From Geobacteraceae bacterium (GTDB lineage: Bacteria > Desulfobacterota > Desulfuromonadia > Desulfuromonadales > Geopsychrobacteraceae): 64,000 nt of DNA. The stretch covers positions 34,232-98,231 of the forward strand of contig SLDV01000031.1 of NCBI GenBank assembly GCA_007125165.1, written 5' to 3'. Positions 1 to 64,000 of this stretch are shown here, in pieces. The position numbers and the translations under genes are program-made. Position 1 is the first letter of the stretch, and each line of letters opens with the position of its first letter. The notes beneath the pieces are model-generated. The model was not told the DNA's origin, searched no databases, and saw only the letters and a program-made list of their open reading frames with translations.

Positions 1-224
1 TGCGAAACCCTGACGCCGTGGGAGGCATCCCGAAGACGGTTGTCCAGGGTGTTGGCAAAATCCTGTTGCGTGCTCTGAAAGACCACCTCACGTTTGCGAA
101 AAGGCCCACCGTCGGGGGTCCGGGTGGTTTCGATATTGGCCAGGTTGGAACTGATGGCGTTAAGTCTGGTTCGTTGCGCTTTCAACGCTGACGAACTGAT
201 TTTCATACTCGTGAACAGATCCAT
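1..224 (-). CDS. flgC: Flagellar basal-body rod protein FlgC (3' end beyond window)
   Basis: Reverse strand reads MDLFTSMKISSSALKAQRTRLNAISSNLANIETTRTPDGGPFRKREVVFQ, the typical FlgC N-terminus; follows flgB. Confidence 0.93.
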   Translation of the reverse strand, partial: MDLFTSMKISSSALKAQRTRLNAISSNLANIETTRTPDGGPFRKREVVFQSTQQDFANTLDNRLRDASHGVRVS

Positions 225-298
225 AATTTCTCCTTACAGGGTGCTGGGTACTGAAAAACGCTGGCCAGATATGCTGCTGAGGGGTTCTCATCAGCCTG

Positions 299-703
299 CT
301 AACGACCATCGGAAACGGCATACTTAAGCAGGGTCAGCTTCTTTTTCAGAACCTGTGTGCTCGCCTCATAAAGAAGCTGGTTTTCCGCAAGAGAAAACAT
401 TTCCTCATCAAGCGACACCGTATTTCCATCGCCGACACCACTGGTATCCACATTGCGAATGACCCGTCCCTGAATCTGCTCAAGGCTGCCGCCATTGACT
501 GGAATATGACGCGGATTAGTCGGCTTGTTGTTAGTCTGGGGCTTATTGATGGCCTGACGCAGGTCTTCTTCAAAACTCAACTTGCGGGCACTGAAGCCGG
601 GGGTATCGACATTGGCCATGTTGCCGGCAATCACCTGCTGATTACGGGCACGCAGATCAAGACTCTTCTCCAGGACAGCAAGGGTATGATCGGTTATTTT
701 CAT
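299..703 (-). CDS. flgB: Flagellar basal-body rod protein FlgB
   Basis: 134 aa, MKITDHTLAVLEKSLDLRARNQQVIAGNMANVDTPGFSARKLSFEEDL; upstream of flgC. Confidence 0.95.
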   Translation of the reverse strand: MKITDHTLAVLEKSLDLRARNQQVIAGNMANVDTPGFSARKLSFEEDLRQAINKPQTNNKPTNPRHIPVNGGSLEQIQGRVIRNVDTSGVGDGNTVSLDEEMFSLAENQLLYEASTQVLKKKLTLLKYAVSDGR

Positions 704-735
704 GGGTTACTCCTGACTGTTTTTTGACACTCACA

Positions 736-3141
736 CTAAAAATTTCTGCGTTGCTCTTGTATGAGCAAATCCCGCGCCAATTTTCCCCAGGCACTGTTGG
801 CATCCTCCTGTACCAGTACCTGTAATTGCTCCAAAGCAGCGCGGCGGCGCCCTTGCAACAACATGATCTGGGCGCTGCGGTAATACGCCTGGGACCTGAA
901 GTCCGGATTGTCAGCAAGACCTTCATAATGTCGCAAAGCGACGGAATTATTACCCAATCGATAATAAGTCTCGGCCAACCGCGCCTGCTCCTTCGGTGGC
1001 AGCTCTTGTGCAGTAGCGGCACGTTCAAGATTTTCAACCACAGCGGCAAAATCATCCCGGTGCCAGTAAAAACCTGCAGCGCGGATATCGGCCGCAGGCG
1101 TGTGGGGGCGATCAGGACGCTGCAACCAGTCTAGAATCTCATCCTCAAGTCCCTGTCTCTCCAATGTGTCGATCAGCAACGCAAAAAGGGCGCCCGCATC
1201 TTCTCCTCCAGGATAATGCTGCAGATACCGGCGGGCGTAATCACCAGCGGCCAGGTACTGATCGCGCTTGATAAAGTTCTGCGCCAGAGGAAGAAAGATG
1301 TCTTTGTGGTCCTCGCTTCCGGCACCCTGATCAAAGAGGTAAAGCAATACCCGTGCTGAACGCTCAAAGAGACCGAGGCGATCGAAGGCATGCACCAGAT
1401 TGTGCAGAAAATCACGATCGTAACCACTGGCCAGCAGCAGCTCACGATTCTGCTCCACCAGCACCACTGCCTGCAGGTCATTACCCTGGTCCAGCAGTTG
1501 CGCGACGACAATCGGTAATTGCCGGCTTAATAACAGATTCACTTCACGGCGTAATGGAGCTTGAGCGTAGTCACGCCGAAGGGGCATCAAGCGTTGGACG
1601 CTTCGCTGATGTTCACCGGCCAGAAACAGGGTCAGGGCTTCCTTAAAAAAACTTTCCTCACGTAGCAGCCGCACAGCGGAACGCTGCCCGATCTCGGCGT
1701 AGGCGTTGGCAATATCACTCATCACTTCTGTCTCGCCATTGAGCACCCTGATGTCAAGCAGACGCAGAGCGGCCCGGTCTCCACCTTCAGTATGCGGGTA
1801 GTCCTGTGTCACCTGTTCCAGTGCGATCCAGCCCCAGTCAAGATCTCCTTTTTCATAGGTGGCGGTGGCTGCGGCAAAATGAATCAAGTCAGCCCCCGGC
1901 TCATCGGTAAACGTCAACGCCAGCCGGCGGTAAAGACGGTGGGCAAATTCATAATCTTCTGACTGAAAAGCCGCATAGGCAGCGCGATTGCAGGATGAAT
2001 AATAAAAATCGCACAACAGTGGATTTCCAGCCAGCGAGCGATAATTTTCCAGGGACTGCTGGCGATCACCTGTACCGAAACGAGCGTCAGCAAGACGTAT
2101 CAGTCGTGCCGGTTCAAGATGGTCTGGCCAATCGATGTCATCTTGCGTCAAAAGATCTGCAGCCAGGGAATATTGTGCTGCAGCCAGAGCGGATTCTGCG
2201 TGAAGAAGACGCACAGCAGCCATCAGGGGGTGATCTGCAGCCAGATCCTGCAAGTGCATCTGCAGGTGCAGCAATGCGCCAATAGCATTGTCGCGCGCGG
2301 CCTCCCCCCAGACTGTCAAATAATCGACACGAATCCGATGCTCTGTGCCGGCACGCCTTAACGACTCCAATCGTGCCAACCCGGCAGCGTAGGATCCGGT
2401 CCGCAGATAGGCATCAGCCATCATCAGATCGCGTTGGCGACGTTCACCGTCACTGAGGTTGCGCAGCTCCATTCCGCGCTGCAGCAAACTTAAATACATT
2501 CCGTCGTCGGCATGCTGCTGTAACTCCATCAACACGCTTTTTTCATCTGTCAGTGGGTCCAGCGGGGGCGGGGGGGTGAGGCGTTGCCCAACAGGCACGT
2601 TCCAGTCACTGCGATACTCTCTGAAAAACTCCAGCCAGCGTCCCTCCCAGGGAGACTGCTGTTGAAAACGCGCTGCTGCCCCGGCGCGGCGCGGCGGCAT
2701 ATCAGCAATCCGAAAAGCAACCCCCGGTCGCCCAGCCTCATCTGCAAGCCAGTGGATATCCATAACAATCCGCGTCGGATTGGCGAGAGTCTCGGTTGTA
2801 ACGCCCTGCGGGGGGCGGCGCATCAGTAGCGACACCACCAGATCCTGATGTCTGCGGATCAGGGTCATGCGTACAACGGTGCCGTCCTCAGGCAATACCC
2901 TCAGGGCTGGATCAGCACCGGCGCCCTTGATGGTCAGGTCAATGCGTTGCCCCGACGAGTCGACATGAAATTCACTCGCCTGCGACAGCATGAAGGTCAC
3001 ACGGGTGCGACTTGGATCTTCCTGTTTCTGGATTCCGCTCAGGACAGGTTCAGCCTTGACCGGAAGTGTTGTACTCAAGAAAAAAAGCAGCAGAAACAAA
3101 CAGAATCCGAGAATTTTTTTCCAGCCTGCTAAAGAACTCAT
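736..3141 (-). CDS. Exported TPR-repeat protein with AMIN-like N-terminal domain
   Basis: About 800 aa; signal peptide (MSSLAGWKKILGFCLFLLLFFLSTTLPVKAE) at internal Met; beta-rich N-terminal region then many TPR-like helical repeats. Confidence 0.75.
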   Translation of the reverse strand: MSSLAGWKKILGFCLFLLLFFLSTTLPVKAEPVLSGIQKQEDPSRTRVTFMLSQASEFHVDSSGQRIDLTIKGAGADPALRVLPEDGTVVRMTLIRRHQDLVVSLLMRRPPQGVTTETLANPTRIVMDIHWLADEAGRPGVAFRIADMPPRRAGAAARFQQQSPWEGRWLEFFREYRSDWNVPVGQRLTPPPPLDPLTDEKSVLMELQQHADDGMYLSLLQRGMELRNLSDGERRQRDLMMADAYLRTGSYAAGLARLESLRRAGTEHRIRVDYLTVWGEAARDNAIGALLHLQMHLQDLAADHPLMAAVRLLHAESALAAAQYSLAADLLTQDDIDWPDHLEPARLIRLADARFGTGDRQQSLENYRSLAGNPLLCDFYYSSCNRAAYAAFQSEDYEFAHRLYRRLALTFTDEPGADLIHFAAATATYEKGDLDWGWIALEQVTQDYPHTEGGDRAALRLLDIRVLNGETEVMSDIANAYAEIGQRSAVRLLREESFFKEALTLFLAGEHQRSVQRLMPLRRDYAQAPLRREVNLLLSRQLPIVVAQLLDQGNDLQAVVLVEQNRELLLASGYDRDFLHNLVHAFDRLGLFERSARVLLYLFDQGAGSEDHKDIFLPLAQNFIKRDQYLAAGDYARRYLQHYPGGEDAGALFALLIDTLERQGLEDEILDWLQRPDRPHTPAADIRAAGFYWHRDDFAAVVENLERAATAQELPPKEQARLAETYYRLGNNSVALRHYEGLADNPDFRSQAYYRSAQIMLLQGRRRAALEQLQVLVQEDANSAWGKLARDLLIQEQRRNF

Positions 3142-3185
3142 TCGCTCCTCCAACGATACGCAGAGTTGGTCGGAAGAGATCAATG

Positions 3186-3200
3186 GCGAGAATCGTGCCA
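3186..3200 (-). promoter_or_regulatory. Candidate sigma-54 -24/-12 promoter for the TPR-flgB-flgC operon
   Basis: Reverse strand TGGCAC-GATTC-TCGC, about 45 bp upstream of the 3141 start; -12 element deviates (TCGC vs TTGC). Confidence 0.4.
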
Positions 3201-3435
3201 ACCCGCCCTGCCTGCCTCTATCTCACTGTTTTTTATATTCTTTTCTTTTTTTGGGCATTTTCATTCGAAGCCGCTGTGGCCTGAAAAGCATCTGGGTCGA
3301 TATTTTGACAGTCAGAAGTTGCTGTCGGTCGGAAGATGCCGCATACATAATTGCGCCGGGGAACCTCTCCTGCTACAGTGTCACAAGAAAATCAATGTCT
3401 GGCCTTCGTCTGCAACTCGCTTAAAGGCGTGAACA

Positions 3436-5115
3436 ATGAATTTTTTCTGCAGTAAAGACTGCCCCGACCTCTGTGGTATGGAAATTCACGATGATTCCTC
3501 CCTGATCAGCTACAAAGCCGAACCGGAATTGTGGAGTTCGCCCGGCTTCATCTGCAGAAAATTCCAGGATTTTGCTGCCCGGGAAATCAACAATGGCCTG
3601 ATGTCCTGGCAGCAAAAAGGGGATGAAAAGCTTGTCTACGAAGATAATGTGGAGGCTCTAGGCGCCCTGGCCGACTGGCTGGCTACCTTTCGGGACAAAA
3701 ACATTCTCTTCCTGCGCGGGTCGGGAAGTCTGGGCTACAACATGGGCTACTGGGATCAACTGTTTGCCGCCTTTCCCCATTGTGCCACGGTCAACAGCAA
3801 CCCCTGTAATGCTACCGGTGGAGCGGCCCATGAGCTGGACTTCGGCACAATAAGCAATCCCCACATTGCCCGGTTGGCCGAAGCCGAAACCATTATTCTG
3901 CACGGAAAGAATGCCGCCGTCACCAGTCCCCACCTCTACACCTATTTAAAAAAACTGAAAAAGTCGGGCATTGAAATCATCCTGATCGATCCGGTTAAAA
4001 CCGCTACGGTCGGCCTGGCTGATCACTATATCCAGATTCAGCCCGCCTGTGATGGTCTGCTTGCCTGCGCCCTGCTGACGGAACTGGGGCATGAATTTGA
4101 TTACCAGGTCCCCATGCTGCTGGATGCCGCCGGTATCGACGCCGACGCTTTCACTCTGTTACTTGAGCGACTCCGTAATAAAAAAGTCGCTCACATCCAG
4201 GGCCTCGGTCTGCAACGTCAGGAAAACGGCATGAACTCCATCCGCTGGATCAGCCGCCTGGCACATTTCACCAATAGCGTTGAGCGCCTTTATTACGGTC
4301 ACAGTTCCAAGCGCCGGTGGCACAAACATCCTGCCCGCTTTGCTACACAGATCGGCCTCGATGAGCTTCCGGGACGGTTGGCAGCAGGAGAGTTCGACCT
4401 TTTTGTCAATATTGCCGCCAATCCGGTGGTCACCTACGCCGACAGCAACCTCTGGGCCAGAGGATTAAGCCGTACACCTACCCTGGTGGTTGACACCAAC
4501 ATGTCAACGACAGCAACCTATGCTGATTTTTTTCTCAAGGTCGGTGGCATGTTTGCGCAAGCAGATTTTCAGAACAGCTACTTCTTCCCGCACCATTATT
4601 CCCGCCCCGCCTTTACCACTGAACTCAGTGATATGCGAGCCGCACATGCACTGGCGAAGAAACTCAAGATTCCCCTGATCAACAAAACGGAAGAAGAATC
4701 GCGCGCGCCCACCCCGACTACACGCCACTATCGAACAAAAACCCTTGACCTGCACTGGCCACAGGAGATGAGAGACTTTCGCCTGCTCACCGCCTCGCAC
4801 CTCGACTACCTTAACTCACAGATTATTAACGGACAGGAACAGGGTCTGCAGGTTATTCACATCAACCCCCTTGATGCCGAACAAAAGGAAATAGCAAGTG
4901 GCGATCACCTGCGCGTCGAAGGTGATTGCGGCGCCTTCAGCGCTCATGCTCTGATCACGGACGAGGTGCCGCAGGGCACCCTGATGTGCTGGAAAAATTT
5001 GCCGATGCTCGATGGTGTCTGCAACAGCGCGGTTCCCGGTCGCCTTACCGATGCCGATATCGGGCTGGCCTACTACGCTGCCGAAGTAAGGATTTTCAAG
5101 GTCACACGTGCCTGA
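3436..5115 (+). CDS. Molybdopterin-dependent oxidoreductase (short, about 560 aa)
   Basis: N-terminal FFCSKDCPDLCG...GFICRKF Fe4S4-type cysteines; molybdopterin oxidoreductase-like body and C-terminal dinucleotide-binding-like domain (INPLDAEQKEIASGDHLRVE). Confidence 0.8.
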   Translation: MNFFCSKDCPDLCGMEIHDDSSLISYKAEPELWSSPGFICRKFQDFAAREINNGLMSWQQKGDEKLVYEDNVEALGALADWLATFRDKNILFLRGSGSLGYNMGYWDQLFAAFPHCATVNSNPCNATGGAAHELDFGTISNPHIARLAEAETIILHGKNAAVTSPHLYTYLKKLKKSGIEIILIDPVKTATVGLADHYIQIQPACDGLLACALLTELGHEFDYQVPMLLDAAGIDADAFTLLLERLRNKKVAHIQGLGLQRQENGMNSIRWISRLAHFTNSVERLYYGHSSKRRWHKHPARFATQIGLDELPGRLAAGEFDLFVNIAANPVVTYADSNLWARGLSRTPTLVVDTNMSTTATYADFFLKVGGMFAQADFQNSYFFPHHYSRPAFTTELSDMRAAHALAKKLKIPLINKTEEESRAPTPTTRHYRTKTLDLHWPQEMRDFRLLTASHLDYLNSQIINGQEQGLQVIHINPLDAEQKEIASGDHLRVEGDCGAFSAHALITDEVPQGTLMCWKNLPMLDGVCNSAVPGRLTDADIGLAYYAAEVRIFKVTRA

Positions 5116-5168
5116 CCTTCCCGGCACTTGACCGCGCACAGTAGTGGGACGCACAATGGGGATACTGA

Positions 5169-5300
5169 TGGTTAGCAATCTTCCTTAGTTGCAAGTTTAT
5201 CCCCTCTCCCTGAGGGAGAAGACCAGGATGAGAGGGAGGTTTTGACGCCATCTTTTCCCCCCAGGAAAAGGGTTCGGGCAGAAGATCAGTGCTAATCAGC
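5169..5300. repeat. Dispersed intergenic repeat, copy A (two-arm)
   Basis: Ends GTTAGCAATCTTCC... and ...GAAGATCAGTGCTAATCAGC; internal CCCCTCTCCCTGAGGGAGAAG and CTTTTCCCCCCAGGAAAAGG hairpins; matches copies at 11613, 22383, 58092. Confidence 0.8.
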
Positions 5301-5336
5301 ATGAAGATCTATCCGTCAATCACGTGGAGGCTTGTC

Positions 5337-6203
5337 ATGCGCTTTATTCGCACTTTGATGCTGACTACCATCAGCCTGTGGTTTCTGGTTGTTACAGCCA
5401 CAGCCCATCCCCATATTCTCGACGTCGCTACGGGAGAAGTGCTGGAGTTTAATCAACTGATCGACAAGCTCGAACAGACACAGATCGTTTTTATTGGTGA
5501 ACAGCACGATCATGCCGGCCATCACCAGATGCAGCTCGAAGTGATCCGCGCCCTGGCCGATCGCAAACCCCTGGCCGTCGGACTGGAGATGTTTCAGGCT
5601 CAGGCACAAAACACCCTCGATAAGTGGACGGCAGGCACCATCAGCGAAACGGACTTTCGCCAGATTTACCAGCGCAACTGGGGCTGGTGGTCACTCTATG
5701 AACCGATTTTCAGTCACGCGCGTGAAAACCAGATACCACTGGTTGGACTTAACGTACCGCGCAGCATCACCCGCCAGGTAGCGACGAGTGGGTTTTCTTC
5801 GCTCGATGAAGAACAGGTCAACTTTCTCGGTGGTATGACCTGTGAAGTCGACACAACCTACGAAGATTTTATTCGCCGTGCCGTTGGCGCTCACGGTCAT
5901 GGCAGCTTCAATTTCCGCAACTTCTGTGAAGCCCAGTTGGTGTGGGACAAGGCCATGGCCCGCTATATGTCTCTTTATCTGCAACAGCATCCGGAGCAGT
6001 CTGCTGTCGTCCTGGCCGGTAGCGGCCATGCGTGGAAGTACGGCATTCCGGCGCAGATTGCCGATTTCGGTCATACGGACTTCCTCGTGCTGTTACCCGA
6101 AGTACGCGGACGACTGACCCGCGCGCAAGTGACTTTAGAAGATGCGGACTTTCTGTGGCTGGATGAGGGCGATGGTTCGTGGACGGTGGGTGAGGGCTAC
6201 TGA
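5337..6203 (+). CDS. ChaN family haem-binding-type lipoprotein/uncharacterised iron-regulated protein
   Basis: [38 protein letters not shown] is characteristic of ChaN; start chosen after copy A repeat. Confidence 0.85.
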
Positions 6204-6652
6204 TGCATATCTGGGTTGATGCCGATGCCTGCCCGGCAACAATTAAAGAGATTCTGTTTCGTGCCGCGCAGCGCACCGGTCTGCCGTTGACCCTGGTCGC
6301 CAACCATGGCATGCGCATTCCGCCATCACCACGCATTTCATTCGTTCTGGTTGCTGCCGGCTGTGATGTCGCCGACAACGAGATTGTCAAACGCCTGGCA
6401 CCGGATGACCTGGTCATCACCGCCGACATTCCCCTGGCCGCCGAAGTAGTTGCCAAAGGAGCCACCGCCCTTGATCCCCGCGGTGAACTCTATACCGTGG
6501 AGAATGTCCGCGCCCGGCTCAATGTCCGTGATTTTATGGAAAGCCTGCGCAACAGCGGCGTCGAAACCGGCGGCCCGGCAGCGCTAACCGCCAAAGACCG
6601 CCAGGTGTTTGCCAATCGGTTGGATACCATCCTGCAACAGCGTAAAAGTTGA
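6203..6652 (+). CDS. YaiI/YqxD family protein (DUF188)
   Basis: [34 protein letters not shown]...; start overlaps upstream stop (TGATG). Confidence 0.93.
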
Positions 6653-6667
6653 GAACTACTGACTTTC

Positions 6668-7186
6668 TTATTTGCTGCGCAGGTACTCCGACACCTTCTT
6701 GACCGCCCGCTCATTGAGAACCCGTGGCAGGCGCGTCCAATGCTGGGAGGTGCCGACGCCATCGGACCAGGAAAGCAAGGGTTGCTGCCCAGAAGATAAG
6801 GCATAGCTGTTATCAAGGGATGCGGCACCAGCACCAAAGCCGACAACGATCCGCGCGGCACTGCTGCCGGGGTTATACTTATCGATGGTCACTTCCAACA
6901 GGTAGCGCCCGGCTTTAGGGCTAAATTCTTTGCGAGCCGTAATCTGTTGTGCTTCATATCCCGAACGCCGCAACATATTGAGCAAATCGCGCTCCATCCA
7001 CTGCCCCACTTCGACGCGGAATTGATAATCACGCTCGCTCATGGTGGCAGGATCGCCACGATGGGACAATAAAAGTATCTCAACCTTCTCTCCACCATGA
7101 GTGGTTGGTGCCGGTGTTCCCTTGGCACAACCCGAGGTCAAAGCCACCAGTACCATCAACATCATTGCGAATCTCCACTTTTTCAT
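6668..7186 (-). CDS. DUF4410-like lipoprotein
   Basis: Lipobox LTSGCAKG; YLLEVTIDKYNPGSSAARIVVGFGAGAASLD resembles the DUF4410 family. Confidence 0.65.
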   Translation of the reverse strand: MKKWRFAMMLMVLVALTSGCAKGTPAPTTHGGEKVEILLLSHRGDPATMSERDYQFRVEVGQWMERDLLNMLRRSGYEAQQITARKEFSPKAGRYLLEVTIDKYNPGSSAARIVVGFGAGAASLDNSYALSSGQQPLLSWSDGVGTSQHWTRLPRVLNERAVKKVSEYLRSK

Positions 7187-7200
7187 TATCGCTCCTGACA

Positions 7201-8034
7201 TTATTTTTTGCGTTGTACAATAAGCTCCAGAACCTTTTTAGAAGCTTCGCCGTCAGGAGCAATACCAGCATCTCTTTGCAATGCCTGTATCGCTGACTTC
7301 GTTCTCGTTCCGTATAACCCATCTACAGGACCCGGATCATAGCCAATATCCGACAATCCTTGTTGTATATTTCGGACCAAATCACGGTTGGATGTGGGTA
7401 CCGTTTGACTTCCCATGATGGGCGGGAGCGGCGTCCGTTCAAGCTCCCGAACATATGCAGCAATTCCGGACTCACTCAACAAACGGTCTTCAACGGGCAA
7501 ACCATTGGCCTTTGCCATGCGAAACCAACGAAGCGCCTCTGCATTGCTTTTCTTGACCCCTGTACCTGTAGCCCAGATGAGCCCAAGCATGTGCATCGCG
7601 CCAACATGCTCATATTGCGCAGCTTTTTCCAGATACTGGATGGCAAGCATAGCTTCCTGTGGGTTTTTCGAATAAATTTCGACACCTATCAGATAGTTTG
7701 CAGGCGGATAACCGCTTTCTGCCGATTTTTCCATCCAGCGCACATAAGCCTGCTTGTCGCGTGTTGTCCCCTCGCCTGACAGATACATATTTGCCAACAT
7801 GAATTGCCCATAGTCGTGGCCTAGTTCAGCAGCGTTATTGAAATATGCAAAAGCTCTTTGATGATCCCCTTGATCATAAGCGGCATTTCCCCTTTCCACG
7901 GCAGCATTAGACTTTACATAATCAACCGCCCCGCCCGCTCCGGATTTAACTGAATCCACAACGCCGGCACAACCGATCAGCAACATAAAAAAAACACAAC
8001 CGACTAAATATAAAAACCTTTTACTATTGACCAT
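7201..8034 (-). CDS. SEL1-repeat lipoprotein with C-terminal peptidoglycan-binding domain
   Basis: Lipobox LLIGCAG; Sel1-like repeats (GHDYGQFMLANMYLSGEGTTRDKQAYVRWMEKSAESGYPPANYLIG); PG_binding_1-like VRNIQQGLSDIGYDPGPVDGLYGTRTKSAIQALQRDAGI. Confidence 0.85.
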   Translation of the reverse strand: MVNSKRFLYLVGCVFFMLLIGCAGVVDSVKSGAGGAVDYVKSNAAVERGNAAYDQGDHQRAFAYFNNAAELGHDYGQFMLANMYLSGEGTTRDKQAYVRWMEKSAESGYPPANYLIGVEIYSKNPQEAMLAIQYLEKAAQYEHVGAMHMLGLIWATGTGVKKSNAEALRWFRMAKANGLPVEDRLLSESGIAAYVRELERTPLPPIMGSQTVPTSNRDLVRNIQQGLSDIGYDPGPVDGLYGTRTKSAIQALQRDAGIAPDGEASKKVLELIVQRKK

Positions 8035-8080
8035 GACAGGACCTCCCTGAAAAATTATTTTATATTAAATCTGTGATAAG

Positions 8081-8905
8081 CTATTTCCCGCCACCACCGC
8101 CCCCGCCATCACCACCAGGGGAATTATGAACGAGATATGTAGAGCCGCCAGGTACCTGCACATAAAAATTATGGGTGTCGGCAACTTGCATGTTGACAAC
8201 CCGACTATTCACTCTGTCTACTCGTATATCTCCCACAATAAGCATCTGACCATCGATATGAATACTATCGCCGATTTTCAGATTTCGCGCTGTCGTCCAG
8301 CCACCCTGTGCCAGCAATCTCTCCCCTCCTGTTGTTTTCAATTCCTCATTAATCGTATACATGTGATTAGCTTCCACCGCATACAACTCAACAACAGGCT
8401 TTCCAACAAGGACATCACGCCCAATATCGTATGTCATGACGCGGTCACCTACAGAAATATCAGCAAATTTTTTAGTTGAGCCATCCTCCATCAACACCAT
8501 TGTCTCGGGAGGAAAACACCCCATCGATTCATTTAAAAGCCGCTCTTTAGTTCTTTCAAGATTTGCTAACTGCCGATCACGATGAGCAATTTCCCTCTCT
8601 ATCTTGTTAAGCGCGTTAAAACGCGTATTATCAAAGTCCGAGCTACCCGCCCTGATAAGCGTTCCTGGGTCATATGATAATGAATCCTCTTCTGCCTGCT
8701 TGGCCAGACGAGCTCGCTCCTCATTAGCAGCCCAGTGAAGCTCACGCTTTTCTTTAGTAACTAATGCGATTTTCTGATTCACTTCTTCGAGGGACGCTGG
8801 TGGTTTTACCCCGCCGCCGGGCCCAAAGCCATAACAACCGATCATAAGAAATATGATGCTCAATACTAATACTGCCTTCGCTACACAAAATAGAATTTGA
8901 TTCAT
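8081..8905 (-). CDS. Hint (intein/hedgehog-type) domain lipoprotein
   Basis: Lipobox LMIGCYG, coiled-coil region, then CFPPETMVLMEDGSTKKFADISVGDRVMTYD ... VADTHNFYVQVPGGSTYLVHN and Gly-rich tail; AGGAGG RBS before the chosen ATG. Confidence 0.82.
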   Translation of the reverse strand: MNQILFCVAKAVLVLSIIFLMIGCYGFGPGGGVKPPASLEEVNQKIALVTKEKRELHWAANEERARLAKQAEEDSLSYDPGTLIRAGSSDFDNTRFNALNKIEREIAHRDRQLANLERTKERLLNESMGCFPPETMVLMEDGSTKKFADISVGDRVMTYDIGRDVLVGKPVVELYAVEANHMYTINEELKTTGGERLLAQGGWTTARNLKIGDSIHIDGQMLIVGDIRVDRVNSRVVNMQVADTHNFYVQVPGGSTYLVHNSPGGDGGGGGGGK

Positions 8906-9072
8906 AAAACCTCCTGTTTTGACGATCAATAATACGTCGCTTCGGCTAGAGTTAATTGCCATCGATATTGTGATAAAGCCGAACAACAACGTTTTCATCG
9001 CCCCGATTTAATTCTTAAGCGCGACTTGTCGATTGAATCCATGAGGGCAACTGGTAGACTAAGTCTGCATTT

Positions 9073-9113
9073 CTAGAAAAAACGGCCGATGTCACGAAAA
9101 CCACATCGGCCGC
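9073..9113 (-). terminator. Intrinsic terminator-like hairpin, reverse orientation, no obvious upstream gene
   Basis: Reverse strand GGCCGATGTggttttcgtgACATCGGCCGTTTTTTCTAG: perfect 9-bp stem plus T-tract. Confidence 0.65.
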
Positions 9114-9351
9114 TCCCCTCTCCCCAAGAATATTAATTGATCTTCAATGCCTACAGTTAGAGTCTTAACTTTCCCCCCAAAAACAAAGAAAAGCTTAGAG
9201 TTTTCTAAATCTTTTAGCAAGAATCAGAAAGTTGGAAAAGTCGACTTTTTGTAAACCTTGCATTTAATTTTGCTTTCCGTATATTCTTTGCAGAGTTCAA
9301 CTCTCTATTAACCATCCGAAATCATGAGCTTTTAGCAAGGCCGCCGAAATA

Positions 9352-10662
9352 ATGCCTAAATTATTCCCTCTTTTACCGACCCTGTCCTTCGCCGCTTTTG
9401 TGTTCTGGCTGCTGGCGGTACCGATGAATGGTCCCCTGATTGCGGGAATTGGGATTGATGATTCGTTGCGCTGGTTTCTACTGCCTCACGTACTGGTGCT
9501 GGTGGTGATTGGCAAATCATTTTCCCGGCAGCTTTTCACCCGTCTGGCTCCTTTTGCCACCGCCCTGACTCTAACTTTCAGTCTGTTACTGCCCCTGGTG
9601 CCGGAATGGGGCAAACTGCTGCTGGTATTGCTGAGCTTCAGTGGCGCCTTCGTTGCACTCAGGGCCTGTAAGCGCTTGCACAATTCCCCATCCCCACTGG
9701 TCAGTGCTGCCGGAGGATTGATTCTGGCGAATCTGGCGTTATTTGTTGTTTTTCGGTTTCCGACAGGGGGGCTGCCTCTTTTTGCCCTGGCAACGCTACC
9801 TTTGTTGCTCCTGCTGATTCCTGCGGGCGAGCAGCACCCTATCGCAACCGACAACAACCTCAAGCTCGGCCACTACCTCCCTTTTATCCTGATTTTTCAT
9901 GTCGTCAGCGGCTTGATGTACAGCGTCATCTATCCTGCCTATCAGGAATTGACTGTGCCGGGCGGAGTCGAGCTCCCCTTTTATATGGCGGCCGTGATTG
10001 GCGCGGTGTTTCTGGGGCGGATCAACCGCGAGATACCGCTGATTTCAGGCGTTGTTTTGGGGATGGGTGCATTTATTGTGCTGCAATGGGAGCATGCTGC
10101 AGCGGTGACCTTCAGCCTGTTCATCATGCAAGCAGGACAAGGCTTTATCGACCTGTTTCTGCTGGCCTTTCTGCTGCGCTTTGCTGATCCGCTCCGCGCC
10201 TTCGGAATCGGTCTGGCGACCCTGTGCCTCGGTATCTATGGTGGCCAATTGCTTGGAGACGTGCTGTCCAGTCATGCTGGACCGGTAGCCCTGTTCGGCC
10301 ATCTTTTTCTGAACCTGGCGGTACTGTCCCTGTACCTGCTGCATCGCCGCCGCCCAACGGCAGAGACCAACAGCCCTCACAACCTGCCGGCAGCAATCGA
10401 TGCACATGAAGCTGCCCCAACTACAAAAGAGATTCATATTCCTGAGCAGCTGCGCCTGCTGCTGTCTGAGCGGGAACTGCTGGTACTGAATCAGAGTCTC
10501 AAAGGCACCACCTATAAGGACATTGCCGCTGATCTTGATATTTCTGAATCAACAGTCAAAACCTACATGAAACGGATTTGTGACAAACTGGGCGTGACAG
10601 GCAAAAGAAATTTATTGCAACGTCTTTCACAACCGGGAAGCCCGCCTTCAGCCTCATCTTAA
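9352..10662 (+). CDS. Polytopic membrane protein with C-terminal LuxR-type HTH
   Basis: About 10-12 hydrophobic segments (MFS-like), linker, then LSERELLVLNQSLKGTTYKDIAADLDISESTVKTYMKRICDKLGVTGKRNLLQ. Confidence 0.85.
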   Translation: MPKLFPLLPTLSFAAFVFWLLAVPMNGPLIAGIGIDDSLRWFLLPHVLVLVVIGKSFSRQLFTRLAPFATALTLTFSLLLPLVPEWGKLLLVLLSFSGAFVALRACKRLHNSPSPLVSAAGGLILANLALFVVFRFPTGGLPLFALATLPLLLLLIPAGEQHPIATDNNLKLGHYLPFILIFHVVSGLMYSVIYPAYQELTVPGGVELPFYMAAVIGAVFLGRINREIPLISGVVLGMGAFIVLQWEHAAAVTFSLFIMQAGQGFIDLFLLAFLLRFADPLRAFGIGLATLCLGIYGGQLLGDVLSSHAGPVALFGHLFLNLAVLSLYLLHRRRPTAETNSPHNLPAAIDAHEAAPTTKEIHIPEQLRLLLSERELLVLNQSLKGTTYKDIAADLDISESTVKTYMKRICDKLGVTGKRNLLQRLSQPGSPPSASS

Positions 10663-10764
10663 CCCAGCTAGTAAACCCTTTATTAAATTATAGGTTGACT
10701 AGTGCCGGATGATTGAGTATCGTCCCCCTGTTTTTCAGCGTTTCCATGAATAAAGGGGTTCTCT

Positions 10765-11697
10765 ATGGTTTATCTCGTCGGCATGACACTGCTCTGGGCT
10801 TTTTCTTTCAGCCTCATCGGCGTTTATCTGGCCGGCCAGGTCGATTCCTACTTTTCTGTTTTCATGCGCGTGGCGTTGGCTGCTCTGGTATTCCTCCCTC
10901 TGCTTCGTCCCATCCCGCTCAAGCTCGCCGGTCGTCTGATGGCTCTGGGTGCGATTCAGCTGGGGCTGATGTATGTCTTCTACTTTCACTCTTTTACCCT
11001 GCTCAGCGTCCCCGAAGTCCTGATCTTCACGATACTGACTCCTATTTATGTCACCCTGATCCATGACCTGATACAGCGCCGTTTCCGCCCGGGCTATCTG
11101 CTCACGGCAGCATTGGCGGTTATTGGCGCCGGAATCATTCGATACAGCCCGCTGGAAAGTCAGGCCTTCTTCGGCTTTCTTGTGGTCCAGGGCGCCAATG
11201 TCTGCTTCGCTCTGGGGCAGGTGGGCTACAAGGTTCTGCTTGAACGAACCCCGACCGCAATACCTCAGCGTTACCTGTTCGGCTACTTCTACCTCGGGGC
11301 CCTGGCAGTTACTCTGATGTTATGGCTGGCTTTTGGCGATATGGGCAGACTACCGACCACGGGTTTGCAGTGGGGCATTCTGGTTTATCTGGGACTGATT
11401 GCTTCGGGACTGGGGTACTTTCTCTGGAACAAGGGCGCAACTTTGGTGGATGCCGGAACCCTGGCGATCATGAACAATGCGCTGATTCCGGCGGGGCTGA
11501 TTGTCAACCTGCTGATCTGGAATCGTGATGCGGATCTGGTACGCTTGAGTATTGGCGGCGGGGTGCTACTGCTGTCGCTGTTGGTGCATGAACTCTGGGT
11601 GAAAAAATCGGGGCCCCCTCATCCGGCTTTTTTGCCACCTTCTCCCCCAGGAGAAGGGCATCGGCGGAAGGTGAGTGCTAATCAGAAAAAACTTTGA
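10765..11697 (+). CDS. DMT/EamA family transporter
   Basis: Ten TM-like segments, EamA-type repeats; last ~30 aa derive from a dispersed repeat. Confidence 0.85.
   Translation: MVYLVGMTLLWAFSFSLIGVYLAGQVDSYFSVFMRVALAALVFLPLLRPIPLKLAGRLMALGAIQLGLMYVFYFHSFTLLSVPEVLIFTILTPIYVTLIHDLIQRRFRPGYLLTAALAVIGAGIIRYSPLESQAFFGFLVVQGANVCFALGQVGYKVLLERTPTAIPQRYLFGYFYLGALAVTLMLWLAFGDMGRLPTTGLQWGILVYLGLIASGLGYFLWNKGATLVDAGTLAIMNNALIPAGLIVNLLIWNRDADLVRLSIGGGVLLLSLLVHELWVKKSGPPHPAFLPPSPPGEGHRRKVSANQKKL
11613..11685. repeat. Dispersed repeat, copy B (single arm), inside the 3' end of the EamA ORF
   Basis: CCCCCTCATCCGGCTTTTTTGCCACCTTCTCCCCCAGGAGAAGGGCATCGGCGGAAGGTGAGTGCTAATCAG matches the reverse complement of the left arm of copy D. 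Confidence 0.85.
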
Positions 11698-11852
11698 AGG
11701 CGGCGCAAAAAATAGCCTTTGAGCCGCGTCAGAGCACTGAGAAATCCACTACAGCCGGTTATCCTCAGTGTCCCCTGTGTCTCCAGTGAACGAAGAGAAT
11801 GGGTGGTAAAAGGTTTTTTGCCTTTATCGCCGCCAAGTATGTAACCGGAACA

Positions 11853-12356
11853 TCAATCCTGACGTTCCGCTTTGCGCTGCCGCCTTAGCGCCAGCTCTTC
11901 GCGCAACGAGACAATCAGCAGGATGGCGACGCCGACACAGATGGCGCTGTCAGCAACGTTAAAGGCCGGCCAGTGGTATTGATACCAGTGGACGCCGACA
12001 AAATCGATCACCTCTCCTAAACGCACCCGGTCAATGACATTACCCACTGCCCCGCCCAGGATCAGCCCCAAAGAAAGATGCATCCATGTGGCTGATGCCG
12101 GTAACGTGCGCATGTACCAGATGATTCCCACTACAGCGACCAAGGCCACGGTCAGAAAAAACGGCAGTCGCCAGGCGCTGTCGGCAAAAATTCCGAAAGC
12201 GGCGCCGGGGTTACGAACATGGGTCAGATAGAGGTGATTCTCGATCAGCACCTTGAACTGTCCAAGGGCGTAATTGCGCTCAAAATAGACCTTGGTGAGC
12301 TGATCGAGTACCAAGGTTACCAGGACCACGCCGGCGAACAGGGGGTATTTCTTCAT
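11853..12356 (-). CDS. lspA: Lipoprotein signal peptidase II
   Basis: MKKYPLFAGVVLVTLVLDQLTKVYFERN...NPGAAFGIFAD...GGAVGNVIDRVRLGEVIDFV...FNVADSAI. Confidence 0.97.
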   Translation of the reverse strand: MKKYPLFAGVVLVTLVLDQLTKVYFERNYALGQFKVLIENHLYLTHVRNPGAAFGIFADSAWRLPFFLTVALVAVVGIIWYMRTLPASATWMHLSLGLILGGAVGNVIDRVRLGEVIDFVGVHWYQYHWPAFNVADSAICVGVAILLIVSLREELALRRQRKAERQD

Positions 12357-12357
12357 C

Positions 12358-15135
12358 TCAGCCTGCAGCCAGTGCTGCGACGCACCGCGAACAGAGGCTC
12401 GCATGTTCAGCATGATCACCAACACTGACGGCATAATTCCAACAGCGTTCACATTTACTGCCATCGGCAGAAATAATCTGCACCTTGAGCCCCGACACCT
12501 GTGTTTCTTCGACCGCCAAAGATTCCTCGGTCAATTCCACCTGTGACACAATAAAATAGGCCGGCAGTAGCGGCAGATAACGGGTCAACAGTTCACGATA
12601 ATCGTCGGGAACCTGAAGCACGACCTTGGCTTCAAGGGACTGCCCCAGGCGTTTTTCCGCCCGTGCTTTTTCCAGTTGGCGAGACACTTCGTTACGTATC
12701 TTGAGCAGCCGCTCGTAGGTTGCTTCCAGGGCATCATCCAGATCCGCAGCGACAACGTCCGAAAAGGAGGCAAGGTGGACACTGGATGGACGCTCGCCCG
12801 GCAGGCGCTGCCAGATTTCATCGGCGGTAAAACTCAGCACCGGTGCGATCAGCCGGGGCAGGACATCAACAATCCGATACAGGGCTGTGCGCGCGCTGCG
12901 ATATTCGATACTTGACGGCGCACTGGCATACAAACGGTCTTTGAGAATGTCGAGATAAAAAGCGCTCAGATCAATGCTGCAGAAGTTATGCACCGCGTGG
13001 TAGAGGGTGTGGAACTCGTAGCGCTCATAGGCCTTGAGAACGCGCTGATTCAGGCGTGCCAGGCGCGACAAGGCCCACCGATCCAGTTCGAGCAGCTCGG
13101 CGTCAGGCACCTGATCAGTCGCCGGATTGAAGTTGTTGAGATTGCCAAGCAGATAACGAGCGGTATTGCGGATGCGGCGATAAGCATCGGAAAGCCGTTG
13201 CAAAGTTTCTTCGCCCAGACGGATATCATCACGATAATCGGTGGCGGCAACCCACAGCCGCAGGATCTCCGCACCGTATTTCTTGATGATTTCTTCCGGA
13301 GAAATAACATTCCCCATCGATTTCGACATCGGGCGGCCATTCTTGTCGAGGACGAAACCGTGGGTCAGTACCGCCTTGTAAGGGGCACGATCCCGGGTTC
13401 CAACTGATTCCAGCAAGCTTGAGTGAAACCAGCCACGATGCTGATCCGATCCCTCCAGATAAAGATCAGCAGGGCTGTGAAGCTCATCACGCAGCTCACA
13501 TACGGCGGCATGAGACACTCCGGAATCGAACCAGACGTCAAGGATGTCGGTCTCCTTGGTAAAACGGTCATGATCACAGGCAGGGCAACGGGTACCGGCG
13601 GGCAACAGTTCTACGGCGTCTTTCTCGAACCAGACATCGCTCCCTTTTTCTTCAAACTGATCGGCGATATGGTGCATGACGGCGCCATCGTTGAGAGCTT
13701 CACCACATTTTTCACAATACATGATGGTGATCGGCACTCCCCAACTGCGCTGGCGACTGACACACCAATCGGGGCGCGCCTCGATCATGTTGTAGATACG
13801 ATCACGTCCCCAGGCCGGAATCCATTCGACCCGTTCGATCTCTTCCAGGGCTTTGCGGCGCAGGTCATTATGCTCCATGCTGATGAACCATTGCTCGGTG
13901 GCCCGGAAAATAACCGGCTTTTTACAGCGCCAGCAGTGAGGATAGCTGTGACTGACATTGCTTTCATGGAGCAGGGCCCCGACTTCAAGCAGCTTGTCGT
14001 TCACGGCACGATTGGCATCGGCCAGCTTCATTCCGCCGAACAATTCCAGTTCTTCACGGTAGCGACCGTAATCATCAACCGGATTATAGATTTCCAGACC
14101 ATACTTGAGACCGATCTGATAATCATCGTGTCCGTGCCCGGGAGCGGTATGAACACAGCCGGTACCCGCCTCGAGAGTGACATGATCACCAAGCATGATC
14201 AGGGAGTTGCGCTCATAAAAGGGATGACGGCAGTTTTTATTATCGAATTCAGCGGCATCAAGGGGCGCAACCACCATGGCCCCTTCCTGCCCGACGGCCG
14301 CCAGCACCTTTTCACGCAGCCCCTCGGCAACCACCAGATAGTCGCTGCCGCTATCGATCACCACGTAGGGCAATTCCGGATTGAGACTGATGCCCAGATT
14401 GGCTGGAATCGTCCAGGGTGTAGTCGTCCAGATAACAAAATTCAAGGGTTTGTCGGTCAGATGTGCCAGCGATTGCGGCAGGGTATCAACGTAGGGGAAC
14501 TTGACATAGATCGATGGCGAGCTGTGATCGTCATACTCGACTTCGGCTTCCGCCAGAGCAGTCACGCAGGAAGCACACCAGTGAATCGGCTTTTTCCCTT
14601 TGAACAGGGAACCCCGTTCCGCCAGACGCGCCAGCTCACGGGCCGTAGTCGCTTCATACCCTTCTGTCATCGTCAGGTAGGGATCTGCCCAGTTACCGAA
14701 AATTCCCAGACGCTGGAACTCCTCGGACTGAGTGGCAATCCAGACTCTGGCATACTCCCGACATTCACGGCGAAACTCGGCTTTACTCATGTCGCGCTTT
14801 TTCTTGCCGAGCTTTTTGTCAACCATCAGCTCGATCGGCAATCCATGGCAATCCCAGCCTGGCACATAAGGGGTGTGAAACCCCTGCATCCGTTTACTTT
14901 TAACGATGATATCCTTGAGAATCTTGTTGAGGGCATGCCCCATGTGGATATGACCGTTGGCATAGGGAGGACCATCGTGCAGAATAAATTTCTGCTTGCC
15001 AAGGTTGGCCTCTTCAAGCTGACGATTCAGCTCAGCCTGCTGCCACCGGGCCAGAATTTCCGGCTCCCGCACCGGCAGATTGGCGCGCATGGGGAAATCG
15101 GTTGCGGGCAAATTGAGTGTGTCTTTGTAATCCAT
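12358..15135 (-). CDS. ileS: Isoleucyl-tRNA synthetase
   Basis: HDGPPYANGHIHMGHALNKILKD (HIGH region), GRPMSKSMGNVISPEEI (KMSKS), C-terminal CERCWNY zinc motif. Confidence 0.98.
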   Translation of the reverse strand: MDYKDTLNLPATDFPMRANLPVREPEILARWQQAELNRQLEEANLGKQKFILHDGPPYANGHIHMGHALNKILKDIIVKSKRMQGFHTPYVPGWDCHGLPIELMVDKKLGKKKRDMSKAEFRRECREYARVWIATQSEEFQRLGIFGNWADPYLTMTEGYEATTARELARLAERGSLFKGKKPIHWCASCVTALAEAEVEYDDHSSPSIYVKFPYVDTLPQSLAHLTDKPLNFVIWTTTPWTIPANLGISLNPELPYVVIDSGSDYLVVAEGLREKVLAAVGQEGAMVVAPLDAAEFDNKNCRHPFYERNSLIMLGDHVTLEAGTGCVHTAPGHGHDDYQIGLKYGLEIYNPVDDYGRYREELELFGGMKLADANRAVNDKLLEVGALLHESNVSHSYPHCWRCKKPVIFRATEQWFISMEHNDLRRKALEEIERVEWIPAWGRDRIYNMIEARPDWCVSRQRSWGVPITIMYCEKCGEALNDGAVMHHIADQFEEKGSDVWFEKDAVELLPAGTRCPACDHDRFTKETDILDVWFDSGVSHAAVCELRDELHSPADLYLEGSDQHRGWFHSSLLESVGTRDRAPYKAVLTHGFVLDKNGRPMSKSMGNVISPEEIIKKYGAEILRLWVAATDYRDDIRLGEETLQRLSDAYRRIRNTARYLLGNLNNFNPATDQVPDAELLELDRWALSRLARLNQRVLKAYERYEFHTLYHAVHNFCSIDLSAFYLDILKDRLYASAPSSIEYRSARTALYRIVDVLPRLIAPVLSFTADEIWQRLPGERPSSVHLASFSDVVAADLDDALEATYERLLKIRNEVSRQLEKARAEKRLGQSLEAKVVLQVPDDYRELLTRYLPLLPAYFIVSQVELTEESLAVEETQVSGLKVQIISADGSKCERCWNYAVSVGDHAEHASLCSRCVAALAAG

Positions 15136-15367
15136 GAAATGTCTCTCCACGGGGCATCGAATCCCCTGATTGTTTATTGTCTGTATGTAACCCTTTACCT
15201 GTTCAGCAATATTGTCTTCTCCGAGTGCCTTTGTCGGGGATCCAGAGAGAACAACCGGATTCCGGCCAAAAACACGCCGGAATAACGGCAGGTGTTGACT
15301 TCAGCCACAATCATTCGCGGCTAACGCCACTCCTACATGACGTGCTGACCAGTTACGGCTGGATTAT

Positions 15368-16144
15368 CTACTCTTGCCTGCTTTGCCCCATCAGCCGCGC
15401 CCATTGCATCCCCAGTTGTTCATGAATCCAGGCATCGGTGTGGGCCAGGGTTCCACCGTTGGGCAAAGTCCACCAGCGCCTGGTCGGCTTACTCATGTGT
15501 CCGGTCGGAGCCGGAACGGGATCGAGTCCTGCGCCGCGGAATAAGGCCATGGAACGTGGCATGTGCGCCGCCGAGGTCACGACAACCAGATTGGTGCCGG
15601 CAAAAAGATTCGCAATCAACAGCACCTCTTCCGCAGTGTCCCGCGGACCGACAAAGGTCAGAATATCACCATCAGGAACACCCAGGGCAAGCGCCAGCTC
15701 CCTGAGTTTATCCGGATAGGCCACCGGATCAGTTGCCAGACCGTGATAACCGGTAAAAATCAGGCGGCTGCCGGGATTCATCCGATAGATACGAATCCCC
15801 TCTGCCAGCCGCACAACAGCGGTGGAGCTGAGCTGGCTGGTCAGGGGTTGATCATCCACCGTCTGGTGCCAACTACCCAGAACGGCAATGTATTGAGGCG
15901 TCATCGTCCCCTGCTCATAGGCGGGATAGCGCGTTTCCAGCCCGGCCATCCAGCGATGGCTCAAGGGCGCGTAACTGCTGACAAATAACAGCGCGCCGGC
16001 AGACACAACACAAAGCACGCCGAACCAACGGTTTTTACGCCGCAACAATGACGGCAGTGCCAGCAGCAGCAACAGCAGGGTCAGGGGAACCGGTGTTAAA
16101 AAGTCACCCAGGATTTTTTTTAGCAGAAAGAGCAGATGATCCAT
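15368..16144 (-). CDS. ElyC/SanA/YdcF family protein (DUF218)
   Basis: IAVLGSWHQ...EGIRIYRMNPGSRLIFTGYHG...DTAEEVLLIANLF...VVTSAAHMPRSMALFRGAGLDPVPAPT. Confidence 0.9.
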   Translation of the reverse strand: MDHLLFLLKKILGDFLTPVPLTLLLLLLALPSLLRRKNRWFGVLCVVSAGALLFVSSYAPLSHRWMAGLETRYPAYEQGTMTPQYIAVLGSWHQTVDDQPLTSQLSSTAVVRLAEGIRIYRMNPGSRLIFTGYHGLATDPVAYPDKLRELALALGVPDGDILTFVGPRDTAEEVLLIANLFAGTNLVVVTSAAHMPRSMALFRGAGLDPVPAPTGHMSKPTRRWWTLPNGGTLAHTDAWIHEQLGMQWARLMGQSRQE

Positions 16145-16211
16145 CGACTAAGATCCGAGCAAGGCAAAAAAGACCGAAACAGCGGGAGATTAACGCAGAA
16201 CATAGAATTGA

Positions 16212-16874
16212 TCAAGATACCAGAACCGGATAATGACAGATATCTGCAAAAAGACAATGACAACATAAGGGTGACTTGCGGCAACGCTCCTTGCAATGGG
16301 TTACAATCAGGGCATGGTAGTGTTGATACAGGGTCACATCCTTGTTGATTTCCGCCATGAACAGGGTACGGATGGTTTCGTAACTTTCCGTGCCGCGCAG
16401 CAGACCCAGGCGACCGAAGAAACGCCGGGTGTAGCTGTCAACGACGAAAGAAGGGTGGTTGCCGGCGTAAAGCAGAATCGAATCGGCCGTTTCCGGCCCG
16501 ATACCGGACAGACTGAGCAGCTCACAGCGAGCAACACTCAATTCCTGTTGCAGCAGACGATCAAGTGACCCGCCGTGCCGATGCATCAGGTGTCGACAAA
16601 AATGCTGCAAACGTTGAGCCTTCTGACGAAAAAAGCCGGACGGACGGATCAGTTCCTCCAACTGCGGTAACGGCATCTGCGCTACCATTGACAGATCCAG
16701 GGCCTCGACCTTTTTCAGATTAGCCAGAGCCTTTTCGACGTTGTTCCAGTTGGTATTCTGGGTCAGGAACGCCCCCACGGCAACTTCGAAGGAGCCCTGC
16801 GCCGGCCACCAGTTGTCAAGAGAATACCCCTGACACAGGCGCTGATAGACTTCGATGATTGTCGGCATCACCAA
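16212..16874 (-). CDS. Endonuclease III-like HhH-GPD DNA glycosylase
   Basis: AFLTQNTNWNNVEKALANLKK...LLSLSGIGPETADSILLYAGNHPSFVVDSYTRRFFGRLG; terminal cysteines. Confidence 0.9.
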   Translation of the reverse strand: MVMPTIIEVYQRLCQGYSLDNWWPAQGSFEVAVGAFLTQNTNWNNVEKALANLKKVEALDLSMVAQMPLPQLEELIRPSGFFRQKAQRLQHFCRHLMHRHGGSLDRLLQQELSVARCELLSLSGIGPETADSILLYAGNHPSFVVDSYTRRFFGRLGLLRGTESYETIRTLFMAEINKDVTLYQHYHALIVTHCKERCRKSPLCCHCLFADICHYPVLVS

Positions 16875-16910
16875 ATAACCTTATTAAAAAAGCTCGACTA
16901 AAGCCGCGCG

Positions 16911-17015
16911 TGAGGTTGGGGGGCCTGTGACAAGGGCTACTGTCTCCATGGAGGGCGACAGTCGAACGGCCATGGAAGGCGAAAAGTGTCCCTTGACATA
17001 GGGCCCCCAACCTCA
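16911..17015. repeat. About 105-bp inverted-repeat element
   Basis: 26-nt arms TGAGGTTGGGGGGCCTGTGACAAGGG / CCCTTGACATAGGGCCCCCAACCTCA, near-perfect complements, with CTGTC...GACAG internally. Confidence 0.75.
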
Positions 17016-17111
17016 AGCTCTACAAAACTGAACCCACACTTACTGCAAAAATGTCTGTACCGCAATACAATCCTTCCCCTTCGGGTCTGTGTTCCTCTAT
17101 AATCCCGCACC

Positions 17112-19652
17112 ATGCTCGACACTTTCTCACCAGATTGCCTTGATCAGATGCGCTACGCCATTACCAACGCCGGTGGCCGTGAAGTTTTTTTTCTCGGTCA
17201 GACTGACGCAGGACAGCGTATCGTTCAGGTCGAGGTACTTGCCCGTGGTTCCAAACAGGCGGTACCCGCCATTGTTCACACCTGCTCCTACGGCGATGTG
17301 GTCATCCACAACCATCCTTCGGGCAACCTTGAGCCTTCCCCCGCGGACATTGATGTTGCCTCTGCTGTAGGAGATCTCGGGGTCGGCTTCTTCATCATCA
17401 ACAACCAGGCGGATCAGGTCTACCAGGTTGTAGCACCTTTTGTTGCCAAACCTGCCCAACAACTGGAGTATCAGCAGGTTCAGAACCTCCTCGGCCCCGA
17501 CGGTGTGATTGCTGCCAAACTTCCTGACTACGAGGATCGACCAGAACAACTACGGATGGCTTTCGCCGTGGCGGAAGCTTTCAATGAAGGACAATTGGCC
17601 ATCGTCGAAGCCGGTACCGGTACCGGCAAGAGTCTGGCCTATCTGGTTCCGGCCCTGCTGTTTGCGCGCGACAATCATGAACGTGTGGTCATCTCAACCC
17701 GTACCATCAACCTGCAGGAACAGTTGATTCGCAAGGATATCCCCCTGCTACAGCGCGCCACCGGGATCGACTTTCATGCCGTGCTGGTCAAAGGTCGCAG
17801 CAATTACTTCTGCCTGCGCCGTGGCGAATTCGCAGGGTCCGAACTGGGACTGTTCGACCAGGAACTCAGCACCGAACTGCAACAGATCATGCTCTGGGCA
17901 ACAGCCACCGAGGACGGATCCAAGGAAGACCTCTCCTTCATTCCCTCTTACCAGTCCTGGGACGAAGTCTGCTGTGAAGCCGACCAGTGTGCACGGGTGC
18001 GATGCAGTCACTACAGCCGTTGTTTCTTTCATCGCGCCCGCCGCCGGGCCGCCCGCGCCAACTTGCTGGTCGTCAACCATGCTTTGCTGCTGTCCGATCT
18101 GGCATTGCGCGAACAGACCGATAACTATTCGTCCACCGCTGTTCTGCCTCCCTTCGCACGGGTCATTCTTGATGAGGCTCATCACCTGGAGGATGTGGCC
18201 ACCAGTTACTTTTCCGCTCAGCTCACCCGCTTTACCTTTTCGCGGGTTCTCAACCGTCTGCGTCACCCGCGCAAATTGGAACAGGGGCTGTTGCCGCGCC
18301 TGCTGGACCAGCTTGCCCGTGAACTGCCTGACAGTGAAGACGCCCTCTATCGCAGCTTCCATGAGGTCGTAGAAGAGTTGACCGGCAGACGTCAACGCCT
18401 CTACGAACATTCTATCGATGAGTTACAGGCAATTGCCTCGGAGTTACCTGCTGCTCTTGGCAAAAGTATCGGCCCCGGTGTTGAACTGAAACATCGCGTT
18501 CTCCCCGATTTCCTTGCAACCGACGTCTGGCAGCGCCTGTATCAACGCCTTGAGGGTCTGCGCAACGAAACGTCGCGCCTCGAAGAAGGATTAACCGCAC
18601 TGCTGCGACTGGGAACCACCTTGCCTGACAACATTGTTGAAAAGGTCAGTCCGACCCTGATCGATCTGCGCGGAATGATTGGTCGACTGGGTATGATCGT
18701 GGCAGATCTGGCCTCCTTTCAGGCAGCAACGGTCGGCAGTTGTCTATGGATCGAAATACGTGAAGGACGCATCGGCCGCGGCAAGGGGCTGATCACCAGC
18801 CTCTGTCAGGCGCCTCTGGATGTCGGCTCCAGCCTGAAAAGTGCCCTGTATGATCGTGTTCAGACCCTGATCATGACCAGTGCGACCCTGACCGTGGCCG
18901 ACTCCTTTGCCTACTTCTGTTCCCGCGTTGGCCTGATGCAGATAGAGTCAGGAAGACTCAAAGAACTGGCCCTGCACTCCCCCTTTGATTACCAGCAACA
19001 GGCGCTGGTCGTTGTTCCCACTGACATTCCGGAACCGGGTCGTTCCGGTTTTGCCGAAGCGGTCCGTGACGCGGTTGAAAAAGCGATTCGTGCCAGTCGA
19101 GGGCGCAGCTTTGTCCTGTTCACCTCCTACGCCCTGCTCCGCGATGTCCACGACCAACTGGCGCCCATCCTTGAAGCTCAGCGCTTGCCCTGTCTGCGCC
19201 AGGGAGAAGAAAATCGCCATCGTCTGCTCAAGCGCTTTGCCGAGGACATTTCCAGCACCCTGTTCGGCACCGACTCCTTCTGGGAAGGGGTTGACGTGCC
19301 CGGCAGCTCGCTGGAACAAGTCATTATCACCCGACTGCCCTTCAAGGTGCCCACCGAGCCGATTCTCGAGGCACGCTGCCAGGCGATAACGGATGCCGGT
19401 GGTGATCCCTTCATGGACTATACGGTTCCTCAGGCCGTCATCCGTTTCAAGCAGGGATTCGGGCGGCTGATTCGCCATCGCAACGACCGCGGTGTCGTGC
19501 TGGTTCTCGACAGTAGAGTCACTAAACGTGGCTACGGCCGGATTTTTCTTAAATCTCTGCCCCCAGCCCCAATAATCCGTGGCCCCGGTGAGCAGGTTTT
19601 TGCTACACTACAACAGTTTTTCCACCCTACGGAATCGATGAGGACACCATGA
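17112..19652 (+). CDS. DinG/XPD-family ATP-dependent DNA helicase with N-terminal JAB (RadC-like) domain
   Basis: JAMM motif HNHPSGNLEPSPADID; Walker A VEAGTGTGKSLAYLVPALLF; DEAH (VILDEAHHLED); Cys cluster CCEADQCARVRCSHYSRCFF; FGTDSFWEGVDVPG; QGFGRLIRHRNDRG. Confidence 0.92.
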   Translation: MLDTFSPDCLDQMRYAITNAGGREVFFLGQTDAGQRIVQVEVLARGSKQAVPAIVHTCSYGDVVIHNHPSGNLEPSPADIDVASAVGDLGVGFFIINNQADQVYQVVAPFVAKPAQQLEYQQVQNLLGPDGVIAAKLPDYEDRPEQLRMAFAVAEAFNEGQLAIVEAGTGTGKSLAYLVPALLFARDNHERVVISTRTINLQEQLIRKDIPLLQRATGIDFHAVLVKGRSNYFCLRRGEFAGSELGLFDQELSTELQQIMLWATATEDGSKEDLSFIPSYQSWDEVCCEADQCARVRCSHYSRCFFHRARRRAARANLLVVNHALLLSDLALREQTDNYSSTAVLPPFARVILDEAHHLEDVATSYFSAQLTRFTFSRVLNRLRHPRKLEQGLLPRLLDQLARELPDSEDALYRSFHEVVEELTGRRQRLYEHSIDELQAIASELPAALGKSIGPGVELKHRVLPDFLATDVWQRLYQRLEGLRNETSRLEEGLTALLRLGTTLPDNIVEKVSPTLIDLRGMIGRLGMIVADLASFQAATVGSCLWIEIREGRIGRGKGLITSLCQAPLDVGSSLKSALYDRVQTLIMTSATLTVADSFAYFCSRVGLMQIESGRLKELALHSPFDYQQQALVVVPTDIPEPGRSGFAEAVRDAVEKAIRASRGRSFVLFTSYALLRDVHDQLAPILEAQRLPCLRQGEENRHRLLKRFAEDISSTLFGTDSFWEGVDVPGSSLEQVIITRLPFKVPTEPILEARCQAITDAGGDPFMDYTVPQAVIRFKQGFGRLIRHRNDRGVVLVLDSRVTKRGYGRIFLKSLPPAPIIRGPGEQVFATLQQFFHPTESMRTP

Positions 19653-20263
19653 TAAAATATCTGTTCAGATCCATCCTGTTACTTGTGCTTCTGGGACTGC
19701 TGGCAGCCTGCGACAACCCGGCCGGCCTGAACCCCTTGCGCCCCAATGACAGAATCCTGGCTTTCGGTGATAGCCTGACCGCCGGCACCGGTGCTGATGC
19801 TACCACCAACTACACCACATACTTGAATCGCCTGATAGGGCGCAACATTATCAATGCCGGCATCCCCGGTGAAGTCAGTGCCGATGGTGCCCGCCGCCTG
19901 CCGGGTCTTCTCGACAGCCACAAACCCCATCTTGTGCTGATCATGCACGGCGGCAATGACCTGCTGCAGAAGCGTGACGAGGAGCAGCTCAAAGAGAACC
20001 TGCGGCGCATGTATGAGGCTGCCAACCAGCGCCGCATTCCGGTGGTTTTTATCGCGGTTCCCAAGCCCGGGCTGATCATTCAGGATGCGCCGATCTATAA
20101 GGAGCTGGCCGACGAATTGAAGGTTCCGCTGCTTGAGGGAGCTTTAACCGAACTGATGAAAAACAGTTCTTTTAAAGGTGATGCTGTCCATCTTAACGCG
20201 GCCGGCTACGAAGTCCTGGCCCGCAAGATCGCTGATTTTCTGAAGTTGAAGGGCGCTATCTGA
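19649..20263 (+). CDS. SGNH/GDSL arylesterase (TesA-like), lipoprotein
   Basis: AFGDSLTAGTGA, LVLIMHGGNDLL, GDAVHLNAAGYEVLA; lipobox LLAACDN. Confidence 0.93.
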   Translation: MIKYLFRSILLLVLLGLLAACDNPAGLNPLRPNDRILAFGDSLTAGTGADATTNYTTYLNRLIGRNIINAGIPGEVSADGARRLPGLLDSHKPHLVLIMHGGNDLLQKRDEEQLKENLRRMYEAANQRRIPVVFIAVPKPGLIIQDAPIYKELADELKVPLLEGALTELMKNSSFKGDAVHLNAAGYEVLARKIADFLKLKGAI

Positions 20264-20284
20264 CCATGACATGGAGGGGGGAAT

Positions 20285-20968
20285 ATGCAACGCATCAAAG
20301 ATTGGCCCGCCGACGAACGTCCGCGGGAAAAACTGCTGGCACGCGGCGCCGATCATCTGACCGATGCCGAACTGCTGGCGCTGATTATCCGCACTGGAGA
20401 CTCGTCCAGTAAAAACAGCGCGGTTGATCTTGCCCGGGGGCTACTGCGACGTTTTGGCTCCCTGCGGCAACTCGCTGCCGCCACCATCACCGAACTCTGC
20501 AATCAACCCGGTATCGGCCCGGCCAAGGCGGCCGAGATACAGGCGCTGTTTCAGATCGCGCGCCGCTTCGTTGACCAACGCCTGCAGCCGGGGCAAGTTT
20601 ACCGCTCGTCCACCGATGCCTTTTATCACTTTCACGAACGCCTGTGCGATTATCGTAAAGAGGTTTTTCTCGCCCTGCTGCTGGATACCAAGAACCGTCT
20701 GATCCGTGAAGTACAGGTTTCGGAAGGCAGTCTCAACGCCAGCATTGTTCATCCGCGTGAGGTTTTTGCCCCGGCCCTCAAGGAATCGGCGGCGGCAGTC
20801 CTGTTTGTCCACAACCACCCGTCCGGCGACCCCACACCAAGCCGTGAAGACATTGAGATTACCAGTCGCCTTAAACAGGCCGGTGACCTGCTCGGCATCC
20901 GGGTGCTGGATCATATTATCATCGGTAACGGCGCCTATATCAGTCTGGCGGATCGAGGGGAATTGTAG
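20285..20968 (+). CDS. radC: DNA repair protein RadC family (JAB domain)
   Basis: IKDWPADERPREKLLARGADHLTDAELLALIIRTG...VLFVHNHPSGDPTPSREDIEITSRL...LDHIIIGNGAYISLAD. Confidence 0.97.
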   Translation: MQRIKDWPADERPREKLLARGADHLTDAELLALIIRTGDSSSKNSAVDLARGLLRRFGSLRQLAAATITELCNQPGIGPAKAAEIQALFQIARRFVDQRLQPGQVYRSSTDAFYHFHERLCDYRKEVFLALLLDTKNRLIREVQVSEGSLNASIVHPREVFAPALKESAAAVLFVHNHPSGDPTPSREDIEITSRLKQAGDLLGIRVLDHIIIGNGAYISLADRGEL

Positions 20969-20983
20969 AGATGGATTGTTAAT

Positions 20984-22345
20984 TCAATCGATGCCGTATT
21001 CCTTGATCTTGTACATCAGCGCCCGCAGACTGATTTCAAGCAGTTGAGCTGCCTGGGTCCGGTTACCACCAGTGAGCTCCAAGGCCTGACGGATATAGTC
21101 TTCCTCGAGACGACGTGAGGCCACCTTCAAGGACAGGTTGCCCGATGACAACTCCCCTGTTCCCACCGATACAGCATTTAACCGCGGCAGTTCCAACTCC
21201 TCACCGGAGCTGAATATCAACGCCTTTTCAAGATAGTTTTCCAGTTCGCGAATGTTGCCCGGCCAGTCATGCCGACATAATTGATCGACTGCTGAGTCTG
21301 TCAGCAGCGGTACCGGACGATGCTCCCTGGCGCAAAAACGTTGCAGAATATGCCGTGCCAGTACCGGAAGATCTTCCAGTCGTTGCCGTAGTGGTGGAAT
21401 ATGCAGATCTACCACCGCCAGACGATAATAAAGATCGTTGCGAAACTGCCCGGCCTGTACCGCTTCCCACAGGTCCCGCGCCGAGGCCGCGACAACCCGG
21501 GCTGAAACTTTTTCCGTTCGGGTTCCACCAACCTTGCGGATTTCTCCCTCCTGCAGTACCCGCAACAATTTCGGCTGCAGTTCCAGCGGTAAATCGGCTA
21601 TTTCATCGAGGAGCAGGGTCCCTCCGGCGGCAATAGAAAACAATCCCTGCTTGTCACGGTCAGCTCCGGTAAACGCGCCCTTGACGTGACCGAACATCTC
21701 ACTTTCCAGCAGTCCGCTGGTCAGGGCACTACAGTTGATCGCTAGAAACTCCCCATTGCGTCCGCTTTCACTGTGCACCGCCCGGGCAATCAACTCCTTG
21801 CCGGTGCCTGTTTCCCCCTTGATCAGTACGGGAGAATCGGTGACAGCAACCTTGATGACTTGTTCAAGCAGCATACGCATTTGCTCGCTGACATGCACAA
21901 TATTGGCGCTGGAAAATCCACTGTGGCAACGGGAGAGGGCCTTTTTGAGATGGACGTTTTCGTGGCGCAGATGTAGGCGCTCTTCCGCTTTACGCAAGGT
22001 CAGAATGACCTCGTCGGGCTTGAACGGTTTGGAAATATAATCGTAAGCGCCGGACTTGATGCACTCAAGGGCCGTATCGATACTGCCGTAGGCGCTCATC
22101 ATGATAATGGTCGTATCAAGAGCTGCCAATTCCGGCTGGCTGAGAAAAGTCAGTCCATCCATGTCGGGCATGCGGATATCGGACAGGATAAGATCAAATT
22201 TTTCTTTGCGCACTTGCGCCAGAGCATCTATACCATTTTGCGCTTCGGTAATGCGGTAATCATGCTCCTCCAGCACCAGGCGCAGCATGTGGCGCATCGC
22301 AGCTTCATCGTCAATGATCAGCAGATTTCGATATTTCCCCACCAT
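20984..22345 (-). CDS. Sigma-54-dependent response regulator (NtrC family)
   Basis: REC domain, GETGTGKELIARAVH, GAFTGA, C-terminal Fis-type HTH. Confidence 0.96.
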   Translation of the reverse strand: MVGKYRNLLIIDDEAAMRHMLRLVLEEHDYRITEAQNGIDALAQVRKEKFDLILSDIRMPDMDGLTFLSQPELAALDTTIIMMSAYGSIDTALECIKSGAYDYISKPFKPDEVILTLRKAEERLHLRHENVHLKKALSRCHSGFSSANIVHVSEQMRMLLEQVIKVAVTDSPVLIKGETGTGKELIARAVHSESGRNGEFLAINCSALTSGLLESEMFGHVKGAFTGADRDKQGLFSIAAGGTLLLDEIADLPLELQPKLLRVLQEGEIRKVGGTRTEKVSARVVAASARDLWEAVQAGQFRNDLYYRLAVVDLHIPPLRQRLEDLPVLARHILQRFCAREHRPVPLLTDSAVDQLCRHDWPGNIRELENYLEKALIFSSGEELELPRLNAVSVGTGELSSGNLSLKVASRRLEEDYIRQALELTGGNRTQAAQLLEISLRALMYKIKEYGID

Positions 22346-22382
22346 GGCAATCCTCTAGTGTTGTGCCGACAATCTTAAGGTA

Positions 22383-22456
22383 CCCCCCTCACCCTAGCCC
22401 TCTCCCTCAGGGAGAGGGGATGAATTACTACCTGCGGAAGGTTGGCAATAATCAGC
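22383..22456. repeat. Dispersed repeat, copy C (single arm)
   Basis: CCCCCTCACCCTAGCCCTCTCCCTCAGGGAGAGGGGATGAATTACTACCTGCGGAAGGTTGGCAATAATCAGC matches the right arm of copy D. Confidence 0.85.
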
Positions 22457-22559
22457 AAAAGGATAGCCCTGTTTTAGCAGATGGGCAATCAAAAGAAATC
22501 TGATATTACTGGTCAGCCCGTGATCAGGGTTCAGGGTTCCGTGCAAAACAAACGAATAA

Positions 22560-22596
22560 CGACAAAGGGACGAGCTCTGTCAGCCCGTCCCTTTGT
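22560..22596 (-). terminator. Hairpin downstream of sucCD
   Basis: ACAAAGGGACG...CGTCCCTTTGT inverted repeat. Confidence 0.6.
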
Positions 22597-22625
22597 TGCT
22601 CATTAACATACCTGCTTAAGATCGA

Positions 22626-23498
22626 TCAAGGTGTCCAGATTTTCAGCAGCGCATCGGCCATTTCTGCCGGCGATTCGGCGACACTGATCCCGCACTCGGC
22701 CAGAAATGCCTTCTTGCTGGCAGCGTCGCCCTTGCCGCCGGAAATAATGGCACCGGCATGACCCATGCGCTTGCCCGCTGGAGCTGTCGCCCCGGCAATA
22801 AAGGCGGCAACCGGCTTGGTCATATGATCACGGACATAGGCCGCAGCCTCTTCCTCAGCGTCACCACCAATTTCACCAATCATGATTACGGACTTGGTAT
22901 CAGGGTCGGCCTCAAACATTTTCATCACATCAAGGTGACTGGTGCCATTGACCGGGTCACCGCCAATACCGACACAGGTTGACTGGCCGATATCACGGCT
23001 GGTCAACTGCCACACCGCTTCGTAAGTGAGGGTACCGGAGCGGGAGACAACCCCGACCGGACCGGGCTTATGAATGTATCCGGGCATGATGCCGATTTTA
23101 CACTGCCCGGGGGTAATAACACCGGGACAGTTGGGGCCGATCAGTCGGCTGTTACGCCCTTCCATGTATTTACGCACCTTGACCATATCAAGAACAGGCA
23201 CCCCTTCAGTAATACAGATCACCAGCTCAATACCGGCGTCAACCGCCTCCATGATGGCATCGGCACTGCCGATCGGTGGCACGTAAATGACCGAAGCGGT
23301 CGCGCCGGTCTCCTTGACAGCGTCTTCCACTGTATTGAAAATCGGGAACCCGTCAACACTGGTTCCGCCTTTACCGGGAGTCACGCCACCGACCATCTGG
23401 GTGCCGTAATCACGAGCGCCCTGAGCGTGAAAAAGGCCTGTTGCACCGGTAATCCCCTGGGTAATAACCTTGGTATTTTTATCGATCAGAATACTCAT
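22626..23498 (-). CDS. sucD: Succinyl-CoA synthetase alpha subunit
   Basis: [45 protein letters not shown]...[17 protein letters not shown]. Confidence 0.97.
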
Positions 23499-23512
23499 CG
23501 CTTTTATTCTCC

Positions 23513-24676
23513 TTAGCCGTTGACAGCTTTGACAATTTTTTCGGCAGCGTCAGCCATCCCTTCGGCACTGACAATATTCAGTCCCGACTCAGCTAACAGT
23601 TTGCGCCCCTTTTCGACATTGGTTCCTTCGAGCCGCACCACCAGAGGAATGTTGACACCAACCTGCTTGGCCGCTTCGATAATTCCGGTAGCAATAACGT
23701 CACACTTCATAATGCCGCCAAAGATATTGACCAGAATACCTTTCACCTTGTCGTCAGAAAGAATGATCTTGAAGGCTTCCGTCACTCGTTCGATGGTCGC
23801 ACCGCCCCCGACATCGAGGAAGTTGGCCGGCTCGCCGCCGGTATGTTTGATAATGTCCATGGTCGCCATGGCCAGACCGGCGCCGTTGACCATACAACCG
23901 ATATTGCCATCGAGAGCAATGTAGGAGAGATCGTACTGGGAGGCTTCAATTTCCATCGGATCTTCTTCATCATAATCACGTAGATCACGAATCCGCAGAT
24001 GACGGAAAAGAGCATTATCATCAAGGTTCAGCTTGGCATCAATGCAGAGCAGATCGCCTTCTGCGGTCAGAATCATGGGGTTGATTTCGAGCAGTGAGCA
24101 GTCCGTTTCAACAAAGGCTTTATACAGGTTCAAAAACAAGGGCACTGCCTGCTTGACCTGGGGCAGGGCAAGACCGAGCTTGAAAGCCACTTTACGCGCC
24201 TGAAAGGCGGTCAGGCCGACTACCGGATCAACAGCCTCAAAAAAAATCTTTTCCGGAGTCTTGGCGGCCACCTCTTCGATATCCATACCGCCTTCAGCAG
24301 ATGCCATCAGGGTCACGCGGTCGGTGACGCGATCGACCAGAAAGGATACATAAAATTCGTCGGCGATATTGCTGGCGCTTTCCACCAGCACCCGCTTGAC
24401 GATTTTTCCTTCCGGACCGGTCTGATGAGTTACCAGTGTCATGCCGAACATATCCTTGGCGAATTGCCGCACATCATCTGCGCTCTTGGCGATTTTGACG
24501 CCGCCCCCCTTGCCACGACCACCGGCATGAATCTGGGCCTTGACCGCCCAGGGTCCTTCACCCAGTCGCCGTGCCCAGTCACGGGCAGAGTTGCTGTTAT
24601 AAACGACATGCCCGTCCGGAACCGGGACTCCGAAATTGCGCAGGATTGCCTTGGCTTGATACTCGTGAATGTTCAT
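23513..24676 (-). CDS. sucC: Succinyl-CoA synthetase beta subunit
   Basis: [22 protein letters not shown]...[19 protein letters not shown]...[27 protein letters not shown]. Confidence 0.98.
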
Positions 24677-24830
24677 CGTGTCCTCACCTGGTTAGAAAAA
24701 AACTGACGTGGAATAAATACTGAAATCATAGCACTCAGTGACGAAATCAAAACATCCAAGATGTACCCGAGTCGGCGGCAGATTGTCAAGTGGTCAGGCC
24801 ACCTAATCGGCTAAAACCCGACAATTTAGT

Positions 24831-24862
24831 GCCCAGGACAGGCACAGGGGCCTGCCCTGGGC
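24831..24862 (-). terminator. Hairpin downstream of fsa
   Basis: GCCCAGGACAGGC...GCCTGCCCTGGGC strong stem. Confidence 0.6.
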
Positions 24863-24883
24863 AATTACACCGAGGGAATAAGA

Positions 24884-25528
24884 TCAAGCCTTGATTTTGT
24901 TCCAGTCCGCCAGAAACTTGTCGATGCCGACATCAGTCAAGGGGTGCTGGGCCAACTGCTTCATCACCGCAAATGGAATGGTGCAGATGTCGGCACCGAT
25001 CAGACCGGCGTTGAGAACGTGTAACGGCGAGCGCACGGATGCCACAATAATTTCTGTGTCGTAACCATAATTATCGTAGATGGTACGAATCTGCTCGACT
25101 CCTTCCATCCCGTTGTGACCAACATCGTCCAGTCGCCCGACAAAGGGTGACACATAGGTTGCTCCCGCTTTGGCGGCCAGCAATGCCTGGAGCGGCGAAA
25201 AAATCAGGGTCACGTTGATCTTGATTCCAAGGCGGCTGAATTCTTTGGTCGCCTTGAGTCCTTCAGTGGTCATGGGAACCTTGATGACAATATTCTGGTG
25301 TATCTTGGCCAGTTCTTTGCCTTCTTTGATCATCCCTTCGGCATCAAGGGCAATCACCTCGGCAGAGATCGGTCCATCAACGATTCCGGTGATTTCAGTG
25401 ATCACCTCTTTAAAATCACGACCGCTTTTGGCGATCAGTGACGGATTGGTGGTAACACCATCAACCAGACCCAGCTCGTGGGCCGCACGGATTTCCGCCA
25501 CTTCGGCGGTATCGATAAAAAACTTCAT
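24884..25528 (-). CDS. fsa: Transaldolase / fructose-6-phosphate aldolase (short form)
   Basis: [36 protein letters not shown]...[12 protein letters not shown]; 214 aa. Confidence 0.96.
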
Positions 25529-25540
25529 GCTTAACTCCTT

Positions 25541-25813
25541 TTATTCAGGATTGGGGGAATTGTTATCGCCGTCTCTGAAACGATCGAGACAGGTTTTGGA
25601 GCAGAAATAATAATCACTGCCGCGGATACGTGCTTTAATCGCTTCATTCCGCGGCAGACAGGTTCCACAGACAGGATCTTCCTCGATGGGTTCACCCGTC
25701 ATCTGTTTTTTCTGGTTGTTTTTCGGTGGAACGCCGGGAGCAGGGCGTGTCAGGGACAGAAAAAAAGAATAAAGAACAAAACCCAACAGAATTAACAACA
25801 ACAGCTTTATCAT
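25541..25813 (-). CDS. Small membrane-anchored TRASH/YHS-like protein
   Basis: N-terminal TM (MIKLLLLILLGFVLYSFFLSL) and DPVCGTCLPRNEAIKARIRGSDYYFCSKTCLDRFRDG. Confidence 0.7.
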   Translation of the reverse strand: MIKLLLLILLGFVLYSFFLSLTRPAPGVPPKNNQKKQMTGEPIEEDPVCGTCLPRNEAIKARIRGSDYYFCSKTCLDRFRDGDNNSPNPE

Positions 25814-25817
25814 TAGA

Positions 25818-26342
25818 TTACCAGGTACCTTGTAGTTGAGTATTCCCTGCTTCCGTGGGCAGGGATTTGAGCAGTTCCGCCAATGTCCGACCACTCACCG
25901 GATGTTGCAGATCCGGAACCAGATCACACAGGGGCTGCAATACAAAAGAACGTCGATGCAGACGAGGATGAGGAAGCGTCAACTGCGGCGTTGAACAGAT
26001 AAGGTCATCTACGAGCAACAGGTCAATATCCAGAGTGCGGGCTCCCCAACGCACTCCACGCTGCCGACCGCCACGCTGTTCCAGTTCGAGACAATACTGG
26101 AGCAGTTCTGTCGGAGACAGGCTGGTGGCCAGCTCAAGAACGGCGTTGAGATAATCGTTCTGCCCGGTCGGTCCGCCGACCGGTGCTGTTTGGTACAGAG
26201 GAGAACTGGCAATCACGCTTATCCGCAGGTGTGCGTCCAGCCATTGCCTGGCCTCAAGAAAGCGCGCCAGGGGTTCGTCCAGATTCCCGCCCAGACCAAT
26301 AAATGCTCGACACAAATTTTTCTCTGTCATAGTCTGCGGCAT
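25818..26342 (-). CDS. folK: 2-amino-4-hydroxy-6-hydroxymethyldihydropteridine pyrophosphokinase
   Basis: AFIGLGGNLDEP...SSPLYQTAPVGGPTGQNDYLNAV...RWGARTLDIDLLLVDD...LPHPRLHRRSFVLQPL. Confidence 0.97.
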   Translation of the reverse strand: MPQTMTEKNLCRAFIGLGGNLDEPLARFLEARQWLDAHLRISVIASSPLYQTAPVGGPTGQNDYLNAVLELATSLSPTELLQYCLELEQRGGRQRGVRWGARTLDIDLLLVDDLICSTPQLTLPHPRLHRRSFVLQPLCDLVPDLQHPVSGRTLAELLKSLPTEAGNTQLQGTW

Positions 26343-26394
26343 TAAACCACAGGCTAAAAAATAAAATCAATTGGCCTTTTACAGGAGTCCACCA

Positions 26395-26799
26395 ATGCAA
26401 CTCAGCCTGACCCTCGGGACAACCGATCTTGAAATGACCTACGATTTCTATCGCCAGATACCGGGTCTGTCAGTAAGCTGGCTGAGCAGGTCAACAGACG
26501 CCGGAACCAGTCTGATGCTCTGCGCAAACAACTTCAAGATAGTATTTCTGCCTCTCAACACGCTGGAACAGCAACATCCCGTACTGTTTCAACATCTGAG
26601 TCGGACCAGCCTCGGTGCCGGCATGACCCTGGAATTTGAATGTCCCGAGCTTGACCCCATCTATCTGGCCGCCCGCCGGAACAACTGGCCGATCCTCTAT
26701 GAACTGGACGACCGTGAACACCTGCGGCGCGAACTCTGGCTGCAGGATCCCAATGGTTACCTGATCGCCATGAACGAAGAACCGCCGCCTGTGCCTTGA
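26395..26799 (+). CDS. VOC/glyoxalase-fold protein
   Basis: MQLSLTLGTTDLEMTYDFYRQIPGL...ELWLQDPNGYLIAM. Confidence 0.85.
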   Translation: MQLSLTLGTTDLEMTYDFYRQIPGLSVSWLSRSTDAGTSLMLCANNFKIVFLPLNTLEQQHPVLFQHLSRTSLGAGMTLEFECPELDPIYLAARRNNWPILYELDDREHLRRELWLQDPNGYLIAMNEEPPPVP

Positions 26800-26839
26800 C
26801 GTCCTCAGCACGGTACAGGTTGTTTCTTTTAACCAACCG

Positions 26840-28123
26840 TCAGGCGTATCCTCCCGGTTGTCCCAGCATTTCCCGGGTCACCAGAACGATTCCTTTAGAG
26901 GTTATACGGAAACCATTTTTTCTGTCCTGCTCGGGATCGTAGCCGATCACCGTACCCGCCGGAATTTCACAACTGCGATCAATAATCGCCCGGCGGATAC
27001 GACAGTTACGATGGACTACAACCTCCGGCAGGATCACCGTTTCATCGATGGTGGAATAGGAATGGACGCGGACATTAGAAAACAGCAGGGTTTTGTTCAA
27101 GCGCGAACCGGAGATAATACAGCCGCCTGAAACCGTTGAATCAACAGCCATCCCCCGACGGTCTTCGTCGTTGAATACAAACTTGGCCGGGGGTAGATGC
27201 ATCTGATAGGTCCAGAACGGCCAGTCGGAGTCATACAGATTCAACTCCGGGTTGGGCGAGATCAACTCCATGTTCGCCGCCCAGAAGGCGTCGAGCGACC
27301 CCACATCCCGCCAATAGGCACGCTGATTGGTTTCCGGATTACGAAACGGGTAGGCAATTACACTATGATTGTCGATAATTGAAGGGATAATGTTTTTTCC
27401 AAAGTCATGATCGGAGAGTGAGTCTTTACCGTCTTTCTTGAGCACTTCTTCGAGAAACGCGGTATTAAATATGTAGTTGCCCATCGATGCCATAGTCAAG
27501 CCCGGCTGACCGGGGATTTCCGATGGGTTTTGTGGCTTCTCGTCGAAGCGGATAATCCGCATGTCCTCATCGATGGTCATTACACCAAAGGCCCCGGCTG
27601 CTTCTTCGATCGGTACCTCCATACAGGACACGGTCATATCGGCACCGCTTTCAACGTGGTGCAGCAGCATGTCACGATAATCCTGTCGATAGATATGGTC
27701 TCCTGAAAGAATCATAACGTATTTGGGCTTTTCCGCCCTGATAATATCCAGATTCTGATACACCGCATCCGCGGTTCCCTGATACCATTCTTCGGAAAAA
27801 CGCTGAGAAGCGGGGAGAATCTCGACAAACTCATTCAGTTCTTTTTTGAAATGACTCCAGCCGCGGACCAGATGGCGGATCAGCGAATGTGACTTGTACT
27901 GGGTCAAGACCCCGATCCTGCGGATCCCGGAGTTAACACAGTTGGAGAGAGGAAAATCGATAATCCGGTATTTTCCGCCGAAATAAACCGCCGGCTTGGC
28001 GCGCCATTCAGTCAATTCATGCAATCGACTTCCCCGGCCGCCCGCCAGAACCAGGGCAAAGGTATCCTTGACGAGATGACTGACATAACGGTAGACAATG
28101 TGTGACTCTGGTTGTGCGCTCAT
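26840..28123 (-). CDS. glgC: Glucose-1-phosphate adenylyltransferase
   Basis: [60 protein letters not shown]. Confidence 0.97.
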
Positions 28124-28312
28124 AAACGACTCCCTTCCGGCATAAAGAAACACCAATGAAAAACAAGCTTCCATTATACAGTTTCTCTTATGAGTTGTCT
28201 CTTACATCTGGGGCAATACCCCAAAAAGATAAAGAAGTTGCCGAAGATTCGCTGATCAGCTTTAATGGCGCAGCATCAACGGTAACAGAATCAATGGGGA
28301 TAGCAGACCGCC

Positions 28313-29560
28313 ATGAACAATCAGAATGACATCACCACCAGCCTGCTGCTACGGCTCTTTATCCCTTTCGGTCTGGGCTATGCTGTCTCCTACCTGTTCC
28401 GTAGCATCAATGCTGTCATTGCCCCCAACCTGATCCTCGAATTGAATCTTTCTCCGAGTGACCTGGGCCTGTTGACATCAGCCTACTTCCTTTGCTTTGC
28501 CGCCTTTCAGTTGCCTCTGGGTATGCTCCTCGACCGTTTCGGTCCGCGCCGGGTCGAAAGTGCACTTCTGCTGTTTGCTGCCGGTGGCGCACTGATTTTT
28601 TCCCTCGCTTCCTCCATCTCCGGCCTGCTGATCGGCAGAGCCTTGATCGGCCTCGGTGTTTCTGCGTGCCTGATGGCGGCCTTCAAGTCCTTCTCTTCCT
28701 GGTTGCCGTCAGAGCGACTGCCCTTTGCCCATGGCATCCAGATGGTTTCCGGTGGCGTTGGCGCCCTGCTCGCTACCACTCCGGTAGAAGCCTCTCTGAC
28801 CCTGACAGACTGGCGCGGAGTCTTTCAGATTCTGGCCGCCGCAACCGTCATTATCGCCCTCGTTATATTCTATCTGGTTCCGGAGAGACAAAACAATCAG
28901 CAGGTGGAATCTTTCAGTGAACAGCTACATGGACTACGTTCTGTTGTTACGACCCGCTCATTTTGGTATATCACCCCCTGGGCGGTAGCTTCCCAGGCCA
29001 CCTATCTGGCAGTTCAAAGCCTCTGGTCCGGACCCTGGCTGCGTGATGTTGCGGGCTACAGCCGCCCTGAGGTTGCTCTGGTGCTCTGGTGGATTGCCAT
29101 CGCCATGATCATCGGCTATTTTTCGGCTGGATGGCTGGCCCAGCGCCTGAGTCGCTACGGAGTCGAGGTCGCTCAGGTTGCCGCTACTGGAATGGGGCTG
29201 TTTCTGCTCAGCCAGGTGCTGCTGATTGTTGCGGTCGGCAATCCGACACTGTTGTGGATTGGTTTCGGCCTGTTCGGCACCAGTGGTATTCTGGCCTATG
29301 CGATCCTTGCTCAGCACTTTCCACAGCACATCATCGGTCGCTGCAACTCGGTCCTCAATCTTCTCGTCTTTGCCGGAGCCTTTGCCACTCAATGGCTGGT
29401 CGGCATCATTATCGGGTTCTTTCCTCCCGGTGCTGAAGGGGGTTATTCCCCGCAGGGCTACCGAGCAGCCTTTCTGACCCTGATCGCACTGCAATTGGCA
29501 GGAGCGGTCTGGTTTGAATTCTGCCGCCGACGACATATCAAAGGGAGGATCAAGACTTAG
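28313..29560 (+). CDS. MFS transporter
   Basis: 12 TM-like segments; LPLGMLLDRFGPRRV motif. Confidence 0.9.
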   Translation: MNNQNDITTSLLLRLFIPFGLGYAVSYLFRSINAVIAPNLILELNLSPSDLGLLTSAYFLCFAAFQLPLGMLLDRFGPRRVESALLLFAAGGALIFSLASSISGLLIGRALIGLGVSACLMAAFKSFSSWLPSERLPFAHGIQMVSGGVGALLATTPVEASLTLTDWRGVFQILAAATVIIALVIFYLVPERQNNQQVESFSEQLHGLRSVVTTRSFWYITPWAVASQATYLAVQSLWSGPWLRDVAGYSRPEVALVLWWIAIAMIIGYFSAGWLAQRLSRYGVEVAQVAATGMGLFLLSQVLLIVAVGNPTLLWIGFGLFGTSGILAYAILAQHFPQHIIGRCNSVLNLLVFAGAFATQWLVGIIIGFFPPGAEGGYSPQGYRAAFLTLIALQLAGAVWFEFCRRRHIKGRIKT

Positions 29561-30455
29561 GGCTTCCTGTCCGGTTGGTCAGATACAGACCGCTACAAAC
29601 GAGCAGCAACCCCGCCAGCAGGGACGAAGTCAGAGGCTCACCCAATAGACCGACTGAAAGAGCTACCGCAGCAATCGGCACAAAGTTGATAAACTGTCCC
29701 GCCCGGGTCGATCCGAGACGCATAATCCCCTGGTAGTACCAGACAAAACCGATGACCGTTCCGAACAGGGCAAGATAAATCAAACTTACCCAGGCTTCGA
29801 GGGAATAAAACCAGACCTGCGACAGCAGTCCTTCGCCCAGGGCGAAAGGGGCCAGCAGTAAAGTGCCGGCAGCGGCCGAACAGGTCACGGCAACCAACGG
29901 CGAAAGATTGCGCATAGCCCGGCGCCCGACCAGTGAATAGGTTGTCCAGCTCAAGACACATCCAAAAATCAGCAACTCGCCCCGGCCGACACCGCCGCCG
30001 ACCAGCTGACTGACATCACCTCGGATAACAACGATAACAGCCCCGGCAACCGACAATCCAATCCCCAAAACAGTGCGTGAAGTAAGCTTTTCGCCAAACA
30101 GCAACGCCGCAAAGAGGGCAATCATGACCGGATTATTGGCGACAATAACAGCGGCCCTGCCGGCCTCAATCCAGTTCAGACCGGCAAAGAAAAAAGCATT
30201 ATAGGCAAATACCCCGCTCAGCCCGAGAAACAGTATCGGCAGCAGGTCATCGCGACCCAAGCGTGGCAGGCTGCCGTTGTATTGTCGACAGAGCAGCAAC
30301 AGCACCAGAGTCGCCAGCAGAAAACGCAGAAAAGCGGCTGAAAAAGGGGGCACCTGACCCGCCAGCAGCTTGCCGGCGATAAAAGTTCCGCCCCAGAAAA
30401 CGGCCGCCAGCGTCAGTTTCAAGTAAATTTGCCATACAGGAGCAGCGCCGGTCAC
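29550..30455 (-). CDS. DMT/EamA family transporter
   Basis: EamA repeats (LAAVFWGGTFIAGKLLAGQVPP; FALLGTVIGFVWYY-like); likely GTG start overlapping the tcdA stop. Confidence 0.85.
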   Translation of the reverse strand: MTGAAPVWQIYLKLTLAAVFWGGTFIAGKLLAGQVPPFSAAFLRFLLATLVLLLLCRQYNGSLPRLGRDDLLPILFLGLSGVFAYNAFFFAGLNWIEAGRAAVIVANNPVMIALFAALLFGEKLTSRTVLGIGLSVAGAVIVVIRGDVSQLVGGGVGRGELLIFGCVLSWTTYSLVGRRAMRNLSPLVAVTCSAAAGTLLLAPFALGEGLLSQVWFYSLEAWVSLIYLALFGTVIGFVWYYQGIMRLGSTRAGQFINFVPIAAVALSVGLLGEPLTSSLLAGLLLVCSGLYLTNRTGSPKS

Positions 30456-30457
30456 GG

Positions 30458-31252
30458 TTAGCAGATCCTGCCGGCGTCTCTTAATCTGCTCTCGCCAATC
30501 AATTGCTGCACCACCACTCCGGCCATGGTCAGTCCGAAAATCGGTGGTATATAGGAGGAACTGCCGAGGATCACCCGCCGATCGCTGCAACTCCAGCGTT
30601 GTTCTTCACGATTGGGACAGATGCAGTTATCGGCACAGATGTGGGCTTCATCACTTAGGGGACGAAATTCTTCCGTCGAGTAGACCACCTGCACCCCGCT
30701 ACTGATCCCCCGACGGCGCAACTCTTTACGGATGATCCGGGCCAGACGGCACTTTTCCGTAGTACTGATATCGGCAACCCGGATCTGGGTTGGATCGAGC
30801 TTGTTGGCGGCGCCCATGGAACTGATTACCGGCAACCTGCTCTTCACGCAGGTTTCGATCAGATGCAATTTGGCGGTGATATGATCGATACAGTCAAGGA
30901 CATAGTCGCAGCCTGGCGCCAACAGTTCCTGCGCTGTTTCGGCCTGATAGAACTGATGCCTGGGAATCACCCGGCAATCGGGGTTGATCTGGCGACAGCG
31001 CTCAGCCATTATCTCGACCTTGGAACGGCCGATGGTACTGTCAAGAGCATGAATCTGACGGTTGATGTTGGTCGCACAAATATCATCAAAATCGACCAGG
31101 GTCAGACTCCCGACCCCGGCTCGGGCCAGCGCTTCCGCTGCATAACTGCCGACGCCACCAATACCGAACACGGCGACTGAAGCTGTTGCCAGTCGATCCA
31201 TGGCGGCTGCGCCTACCAGCAACTGCATCCTGCTGAAGCGGTGCTCTTTCAT
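30458..31252 (-). CDS. tcdA: tRNA threonylcarbamoyladenosine dehydratase
   Basis: RFSRMQLLVGAAAMDRLATASVAVFGIGGVGSYAAEALARAGVGSLTLVDFDDICATNINRQIHA. Confidence 0.95.
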   Translation of the reverse strand: MKEHRFSRMQLLVGAAAMDRLATASVAVFGIGGVGSYAAEALARAGVGSLTLVDFDDICATNINRQIHALDSTIGRSKVEIMAERCRQINPDCRVIPRHQFYQAETAQELLAPGCDYVLDCIDHITAKLHLIETCVKSRLPVISSMGAANKLDPTQIRVADISTTEKCRLARIIRKELRRRGISSGVQVVYSTEEFRPLSDEAHICADNCICPNREEQRWSCSDRRVILGSSSYIPPIFGLTMAGVVVQQLIGESRLRDAGRIC

Positions 31253-32013
31253 CTGTTGTTGTCCTGAAGTTTGTGAAACAACCTGCGCGCATTGGCTGTG
31301 GTCAATTGTGCTGTCTGTTGCAGAGAAATTCCGCGCAGGGCGGCAACCTTCCGCGCCACCTTGAGCAGATCTGTCGGCATCCGGGCCATATCGGGCAGGT
31401 CCGTCTCCAGCACCAGCGCCGAGGCCGGCAAGTCAGCTACAGTTGCGAGAAGCTTGCGGACATTATCGCGCAGCAGAATCGGACCGATCCCGACACAAAA
31501 ACCCTGGGCAACCACCTGGCGGGCAAAAGGAAGGCTCGCTGAAAATCCGTGCCAGACCCCGCCGATCCGGCTACCAACCTGTAGTTCATGGAGAATATCA
31601 AGCAAGAAACCATTTTTGTGGCGACAGTGGAGCATGACAGGAATTTTTTCATCAAGAGCTATCTGCAATTGGGCGCGCAATACCTTTTCCTGTACCTTGA
31701 TGGAGGATTCGGCCGCAGCATCCAATCCAATTTCGCCAATGGCCACGACCTTTGGGTGACGAACCAGTTCACGCAAAAGTACCGCAGCATCTTCATTCCA
31801 CTGATCGGCATACATGGGGTGAAGACCTGGAGCTGCGTACACCTGAGAATGGCGATCTGACAGCGTAAGCATCCCACTCCAGTCCGCAACCCGCACCCCC
31901 GGCTGAATCAGATACCTGATACCGGCAACATCAGAGGCAACGACACGGGCATCTGCCGCCTCTTCACTGTCGGGAGTGTACAGATGAATGTGGGTATCAC
32001 AGAAATGCATCAC
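31249..32013 (-). CDS. TatD family hydrolase
   Basis: FCDTHIHLYTPD...AIGEIGLDAA...PVMLHCRHKNGFLLDIL...LVLETDLPDM. Confidence 0.92.
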   Translation of the reverse strand: MMHFCDTHIHLYTPDSEEAADARVVASDVAGIRYLIQPGVRVADWSGMLTLSDRHSQVYAAPGLHPMYADQWNEDAAVLLRELVRHPKVVAIGEIGLDAAAESSIKVQEKVLRAQLQIALDEKIPVMLHCRHKNGFLLDILHELQVGSRIGGVWHGFSASLPFARQVVAQGFCVGIGPILLRDNVRKLLATVADLPASALVLETDLPDMARMPTDLLKVARKVAALRGISLQQTAQLTTANARRLFHKLQDNNR

Positions 32014-32028
32014 CCCTCGTGACAGTTG

Positions 32029-33570
32029 TCAATCCGCCACCCGGGCGGCGGCAACACGACCGCCCAGGTTTTTGATCTGGGCCGGATCACTGATCGGGCC
32101 AAGCCCGGTAGCCGCCTGATAGGTGGCCCCGGCCGCAATCGGACCGGCAACTAGCAGACGGGTCTGCTGACGCTTGCCGGCCTGGTCAATATAACCGACC
32201 TCAAGGGTAATTTCAGTAACAGCAACCGGTGTCTGGTTGGCCAGCCGGGCGATCAGTTGCCCCTGACGATCGAGAGCAAAATCGATTTTCAGGTACTTGT
32301 CGGGATTTTCGGGCAGATCAAGTCGTACCAGCGCAGCATGAGCCTGACGACCTGTTGCTGAGTCCGAACGGGCAGCGGCGGAAAAATACTCCATCGCCCG
32401 GGTTCTTTCGCCCCGATTTAAGGCCAACTGTCCGAGGGAATTCATGGCCGGGGCCGTGGGCAACAGTGCGACACTGCGTTCCAGGTCGGCATTGGCGGCG
32501 GTTGTTTCTCCCAGAGCCTGATAAGCCAGCCCACGCTGCAAGTAATAATGGAAGTAATCTGGATGTCGCTGCAAGGCCTGGTCAAAGGCCGCTATCGCTT
32601 CACGCTCACGCCCCTGCTTACGTAATGCGTCACCACGCAGACCGTAAAAGAGGGCTTCTTTGGGTTCACCGGCGATGGCCTGGTTCGCCAGGGTCAGAGC
32701 CTGATCAGGACGATTTTCATGCAACACCTTTCGTCCTTCATCATAAGCATCATAAGCCTTTTGTGCCGCAACAAGGGGGGCCATCACCCGGTGGTAACGC
32801 TCAACTCCCATTTGACCACCGGCCGGAAGCTCGGCCAGAGTCCTGCGGTTGGCATCGACCCGCTCCTGTGACGGCGGATGGCTGGCGAACAATCCTTCCA
32901 GCCAGTTGCTCTGGCGCCCTTCCGAGAGCCTGACGAACGTCTGCTGCAGCTCGACAGCCGCAGCCGGGTCATAGCCGGCCCGCGACATATACAGCATGCC
33001 GTAATAATCGGCCTCTCTTTCTGCTTCGCGGCTATACTGCTGACTCACAAGTCCGGCGGCCACGGAAGCACCACCAACTGCCAGCCCCGCATACTCACTA
33101 TTGCCGGCGGCCATGGCAGCAGCCAATACCGCACCCTGCAGCAGCATCCCGCGCTGCATGCTCTGGGCACTGTGACGCGCAGCGGCGTGGACGATCTCGT
33201 GACCAAGCACCGCCGCCAGTTCCGCCTCACTCTGCATTTCCGTCAACAGGCCGCGATTGATGGCAATTTTTCCCCCCGGCAACGCCCAGGCGTTGGGCGT
33301 GGAGTCGTTGATCACCTGAAACTCGTAGGGCAGGGGACGGTCACTGACTGCCGCCAGGCGCTCACCCACCTCCTTGACATAGGCTACAATCTGCGGCTGA
33401 GTGACATAATCACCCCCCTGCATCTGCCGCAACGGCGCATACTGTTCCGCGCCAATCTGCAGCTCGGTGCCTTCCCCGATCAGAGTTAACTCTTTGCGCC
33501 CGGTCACCGGGTTAACGGCGCAGCCGGCCAACAATAATACCAGCAGAATCAGGACGATATGTCGTGACAT
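32029..33570 (-). CDS. M48 family metallopeptidase lipoprotein with TPR repeats (BepA-like)
   Basis: Lipobox LLLAGCAV; HEIVHAAARH zinc motif; C-terminal TPRs. Confidence 0.92.
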   Translation of the reverse strand: MSRHIVLILLVLLLAGCAVNPVTGRKELTLIGEGTELQIGAEQYAPLRQMQGGDYVTQPQIVAYVKEVGERLAAVSDRPLPYEFQVINDSTPNAWALPGGKIAINRGLLTEMQSEAELAAVLGHEIVHAAARHSAQSMQRGMLLQGAVLAAAMAAGNSEYAGLAVGGASVAAGLVSQQYSREAEREADYYGMLYMSRAGYDPAAAVELQQTFVRLSEGRQSNWLEGLFASHPPSQERVDANRRTLAELPAGGQMGVERYHRVMAPLVAAQKAYDAYDEGRKVLHENRPDQALTLANQAIAGEPKEALFYGLRGDALRKQGREREAIAAFDQALQRHPDYFHYYLQRGLAYQALGETTAANADLERSVALLPTAPAMNSLGQLALNRGERTRAMEYFSAAARSDSATGRQAHAALVRLDLPENPDKYLKIDFALDRQGQLIARLANQTPVAVTEITLEVGYIDQAGKRQQTRLLVAGPIAAGATYQAATGLGPISDPAQIKNLGGRVAAARVAD

Positions 33571-33612
33571 CAGAACCTCCAGCCCCAATCAGGGTCACCT
33601 GCTATTCACAAA

Positions 33613-34614
33613 TCAGGCTTCGATCAGGGAAACCAGCACGCGCCGCTTAAGCTCACCATTGAGCATCTGTTTAATTTTCTCTTCCAACTGCTCCAGAGAA
33701 ACCTCTTCGACCATTTTATCGAGACCCTCCAGCTTCCATTCGCCGGCCAGGTGATTCCAGACCCGTTGCCGGCGCGCCATGGGAGCCTCAGCAGAATCGA
33801 TACCGACCAGGCGCACCCCGCGGAGAATAAAGGGGAAGACATTGATCGGCAGATCGGGGGACGCCACCAGGCCACAACAGGTGACCACGCCGTCATAACA
33901 AGTCGACTTGATTGCCGTTGCCAGCATGTCGCCACCGACACAGTCGACGACACCAGCCCAGGTAGTTTTCAGCATCGGGCGTTCACTGCCGGCCATAAAG
34001 GTTTCACGGCTGAGTATCTGCGCAGCACCGAGGCGCTTGAGATAGGGCTCCTCATCAAGCTTGCCGGTGACTGCCGTGACCTGATAGCCAATCTTCGCCA
34101 GAATGGCCACCGCCAGGCTGCCGACACCGCCGGTCGCTCCGGTCACCAGAATCGGCCCGGAGTCCGGCGTCACACCATTGGCGACCAATTGCTCAACCGA
34201 CAAACCTGCCGTCAAGCCGGCAGTGCCGTACATCATGCTCTCCTTGAGGGTCAATCCTTTTGGCAACTTCAGTGCCCAACTGGAGGGCACACGAATCAAC
34301 TGGCCGAAACCGCCGTCGGTTTCCATCCCCAGATCATAACTGGTCACAATCACCTGGTCACCAGGGGCAAAAGCCCCATCAGCGCAACTGACGACCTCGC
34401 CGGCGGCATCGATACCGGGAGTATGGGGAAACTCACGGGTGACACCCGGATTGCCGGTCGCTGACAGGGCATCCTTGTAGTTAAGGGATGAATAGTGGAC
34501 TTTAACGACCAGATCACCGGCGGGCAATTCCTCAAGGTTGCGGGTTTCAATCGAACGGACAAACACCTTTTTTTCTGGCTGGCTCACCAGTAACGCCTTG
34601 AACTTCATCGACAT
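33613..34614 (-). CDS. YhdH/YhfP (AcuI-like) quinone oxidoreductase family
   Basis: MSMKFKALLVSQPEKKVFVRSIETRNLEELPAGDLVVKVHYSSLNYKDALSATGNPGVTREFPHTPGIDAAGEV. Confidence 0.93.
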   Translation of the reverse strand: MSMKFKALLVSQPEKKVFVRSIETRNLEELPAGDLVVKVHYSSLNYKDALSATGNPGVTREFPHTPGIDAAGEVVSCADGAFAPGDQVIVTSYDLGMETDGGFGQLIRVPSSWALKLPKGLTLKESMMYGTAGLTAGLSVEQLVANGVTPDSGPILVTGATGGVGSLAVAILAKIGYQVTAVTGKLDEEPYLKRLGAAQILSRETFMAGSERPMLKTTWAGVVDCVGGDMLATAIKSTCYDGVVTCCGLVASPDLPINVFPFILRGVRLVGIDSAEAPMARRQRVWNHLAGEWKLEGLDKMVEEVSLEQLEEKIKQMLNGELKRRVLVSLIEA

Positions 34615-34843
34615 AAAATCCTCCTTAACAAAATAATCAGTGGGTAAACCACGAGTTGTCACCTCCTACCGACACAGGCAACTGCTTTCCCAGTAATATA
34701 CTATAGCATGGACACTGTTGCTGCCATAGCCATCGCGATTTGTACTTATGGTACAATAATTTCAAACTTTTTGTCTGAGCTTGAACAACCCGCATACTTG
34801 CTGTCATTACCCGCGTCTCATCAGCAGTGAATGGAGGAAAATC

Positions 34844-36004
34844 ATGTCGAGTAGACAGATATCCCGTTTTCGTCTTCAGTTCCTTTCTCTGATATTTCCC
34901 CTTGTTATTGCCCTGGTAATGACTCTACCGACCAGGACACCGGCACAAGTCATCACCACCGAGACCGAAACAATGCGTATTGCTGAGATCACCAGAGGGC
35001 TGGAACACCCCTGGGGGATGGCTTTTCTTCCCGATGGCCGCATTCTGGTCACCGAACGCCCGGGAAGACTGCGTCTGGTTGAAAATGGACAACTGCTACC
35101 GCAACCGGTCAGCGGACTGCCTGCTATTGTGGCTCAGGGACAGAGCGGATTACTGGATGTCGCTCTACACCCCGATTTTGCTGACAATCAGATGGTCTAT
35201 ATTGCCTACACCGCCGCTCGCGACCGTGGCATCAGCACCGATGTTGCCCGCGGGCGATTGGTGGGGCTAAATCTGACAGATGTTGAGGTGATTTTCCGGG
35301 GCAACCGCGGCACCACCACCGGCCGCCACTTCGGTGCGCGTCTGGTCTTTGACCGCCAGGGCTATCTCTACGTCGGGCTGGGCGACCATGGCCAGAGGGA
35401 TCGCGCTCAAGACCCCGCTGATCATGCCGGTTCCGTTATCCGTATCCACGACGATGGCCGCGTCCCTGCTGACAACCCCTACCAACAGCATTCCGACTGG
35501 CAACCGGAAATATTTTCTATTGGTAACCGAAACATCCAGGGAGCGGCTCTGCATCCGCAAACCGGCGAATTCTGGACCCATGAACACGGCCCGCAGGGAG
35601 GTGATGAAATCAACATCATCCGTTCCGGCCGCAACTACGGCTGGCCGGTTATTACCTATGGAGTCAATTACGGCACCGGCACCAGAATCGGTATTGGTAC
35701 CCACAAGGAGGGGATGGAACAACCCCTTTATCACTGGACACCGTCGATTGCTCCATCAGGCATGGCGTTTTATACCGGTGATCGCTTCCCGAACTGGCGC
35801 GGCAACCTGTTCGTCGGCGCCCTGCGCGGTCAGATGCTGGTACGCCTGACCCTTGAAGGGGAAAAGGTTGTCGCTGAAGAGCGTATGCTGCAGAATCAGG
35901 TCGGGCGCATCCGCGATGTGCGCCAGGGGCCGGACGGCAATATTTACCTGCTGACGGATGCCCGCAATGGTGCTCTGCTGCGTCTGGAGCCGACAGGGCG
36001 CTGA
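34844..36004 (+). CDS. PQQ-dependent sugar dehydrogenase (Asd/YliI-like), exported
   Basis: GLEHPWGMAFLPDGRILVTERPGRLRLV...GDHGQRDRAQDPADHAGSVIRIHDDG...WTHEHGPQGGDEINII. Confidence 0.93.
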   Translation: MSSRQISRFRLQFLSLIFPLVIALVMTLPTRTPAQVITTETETMRIAEITRGLEHPWGMAFLPDGRILVTERPGRLRLVENGQLLPQPVSGLPAIVAQGQSGLLDVALHPDFADNQMVYIAYTAARDRGISTDVARGRLVGLNLTDVEVIFRGNRGTTTGRHFGARLVFDRQGYLYVGLGDHGQRDRAQDPADHAGSVIRIHDDGRVPADNPYQQHSDWQPEIFSIGNRNIQGAALHPQTGEFWTHEHGPQGGDEINIIRSGRNYGWPVITYGVNYGTGTRIGIGTHKEGMEQPLYHWTPSIAPSGMAFYTGDRFPNWRGNLFVGALRGQMLVRLTLEGEKVVAEERMLQNQVGRIRDVRQGPDGNIYLLTDARNGALLRLEPTGR

Positions 36005-36007
36005 TGG

Positions 36008-36757
36008 CTACGCCTCATAGATCATCTTGCGCGTCATACCCCCGTCGACAATAAAATTCTGGCCGGTGATAAAGCCTGCCTGGTCGGAGAGCAGGTAGGC
36101 TACCAGACCGGCAACATCCTCCGGAGTGCCGACCCGTCCGACCGGATGCTGGTCGTGGTCCTGCGGTCGCAACACATCATCACTCACATGAATCCAGCCC
36201 GGACTGACACAATTGACGCGCAGATCCGGCCCGAGGCTCATGGCCATGGCATGGGTCAGGGCCACCACGCCCCCTTTGCCGGCGCTATAGGCCTCGGTAT
36301 CGGCTTCTGACTGCAGTGCCCGTGTTGAGGAAATGTTGACGATAGCCCCCCGGCACGGTCGCAACAAAGGAATCGCATACTTGCTGCACAAAAAAACGCC
36401 GGTCAGGTTGGTGGCCAGCATTTGCTGCCAATCCGCCAGGCTGAGGTGCTCCAGCGCCATACCATGAGCACGGGCGATACCGGCATTATTGATCAACGCA
36501 TCCAACCGACCAAAAGTCTCACCAACCTGGGCAAAAAGTGCCCTGACCGCCTCTTCATCACCCACATCTGTGGCAATCGCCGTTATCTTACCTCCAGACT
36601 CGGTTACCAGCCGACCACCGGCCCGCTTGTCGACATCAGCAATCGCCACGCGATAACCTTTCTTCAACAGTTGTAGCGCAATCCCCCTGCCAATTCCTCG
36701 GGCGCCACCGGTCACAACAACCACAGGACTCGTCACATTCTTAGCTACATCACCCAT
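36008..36757 (-). CDS. SDR family oxidoreductase
   Basis: VVVTGGARGIGRGIALQLLKKG; NNAG; YSAGKGG; C-terminal FITGQNFIVDGGMTRKM. Confidence 0.95.
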   Translation of the reverse strand: MGDVAKNVTSPVVVVTGGARGIGRGIALQLLKKGYRVAIADVDKRAGGRLVTESGGKITAIATDVGDEEAVRALFAQVGETFGRLDALINNAGIARAHGMALEHLSLADWQQMLATNLTGVFLCSKYAIPLLRPCRGAIVNISSTRALQSEADTEAYSAGKGGVVALTHAMAMSLGPDLRVNCVSPGWIHVSDDVLRPQDHDQHPVGRVGTPEDVAGLVAYLLSDQAGFITGQNFIVDGGMTRKMIYEA

Positions 36758-36834
36758 AAACGGATTCTCCTTCGCATCAAGCTACCGCACAGATTCCTTC
36801 AACTTGCCAAGTCGCCAAATTCGCAAAAACATAT

Positions 36835-36850
36835 TTTGCAATAATGCGAA
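36835..36850. promoter_or_regulatory. Palindromic motif TTTGCA-N4-TGCRAA (site 1)
   Basis: TTTGCAATAATGCGAA; intergenic, between SDR and alpha/beta hydrolase genes. Confidence 0.45.
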
Positions 36851-36927
36851 TAAGAAAAACTGTTCTTTATTCTCAGCAACTTAGAGAGCAAAACAGGTGC
36901 ACGCGCGGCAGAAAAACTATAATAATG

Positions 36928-36943
36928 TTTGCAATGATGCAAA
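36928..36943. promoter_or_regulatory. Palindromic motif TTTGCA-N4-TGCAAA (site 2)
   Basis: TTTGCAATGATGCAAA, perfect dyad. Confidence 0.5.
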
Positions 36944-37155
36944 TTTACATATTGTTCAATAAATACCAAAAAATTATATCTAACCGTTTTTATTTCATTT
37001 TATCGATTTCACAGAAGATAAAACATCGGTATATAAATTGCTTATTCCTGTTGCGCAGGCAACGCCGACAAACGTTTTCGCCGGCAGAAAACGTGCTTCT
37101 AACTGACCCAACATAAATATTCCAACTTATCATGGGCTACGACAAGGAGAAATCA

Positions 37156-37977
37156 ATGCCAGTAGAAACTATTATTCCCTACAATGATATCGGCCAAGGA
37201 CCTGCAGTTGTTCTCATCCACGACCTTCCCTTGACCGCGGATATCTGGAACGAGCAAATTGAGCCCCTGAAAAATGCCGGATTTCGTATCATTCTTCCCG
37301 ACTTTTCGCGCTGTAGCGCCCACAAAACCATTTCCGACTACAGCCACAGCATTCTTCGCCTTCTCAACCGCCTTGGCCTGCGGCGTTTTGCTGCCTGTGG
37401 CATGGGGATGGGAGGGGCCATCCTCTTTGATCTGCTGGAACACCATGGGACGCGCATCGCCGGAGCTTGCTTCATTTCCACCAGGCCGGTTCAGGACGAC
37501 GTGCAAGAGCGTGCCAGGCGCGGCGAACTGATCAATGCACTGATGAAGAATGACGGGCCTGAGGTTCGCGAGCAATTGGTAGCCATGCTGGTTGCCGGGC
37601 GCGAAGAGCAGCTTTCCGAACACCTGGTGGCCTCGGTGCGCCGCATGGTTAACAACTACGATCGCGATGCCCTGATCAGCGGCCTGCACGCCATGATCAA
37701 TCGCCGCGACTATACCCGGCTTCTTACCACCCTGCAGATGCCAACCCTGGTGGTAGGCGGCGAACATGACAGCATCTGCCACCCTCACCATCTGGCGATT
37801 ATGGCCGGTAAGCTGCCGCGCTGTCTCGGGACCGACAAACTCGACGGTGGCCGTCTGCTGTCCCTGGAGCTTCCCCAGGAACTCAGCCGTAAACTTGTGG
37901 GCTTTTTCCTTGGCATCGCCCCACGCCGCAACCAGCCACCGGCAGAAGAAGCGGAAGACCTTGTTCCCGCTGGCTAA
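37156..37977 (+). CDS. Alpha/beta hydrolase
   Basis: GPAVVLIHDLPLTADIWNEQIEPLKNAGFRIILPDFSRC; nucleophile region reads ACGMGMGGAI. Confidence 0.85.
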   Translation: MPVETIIPYNDIGQGPAVVLIHDLPLTADIWNEQIEPLKNAGFRIILPDFSRCSAHKTISDYSHSILRLLNRLGLRRFAACGMGMGGAILFDLLEHHGTRIAGACFISTRPVQDDVQERARRGELINALMKNDGPEVREQLVAMLVAGREEQLSEHLVASVRRMVNNYDRDALISGLHAMINRRDYTRLLTTLQMPTLVVGGEHDSICHPHHLAIMAGKLPRCLGTDKLDGGRLLSLELPQELSRKLVGFFLGIAPRRNQPPAEEAEDLVPAG

Positions 37978-38311
37978 TAGCCTCATAGACTGACTTAACT
38001 GCCTGGTGTCCACCTGGACACTTTCCGGATGGGCACCAGGCGCTGCCTCACCTCCAAATCCCTGCCTGTTTCTATCTGCTTTCTGCTCGACAATCAAGGC
38101 TGCCTGGGCCATTGAGTAACTCATTGAACTGACTGTTTTTGGAAAACTCCTTGAACATCAGAACCACATTAGGCTATCGTACGCGCCGAAAACACCCTGA
38201 AAATCTCACTTTTCAACTGATCCCTGTCTACATTCAGACCCCGTGCTTCAATGGCGCAGCGCGGCGACAGGGTGCTGTTGTCAACCCTTATCCCTGGGAA
38301 GGATCTCAACG

Positions 38312-39802
38312 ATGAGAATGAGCCCGAATGAACTGGTCCAGCACTTAAGAAAACCCGCCGCTGAATTTACCAAAGACGACATCATGCGCTTCTGCGAAGA
38401 ACGCGACGTTGAAATGATCAACCTTCGTTATGTTGCCGAGGACGGACGCCTGCGAACTCTGAACTTTGTTATTTCTTCCCGCGAACACCTCTATACCATC
38501 CTGTCCTATGGTGAACGGGTCGATGGCAGCAACGTATTTTCTTTCATTGAGGCCGGCAGCAGTGACCTTTACGTCGTTCCCCGCTACCGCACCGCTTTTT
38601 TGAATCCATTCACCGACGTGCCCACTGTCGATATTCTCTGTTCCATCTACGACAATATGGGAACGCCCCTCGACAGTGATCCGGGCTATATTCTGCGTAG
38701 AGCCGGGGATGAGTTTACCCGCCAGACCGGCTGCACCTTTAAAACCCTGGGTGAGCTTGAATATTATATTGTCGGAGATAAAGATGGTCTGTTTCCAAGC
38801 ATCGATCAGAAGGGCTATCATGCCAGCGAACCCTTTGCAAAATTTGAGGACATACGGACAGAGGCCCTGCGTCTGCTCGCGAAAACAGGGGCAAAAATCA
38901 AATACGGGCACGCCGAAGTCGGTAGCTTTTCCGATGGCGAAAACTATTATGAGCAGCATGAAATTGAGTTTTTGCCTACGTCTCTGCAAGAAGCTGCCGA
39001 GCAAATGGTTCTGGCAAAATGGTTTGTCCGGATGTTATGCAACCAACGCGGAGTCGGTGTCAGCTTCGCCCCCAAGATCACTGCCGGCAGAGCCGGCAGT
39101 GGTATGCATTTCCATATGCAGATCGAACAAGATGGTAAAAATATTACCATTGAAAACGGTAAACTCAGCGACATGAGCAGAAAAATGATCGCCGGCATCC
39201 TTGATACCGCCGATGCCCTGACTGCCTTCGGTAACACCATTCCAACGTCCTATCTGAGGCTGGTTCCCCACCAGGAAGCCCCGACCAACATCTGTTGGGG
39301 AGATCGCAACCGTTCAGTGGTCATCCGCGTCCCCCTCGGCTGGCAGGGCGCCGACAACATGATCAACGATGCCAACCCCCTGTGCCCGCCCCTCGAGTCC
39401 GGTGGTGACAGCAAGCAGACCTTTGAATTTCGGGTTCCGGATGGCTCCGCTGATATCTATCTTACCCTGGCAGGACTGGTAACGACGGCACTGCACGGAC
39501 TCAATATGCCGGACGCGCTGGAAAAGGCACGGCAGCTCTATGTCGATGTCAACATCTTCAAACCGGAGCATCAGGAGAAATTGGCCAATCTCAAACAATT
39601 GCCCATGTCGTGTTCCGAATCTGCCGATGCCCTGGAAGAAAAGCGCGCCATTTTTGAAAACAATGACATTTTCCCCGCAGGCCTGATCGATAATCACATT
39701 GTTAAGCTCAAAAGCTTCAAGGATAAGGGCTTAAGCGAGCGCCTGTATGGTAAAAACGACGAAATCAGAATGCTGGTGAAAGAATTTCTCCATATCGGTT
39801 GA
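38312..39802 (+). CDS. Glutamine synthetase family protein (divergent)
   Basis: GSGMHFHMQIEQDGKN, NSYKRLVP-equivalent TSYLRLVPHQEAPTNICWGDRNRSVVIRVP, FEFRVPDGSADIYL. Confidence 0.9.
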   Translation: MRMSPNELVQHLRKPAAEFTKDDIMRFCEERDVEMINLRYVAEDGRLRTLNFVISSREHLYTILSYGERVDGSNVFSFIEAGSSDLYVVPRYRTAFLNPFTDVPTVDILCSIYDNMGTPLDSDPGYILRRAGDEFTRQTGCTFKTLGELEYYIVGDKDGLFPSIDQKGYHASEPFAKFEDIRTEALRLLAKTGAKIKYGHAEVGSFSDGENYYEQHEIEFLPTSLQEAAEQMVLAKWFVRMLCNQRGVGVSFAPKITAGRAGSGMHFHMQIEQDGKNITIENGKLSDMSRKMIAGILDTADALTAFGNTIPTSYLRLVPHQEAPTNICWGDRNRSVVIRVPLGWQGADNMINDANPLCPPLESGGDSKQTFEFRVPDGSADIYLTLAGLVTTALHGLNMPDALEKARQLYVDVNIFKPEHQEKLANLKQLPMSCSESADALEEKRAIFENNDIFPAGLIDNHIVKLKSFKDKGLSERLYGKNDEIRMLVKEFLHIG

Positions 39803-39838
39803 GCAGTGACCCCAATGTCGGCCTGATTCATAAACAAT

Positions 39839-39876
39839 AAGGCTGAAAGCCCGAGACGCTTGGGTTTTCAGCCTTT
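39839..39876 (+). terminator. Intrinsic terminator-like hairpin after the glutamine synthetase gene
   Basis: AAGGCTGAAAGCCC...GGGTTTTCAGCCTT stem followed by T-rich sequence. Confidence 0.7.
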
Positions 39877-40158
39877 ACTGTTAATGGACGAACGGGTGCG
39901 GCAATCAACAACGGGACAGTTTGCCAGGTTCGTTCACGCAAGTTGCAAATCGAAATCGCTATCGGGATCGTTCTTGACGTTGCCTCAGACCACTTGATCA
40001 TCTCAAACCTGATAACCCCGTTCACTCAGGCGATCTGGTCGATCAAAAGGCGGTAGACCTCATGCTTCTCGTATCCAAGTCGTTTATTCGATTTCGATCC
40101 CGATTTGAATTTGGATGTGAATGTTCCCTCTTATTTTTAATTGACCCTGCTATGAAAC

Positions 40159-40198
40159 AAAACAAGGGGCTATGGAAAAATCCATAACCCCTTGTTTT
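40159..40198 (-). terminator. Intrinsic terminator of selC
   Basis: AAAACAAGGGGctATGGAaaaaTCCATaaCCCCTTGTTTT downstream of the tRNA-Sec on the minus strand. Confidence 0.75.
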
Positions 40199-40205
40199 TA
40201 TTGAT

Positions 40206-40301
40206 TGGCGGAGGCAGATGAGAATCGAACTCACCAGGGACGGGGTACGCCCCCCATCGGTTTTGAAGACCGTGAGCGCCACCAGGCTACTGACTGCCTC
40301 C
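40206..40301 (-). tRNA. selC: tRNA-Sec (anticodon TCA)
   Basis: Reverse strand GGAGGCAGTCAGTAGCC...GGTCTTCAAAACC...(long variable arm)...TGAGTTCGATTCTCATCTGCCTCCGCCA; 8-bp acceptor stem, TCA anticodon, CCA encoded. Confidence 0.96.
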
Positions 40302-40427
40302 GAACATGCCCGGTCCGGAACGCGCATTCTACGTTGAATCCACTTCTTTATTCAAGCGTCAATTTTTATTCTATCACCATTCACAGTAACAAAAAATCAG
40401 CAACAAAGTTCTTCTATTATGTCCATA

Positions 40428-41819
40428 CTAGTCCCTGGTCACAACCAGGGTTTTCCAGTACCCGTGACGGAAGCGCAGAAAAAACAGGCCGCTGCTGATC
40501 AGAAAAAAAACGACAAACGCCAGCCACACCGTGATCGGGCTGAAGTTCAGCACCTTGAGGAAAACAAAAACGATGGGCACCATAAGCCAGTGCATGGCTA
40601 CTGATAACCCCATGGCCCACAGGGTATCGCCGGCGCCGCGCAAGGTTCCACTGAAGACGACGATGGTGGCATCAGCAAGCACATAAAGGGCAGCTAAACG
40701 CAACATATCCACCGCCAGGGGCGCAGCCGCCAGAAACAGCTCGTTGGATTCAGAAGGGGCAAAAATCCCGACCATTTGCTGCGGCAGGGAGACAAACAAC
40801 AGCAGTACCAGCGATGAATAGATCCACCCCATCTTCAAACCGGAGAGGGCTGCGCGTTCGGCGACGTCCGGTTTACCCGCGCCCATGTAGCGCCCGACCA
40901 GACTGACAACCCCGATCTGCAGGCCGAGCAGCGGCACAAAAGAAACCAGATCCCAGTTAAAGACAATGGTCACCGCAGTCGCCGTCACTGTGCCGTGACT
41001 GTGAAAAATCAGCACAATCAAGGTAAAGGCCAGCAGATTCAGAAACATTTCCACCCCGGCAGGTGAACCGTAACGCAACAGCTTTTTCATGATCGTACGC
41101 TCAAATTCACGGCAATTACCGATCGAAAATTCAAGCCGGTTGGAGCGCTGCAGATAAGCTGCCAGCAGAACCATCAGAGCGCAAAAACTCGCGAACAGAG
41201 TGCCGTAGGCAGCGCCCCGCAAACCGAGCGCCGGGAAACCGAGGTGACCGAAGATCAGCACGTAATTGGCGGTGGCATTGACAATCAGAGCCACCATGGC
41301 GGCGATCATGACGATACGGGTACGGCCGATGCCGGAAAAAAATCCGGACAAGGTGGTCCGCAACAAAACCAGCGGCGTTCCGTACAGGAGAATATCGAAA
41401 TACATCTGCTGTTGTTCGCGCTGGGCCGTGGGAATATCCATCAGGCCGAACAACCAATAAACCAGAGGGCGGCAGGAAAAAACAATCAACGTGGCAGGAA
41501 CGACCAGCAGCGCCGCCTGGGTGACAACCACACAACACTGGGATTTTCGTCCAGCGCCCAGGTATTGAGCAACCAGAGCGGTGGTATAACCGATCAGGCC
41601 GACAAAAAAGGTCATCAGCATGAAGCTCGAAAGGCCACCCGCCATGGCAGCATTCATCGGTTCCGGCCCGATGCGTGACAGAAACAGTCGATCAATAAAG
41701 ATCAGCAGGGTCTCACAGGCGTGAGACACCACCATCGGTGCAGAAATAGCGAGCATTTCGCGAAACCCCCCAGGGGGGTTAAGCTCTGCTGTGGATGTCG
41801 TGCTCACACGGGATCTCAC
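40428..41819 (-). CDS. MATE family efflux transporter
   Basis: 12 TM-like segments, ISAPMVVSHACETLLIFIDRLFLSRIGPEPMNAAMAGG. Confidence 0.92.
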   Translation of the reverse strand: MRSRVSTTSTAELNPPGGFREMLAISAPMVVSHACETLLIFIDRLFLSRIGPEPMNAAMAGGLSSFMLMTFFVGLIGYTTALVAQYLGAGRKSQCCVVVTQAALLVVPATLIVFSCRPLVYWLFGLMDIPTAQREQQQMYFDILLYGTPLVLLRTTLSGFFSGIGRTRIVMIAAMVALIVNATANYVLIFGHLGFPALGLRGAAYGTLFASFCALMVLLAAYLQRSNRLEFSIGNCREFERTIMKKLLRYGSPAGVEMFLNLLAFTLIVLIFHSHGTVTATAVTIVFNWDLVSFVPLLGLQIGVVSLVGRYMGAGKPDVAERAALSGLKMGWIYSSLVLLLFVSLPQQMVGIFAPSESNELFLAAAPLAVDMLRLAALYVLADATIVVFSGTLRGAGDTLWAMGLSVAMHWLMVPIVFVFLKVLNFSPITVWLAFVVFFLISSGLFFLRFRHGYWKTLVVTRD

Positions 41820-41840
41820 TGTCGGGCCGGGTATGCGGAA

Positions 41841-42479
41841 TCAGAAGTCGGCGCTAAAGTCGATCAATAACCCACATGGGATGAACGTGTCCAGTTCCAG
41901 TTGGCGGCGGCCGGTTAGCTGCCTGGCAAACAAGCCGAGCAGATCGAACTCGCGGGCAAAAGCGTCACGGAACGGATAGCGTAATTCAGGGCTCTGCAGT
42001 GGATTATTTACAACAAAATTGAGGGTACACCAATCAGTCGAAAAAAACTCCCCCGAGCAATCGATATTCGGCAATCCGTGCAACCTGCAGGTCAATGGGC
42101 GCGCATCATACACCAGACAGCCGCCATCCGCGCCGAGGAGGGGACAAGGGGTCTGATCATCCTCCGGCATCTGTTGCCAGTCATCATGGGTAAGGCGGTT
42201 CAGGATGTAAGGGGTCTGAAATTCCGGCCAGCGCTGTTGCAACTCGACAACCCCAGCCCGAGCTTTAGTCAACACCTGCTCCTTGACTGAATCCACCAGC
42301 ACAGTAAAGCCAGACTGCAATAGCGCCGCATCGAGGAGACTGACTTCAAACAGGCCGCGACAACAACCGGAACACCCTGGTCGACATGCAATCTGATCAC
42401 CTGACCGCTCAATACAGCGGGCAAACCAGCCATCAATGTCGCGCAGCAACTGACGATATTCAGTTAGAATTTCCTGCAT
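41841..42479 (-). CDS. YkgJ family cysteine-cluster protein
   Basis: CRPGCSGCCRGLFEVS...CPLLGADGGCLVYDARPLTCRLHGLPN. Confidence 0.92.
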   Translation of the reverse strand: MQEILTEYRQLLRDIDGWFARCIERSGDQIACRPGCSGCCRGLFEVSLLDAALLQSGFTVLVDSVKEQVLTKARAGVVELQQRWPEFQTPYILNRLTHDDWQQMPEDDQTPCPLLGADGGCLVYDARPLTCRLHGLPNIDCSGEFFSTDWCTLNFVVNNPLQSPELRYPFRDAFAREFDLLGLFARQLTGRRQLELDTFIPCGLLIDFSADF

Positions 42480-42546
42480 GCCGGGGCCTTAAGTCATGAT
42501 GATTTCAAGAGACAGCTTATTTTATCCTGGTCGAACCCGGAAGTGA

Positions 42547-43473
42547 TCACAGAACGACAGGGCCGTGTCCTGTAGCACCTGATTTATCCAGAAAGGCGCG
42601 AAGTTCTTCAGGAAGCGGCGAAGTAACAGAAAGTGTCTCATTGGTAAAGGGATTAACAAAGGCAATCCGGTAACTATGCAGAAAGAGACGGTGCAGGGCT
42701 GCAGGGCAGGGACCGCGGTATCGACGATCACCATAGAGGGGGTGGCCGATCTGCTGAAACTGGCGACGGATCTGATGCTGGCGTCCGGTCGCCAATGCAA
42801 TCTGCAACAGGGAAGCCCTACCATTCGTGGCCAGCACCTGGTAACTGGTAACGGCAGTTTTCATTTTACCTTTGGCCGGGATCTCATCTGTCAGCGTTTC
42901 ATTGCCGGATAATGTTCCTTGGACCAGCGCCAGGTAAGTTTTTGTCACCGCTGCTGTCATCATCATTGTGCCCAGTACTGAACAACTCTTTTTCCCCTTG
43001 CCGAACAATACAACCCCGGAGGTTTCACGATCGAGGCGCTGAATCGGGGCCACCATGAAATGCTCGCCGCGACGTCGGAGCAGGCCTGTTACCCGCGCCG
43101 TCAGGTTATCCTCCGCGTGCCCCTGTCCGGCATGGGTTGCCAGGCCTGACGGCTTGTCGACCATCAGCAATTGTTCGCTTTCGTACAGGATGTCCACCGA
43201 CATCTGCTCTGACTGCGCCAGCAGATCAACCAGCCTGCGGCTGTCTGGCAGCAGGATTACCTCACCCGCCGTCAGCAGATCTCCCCCCTGTACAGCATCA
43301 TCCAGCCGGCAGATTTTGCCACCGCTCAGCAGCTTGCGCAGATAAGCCACCGGCGCCGCCGGAATCGCTTGCTGCAAAAAGGATTCGACGGTCAGTCCAT
43401 TATCTGCCGGGGCAACAATCAGTTCGTGGCGAGCACCGGATGTTTTCATGAGGACCCCGATAGGTACTTTCAT
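42547..43473 (-). CDS. RluA family pseudouridine synthase
   Basis: LLMVDKPSGLATHAG...APIQRLDRETSGVVLFGK...ALATGRQHQIRRQFQQIGHPLYGDRRY. Confidence 0.95.
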   Translation of the reverse strand: MKVPIGVLMKTSGARHELIVAPADNGLTVESFLQQAIPAAPVAYLRKLLSGGKICRLDDAVQGGDLLTAGEVILLPDSRRLVDLLAQSEQMSVDILYESEQLLMVDKPSGLATHAGQGHAEDNLTARVTGLLRRRGEHFMVAPIQRLDRETSGVVLFGKGKKSCSVLGTMMMTAAVTKTYLALVQGTLSGNETLTDEIPAKGKMKTAVTSYQVLATNGRASLLQIALATGRQHQIRRQFQQIGHPLYGDRRYRGPCPAALHRLFLHSYRIAFVNPFTNETLSVTSPLPEELRAFLDKSGATGHGPVVL

Positions 43474-43574
43474 TGTAAGAGATTGACCGAGAAACCCCCG
43501 ACAATGAGGTGTCTTAGCGTCTGTGGCGATCATGACCGACGCATCCGGCCACACCCGGTAATCCGGCAGACATC

Positions 43575-45413
43575 TTAAAACTGTCTGTTCTCCTGCAGAA
43601 AACTGGTTGCGTCAGCGTCATTCAACGGGCGGCTGAACAGGTACCCCTGCGCTTCCGGACACTGACAAGTTCGCAGAAAATCGACCTGCTCCTGTGTTTC
43701 CACGCCTTCCGCGATCACTCTCAGCCCCATGCCGGCAGCCATGATCATCACGGCATTGAGGATCGGCTCGTGGCGCATTCCCATACTGATACCCTTTACA
43801 AACGAGCGATCAATCTTCAGACAGTCTATTGGCAGATCACGCAAACGCCCAAGGCTGGAATAGCCCGTACCGAAATCATCAATCGCTATCTGAACACCCT
43901 GATCCTTGAGCTCATGCAAAGTACGAATGACGCCGGGGGGATCACTCATGATCATGCTCTCGGTAATTTCCAGCTCCAGCTGCTCGGGAGCAAGAGAAGA
44001 CTCTACAAGCACCTGGCTGACAATCTGGGTAAACTCATTGTGCAAAAACTGCCGCAACGACACATTGACGGCCATCCGTTGCAGCGGCAATCCCTGTTCA
44101 ATCCAGCTTCTGGCCTGGGCACATGCCGTCCGCAGAACCCATTCTCCGATGGTGACGATCATCCCGTTCTCTTCGGCAAGGGGAATAAAATCGAGGGGTG
44201 GAACCGCGCCAAGCTCCGGACTGTTCCAGCGCAACAGCGCTTCAAAGCCGATCAACTGTCCCGTAGACAAAGAGATCTGCGGCTGATAATGGAGTGAAAA
44301 CTCATTGCGCATAATGGCCTGACGCAGATGATTTTCCATAGTTAAACGCTTCATCACTGCAATATTCATCGATTCCTGGTAAAACATCACCGCATTCGGC
44401 CCTTTATGCTTGGCATTGAACATGGCCAGATCAGCATTCTTGAGCAAAGTCTCGACGTCATTGCCGTCCTCGGGAAAATAGGTAATACCGATACTCGTCG
44501 TCAAGGACACCTGATTCCCGTCAACATCAATAGGCTGGGTCAGTTGCTCGGCTAAGCGTAATGCTACTGTCGTCGCCTCATCCGGTTGTTCCAGGCAGGG
44601 CAGGATAACAGAGAACTCGTCACCGCCCATTCGGGCGATGACATCCTGACAATGCAGCCGGGCCACGGTATCCGTTGCCCGCAGGCAGGCTGTCATCCGT
44701 TGCGAAAGCAACTTGAGCAGATGGTCGCCAACTTTGTGACCGAGGGTATCATTAATACGCTTGAAATGATCCACATCAAGAAAAAGCAGTGCTCCGGCCT
44801 GCCCATGCCGCTTACCCATCTGCAGCACCATCTCGAGCCGATCAAGAAACAGGGTCCGGTTGGGCAAACCGGTCAAACCATCGTAAAATGCCAGCTTGTG
44901 CAGTCGCCCCTGAATTTCCTGGTCCAGCGCCCATTTTCGCGTCAACGCATGAGCCAACTGCACCACCTCTACCGTATCAAAGGGCTTCTTCAGAATAACC
45001 AGGCTGTCACTTTCGCCCAGCATCTTTTGGACATCGCGCCAGGAATAGTCGGAATAGGCGGTACAGAGAACAACCTGAATATCCGGGCAAGCCTGCCATA
45101 ACTCCCTGATGGTTTCGATGCCATCAAGACCAGGAGGCATCCTGCCATCGACAAAGGCAACAGCATAGGGCCGCCCTTCATTTTTGGCGCGAATGGCCAT
45201 ATCGATACCTTCTCGTCCCTGAAGAGCACAATCGATGTTGAAATTTTCCGTCTGCACTTCCGGGCGACTGTCACCAAAAAGCTCGGACTCCAGTTCCAGC
45301 AGATTTTTATCTGCCAAATCCTTAAGTGCCAGGGTTTTACGATAATCCTCGTGGATAGCGACATTATCGTCGATAATCAGGATACGAAAATCGGAATTTT
45401 TCATCATTGCCAT
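43575..45413 (-). CDS. Response regulator with GGDEF and EAL domains
   Basis: REC (ILIIDDNVAIHEDYRKTL), GGDEF (RMGGDEFSVIL), EAL (GFEALLRWNSPELG). Confidence 0.95.
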   Translation of the reverse strand: MAMMKNSDFRILIIDDNVAIHEDYRKTLALKDLADKNLLELESELFGDSRPEVQTENFNIDCALQGREGIDMAIRAKNEGRPYAVAFVDGRMPPGLDGIETIRELWQACPDIQVVLCTAYSDYSWRDVQKMLGESDSLVILKKPFDTVEVVQLAHALTRKWALDQEIQGRLHKLAFYDGLTGLPNRTLFLDRLEMVLQMGKRHGQAGALLFLDVDHFKRINDTLGHKVGDHLLKLLSQRMTACLRATDTVARLHCQDVIARMGGDEFSVILPCLEQPDEATTVALRLAEQLTQPIDVDGNQVSLTTSIGITYFPEDGNDVETLLKNADLAMFNAKHKGPNAVMFYQESMNIAVMKRLTMENHLRQAIMRNEFSLHYQPQISLSTGQLIGFEALLRWNSPELGAVPPLDFIPLAEENGMIVTIGEWVLRTACAQARSWIEQGLPLQRMAVNVSLRQFLHNEFTQIVSQVLVESSLAPEQLELEITESMIMSDPPGVIRTLHELKDQGVQIAIDDFGTGYSSLGRLRDLPIDCLKIDRSFVKGISMGMRHEPILNAVMIMAAGMGLRVIAEGVETQEQVDFLRTCQCPEAQGYLFSRPLNDADATSFLQENRQF

Positions 45414-45415
45414 CA

Positions 45416-47485
45416 TCACTTTTTTCCTGGATTGCAGGGGAATTCCAGACAAAATATTGCGCCGTAGCCTGGTCCATCACTGTGGCCGGTCAAACTTCCG
45501 GCAAGGTCACGGGCCGCCAGAGCACCACTATGCAGACCGAAGCCATGCCCGGTTTTGCGCGTGGTAAAACCATGTTGAAAGATACGCGTCAGGTTCTCCA
45601 AAGCAATGCCCATGCCGTTATCTTCTACCGCGAAGCAGATTTTGTCCGGGGCAGGAGAGTTGATACGCAGAATAATTCTTTTCTCCCGTTCATCGCTTTC
45701 CAGACAGGCGTAGGTCGCATTGGTGATCAGGTTGAGCAGTATCTGCAGCACCTTGTGCTTGTCAATACAGATAGGGGGTACAGGATGATACTCGCGGTCA
45801 ACGCGAATATCATTGCGGCTTAAGGTCTCTGCATTAAGCTTCAGTGCATCCTCCATTAATTGCTCAGCAGAAAGAGTTTCCACCACCCCCGAAATACGCC
45901 CGTAGGTCTGTTGCATGGCGACAATTTCCTTGATGTGCTCAACGCGTTCCTGCAGTGACGTTGCTTCGCGCATCATGAGTTGATGCTCTTCCCCCAGGGC
46001 CTCAGCCAGAGAGCCCAGATACACAGGTATTTTCCGGCCGCGGGAATCTTCGCTTAGAAAGTGTGCCAAGCCACCCGCAGGCGCCAGCAACATCTCGGCG
46101 ACCTTCGCCAGATTAGCCGTTCGTGATTCACGTAATTGCTCCATCAGCAGGGAACAGGAAATATTGACGCTGTTGAGCACATTGCCGACATTGTGCAACA
46201 CCCCGGTGGCCACCTCAGCCATTCCGGCGGCTCGCGACATCTCCAACAATGAACTCTGGGCTTCGGCCAGCTCGACAAGGGCTTTTTCCTTGGCGCTGAC
46301 CTGATTTTCAAGTTCCCGAGTCCGCTCCTGAACCCGTTTCTCAAGTTGCCGGTTGCTGCTTTCAACCTCCTGCCTGGCGCTCATCATCTGCTGATGGGTG
46401 TCTTCAAGCTTGGCCATCATCTGATTGAAATCAGTAATCATGGCGTCGACCTCATCCCCAGGGTTATTCTCAGTAACTGATACGACCGGTGTGCGAATAC
46501 TGAAATCACTCGAACCTACAGTTACCTTGCGCAACGTCCGGCTGAGCTGATTCACCTTGTTGAAGACCCGGACATTCAACAGATAAACAGTAAAACCGAG
46601 AATCAGGATCGTCAGCAGCATGGGCGTCAGACTGCCCGCCAGAATGGTCGAGCGTTGCTGACGAAAAGGCTCTTCTTCAAGAGCAACCGAGAGATAGGCA
46701 ATCGCTTCGCCCTGGTCGTTGTGCAGAGGAGCAGAACTGACATAAAAATGCTGCCCGCTAACCTCTGCGGATCGACTTTGTGAAAAAGAAGGTGAATTAT
46801 CCGCAAAACTACTCAATACCGGCTGACCCGAGGCACTATAGTACATCACGTTCGTAGTGGAAAAATCGGACAGCAGCTCAATTAACAGTTCGTTGCCGTC
46901 AATCAGACGCAAAAGAATGATCCGACCGGCGATACCGCCGGTGTCATGGATAAGTTCGACGCTTGAATGAAACGCGAACAACGTTGACGTGAATGAATCT
47001 ATTTCCATGTCCGGATACTGCTCGGCAACAATGGCGGGATCAATGGTAACCACACCACTCCAATGCGGGTCGATGGTCAGAAGATGTTGGTAGGGGCTAG
47101 TGTCGGCAAGAGCGTCGCCCTTTGGATAAGAAGTGACAACCCTGTCGGTCTCATCGTAAAGCAGCAGCAGATCGATAGCATAGATCGTTGCCATGGTGTT
47201 GACCATGGATGTCAGAGCGGCAACATTGTCAAAATCGAGAAAATCACAGTATTTCTGCGTTTGCTCCCGGGCAATATTGGAAAGGATACGTATTTCTTCG
47301 ATCTGGTTCTGGTGCAGGGTCGTCACCAGGTTCAGTTTGCTCTGCAGATCATCTGCTATCTTCTCCTCAAGCTGCAGGTTCAGCACTCTGAAGAGATATG
47401 CACCATTGATGATAATCGCCACACTGAGCAACCCGAACAGGGCCATCAGAATGCGGATAATTCGTTTCGGAGAGACGTCAGCCAT
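45416..47485 (-). CDS. Membrane sensor histidine kinase (HAMP, HisKA-like, HATPase)
   Basis: Two TM segments flanking a periplasmic domain, HAMP-like region, GVLHNVGNVLNSVNIS H-box, FAVEDNGMGIALENLTRIFQHGFTTRKTGHGFGLHSGALAARDLAG. Confidence 0.93.
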   Translation of the reverse strand: MADVSPKRIIRILMALFGLLSVAIIINGAYLFRVLNLQLEEKIADDLQSKLNLVTTLHQNQIEEIRILSNIAREQTQKYCDFLDFDNVAALTSMVNTMATIYAIDLLLLYDETDRVVTSYPKGDALADTSPYQHLLTIDPHWSGVVTIDPAIVAEQYPDMEIDSFTSTLFAFHSSVELIHDTGGIAGRIILLRLIDGNELLIELLSDFSTTNVMYYSASGQPVLSSFADNSPSFSQSRSAEVSGQHFYVSSAPLHNDQGEAIAYLSVALEEEPFRQQRSTILAGSLTPMLLTILILGFTVYLLNVRVFNKVNQLSRTLRKVTVGSSDFSIRTPVVSVTENNPGDEVDAMITDFNQMMAKLEDTHQQMMSARQEVESSNRQLEKRVQERTRELENQVSAKEKALVELAEAQSSLLEMSRAAGMAEVATGVLHNVGNVLNSVNISCSLLMEQLRESRTANLAKVAEMLLAPAGGLAHFLSEDSRGRKIPVYLGSLAEALGEEHQLMMREATSLQERVEHIKEIVAMQQTYGRISGVVETLSAEQLMEDALKLNAETLSRNDIRVDREYHPVPPICIDKHKVLQILLNLITNATYACLESDEREKRIILRINSPAPDKICFAVEDNGMGIALENLTRIFQHGFTTRKTGHGFGLHSGALAARDLAGSLTGHSDGPGYGAIFCLEFPCNPGKK

Positions 47486-47525
47486 CTACTGCCTCTGACT
47501 ATCGCTCGATGCGAGCAAATCTATT

Positions 47526-48281
47526 TTATAGTGGACAGATGGTTCCGTCCGGCACACGCTCTTCAACGGGTAAACTCTCCTTGCTCCAGCGCTCCATTCC
47601 ACCACTTAATACTCCGCGCACCCGATAGCCATTATCGATCAGCAGCTTTGCTGCCGATGGTGACTGGCGCATGAACCAGTCAGTGATAATAATTTCCTTG
47701 TCCCGGGGAAGTTGCTGATAGTGGGACTCCAGATAGACCAGCGGGCACAGGTTCGCACCTGAGACAAAAGAGGCATCACGACCAAATTCAAGGGGACGCA
47801 CGTCCAGCACGTAGTAATCCCCTTCTGCTAACAAAGCTGTTATTTCCGCTGGGGACAACCGGGGCACCCTGAAAGCCTGGGCGTCGCTGTCAATAAACAT
47901 GGGATAGTTGAACTTGCGCCAATCCGGTATTCCGCCGATAAAGGAATAGGCATTGACATAACCGCGATCAGCCGCCAGACCGGCGGCGCGCACACTGTAA
48001 GGTCAGCGTACACCCATGCAATAGAAAATAACCGGATGGTTTTTATCAGCCGGTAGCAGATCGCTTGTAGCTACCTCGGTAATTGGGATATTGATGGAAC
48101 CGGGGATGTGCTGCATGTCGAATTCCAGACGACTGAGCACATGAACCAGAAAGGCGCCCTGTTCTTCCACCATCATCTTGACTTCCGGCGCAGTCAGATC
48201 GGGATACTGGCCGGCTGTTGCAACAGTGCCGGACCAGAATATCGTTAAGGTCAACAGACACAACAAGATCAATCGTACCAT
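47526..48281 (-). CDS. Candidate selenoprotein: exported tandem-rhodanese protein with in-frame UGA (Sec93)
   Basis: Split ORFs 48003-48356 and 47526-47993 share one reading frame, separated by a single TGA (48003-48005) plus 3 sense codons. Readthrough gives ...HIPGSINIPITEVATSDLLPADKNHPVIFYCMGVR-U-PYSVRAAGLAADRGYVNAYSFIGGIPDW... plus a second rhodanese domain. GGAGGT RBS, signal peptide, SECIS-like hairpin, tRNA-Sec nearby. Confidence 0.88.
47950..48005 (-). promoter_or_regulatory. SECIS-like stem-loop immediately 3' of the Sec UGA
   Basis: mRNA UGA-CCUUACAGUGUGCGC-GCCGCC-GGUCU-GGCGGC-UGAUCGC: 6-bp GC stem, GGUCU loop 21 nt after the UGA. Confidence 0.7.
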
Positions 48282-48540
48282 CAGACACCTCCAACTTCTG
48301 AACACCAAAAGGACAATCTGTTTTGCCGCCCAATCAAGATGACTTACTGGTGCCACCGGCGGCTTTGACCTGCGGGAAAAAAGAATGTTTTAACGTAACG
48401 CGCCAAAAGGCATTAGTCAATAATAATTAGGCTCCGTGTGTGAGTACGTTGCGTGATGCGATTCATTCAATCACGGGGAGAGACACTATCAGGTAGCGGC
48501 TGTCAGGCAGCAAGATGGGTTATCCCGCAACCAAAACATA

Positions 48541-48580
48541 AAAAACGCCGCCGATCAGCAAAGACTGATTCGGCGGCGTT
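48541..48580 (-). terminator. Intrinsic terminator of the hflKC operon
   Basis: AACGCCGCCGA...TCGGCGGCGTT followed by TTTTTATGTTTT on the minus strand. Confidence 0.85.
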
Positions 48581-48608
48581 GCAGGTTTTATCTGACTGTC
48601 GTTACAGG

Positions 48609-49541
48609 CTAAAAGCCGGCATCGCGCGTACGCAGGTATTTATAGTAGTCAGAATCGGCCGAGATCACCATCTTGCCGTTTTTGGTCAGGGTTTTCTGGT
48701 AAGATTCCATGGTCCGTAAGAACGCGTACAACTCGGGATCTCTGGAGTAAGCCTGGGCATAAATTGCGGCCGCTTCAGCGTCGGCATTACCACGTATTTC
48801 CAGCACCTGACGATGGGCCTCGGAGCGAATGCGCTGAAGTTCAAGATCCATTTCACCGAGAATGTTGGCTTTTTCCCCTTCACCTTCAGAGCGATAGCGG
48901 GAAGCGACCTGATTCCGTTCGTTGATCATCCGCTCATAAACCCGCTGGCGGACCTGTTCAACGTAGTTGATCCGTTTGATCTGCACATCGATCAATTCGA
49001 TACCGTAAGCCGGGGTACTGGCACTGGCGCGCTCAAGAACACCCCGGATGATGGTCTCGCGACCGGTCATTTCTTCGATAGTGATTTCCCGTCCATCAAC
49101 CTCAAAGGCCTCATCGGCCTCCGCCTTGTAATCACTGCCGCGTACCAGCTCAGCGAGCAGATGGCTGGAGACCGCATCGCGGACAACCGAGTCGATGATA
49201 TTGTCCAGGCGGCTCAGACCACCACGGATATTGGCCACCGTCCGGTAAAATTCGAGGGGATCGGAGATGCGCCAGCGCGCGGTCGTATCGACCCAGATAA
49301 AGCGCATATCCTTGGTCGGTATCTGGTTGGGTGTTCCGTCCCAGTTGAGAATCCGGCTCTCAAAGCGATTGACATTCTGTACGAACGGGAGCTTGAAGTG
49401 CAAACCGGCAGTGGTGACGGTGCTGACCGGGGCGCCGAACTGGGTTACAACCACCTGCTCGGCTTCATTCACTGTATAAAATGCATCCTGACCGATGAGA
49501 ATGACGGCCAGAACGATGACTACGAGCAATCCGTTTTTCAT
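48609..49541 (-). CDS. hflC: HflC, membrane protease modulator
   Basis: VNEAEQVVVTQFGAPVSTVTTAGLHFKLPFVQNVNRFESRILNWDG...ARASDPELYAFLRTMESY-like end. Confidence 0.95.
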   Translation of the reverse strand: MKNGLLVVIVLAVILIGQDAFYTVNEAEQVVVTQFGAPVSTVTTAGLHFKLPFVQNVNRFESRILNWDGTPNQIPTKDMRFIWVDTTARWRISDPLEFYRTVANIRGGLSRLDNIIDSVVRDAVSSHLLAELVRGSDYKAEADEAFEVDGREITIEEMTGRETIIRGVLERASASTPAYGIELIDVQIKRINYVEQVRQRVYERMINERNQVASRYRSEGEGEKANILGEMDLELQRIRSEAHRQVLEIRGNADAEAAAIYAQAYSRDPELYAFLRTMESYQKTLTKNGKMVISADSDYYKYLRTRDAGF

Positions 49542-50578
49542 CGTGGAGCTCCTTCCATATGTTTACGCAGTGGCAGCAAAGGCAGGGCACCACCGTTGAT
49601 ATCGTCCATGATGTAAATTTCATCAAGCTGCGGAAGGACGGCTTCCATGGTTTCGATGAAGATGCGCTGGCGGGTGACTTCCGGTGCCTGCTGATATTGG
49701 GTCAGCAGGGCAATAAAACGGTTGGTTTCACCACTGGCGCGGTTAATCCGTTCAACGGCGTAACCCTGAGCCTCCTGAAGAGCCCGTTGCGCTTCACCAC
49801 GAGCCCGAGGGACTTCCTGGTTGTACTGGGCGCGCGCCTGGAAAATCATACTTTCCTTTTGTTGTTCCGCTTCGTTAACTTCGTTAAAGGCCCCTTTGAC
49901 CGGATCCGGTGGAGTAACGTCCTGGAAACGAACAGTCACAATACGGATACCGACATCGTAAAGCTCAAGGGTCTCCTGCAAGGTTCTTTCAATGGTTGCC
50001 GCCAGAGAAACCCTTTCTGTGGTCAATACTTGCGTAACGTTGGCGTTACCCACCGCTCTACGCACCATGGCTTCGGAGAGATCCCGTATCGTGCCAATGG
50101 GGTCCTGAATCGTGAACACATATTTGTAGGGATCGCGAATCTGATACTGAACAATCCATTTGATATCGGTCACGTTCAAGTCACCGGTCAGAGTCAGGGA
50201 CTCCTCCTCCAGGCCGCGATTGGACAGGGCAGGACGTGCTCCCGGCTCGACCGAGCGGAAGCCGAATTCTTCCCTGAGGACCCGGCCGGTCGGAACCAGA
50301 TAGACCCGATCAATTCCGAAGGGAACCTTGAAATGCAGTCCCGGTTCGGAAAAAGTGGCAAATTTGCCGAAACGCAGCACGACACCGGTTTCTTCGGTAT
50401 TGACCTCGTACATACTGCTGTAGACGCCGACAATAATGACCAGGACAGCTACCAGCAGGATGATCGGTTTTTTGTTCTTCTTAGGATCGAGTTGAAATTT
50501 TTCCTTGAATCGATTGGTCATGTCGATGACCTTTTTCTCCAGGTCTTCCCCGGAAGGACCTTGTCCCCAGTTCTGCAT
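49538..50578 (-). CDS. hflK: HflK, membrane protease modulator
   Basis: NTEETGVVLRFGKFATFSEPGLHFKVPFGIDRVYLVPTGRVLREEFGFR; overlaps hflC. Confidence 0.95.
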   Translation of the reverse strand: MQNWGQGPSGEDLEKKVIDMTNRFKEKFQLDPKKNKKPIILLVAVLVIIVGVYSSMYEVNTEETGVVLRFGKFATFSEPGLHFKVPFGIDRVYLVPTGRVLREEFGFRSVEPGARPALSNRGLEEESLTLTGDLNVTDIKWIVQYQIRDPYKYVFTIQDPIGTIRDLSEAMVRRAVGNANVTQVLTTERVSLAATIERTLQETLELYDVGIRIVTVRFQDVTPPDPVKGAFNEVNEAEQQKESMIFQARAQYNQEVPRARGEAQRALQEAQGYAVERINRASGETNRFIALLTQYQQAPEVTRQRIFIETMEAVLPQLDEIYIMDDINGGALPLLPLRKHMEGAPR

Positions 50579-50806
50579 CGGTACCTCTTCTAGTTATGCT
50601 AGGGTTGATGAATAACGAAGCCTGAACTTCTTCGCAATTGACTATTTTAATATTGAACTGGTGAATATAGCAGATTTCTTGTCGCCAGTGTGGGTTTTTC
50701 GTTACGCAGAACGCGCTTTTTCTGCTGCACTCGACTGTTCTTCGCTTGATGAATAAGGATATACTGGCCGAAAAAATACTTTTCAATTGTGTAACAGGAG
50801 AAAAAA

Positions 50807-51112
50807 ATGAACGTTATTGTCGACTTGTGTGTAGTTCCACTGGGGGTAGGGGTTTCCGTATCGAGCTATGTTGCCCGTTGTCAGAAAATCCTGGAAGATG
50901 CCGGCCTGAAAATAAACCTTCATGCCTACGGCACTAATATAGAGGGAGAGTATGACCAGGTATTCTCAGCGATCAGACGCTGCCATGAAGAAATTCACGC
51001 GGCCGGGGCGCCGCGGATCAGTACGACGATCAAGCTGGGTACGCGAATTGATCGGGAGCAGACAATGCTGGACAAGATCCGCAGCGTTGAGGAAAAGAGA
51101 TCGCCAACATAA
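50807..51112 (+). CDS. MTH1187/YqgV family thiamine-binding protein
   Basis: MNVIVDLCVVPLGVGVSVSSYVARCQKILEDAGLKINLHAYGTNIEGEYDQVFSAIRRCHEEIHAAGAPRISTTIKLGTRID. Confidence 0.93.
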   Translation: MNVIVDLCVVPLGVGVSVSSYVARCQKILEDAGLKINLHAYGTNIEGEYDQVFSAIRRCHEEIHAAGAPRISTTIKLGTRIDREQTMLDKIRSVEEKRSPT

Positions 51113-51127
51113 TAAAAGCAGGCCGAA

Positions 51128-52132
51128 TTACTTTCTGTTCCGGTTCAGGGCGTTGAGTTCACCTTTCAACTTATGGTAGCTGTCAAGTCGGGCACTGTCA
51201 AGATCGCCGGTCTGTGCTGCTTTTTGCACGGCACAGTCAGGTTCCTTCAGGTGTTGACAATTGCGAAAGCGGCACTGCTGGGCAAGGGCGTCGATTTCAG
51301 CAAAGGATTCCGCCAGATCCTCACTTTCGCCCCAAAGATGCAGTTCGCGCATACCGGGGTTGTCCATGAGGATGCTGCCGTTCGGGAGCAGAAAAAGCTC
51401 GCGGTGGGAGGTGGTATGACGTCCTTTGCCATCGGAACTGCTGACCGCGCCAACTTTCTGCCGATGATGCCCGAGAAGCCCATTGGCGATGGTCGATTTT
51501 CCCACCCCCGATGATCCCAGCAGAGCAACAGTACGACCCGGCTGGAGATGCTGCTGCAAGGGCTCAAGCTGAGCCTCATCGTGAGCCATGCACAACAGGA
51601 CCGGGGTCGTCCCGGCAATGGCTTCAACCTCACCCAGACAAGTGTGTGGGTCGGGATGAAGATCGGTCTTGTTGAGCAGAACTACCGCATCGGCTCCACT
51701 GCTGCTGACCAGGGTGAGGTAGCGTTCAATCCGGCGCAGATTGAAATCCTGATCAAGGCCGCTGACAATCAGGACCAGATCGACATTGGCGGCAATAACC
51801 TGTTCCTCCGAGCGTTGCTCTTTACCTTTACGGTGACCGGGGAGATTGCGGGAAAAGGAACTTTTGCGTCCGAGCAGGGCAACAATGGTTCCCCGTTGCT
51901 GTGATTGAGGTTCGACCACGACCCAGTCGCCGACAACAGGCAAATCCGGTCTGCCGCCGGCCGTGTGACGTATTTTACCGGAAAAACGGACCGTGAGTTC
52001 GCCCGCCGGCGAAACAACCCGATAATAGTTTTTTTCCCCACGGATGATGCGCGCCGGAAGCCGCTGCTCTCCTTTCCAGGGAGCGTATTCCCGTTCAAAA
52101 TGGGCGGACCAGCCCCAGTCTTCTAATATCAT
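51128..52132 (-). CDS. rsgA: Ribosome small subunit-dependent GTPase RsgA
   Basis: VALLGSSGVGKSTIANGLLG; GRHTTSHRELFLLPNGSILMDNPGMREL; zinc-binding CRFRNCQHLKEPDCAV. Confidence 0.96.
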   Translation of the reverse strand: MILEDWGWSAHFEREYAPWKGEQRLPARIIRGEKNYYRVVSPAGELTVRFSGKIRHTAGGRPDLPVVGDWVVVEPQSQQRGTIVALLGRKSSFSRNLPGHRKGKEQRSEEQVIAANVDLVLIVSGLDQDFNLRRIERYLTLVSSSGADAVVLLNKTDLHPDPHTCLGEVEAIAGTTPVLLCMAHDEAQLEPLQQHLQPGRTVALLGSSGVGKSTIANGLLGHHRQKVGAVSSSDGKGRHTTSHRELFLLPNGSILMDNPGMRELHLWGESEDLAESFAEIDALAQQCRFRNCQHLKEPDCAVQKAAQTGDLDSARLDSYHKLKGELNALNRNRK

Positions 52133-52851
52133 CAGGATATTCCAGCAACAAAAGGTGACAACAAAGCCGGTACCGCCGTCTCTACGCCGAGAATCCGCTC
52201 TCCCAGACGAACAGGAATAAAATTCACCTCTTTGAGTCTATCAATTTCATAGGGGATAAATCCCCCTTCCGGACCAATCGCCAGGCAGGCCGGAACCAGT
52301 GGCTGACAGGGAAAAACGCTACCATCCTCCGGATGAGCCACCAGGTTGGTGGTACTGCTACTGATGCCGGGCAGATCATCCTCGGTAAAGGGGCGAAAGC
52401 GTGGGCACAGATGGACCTGGGGCAACAAGGTGTCGCGCCCCTGCTCCAGGCCGAGACAAAGTTGCTCCCTGATCTTTTCAGGCTGCAGCAATGGACTGCT
52501 CCAGTAACTTTTATCTACCCGATAACTGTTGATCAGATAGAGGGATTTGACCCCCATACTGCTGACACACCGCAATATGCGCCGTAGCATTTTCGGTCGT
52601 GGCAATGCCAGAATCAGCGTCACCGGCAGAGGCGGCGGTGGTGACTGGTCAAGCTGAATCGCCAACGTCAGGGCAGCGGAGTCAATAGACTCAATCACCC
52701 CTTGCCCCATCAGGCCATTGACCCGCCCGATGCGCAAACTGTCGCCTGTCTCCTTGGCCAATAAGGTGGTGATATGATCGAAACGGCGACCGCCTAATCT
52801 CACGTGGTTATCATCGATAAAATCATCGTCTTCGAGCAACACCAGATTCAT
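52132..52851 (-). CDS. rsmE: RsmE family 16S rRNA (uracil-N3) methyltransferase
   Basis: LAIGPEGGFIPYEIDRLKEVNFIPVRLGERILGVETAVPALLS; PRPKMLRRILRCVSSMGVKSLYL. Confidence 0.9.
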   Translation of the reverse strand: MNLVLLEDDDFIDDNHVRLGGRRFDHITTLLAKETGDSLRIGRVNGLMGQGVIESIDSAALTLAIQLDQSPPPPLPVTLILALPRPKMLRRILRCVSSMGVKSLYLINSYRVDKSYWSSPLLQPEKIREQLCLGLEQGRDTLLPQVHLCPRFRPFTEDDLPGISSSTTNLVAHPEDGSVFPCQPLVPACLAIGPEGGFIPYEIDRLKEVNFIPVRLGERILGVETAVPALLSPFVAGIS

Positions 52852-52861
52852 AACGGTCGCG

Positions 52862-53428
52862 TCATCGATGCTCTCCCGGTTGCCAGAAGATATCAGCATT
52901 GCCACTGTCGTTACATAACCGTGCCCAGACAAAGCACAAATCGGAAAGGCGATTGAGAAAACCCAGACAACAAGGGTTAATCGGATCCATTTCAGCAAGG
53001 CACACCAGCTCCCTTTCACAACGCCGCGTCACGGTACGCGCCAGATGCAGCAGAGCAGCGGCACGGGTACCACCCGGCAGCACAAAGTTCTGTGCCGGCA
53101 TCAACTTCTCCCGATCCTCCTCGAGCCAGCGCTCGAGCACATCGATCTGCCCCTGGTGAACATTGGGAATCCGCGCGGCCTGTTCACTGTCGGCAGGTGT
53201 TGCCAACTCCCCCCCCAGGTTGAACAACTCGTTCTGCAATTGCAGCAACTTATCCTTTATACCGGACGGCAGATCCTCACAGCGCACCAGCCCCAGCACG
53301 GAATTCAGCTCGTCAACAGTGCCGTAAGTTTTGACCCGCTGCGAAGCCTTTGATACCCGCGTGCCATCGACAAGGCTGGTCTGCCCCTTATCGCCACCAC
53401 GGGTCATGATCTGGTCAAGTGTCGGCAT
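52862..53428 (-). CDS. Cob(I)yrinic acid a,c-diamide adenosyltransferase (PduO type)
   Basis: MTRGGDKGQTSLVDGTRVSKASQRVKTYGTVDELNSVLG...FVLPGGTRAAALLHLARTVTRRCERE. Confidence 0.95.
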   Translation of the reverse strand: MPTLDQIMTRGGDKGQTSLVDGTRVSKASQRVKTYGTVDELNSVLGLVRCEDLPSGIKDKLLQLQNELFNLGGELATPADSEQAARIPNVHQGQIDVLERWLEEDREKLMPAQNFVLPGGTRAAALLHLARTVTRRCERELVCLAEMDPINPCCLGFLNRLSDLCFVWARLCNDSGNADIFWQPGEHR

Positions 53429-53515
53429 GATGTAACCTCCCCAGGTTAAGGCTGCAAAATAATAGATCAGATGCACAGTGTACGCAAATATCGGCCTTGT
53501 GACCAGACCAGCGAA

Positions 53516-53531
53516 TTTGCAATTTTGCAAA
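53516..53531. promoter_or_regulatory. Palindromic motif TTTGCA-N4-TGCAAA (site 3)
   Basis: TTTGCAATTTTGCAAA, perfect dyad, about 270 bp upstream of the -24/-12 promoter at 53787. Confidence 0.5.
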
Positions 53532-53685
53532 AAAAGGCGTGTAGCATTTCACAAATGCAAACCAGCGTTCTGATCAAACATATCATAGACCGTTATTTAA
53601 AAAAATAGCACGTATGTTCGAGTGGTTACGAATAAAACTTCTTTTTTAATCAGAGCACCTATCCGCAGCCACCGTCCCAAAATAA

Positions 53686-53701
53686 ATTGCAACTCTGCAA
53701 A
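53686..53701. promoter_or_regulatory. Palindromic motif TTTGCA-N4-TGCAAA (site 4)
   Basis: ATTGCAACTCTGCAAA, about 100 bp upstream of the -24/-12 promoter. Confidence 0.5.
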
Positions 53702-53786
53702 AATCGGCTCCTTCAACCCTGTTTCCCAACCTCCCCCCCAGACCTACAACACCTTGAAATAATGAGGCTTTTTTATTTGTCAATAT

Positions 53787-53801
53787 TGGCACACGGGTTG
53801 C
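53787..53801 (+). promoter_or_regulatory. Sigma-54 (RpoN) -24/-12 promoter
   Basis: TGGCAC-ACGGG-TTGC, exact consensus, 41 bp upstream of the 53843 ATG. Confidence 0.85.
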
Positions 53802-53842
53802 CATGTAGATCAGACATTCAATCACCATCAAGGAGAACTGCT

Positions 53843-55486
53843 ATGGCGATCTGCCCCTACTTTGATCAAGACAAAAAATTCTGTGACGTCGGCGAAGACT
53901 ACATTTCACCCTACGACGTTATTGCCATGTCTCATTTCTGTTCGAGCAGATATCGCGAGTGCGAAAAGTTTCCAAGCCTGACTGAACGCTATCCGGAGGT
54001 ACTGGTTCAGGCGGGGCTGTTCGAACCTGCCGTCCAGGCGGCAAGTCAACCGCAACCAGAACCTGAAAAAAATCCGACGGCGGCAGAAAAAACCCGCGTG
54101 CCCGTCACCATCAAATTCGGCAACAAGTGGCCCTTGTTCCATCGCTTGAATCGTGTGATGTCCATGCAACCATCTAATCTGTTAATGCAGGAGGAGAGAG
54201 AAGTGATGCAATCAGAAACCTTCAGAAATCGCGGCCTGCAGGTTGTTCTTGCCGGACTCGGTATCAACCTGGCCTTAGGGATACTTTATGCTTACAGCAT
54301 GCTCAAAGGCGAAATTGACAAGCTCTTTGCCGGGTCCGGCGACCCCTACGCTACCGCCTGCCTGGCCTTTGCATTATCCATGATCCTGGGCGGCAAAATG
54401 CAGGACAAGGTCGGCCCGAAAATGACCGCGATGCTAGGCGGGCTGTTGGTCGGTGCCGGTTTTATTGCCTGTTCCATGACATCCAGCTACTGGGGATGGG
54501 TTTTCGGCTTCGGTGTTCTGGCCGGTCTCGGCATCGGCTTCGGTTATTCAGCCGCAACACCACCAGCGCTCAAATGGTTTTCTCCAGCCAAAACCGGACT
54601 CATTGCCGGGATCGTTGTATCCGGCTTTGGCATCGCTCCGGTGTACCTGGCACCCCTTTGCCAGTATCTGTTGGGACAATACGGCTTACACAGCACCATG
54701 ATGATTCTGGGCGTAGCTTTTATCTTTTCTGTCTGTGGCATGGCGATGTTGCTGTCCAACCCTCCGGCCGGTTTTTCGGCAACCGCCAACAAGCCCTCTA
54801 CAACCGGATCGCAAGCCGCCCAGGCACTCACTGTTGATGTCGGCCCGACGCAGATGCTCAAGGAAGGACGCTTTTATACCCTGTGGCTGACCTTCTTTAT
54901 CGGTGCCGGTGCAGGCCTGATGGTCATCGGCAGCATTGCCGGCATCGCTAAGCAAAGTATGGGTGAACTGGCCTTCATTGCCGTCGCCGTGATGGCCGTC
55001 GGTAACGCTGCCGGTCGAATTGTTGCCGGCATCATGTCGGACAAATTTGGTCGCGCCACCACCCTGACACTGATGTTGGCCTTTCAGGCGGCCCTCATGT
55101 TTGCCGCGATTCCGGTGGTCTCCGGCGTCGGTTCCGGAGCCTTGCTGGTCACCCTGCTGGCGACCTTTATCGGCTTCAATTACGGATCGAACCTGTCCCT
55201 GTTCCCCTCTTTTGTGAAGGATTACTGGGGTGCCAAAAACTATGGCATGAACTATGGCATCCTCTTTTCCTCCTGGGGTGTCGGAGCTTTCGTTCTGGTC
55301 AAGGCTTCTTCCGTTCTCAGTGCCAAGTACGGGGGCATGGAAAGCTCTTTCATGGTCTCAGGCATCCTGCTTCTGGTTGGTGCCATGATGGCCATGTCCT
55401 TACGTCCACAAAGAGCAGCCGTCCCTGCAACCGTGCCAATTTTTGCCGAAGAGGAAGACCTGGTCCTGCAAAAGGTTCGCGATTAA
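53843..55486 (+). CDS. OFA-type MFS transporter with N-terminal cysteine-containing soluble extension
   Basis: N-terminus MAICPYFDQDKKFCDVGEDYISPYDVIAMSHFCSSRYRECEKF then linker and a 12-TM MFS with OFA-like GLGIGFGYSAATPPALKWFSPAKTGLIAGIVVSGFG. Confidence 0.88.
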   Translation: MAICPYFDQDKKFCDVGEDYISPYDVIAMSHFCSSRYRECEKFPSLTERYPEVLVQAGLFEPAVQAASQPQPEPEKNPTAAEKTRVPVTIKFGNKWPLFHRLNRVMSMQPSNLLMQEEREVMQSETFRNRGLQVVLAGLGINLALGILYAYSMLKGEIDKLFAGSGDPYATACLAFALSMILGGKMQDKVGPKMTAMLGGLLVGAGFIACSMTSSYWGWVFGFGVLAGLGIGFGYSAATPPALKWFSPAKTGLIAGIVVSGFGIAPVYLAPLCQYLLGQYGLHSTMMILGVAFIFSVCGMAMLLSNPPAGFSATANKPSTTGSQAAQALTVDVGPTQMLKEGRFYTLWLTFFIGAGAGLMVIGSIAGIAKQSMGELAFIAVAVMAVGNAAGRIVAGIMSDKFGRATTLTLMLAFQAALMFAAIPVVSGVGSGALLVTLLATFIGFNYGSNLSLFPSFVKDYWGAKNYGMNYGILFSSWGVGAFVLVKASSVLSAKYGGMESSFMVSGILLLVGAMMAMSLRPQRAAVPATVPIFAEEEDLVLQKVRD

Positions 55487-55508
55487 CCGTCAACCCTTCA
55501 TGGTGCTC

Positions 55509-55541
55509 AAAGGCAGCCCGCTAAAGTGCGGGCTGCCTTCC
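55509..55541 (+). terminator. Hairpin between transporter genes
   Basis: AAGGCAGCCCGCtaaagtGCGGGCTGCCTT followed by CCCTTTT. Confidence 0.7.
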
Positions 55542-55558
55542 CTTTTACAGGAGATGTC

Positions 55559-56161
55559 ATGACTGCACCATCGCCCCAGGACTCACAACATGAACTTCCG
55601 GGACCGGCCTTGCTGGCCTTGGCCATTTCCCTGCTGATCTACCTGTTCAGTCTGCTCGGTCCTTACAGCCCACCGGTTCTGCTGACCGGCATTGTTCTGG
55701 TGTGTGGAGGTGTCATCCAATTGACCTGTGGTCTGCGCAGCCATCAACAGGGACATCCCAGAGCCGCTGCAACATTACTTCCATTTGGACTTTTCTGGCT
55801 GTCACTGATCAGTTACGAGGTATTTCCCGAACTCGGGGTCGGGCGCCACCCCAATGCCATTACCATGTTCTCCTACTTGAGCCTCTGGGCTCTGTTTGCA
55901 GCCGTCCTGTTTCTGGGCAGCTTTCGCCGCAGCCTTGCAGTTCAGACCCTGTACGGTGCCATCATGTGCTCCTTGCTGGCGCTGTCGATGAACCATCTCA
56001 GGGACGATCAGATTTTTCTGCTGCTTGGATGTCTGTGCGGCTTTGTTGCCTCGATGACAGCTTTTTATATCGCCATCGCTCAGTCCCTGAATGGGTATAA
56101 GGGGCGCAGTGTGCTTCCCCTCGGCCATTGGTACGAGCAGGGGGATGAAGAACTTGAGTAA
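55559..56161 (+). CDS. GPR1/FUN34/YaaH (SatP-like) acetate uptake family protein
   Basis: Six TM-like segments; PFGLFWLSLISYEVFPELG; C-terminal SLNGYKGRSVLPLG. Confidence 0.75.
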   Translation: MTAPSPQDSQHELPGPALLALAISLLIYLFSLLGPYSPPVLLTGIVLVCGGVIQLTCGLRSHQQGHPRAAATLLPFGLFWLSLISYEVFPELGVGRHPNAITMFSYLSLWALFAAVLFLGSFRRSLAVQTLYGAIMCSLLALSMNHLRDDQIFLLLGCLCGFVASMTAFYIAIAQSLNGYKGRSVLPLGHWYEQGDEELE

Positions 56162-56271
56162 CGTCCTTGCCTGCAACTGTATTTTGAGTTATTTTTCAAC
56201 AATGACCCCACTTGCTGTCGCCGCCTTTTCATCCACGGGTGGGGATATATCTGCCAAAGATACGGAGTAGA

Positions 56272-56610
56272 ATGAGTCCTGCACAACAAATGACTCTCCT
56301 GGGGCTGGTCGCCCTGGCCTATTATGCTGTACTGGTTGCAACGGGTGTTGTCGGTACAGACGTCATGCCCCAGTTTGTGGTATCAGCGGTAATCTTTCTA
56401 TCGTCCGGGCGGCTGCTTCGCGGTATGGCCCGCAGTCGGATAAAAGAGGATCGCGAGGGGAAAAAAGGCAAGCCCCGCCCCGAGCCGAACTGGGCATTGC
56501 GTACTCAGATCCTTAACTGGGTGATGGCGGTGCTGATTATCGGGGCATTGGGTCTGTGGATCATGAAGCCGGTGGGCGTGTCCTTTTTTGAGATATTCAG
56601 TTTCAATTAG
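56272..56610 (+). CDS. Small hypothetical membrane protein
   Basis: 113 aa with three hydrophobic segments; compact ORF between transporter and regulator genes. Confidence 0.6.
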   Translation: MSPAQQMTLLGLVALAYYAVLVATGVVGTDVMPQFVVSAVIFLSSGRLLRGMARSRIKEDREGKKGKPRPEPNWALRTQILNWVMAVLIIGALGLWIMKPVGVSFFEIFSFN

Positions 56611-56622
56611 TCTCCTTTTGCT

Positions 56623-57996
56623 TCACCCCTTGTCGCCAAGCAGGTCCTCCTTGCGTAGCCCGTATTTTTTCATTTTTCGATAAATCGTCGTCATATTCAT
56701 CCCCGCCCTGGCGGCCGCTTCTTCAATATTGCCTCCAACAGCAGTGAGCACCTGGCGCAGGTAGTCGATCTCAAAGCGTGCCAGAGCGTTATTGTAATCA
56801 TCACCGCTGCAGGGAGTATCCTCAATGTCGATAAACTGGGACAGAGTTGAAAGGCTGACCTGCTCTTCAGTTTCAATCGTGATGCAGGCCTCGATAACAT
56901 TTTTCAACTGCCGAATGTTACCCGGCCAGGCATAACCGGTTGCTGCCTGCTGGGCTTCCGGGGAAAGACCGCTGATACTGGTACCAAACTTGCGGTTCTG
57001 CTCGCGGATAAAATAGGACGCCAACAGCAGGATGTCGGGCTTGCGCTGGCGCAGTGGCGGCAGGTGCAGATTGATGACATTGAGGCGATAGAACAGATCT
57101 TCGCGGAAGGTTCCTTTTTCCACCTCTTTTTCCAGATCGGAATTGGTAGCGGAGATGAGCCTGACGTCCACCCGGGTGGGAGCTGTGTCACCAATACGTC
57201 TGAATTCCTGTTCCTGCAGAAATCGCAACAGGGTTTTCTGGACATTCAGGGGGAGGTTGCCGATTTCGTCAAGAAACAGGGTGCCGCCATCGGCAGCTTT
57301 CAAAAGCCCCTGCTTGTCGGCATCAGCACCCGTAAAGGCCCCCTTTTTGTGGCCGAACAGTTCACTCTCCATCACCGAGTCGGGAATTCCGCCGCAATTA
57401 ATAGCAATAAAGGGCTTGTCTTTGCGCGGGGAATTGTAATGGATCGCCTGAGCGATCAGCTCCTTGCCGGTACCGGATTCTCCGGTAATGAGTGCTGACG
57501 TGTCACGTACCGCGACCTTTTTAACCTTGTCGAGCAACTGGTGGAGAATAGTAGAGGTGCCGATAATCTTGTCAAAATTGAACTTGCCGGCAAGTTCCTG
57601 GCGCAACTGTTCATTTTCAGAGATCAACTGGTTATGCTTAAGGGCATTGCGAACCCGAAACAGGAGTTCATCCGGCTCAAAAGGCTTGGTCAGCATGTCA
57701 TAGGCCCCCTTGCGCAACGCCTGAATCGACATATCGACGGTAGCAAAGGCGGTAATCATGATAACCGGGATGTCACCCTCCTTGGCCTTTATGCGCTGCA
57801 GCACTTCAAGGCCGTCAATCCCGGGCATCTTGATATCACTGATGACCAGATCCCAGACCCCGGGCCGGAACATCTCAACCGCCTCCAACGGATCGGTGAA
57901 AGTGCGTACCGCGTGGCCGTCGTCCATCAGCACGGCTGCCATCATCCGGCACAACCCCTCCTCATTATCGATGATCATGATCTGTTTTGCGGTCAT
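56623..57996 (-). CDS. Sigma-54-dependent response regulator (NtrC family)
   Basis: REC domain, GESGTGKELIAQAIH, GAFTGADADKQGLLKAADGGTLFLDEIG, Fis-type HTH. Confidence 0.96.
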   Translation of the reverse strand: MTAKQIMIIDNEEGLCRMMAAVLMDDGHAVRTFTDPLEAVEMFRPGVWDLVISDIKMPGIDGLEVLQRIKAKEGDIPVIMITAFATVDMSIQALRKGAYDMLTKPFEPDELLFRVRNALKHNQLISENEQLRQELAGKFNFDKIIGTSTILHQLLDKVKKVAVRDTSALITGESGTGKELIAQAIHYNSPRKDKPFIAINCGGIPDSVMESELFGHKKGAFTGADADKQGLLKAADGGTLFLDEIGNLPLNVQKTLLRFLQEQEFRRIGDTAPTRVDVRLISATNSDLEKEVEKGTFREDLFYRLNVINLHLPPLRQRKPDILLLASYFIREQNRKFGTSISGLSPEAQQAATGYAWPGNIRQLKNVIEACITIETEEQVSLSTLSQFIDIEDTPCSGDDYNNALARFEIDYLRQVLTAVGGNIEEAAARAGMNMTTIYRKMKKYGLRKEDLLGDKG

Positions 57997-58091
57997 TCTT
58001 CATTCCCCTGACATAGCATAGCACCATTAAAAACAGTTTCTTGGTCCCCGGAAGGCACGGAACAAACACGGAAGCGAAAATACTTAAAACC

Positions 58092-58252
58092 TGCTGATTA
58101 GCACCAATCTTCCGCTTTGAACCCTTCTCCTGGGGGAGAAGGTGGCTGAAAGCCGGATGAGGGGGCTTGAAATGGTCAAAATCTCCCCCTCACCCTGGTC
58201 CTCTCCCTCAGGGAGAGGGGATAAGATTGCACCTACGGAAGATTAATCAGGT
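58092..58252. repeat. Dispersed repeat, copy D (two-arm, inverted)
   Basis: GCTGATTAGCACCAATCTTCCGC...CCTTCTCCTGGGGGAGAAGG...CTCTCCCTCAGGGAGAGGGG...CGGAAGATTAATCAG. Confidence 0.88.
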
Positions 58253-58334
58253 AAAACCCTTAGGGCTTTTTGATGTTGTTCGTATGTTCCGTGTCTTTCC
58301 GTGATTTCCGTGGACAGCTTGTTTTTTCTGGATT

Positions 58335-60302
58335 TCAATATTCCTCACGTACCAATGGCAGTCGGACAATCACTCGCGTACCCACACCAAGTTCCGAATC
58401 GATGGCAACCTGCCCCTGATGCATATCGATAATCTGTTTTGTGATTGCCAGCCCCAATCCTGTTCCCCGTATTTTGGTAGTAAAAAATGGTTCGAAAATC
58501 TTATCCAGATCTCCTTCTTTAATCCCCTCTCCCTGGTCGACAAATTCAATCCGGACATATTCGTTATCTTCCAGACAGGTTGACACCGTAACCTGCTTTC
58601 CTGGTTGCGAAGCTGCTCCGGCATTCAGCAACAGGTTGATGGCAACCTGCCGCAACTGATCTCCATCAGCCGCTATCATCGGCAGATCGTCAGCAAAGGC
58701 CTGAACAATCTCCACATGATTCATGTCAATATGATTACCGGCAAAGTCGATAATCTGGCGCAACAGACGATTGATATCGGTCGGCTCCAGCACCGGTTTC
58801 GGGGTGCGGGAATAGCTGAGCAGGTCCTGGACTATTTTTTTGCAGCGCTTGCTCTCTCTTTTGATCTCATGGATATAGCTGTAATTGGGATCATCTTCCG
58901 GGATCTTTTTTTCCAGATATCCAGCATAACCGAGAATTACCCCCAGAGGGTTGTTGATTTCGTGAGCCACACCAGAAGACAGAACGCCGAGGGAGGCCAT
59001 TTTCCCCTGCTGGGCCAGGGCTGCTTCCATCTCCTTGTTTTTGCGCAACATCCGTGTCATACGATTAAATGCAATGGCCAGTTCGCCCAGCTCATCCTGA
59101 CTTTCTACCGGCATCTGCTCATCCAGCCGACCCTGACGAACCTTGCGGATCACACTGATCATCCGCTGAATCGGATCAGTCAATACCTTGGCGGCCATGG
59201 CCAGCAACGCCGTGGTAACCAGCCCGATAATCAGCGGCAACAACAGCACATGCATAGCAACATGCCATTTGAGATCATTGGCCGTCTGGTAAAATTCATC
59301 CTCATAACTGCCAACAGCAATAATCCAGTCCCACGGCTCGAAATACCGATAGCGGACAATTTTCATCCGCGCTTTCTTATCCTGCGGACCAGACCAGGGA
59401 TAACGAATCCAGCCATCTCGATAGCGGGTCATTTCGGCAATAAAAGCACGCCCGTCGGCATCAGTAACCTGTAGTAAGTTGTCCCCTTCGGCGTCCGGAT
59501 GAATAGTCAGGGTGCCGTCACCGGTCATACAGTAGATATAGCCGGTCTGACCAACTTCTTTACTCTTGATCTGCTCACCCAGAAGCATTCGGGCACTGAG
59601 TTCAAAATTGGGATCATCGTAAGTCTCATCCAGATAGCCACCGGCTGCTACGATCCAGTCCCAGGCGTGACAATACCGAAACGCAACGATTTTTCTTCGC
59701 GGCCACCTGTCACCAAGCAGTTCGTTATACCAGGGATAGATGGTGTATAGAACTTCTCCCGGCTCACTGGCAAGGGCTCGCTGCTTCATGTCGCGAATAA
59801 AAAACCAGCCATTCTCATCTCGTGAATCACTGATATCCTCGCCTTCGAGCACTGGATGCACGGTCAGGATACCGTTGCCGGTCATGGCAAAGAGATACCC
59901 ACTGGTGCCGATACTCACCTCTTTAAAACTGTTGCGGACCGTCTGTTTAGCTGAAATAGCATCAATTTGCCCGATACGTTGGCGACGCTGCTGCTCGTTG
60001 ATAATACCGAAAGCCAGTTCGACGAGACTCTTCATCTCCTGTTCGACAATTTTTTTCTTGTCGTCACGGTAAACCTCGAACTGGCGATGATGATTTTCCA
60101 GCAGATCGAGGGTAAAGCTGGCCATGTGATCGAGGTCGGCGCGACTGGTTTCCGCCAATCCGTCATAAGCCTGCCGGGTGGCGACATAACCGATAATCGC
60201 ACCCAGAAGAAAAATCGGTACGATAACCAGCGGCAGGATAATGACCAGCATTTTCCAACGAATTTTCAATCTGTTGAGAAACCGGGAAAATAGACGGATC
60301 AT
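58335..60302 (-). CDS. Sensor histidine kinase with tandem Cache domains, HAMP, HisKA, HATPase
   Basis: Two repeated GxSGYLFxMTGNGxLTVHP...WDWIVAAGGYLDE units, HAMP, SSGVAHEINNPLGVILGYAGYLE H-box, GTGLGLAITKQIIDMH. Confidence 0.95.
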   Translation of the reverse strand: MIRLFSRFLNRLKIRWKMLVIILPLVIVPIFLLGAIIGYVATRQAYDGLAETSRADLDHMASFTLDLLENHHRQFEVYRDDKKKIVEQEMKSLVELAFGIINEQQRRQRIGQIDAISAKQTVRNSFKEVSIGTSGYLFAMTGNGILTVHPVLEGEDISDSRDENGWFFIRDMKQRALASEPGEVLYTIYPWYNELLGDRWPRRKIVAFRYCHAWDWIVAAGGYLDETYDDPNFELSARMLLGEQIKSKEVGQTGYIYCMTGDGTLTIHPDAEGDNLLQVTDADGRAFIAEMTRYRDGWIRYPWSGPQDKKARMKIVRYRYFEPWDWIIAVGSYEDEFYQTANDLKWHVAMHVLLLPLIIGLVTTALLAMAAKVLTDPIQRMISVIRKVRQGRLDEQMPVESQDELGELAIAFNRMTRMLRKNKEMEAALAQQGKMASLGVLSSGVAHEINNPLGVILGYAGYLEKKIPEDDPNYSYIHEIKRESKRCKKIVQDLLSYSRTPKPVLEPTDINRLLRQIIDFAGNHIDMNHVEIVQAFADDLPMIAADGDQLRQVAINLLLNAGAASQPGKQVTVSTCLEDNEYVRIEFVDQGEGIKEGDLDKIFEPFFTTKIRGTGLGLAITKQIIDMHQGQVAIDSELGVGTRVIVRLPLVREEY

Positions 60303-60437
60303 GGCGCCTCATGAATAAACAGGATATCCGAACAAGATGTGTGACTTTATAACATGAGAGCGGCAGAGGTGGAAGGGCAAGGATTGTGTCGGCCCATCAA
60401 GTAACATACTTTCCGGGCCGACGGAAACTGGTGGGAA

Positions 60438-61829
60438 TCAGAGGAGCCCCTGAGCCTGGGCATTGTTTCTTGCCGCCTGACGCAAACCGTCGCTGATACT
60501 GGGATAAACATGCACAGTTGTACTCAAATCGACTACCGACAGGCCGAAACGGATCGCCAGAGTCGCTTCATGGATGATATCGGCGGCACGCGGGCAGAGC
60601 ATCTGCACGCCGAGAATTTTACCCGATCCCTGTTCAGCGCAGAGCAGCACGCCACCAAGCATCTCCCCCATGACATGGGCCTTGGGTACCCGCTCAAGGT
60701 CAAGATAGGTGGTTACCACAGAGTATCCCTTTGCCTCCGCCTGGATTTTGGTCAGACCGACAGTAGCAAATTCAGGATCGACAAAAACAGCCATCGGTGA
60801 AAAACGGTGATCTATAGAATGGTTACCAGCAGGGTCAAGCATATTCTTGGCGGCAATCTGGGCTTCCCGAGCACCGGCGGGAGCAATCAGGGGCGGCCCG
60901 GTCACATCGCCGGCGGCCCAGATGCCGGGCACACTGGTGCGTAATTGGCGATCCACTTTGATGAAACCACCCTGATCGGTTTCAACGCCGATCTCATCCA
61001 GCCCCAGATTTTTTGTTACCGGCTGGGTACCGATGGCGAGCATCAGCCGTTCGGCACTGAAACCAACTTCGGCGCCATTAATCAAAGCAAACAGGCAGCT
61101 ATTGTCACCGTGCTGCTCCACCCGCTGAGCCTCAACATTACAGAGAATTTCCACCCCTTCCTGTTCCAGCATCATCCGGAACTGTTCGGTCAGGCGCAGA
61201 TCGAATTCCGCCAGCAGGCGTGGACCCCGCTCGAGGATGGTAACCCGGGTGCCAAAACGGGCGAACATCTGCCCCATTTCCAGAGCAATAACACCGCCGC
61301 CCAGAATAACAACGGATTCTGGAAAGCAGGGGAGATGAAGTGCGTTGTAGCTGGTGAGATACTTGACCTGATCAAGGCCGGGAATTGGAACAGTGCGGGG
61401 CTCCCCACCGGTAGCAATAAGAATCTGCGGCGCTGTGTATATAATGCCGCCGGCTTCAACTTCACGAGGAGATATGAACTGCCCGCGGGCCTTGATGACA
61501 GTGATATTATTCGTCTGATCGACTTCGCGCTGATAATGAGTTTCGCGCACGGTAACTACGGCCTTTTGCTTTAACGGCATCAGAGTGCCGCAGTCAGGGT
61601 GACCGGCTTTAAGATTCAACCCCCAGCTTTCTCCCTTGCGTGCTCCGTGGTACATCTCTGCCTTGTGGATCAGCGTTTTACTGGGAATGCACCCCCAGTT
61701 GACACAGGTTCCACCGAGGTGTGACTGCTCTATCATCAAAACTTTTTTTCCGGCGGCAGCGACAATACGCGCCCCGGCGAAAGCAGTTGAACCGGCGCCG
61801 AGGACGATCATATCGAAGGAGGTTGGCAT
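60438..61829 (-). CDS. MerA/Lpd-like FAD-dependent disulfide oxidoreductase
   Basis: GGTCVNWGCIPSKTLIHKAE; NAD-binding VVILGGGVIALEMGQMFARFG; dimerisation domain; no C-terminal CC pair. Confidence 0.9.
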   Translation of the reverse strand: MPTSFDMIVLGAGSTAFAGARIVAAAGKKVLMIEQSHLGGTCVNWGCIPSKTLIHKAEMYHGARKGESWGLNLKAGHPDCGTLMPLKQKAVVTVRETHYQREVDQTNNITVIKARGQFISPREVEAGGIIYTAPQILIATGGEPRTVPIPGLDQVKYLTSYNALHLPCFPESVVILGGGVIALEMGQMFARFGTRVTILERGPRLLAEFDLRLTEQFRMMLEQEGVEILCNVEAQRVEQHGDNSCLFALINGAEVGFSAERLMLAIGTQPVTKNLGLDEIGVETDQGGFIKVDRQLRTSVPGIWAAGDVTGPPLIAPAGAREAQIAAKNMLDPAGNHSIDHRFSPMAVFVDPEFATVGLTKIQAEAKGYSVVTTYLDLERVPKAHVMGEMLGGVLLCAEQGSGKILGVQMLCPRAADIIHEATLAIRFGLSVVDLSTTVHVYPSISDGLRQAARNNAQAQGLL

Positions 61830-61875
61830 GGTTTCTTTCCGTCAGCAATGCAAACAAATCATTTAAGGTGTCATT

Positions 61876-62232
61876 TTATCTGTCAGGAATATCGTAGCGA
61901 TGCTTCAGTCGGCACAGTTCCAGCTTGGACTGATACAGGTCACGAAAAATCGAGCTTGAACGTTCCATCATCTGGTTATTGTAGCTGTTGAACAGCTGAC
62001 CCAGATTATCCCTGATTTCATCAAACTGCTCCTGACTAAGGTCCGTCGGCAACTTCAGCGACAACTCGGGTGCGTCATCAATAAAATACTTTTCAATAAT
62101 TTTTTCAAGTTCCCTTTTCAGACAACTGGTCACTTCCGGACATTGGTCGGGGGGATGCTTTTCCAGAGCGTCATCGATAAGTTCGGCCACGCGACTTTGT
62201 GTTTTTTTTAACGGAATGACTTTTGCCGACAT
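61876..62232 (-). CDS. Conserved hypothetical protein
   Basis: 118 aa compact ORF, MSAKVIPLKKTQSRVAELIDDALEKHPPDQCPEVTSCLKRELEKIIEKYF. Confidence 0.6.
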   Translation of the reverse strand: MSAKVIPLKKTQSRVAELIDDALEKHPPDQCPEVTSCLKRELEKIIEKYFIDDAPELSLKLPTDLSQEQFDEIRDNLGQLFNSYNNQMMERSSSIFRDLYQSKLELCRLKHRYDIPDR

Positions 62233-62317
62233 CTATTGATCCTGATCGCAGGTATAAACCGGGGCACATAAACAACCAACGCCTACAGCATAACGGATAA
62301 AGGGCAACAGATGCAAA

Positions 62318-62348
62318 ACGGCCACCCGAAAAAATCGAGTGGCCGCAA
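62318..62348 (-). terminator. Intrinsic terminator-like hairpin after the outer-membrane protein gene
   Basis: GGCCAC...GTGGCC with flanking T/A tracts. Confidence 0.6.
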
Positions 62349-62368
62349 AAAAAGCGCAGGGGAAAGGA

Positions 62369-63160
62369 TCAGAAACGTACCATCAACCCGCCAAATGGCC
62401 CGGAAAACTCTGTTGCGACATACAGATCGCTCTCATCAATTTTCAGGTCAAAAAAACGATAACCGGCGTACACTCCAACCATCGGAGCTGGTGAGAATTC
62501 CAGTTGCGCCTCGGCGTCAAGAAAGCGGTTATTGTCATACTCCATGTAGCCCAGCCGACCGACCAGACCGATAAAGTCCGCCAGAGCGATCCGTCCACGC
62601 AACCCGATGGTAGGTATGGGTACCAGCGCCGACTCTTTTTCTTCAAAAACCAGAATGTTTCCCGCTGATCCGAGATTTTTCAACATGACTTCAGTGTCGG
62701 CAATCTTGACCGCCAGCTCAACGCCAAGCTGCACCCGGGTCGGAAGGTTGTCCATATTGACCAGGAAATAGGTGTAACCGATATCGTAGAGAGCAATATC
62801 CAGTTCACTTTTTACCCTGTCGCTGATGGAAAAATTCTGACCTTTAAACTTTCCCTCGACTTTGAGGGTGCCGGTGCCGGAAAAATTGATCGGCAGATAG
62901 TTGAATGCGAGACGGGAACGGCCCCATTGCAGGGCAACCTCTCCGGTAATACCGCCGCTGTCATCAAGATCAAGGTCGCGACGAACATCGATCTTCTGGC
63001 CGACACCGTTGACGGTTCCGGCGATAGTGCCTTTTGGACTGAGGAGCTGATAGCCTGCCTTGAATGACAATAACTCATCAGCAAAAGCGGTTGAGCTCAG
63101 GATGAACAAAAACAACAGGACGATCGTTAACAAGGGTGTCACTTTACATTTGGATGGCAT
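62369..63160 (-). CDS. Outer-membrane beta-barrel protein (predicted)
   Basis: Signal peptide (PLLTIVLLFLFILSSTAFA), alternating amphipathic strands, C-terminal ...FSGPFGGLMVRF ending in F. Confidence 0.75.
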   Translation of the reverse strand: MPSKCKVTPLLTIVLLFLFILSSTAFADELLSFKAGYQLLSPKGTIAGTVNGVGQKIDVRRDLDLDDSGGITGEVALQWGRSRLAFNYLPINFSGTGTLKVEGKFKGQNFSISDRVKSELDIALYDIGYTYFLVNMDNLPTRVQLGVELAVKIADTEVMLKNLGSAGNILVFEEKESALVPIPTIGLRGRIALADFIGLVGRLGYMEYDNNRFLDAEAQLEFSPAPMVGVYAGYRFFDLKIDESDLYVATEFSGPFGGLMVRF

Positions 63161-63338
63161 GGCCTTCTCCTTGCCGAATGGGGTTTCGACAAAAATTAAC
63201 ATGACCCAACAACCCGGGTCATTCTTTTTAATATTAATTTTGAAAGTATTGCTTCCCGCCTGATCAGGGGCTTGCGTTTATTTCACAGCGAGGGATAGTA
63301 TAACCATAAAGGTTTTCTTTCAGGCAAGGATTTAAGCT

Positions 63339-63902
63339 ATGAGCCATATTTTTACCAGACGCCAGATGCTGACGCTGCTGGCGTCCCAACTGGGGGTACT
63401 GTGGCTGGCAACACAGGGATTCTCTCAACAATCTGCCAAGGATAGAGCCATGACCAGTGCCGAGTCAACCGTTCGTGTTTTTTCCGTAGAAAAAGACGCC
63501 TATATCGCCGTAGAAAAAATTAGTCGCAGCGAAGCCGAGTGGCGTAAGCTTTTGACCCCTCAGCAGTATCATATTCTTCGTGAGGAGGGCACTGAGCGCG
63601 CCTTCACCGGAGCGCTGCTTGAGAATAAGGAGCGAGGCGTCTATCGCTGCGCCGGCTGCGGCAACGACCTCTACCACTCCGACCATAAATATGATTCCGG
63701 CAGTGGCTGGCCGAGCTACTATCAGGCTGTCGCTGCGGAAAACATCATCACCCGTAGCGACCGACGTCTGTTCATGGTGCGCACCGAACTGCTGTGCAGC
63801 CGCTGTGACTCACATCTGGGACATGTGTTCAGCGACGGCCCACCCCCAACCGGCGAACGCCATTGCATCAATTCGGCGGCGCTGATGTTTCATCCGCTGT
63901 AG
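63339..63902 (+). CDS. msrB: Peptide-methionine (R)-S-oxide reductase, exported
   Basis: GVYRCAGCGNDLYHSDHKYDSGSGWPSYYQ...LLCSRCDSHLGHVFSDGPPPTGERHCINSAAL; N-terminal TRRQMLTLLASQLGVLWL. Confidence 0.96.
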   Translation: MSHIFTRRQMLTLLASQLGVLWLATQGFSQQSAKDRAMTSAESTVRVFSVEKDAYIAVEKISRSEAEWRKLLTPQQYHILREEGTERAFTGALLENKERGVYRCAGCGNDLYHSDHKYDSGSGWPSYYQAVAAENIITRSDRRLFMVRTELLCSRCDSHLGHVFSDGPPPTGERHCINSAALMFHPL

Positions 63903-63926
63903 GGGCGGTTCGCGATCCGCCCCTAC
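63899..63926. terminator. GC-rich hairpin at the msrB stop
   Basis: GTAGGGGCGGttcgcgatCCGCCCCTAC perfect 10-bp stem; may be a dispersed repeat or terminator. Confidence 0.5.
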
Positions 63927-63944
63927 CGGCGCCAAAGGGATTAA

Positions 63945-64000
63945 ATGATGAAAATATTTCTGACGATTCTGATCTTCTCATTGTCTACCGCTGCCCTGGC
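63945..64000 (+). CDS. Start of an exported protein (truncated by window end)
   Basis: ATGATGAAAATATTTCTGACG... encodes signal-peptide-like MMKIFLTILIFSLSTAALA. Confidence 0.5.
   Translation, partial: MMKIFLTILIFSLSTAAL

What the first reader, a model, noticed from the sequence alone, without database searches (positions are those of the whole stretch)
8081..8905. Lipoprotein with a Hint domain and no toxin, ending in a poly-glycine tail
Seen: lipobox, charged coiled-coil region, then a Hint domain beginning CFPPETMVLMEDGS and ending YLVHN, followed only by SPGGDGGGGGGGK. Known: Hint domains in polymorphic toxins usually release a C-terminal toxin, and bacterial intein-like domains self-cleave. 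Inference: self-cleavage here would release or modify a lipid-anchored N-terminal piece rather than a toxin. The terminal HN resembles a splicing/cleavage Asn.
Basis: partly seen in the sequence, partly recalled or inferred. Interest (0 to 1): 0.62.

Follow-up and report, generated by a model that had tools for sequence, protein, structure and literature searches.

The report
Self-processing lipoprotein with lysine tail
A bacterial surface-anchored protein carries a self-cutting (intein-like) domain followed only by a short glycine-rich tail that always ends in lysine; related genes with the same tail and usually the same neighbour gene occur in distant bacteria, suggesting that the domain cuts or splices itself out to leave a small cell-wall anchor rather than to release a toxin.

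Summary
Window 8081-8905 (-) encodes a 274-residue lipoprotein: lipid Cys24, helical hairpin, 132-residue Hint domain (C130 to H260-N261), then SPGGDGGGGGGGK-stop. Pfam calls it PT-HINT (1.9e-10) and an AlphaFold model matches solved BIL/intein structures (TM 0.84), but no toxin follows. (1) Block B, TxxH in other Hint domains, reads T-G-G-E; Glu replaces His in all members of a monophyletic clade found in two phyla, so it is a conserved change, not decay. (2) That clade is a two-gene module: in 6 of 6 intact loci the next gene is a Sel1 + peptidoglycan-binding lipoprotein. (3) In 14 of 14 lysine-tailed relatives the residue after HN is a splicing nucleophile (S/T/C); BIL domains by definition lack it. 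(4) Those tails vary (2-21 residues), but the last residue is always Lys (about 11% baseline here). Best reading: an autoprocessing envelope lipoprotein whose Hint splices out, or cuts, to leave a lipid-anchored hairpin ending Ser-Gly(n)-Lys, resembling Braun's lipoprotein, whose C-terminal Lys is joined to peptidoglycan by L,D-transpeptidases. Autoprocessing and tethering are inferred, not shown. Rivals: C-terminal cleavage only, amine ligation, inactive Hint.

The parts
8081..8905 (-). gene for the 274-aa lipoprotein-Hint-Gly/Lys-tail protein (P0001)
   Evidence: AGGAGG-like site at 8910-8915 upstream of the ATG
8834..8905 (-). lipoprotein signal peptide, lipobox MIGC, lipid-attachment Cys24; residue +2 is Tyr, not the Asp inner-membrane retention signal
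   Evidence: sequence; all six intact E-type relatives are lipoproteins without Asp at +2
8528..8791 (-). helical hairpin / coiled-coil N-extein (residues 39-126)
   Evidence: AF2 helices 39-76 and 88-126, pLDDT mostly 86-94
8123..8518 (-). Hint domain C130-N261 (132 residues; the same length in all six intact E-type proteins)
   Evidence: Pfam PF07591/PF01079, 2lwy, Foldseek, length
8516..8518 (-). Cys130, N-S acyl shift nucleophile by homology; preceded by Gly129
   Evidence: invariant in all relatives
8321..8332 (-). block B T192-G-G-E195: Glu in place of the block-B His
   Evidence: Glu in 6/6 E-type, His in 9/9 others; E-type monophyletic, support 100/99
8258..8260 (-). His216, E-type-specific (His 5/6, Tyr 1/6), 21 residues after the block-B position; candidate compensating residue (inference)
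   Evidence: position compared with Lys58 of the Tko CDC21-1 intein (PMC4031507)
8123..8128 (-). His260-Asn261, C-terminal processing pair
   Evidence: invariant
8120..8122 (-). Ser262, +1 nucleophile
   Evidence: S, T or C in 14/14 lysine-tailed relatives
8084..8119 (-). Gly-rich tail ending in C-terminal Lys274 (codon 8084-8086)
   Evidence: terminal Lys in 14/14; tail length and sequence variable; baseline 18/158
7201..8034 (-). partner gene: lipoprotein with Sel1 repeats and a C-terminal PG_binding_1 domain, 46 bp downstream
   Evidence: Pfam; directly downstream in 6/6 intact E-type loci
6668..7201 (-). DUF4410 lipoprotein overlapping the end of the partner gene; same apparent transcription unit but not part of the conserved module
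   Evidence: Pfam; found beside the module only in the same-genus genome G001

Best explanation
This is an autoprocessing envelope lipoprotein, not a toxin carrier. After export the Cys24-lipidated protein sits in the outer membrane with its helical hairpin, Hint and tail in the periplasm. The Hint (a BIL/intein-type domain with Cys1, penultimate His, terminal Asn and a +1 Ser/Thr/Cys) most likely removes itself by splicing: Gly129-Cys130 becomes a thioester, Ser262 attacks it, Asn261 cyclises, and the product is the lipidated hairpin joined to Ser-Gly(n)-Lys. The exposed C-terminal Lys on a flexible Gly linker is then a substrate for a YkuD L,D-transpeptidase, as in Braun's lipoprotein, so the product is a spliced outer-membrane-to-peptidoglycan tether working next to the peptidoglycan-binding Sel1 lipoprotein encoded downstream. 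Shown here: sequence features, fold, clade, gene pair, invariant +1 class and C-terminal Lys. Inferred: that the Hint is active (about 0.65), that it splices rather than only cleaves (about 0.4), that Lys is attached to peptidoglycan (about 0.3). In the E-type clade the first step must work without the block-B His, perhaps through Glu195 with His216.
For: HINT fold and family. C130, T192, N238, H260, N261 invariant or nearly so across E- and H-types. The Hint is the best conserved part: pairwise 54-72% identity against 23-58% for the N-extein, with fixed length 132 in all six. The H-type pair L042/L043 has dN below dS in the Hint but not in the N-extein. +1 is S/T/C in 14/14 Lys-tailed proteins, against Lys in 12 of 15 scored junctions of unrelated, mostly tandem, Hint proteins. 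+1 Ser is encoded by both TCN and AGC within the clade. Terminal Lys in 14/14 although tails run from SK to a 21-mer, against 18/158 ORFs in the same loci and against K, P, K and L for the partner protein. Module of Hint plus Sel1/PG-binding lipoprotein in 6/6 intact loci in two phyla. YkuD domains in all six genomes, and no LPP family protein in any. No Asp at +2, consistent with outer-membrane sorting. Literature: BILs lack the +1 nucleophile (PMC4031507, PMC7664689); some inteins splice without the block-B His through compensating residues; a single C-terminal Lys is necessary and sufficient for L,D-transpeptidase attachment of OutB, and the box tolerates many substitutions (PMC12274547).
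Against: Block-B His, the most conserved intein residue, is Glu here, which may block the N-S shift. The F:4-equivalent residue is Asn238 rather than the usual intein Asp. C-terminal Lys is common in envelope proteins (over 20% of E. coli periplasmic proteins and lipoproteins), and the relatives are not independent samples (about 10 distinct lineages). The Gly-Lys tail does not resemble the Lpp box apart from the final Lys. YkuD domains are widespread (6 of 14 control genomes). No Hint-less allele with the Gly-Lys tail was found; the one Hint-less paralogue seen ends Gly-rich but without Lys. No experimental evidence of any kind.
Confidence: 0.3

Rival explanations
1. C-terminal cleavage only. 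Without the block-B His the N-terminal step is lost; Asn261 cyclisation cuts off the S-Gly(n)-K tail, leaving a lipoprotein-Hint. If the tail Lys has already been joined to peptidoglycan, this would act as a self-severing tether or timer.
For: HN conserved; block-B His replaced by Glu in the whole clade; N-terminal reactions depend on that His in inteins.
Against: Cys130, T192, Gly at -1 and a +1 nucleophile are all kept in the clade, which C-cleavage alone does not need; related H-type proteins with the same tail keep the His.
Confidence: 0.22
2. Amine ligation, Hedgehog- or BIL-like. The Gly129 thioester is handed to an external amine (a Lys of another tail, a peptidoglycan side chain or another molecule), covalently attaching the lipidated hairpin to it.
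For: Nearest solved folds are BIL domains, including one from the ciliate BUBL1 locus; Gly or Ala at -1 in every member; type A BILs ligate through a free amine.
Against: The +1 nucleophile, not needed for this, is invariant as S/T/C in the Lys-tailed set.
Confidence: 0.14
3. Inactive Hint kept as a structural periplasmic domain, with the Gly-Lys tail a flexible or solubilising end.
For: Block-B His lost; the module is rare and patchy, so a minor role is possible.
Against: Cys1, HN and +1 all conserved across two phyla; the Hint is the most conserved part with no length change; H-type sisters with full sites share the tail.
Confidence: 0.2
4. Orphan pretoxin: a polymorphic-toxin stalk that has lost its C-terminal toxin.
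For: The best Pfam match is named PT-HINT; plasmid matches are mostly annotated as polymorphic toxins.
Against: No toxin or immunity gene nearby; tail and gene pair conserved in six intact loci; partner is a cell-wall-binding lipoprotein.
Confidence: 0.02

Closest known systems
Type A bacterial intein-like (BIL) domains (for example Clostridium thermocellum 2lwy; Tetrahymena BUBL1 BIL2 6y75/6tmm)
   Same: HINT fold, Cys1, C-terminal His-Asn, Asn at the F:4-equivalent position, no endonuclease
   Different: +1 is always S/T/C in the Lys-tailed set, whereas BILs lack it; block-B His is Glu in this clade; fixed placement in lipoproteins before a short Gly-Lys tail
Class 1 (mini-)inteins
   Same: Cys1, Thr of block B, His-Asn, +1 nucleophile
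   Different: no block-B His; F:4 Asn; no conserved host insertion site and no intein-free allele found; C-extein only 13 residues
PT-HINT pretoxin domains of polymorphic toxins (PF07591)
   Same: family match above cut-off; releasing position near the C-terminus
   Different: no toxin domain, no immunity gene, conserved Lys-ended tail
Hedgehog Hog/Hint domain
   Same: fold; Cys-dependent acyl transfer on an N-terminal lipid-modified protein by analogy
   Different: Hint here ends in HN with a retained tail; no sterol-recognition region seen in the sequence
Braun's lipoprotein (Lpp) and OutB-type L,D-transpeptidase substrates
   Same: lipid-anchored helical protein (predicted product) with a C-terminal Lys
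   Different: not homologous (no LPP family match); linker is poly-Gly instead of an Lpp box; carries a Hint

Membership tests
HINT superfamily | HINT fold, with Cys/Ser at position 1 | tested here: met
   C130 invariant
BIL type A | C-terminal His-Asn | tested here: met
   H260-N261
BIL type A | no nucleophile at +1 | tested here: not met
   Ser262; S/T/C in 14/14 Lys-tailed relatives; definition in PMC4031507 and PMC7664689
BIL type A | self-cleavage or splicing activity | not testable with these tools
   needs expression and MS
Class 1 intein | block-B T-x-x-H | tested here: not met
   T192-G-G-E195; Glu in all E-type members
Class 1 intein | +1 Cys/Ser/Thr and terminal Asn | tested here: met
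   N261-S262
Class 1 intein | insertion in a host gene with intein-free alleles | tested here: inconclusive
   one Hint-free partner locus and one Hint-less paralogue without Lys; no clean empty site
Polymorphic toxin with PT-HINT | C-terminal toxin after the HINT domain | tested here: not met
   only 13 residues follow; tails 2-21 residues in relatives
Hedgehog Hint (Hog) | ester ligation of the N-terminal piece to a sterol | not testable with these tools
   needs a biochemical assay; family seen only as a weaker fold and sequence match
Braun's lipoprotein (PF04728) | sequence homology to LPP | tested here: not met
   no LPP match in any of the six genomes
L,D-transpeptidase-attached lipoprotein (functional class) | lipidated N-terminus and C-terminal Lys | tested here: met
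   lipobox Cys24 and Lys274; Lys 14/14; lipidation itself is by sequence only
L,D-transpeptidase-attached lipoprotein (functional class) | covalent bond to peptidoglycan | not testable with these tools
   needs sacculus preparation and MS; YkuD enzymes are present in all six genomes

The most novel reading that the evidence does not exclude
A class of self-splicing lipoproteins in which an intein-like domain is a fixed part of the gene and, with Glu instead of the block-B His, splices in the periplasm to make a lipid-anchored protein ending in Gly(n)-Lys that L,D-transpeptidases attach to peptidoglycan: protein splicing used as a routine maturation step of an envelope tether.
Probability: 0.2. 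Interest if true: 0.85.

Novelty: new variant of a known kind. Interest (0 to 1): 0.55.

Why it matters
Hint domains in bacteria are described mainly as inteins, BIL domains and toxin-releasing domains. A conserved lipoprotein form with no toxin, a splicing-competent +1 residue and an invariant C-terminal Lys would give Hint autoprocessing a housekeeping role in the cell envelope. The fixed His-to-Glu change in block B gives a natural test of how the most conserved intein residue can be replaced. Both ideas can be tested with single-gene expression in a laboratory strain.

Tried and rejected
Phage origin: no tblastn match in 50,697 phage records and no relative in viral contigs. Plasmid origin: only distant Hint matches, mostly annotated as polymorphic toxins. 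Toxin system: no toxin or immunity gene, and the partner is a Sel1/peptidoglycan-binding lipoprotein. Chance Gly repeat: Gly codons in the tail are mixed (GGT, GGC, GGG) and the tail recurs in relatives with other lengths. Hint-less allele test: the Sel1/PG-binding search found one such gene without a Hint (G883), with no Lys-tailed lipoprotein beside it; the Hint-less paralogue in L048 ends PDGGGGGGPSYPSGPTYP without Lys, so the test is inconclusive. Full-length AF2 with three sequences left the Hint at low confidence; the Hint alone gave a usable model. Decay in the sister genome: G001 has the same module frameshifted, but its neighbour genes also match in overlapping or split pieces, so assembly errors cannot be excluded and I do not claim gene loss. 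Larger genome samples added no new Lys-tailed members. Paper searches found no description of this architecture in the held library, which is not proof of absence.

Full report
WHAT IS THERE. The reported gene is real. Minus-strand 8081-8905 encodes 274 residues: a lipoprotein signal with lipobox MIGC and Cys24, two long helices (39-76, 88-126), a Hint domain C130-N261, and a 13-residue tail S-PGGDGGGGGGG-K. Pfam gives PT-HINT at 1.9e-10 and Hint at 2.2e-8, both above curated cut-offs. The closest solved relative by sequence is a bacterial intein-like domain, 2lwy, and an AlphaFold model of the Hint alone (pLDDT 81) matches BIL domains first (6y75, 6tmm, 2lwy; TM up to 0.84), then inteins, then Hedgehog.

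RELATIVES. One copy is present in the window's genome. Close relatives lie in a Desulfobacteraceae genome (L001) and in Azonexus hydrophilus (L002), in G111 of the same order, and in G1038 and G943. These six share 54-72% identity in the Hint but only 23-58% in the N-extein, and every Hint is exactly 132 residues long. A second, more distant set has the same plan: L005, L006, L007, L009, L012, L027, L028, L030; most have a lipobox, while L006/L007 look rather membrane-anchored and the starts of L009 and L028 are cut by contig ends. The N-terminal parts differ, for example helices, or TPR plus CsgG in L027. No relative was found in phage records or viral contigs. The family is rare: 3 of 243 genomes in one order, 1 of 349 in the order of Azonexus for close matches.

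THE BLOCK-B CHANGE. In the six close relatives the T-x-x-H motif reads T-x-G-E; all nine other members of the alignment have His. A tree of the Hint makes the Glu set one group with support 100/99, although it spans Thermodesulfobacteriota and Pseudomonadota, so the gene has moved between phyla (inference). About fifteen other positions change together with it, among them His216 (5 of 6), 21 residues after the block-B position. According to a review, of two inteins known without the block-B His one is a pseudogene and the other, Tko CDC21-1, uses a Lys 23 residues further on (PMC4031507); a later paper says several inteins lack it and still splice (PMC7664689). The change is therefore compatible with activity, and its conservation argues against decay, but it does not prove activity.

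THE GENE PAIR. In all six intact Glu-type loci the next gene downstream encodes a lipoprotein with Sel1 repeats and a peptidoglycan-binding domain (37-52% identical to window 7201-8034), although the flanks otherwise differ; none of the His-type loci shows it (several of these on short contigs). The same-genus genome G001 carries the whole module at the same site in a frameshifted state, including a reading of HN-SSGGDGGGK-stop, E in block B and a peptidoglycan-binding remnant. Its neighbouring genes also match in overlapping or split pieces, so this may be an assembly problem.

THE TAIL. The tails after HN are SPGGDGGGGGGGK, SSGGGK, SGGGGGGGGGGK, TGGGGEGGGK, TSGGGSGGGGPK and SSGGGGGAK in the Glu set, and CGNGGGK (twice), CGGGGK (twice), TGGGGGGGK, TGGGGGGK, TGNGGGNGDTEMERDLKRLLK and SK in the His set. 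Two positions are constant: the first is S, T or C in 14 of 14, and the last is Lys in 14 of 14. Near-duplicates reduce this to about ten lineages. The baseline for C-terminal Lys is 18 of 158 ORFs of 220 aa or more in the same loci, though over 20% for E. coli periplasmic proteins and lipoproteins (PMC12274547). The partner protein, a matched control, ends K, P, K and L in the four loci read. In unrelated, mostly tandem, Hint proteins the residue after HN was Lys in 12 of 15 scored junctions. Two further lipoprotein-Hint proteins, L044 and L029, have Lys at +1 and do not end in Lys, so the rule holds for the Lys-tailed set and not for all lipoprotein-Hint proteins.

INTERPRETATION. BIL domains are defined by the absence of the +1 nucleophile; this set has it, with Gly or Ala before Cys1, so the full set of splicing nucleophiles is present. 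The simplest reason for conserving both +1 and the last residue while everything between drifts is that the tail is kept in the mature protein: splicing would give lipid-hairpin-Gly-Ser-Gly(n)-Lys. A lipidated helical protein ending in Lys is what L,D-transpeptidases attach to peptidoglycan in Lpp, and a single C-terminal Lys was shown to be necessary and sufficient in OutB, with broad tolerance of the preceding residues (PMC12274547). The six genomes have YkuD enzymes and no LPP family protein; both facts are permissive, not specific. The Sel1/peptidoglycan-binding partner and the lack of Asp at +2 fit an outer-membrane-to-cell-wall position.

LIMITS. No step of autoprocessing or attachment has been shown. 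The block-B change could leave only C-terminal cleavage or nothing. No Hint-less allele with a Gly-Lys end was found. The catalytic roles are assigned by homology.

Noticed in passing
L015, L018-L021, L034-L036: Proteins with tandem Hint domains placed end to end (HN-K-G-C...), followed by HN-K-Gly(3-5), a Ser/Gly-rich linker and a transmembrane segment with a further domain; +1 is Lys in 12 of 15 scored junctions.
   Followed up: partly
L044 (453-1328 -), L029 (1237-1914 +): Lipoprotein-Hint proteins of another branch, ending HN-KGGGGMS and HN-KGGSS: same plan, Lys at +1 instead of at the end.
   Followed up: partly
L048: Tandem TPR/CsgG-type lipoprotein paralogues: one with a C-terminal Hint ending HN-SK, the one upstream without Hint ending PDGGGGGGPSYPSGPTYP.
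   Followed up: partly
L046 (G001, same genus): Frameshifted copy of the whole two-gene module at the same site, with T-G-H-E in block B and HN-SSGGDGGGK; neighbouring genes also match in overlapping or split pieces.
   Followed up: partly
L052, L053: Hint lipoproteins that have lost the end: two tandem copies of which the first ends LVK without HN (L052), and one frameshifted copy with a stop directly after HN (L053).
   Followed up: no
window 11853-12464 (-): Gene that looks like lspA (lipoprotein signal peptidase), next to an ileS-like gene (12358-15150), about 3 kb from the lipoprotein operon; assigned by reading, not by a family search.
   Followed up: no
window 40206-40301 (-): Selenocysteine tRNA gene, the only tRNA found in the window.
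   Followed up: no
window 3436-5115 (+): Short (559 aa) molybdopterin oxidoreductase-like protein whose N-terminus keeps a Cys-rich CSKDCPDLC motif.
   Followed up: no
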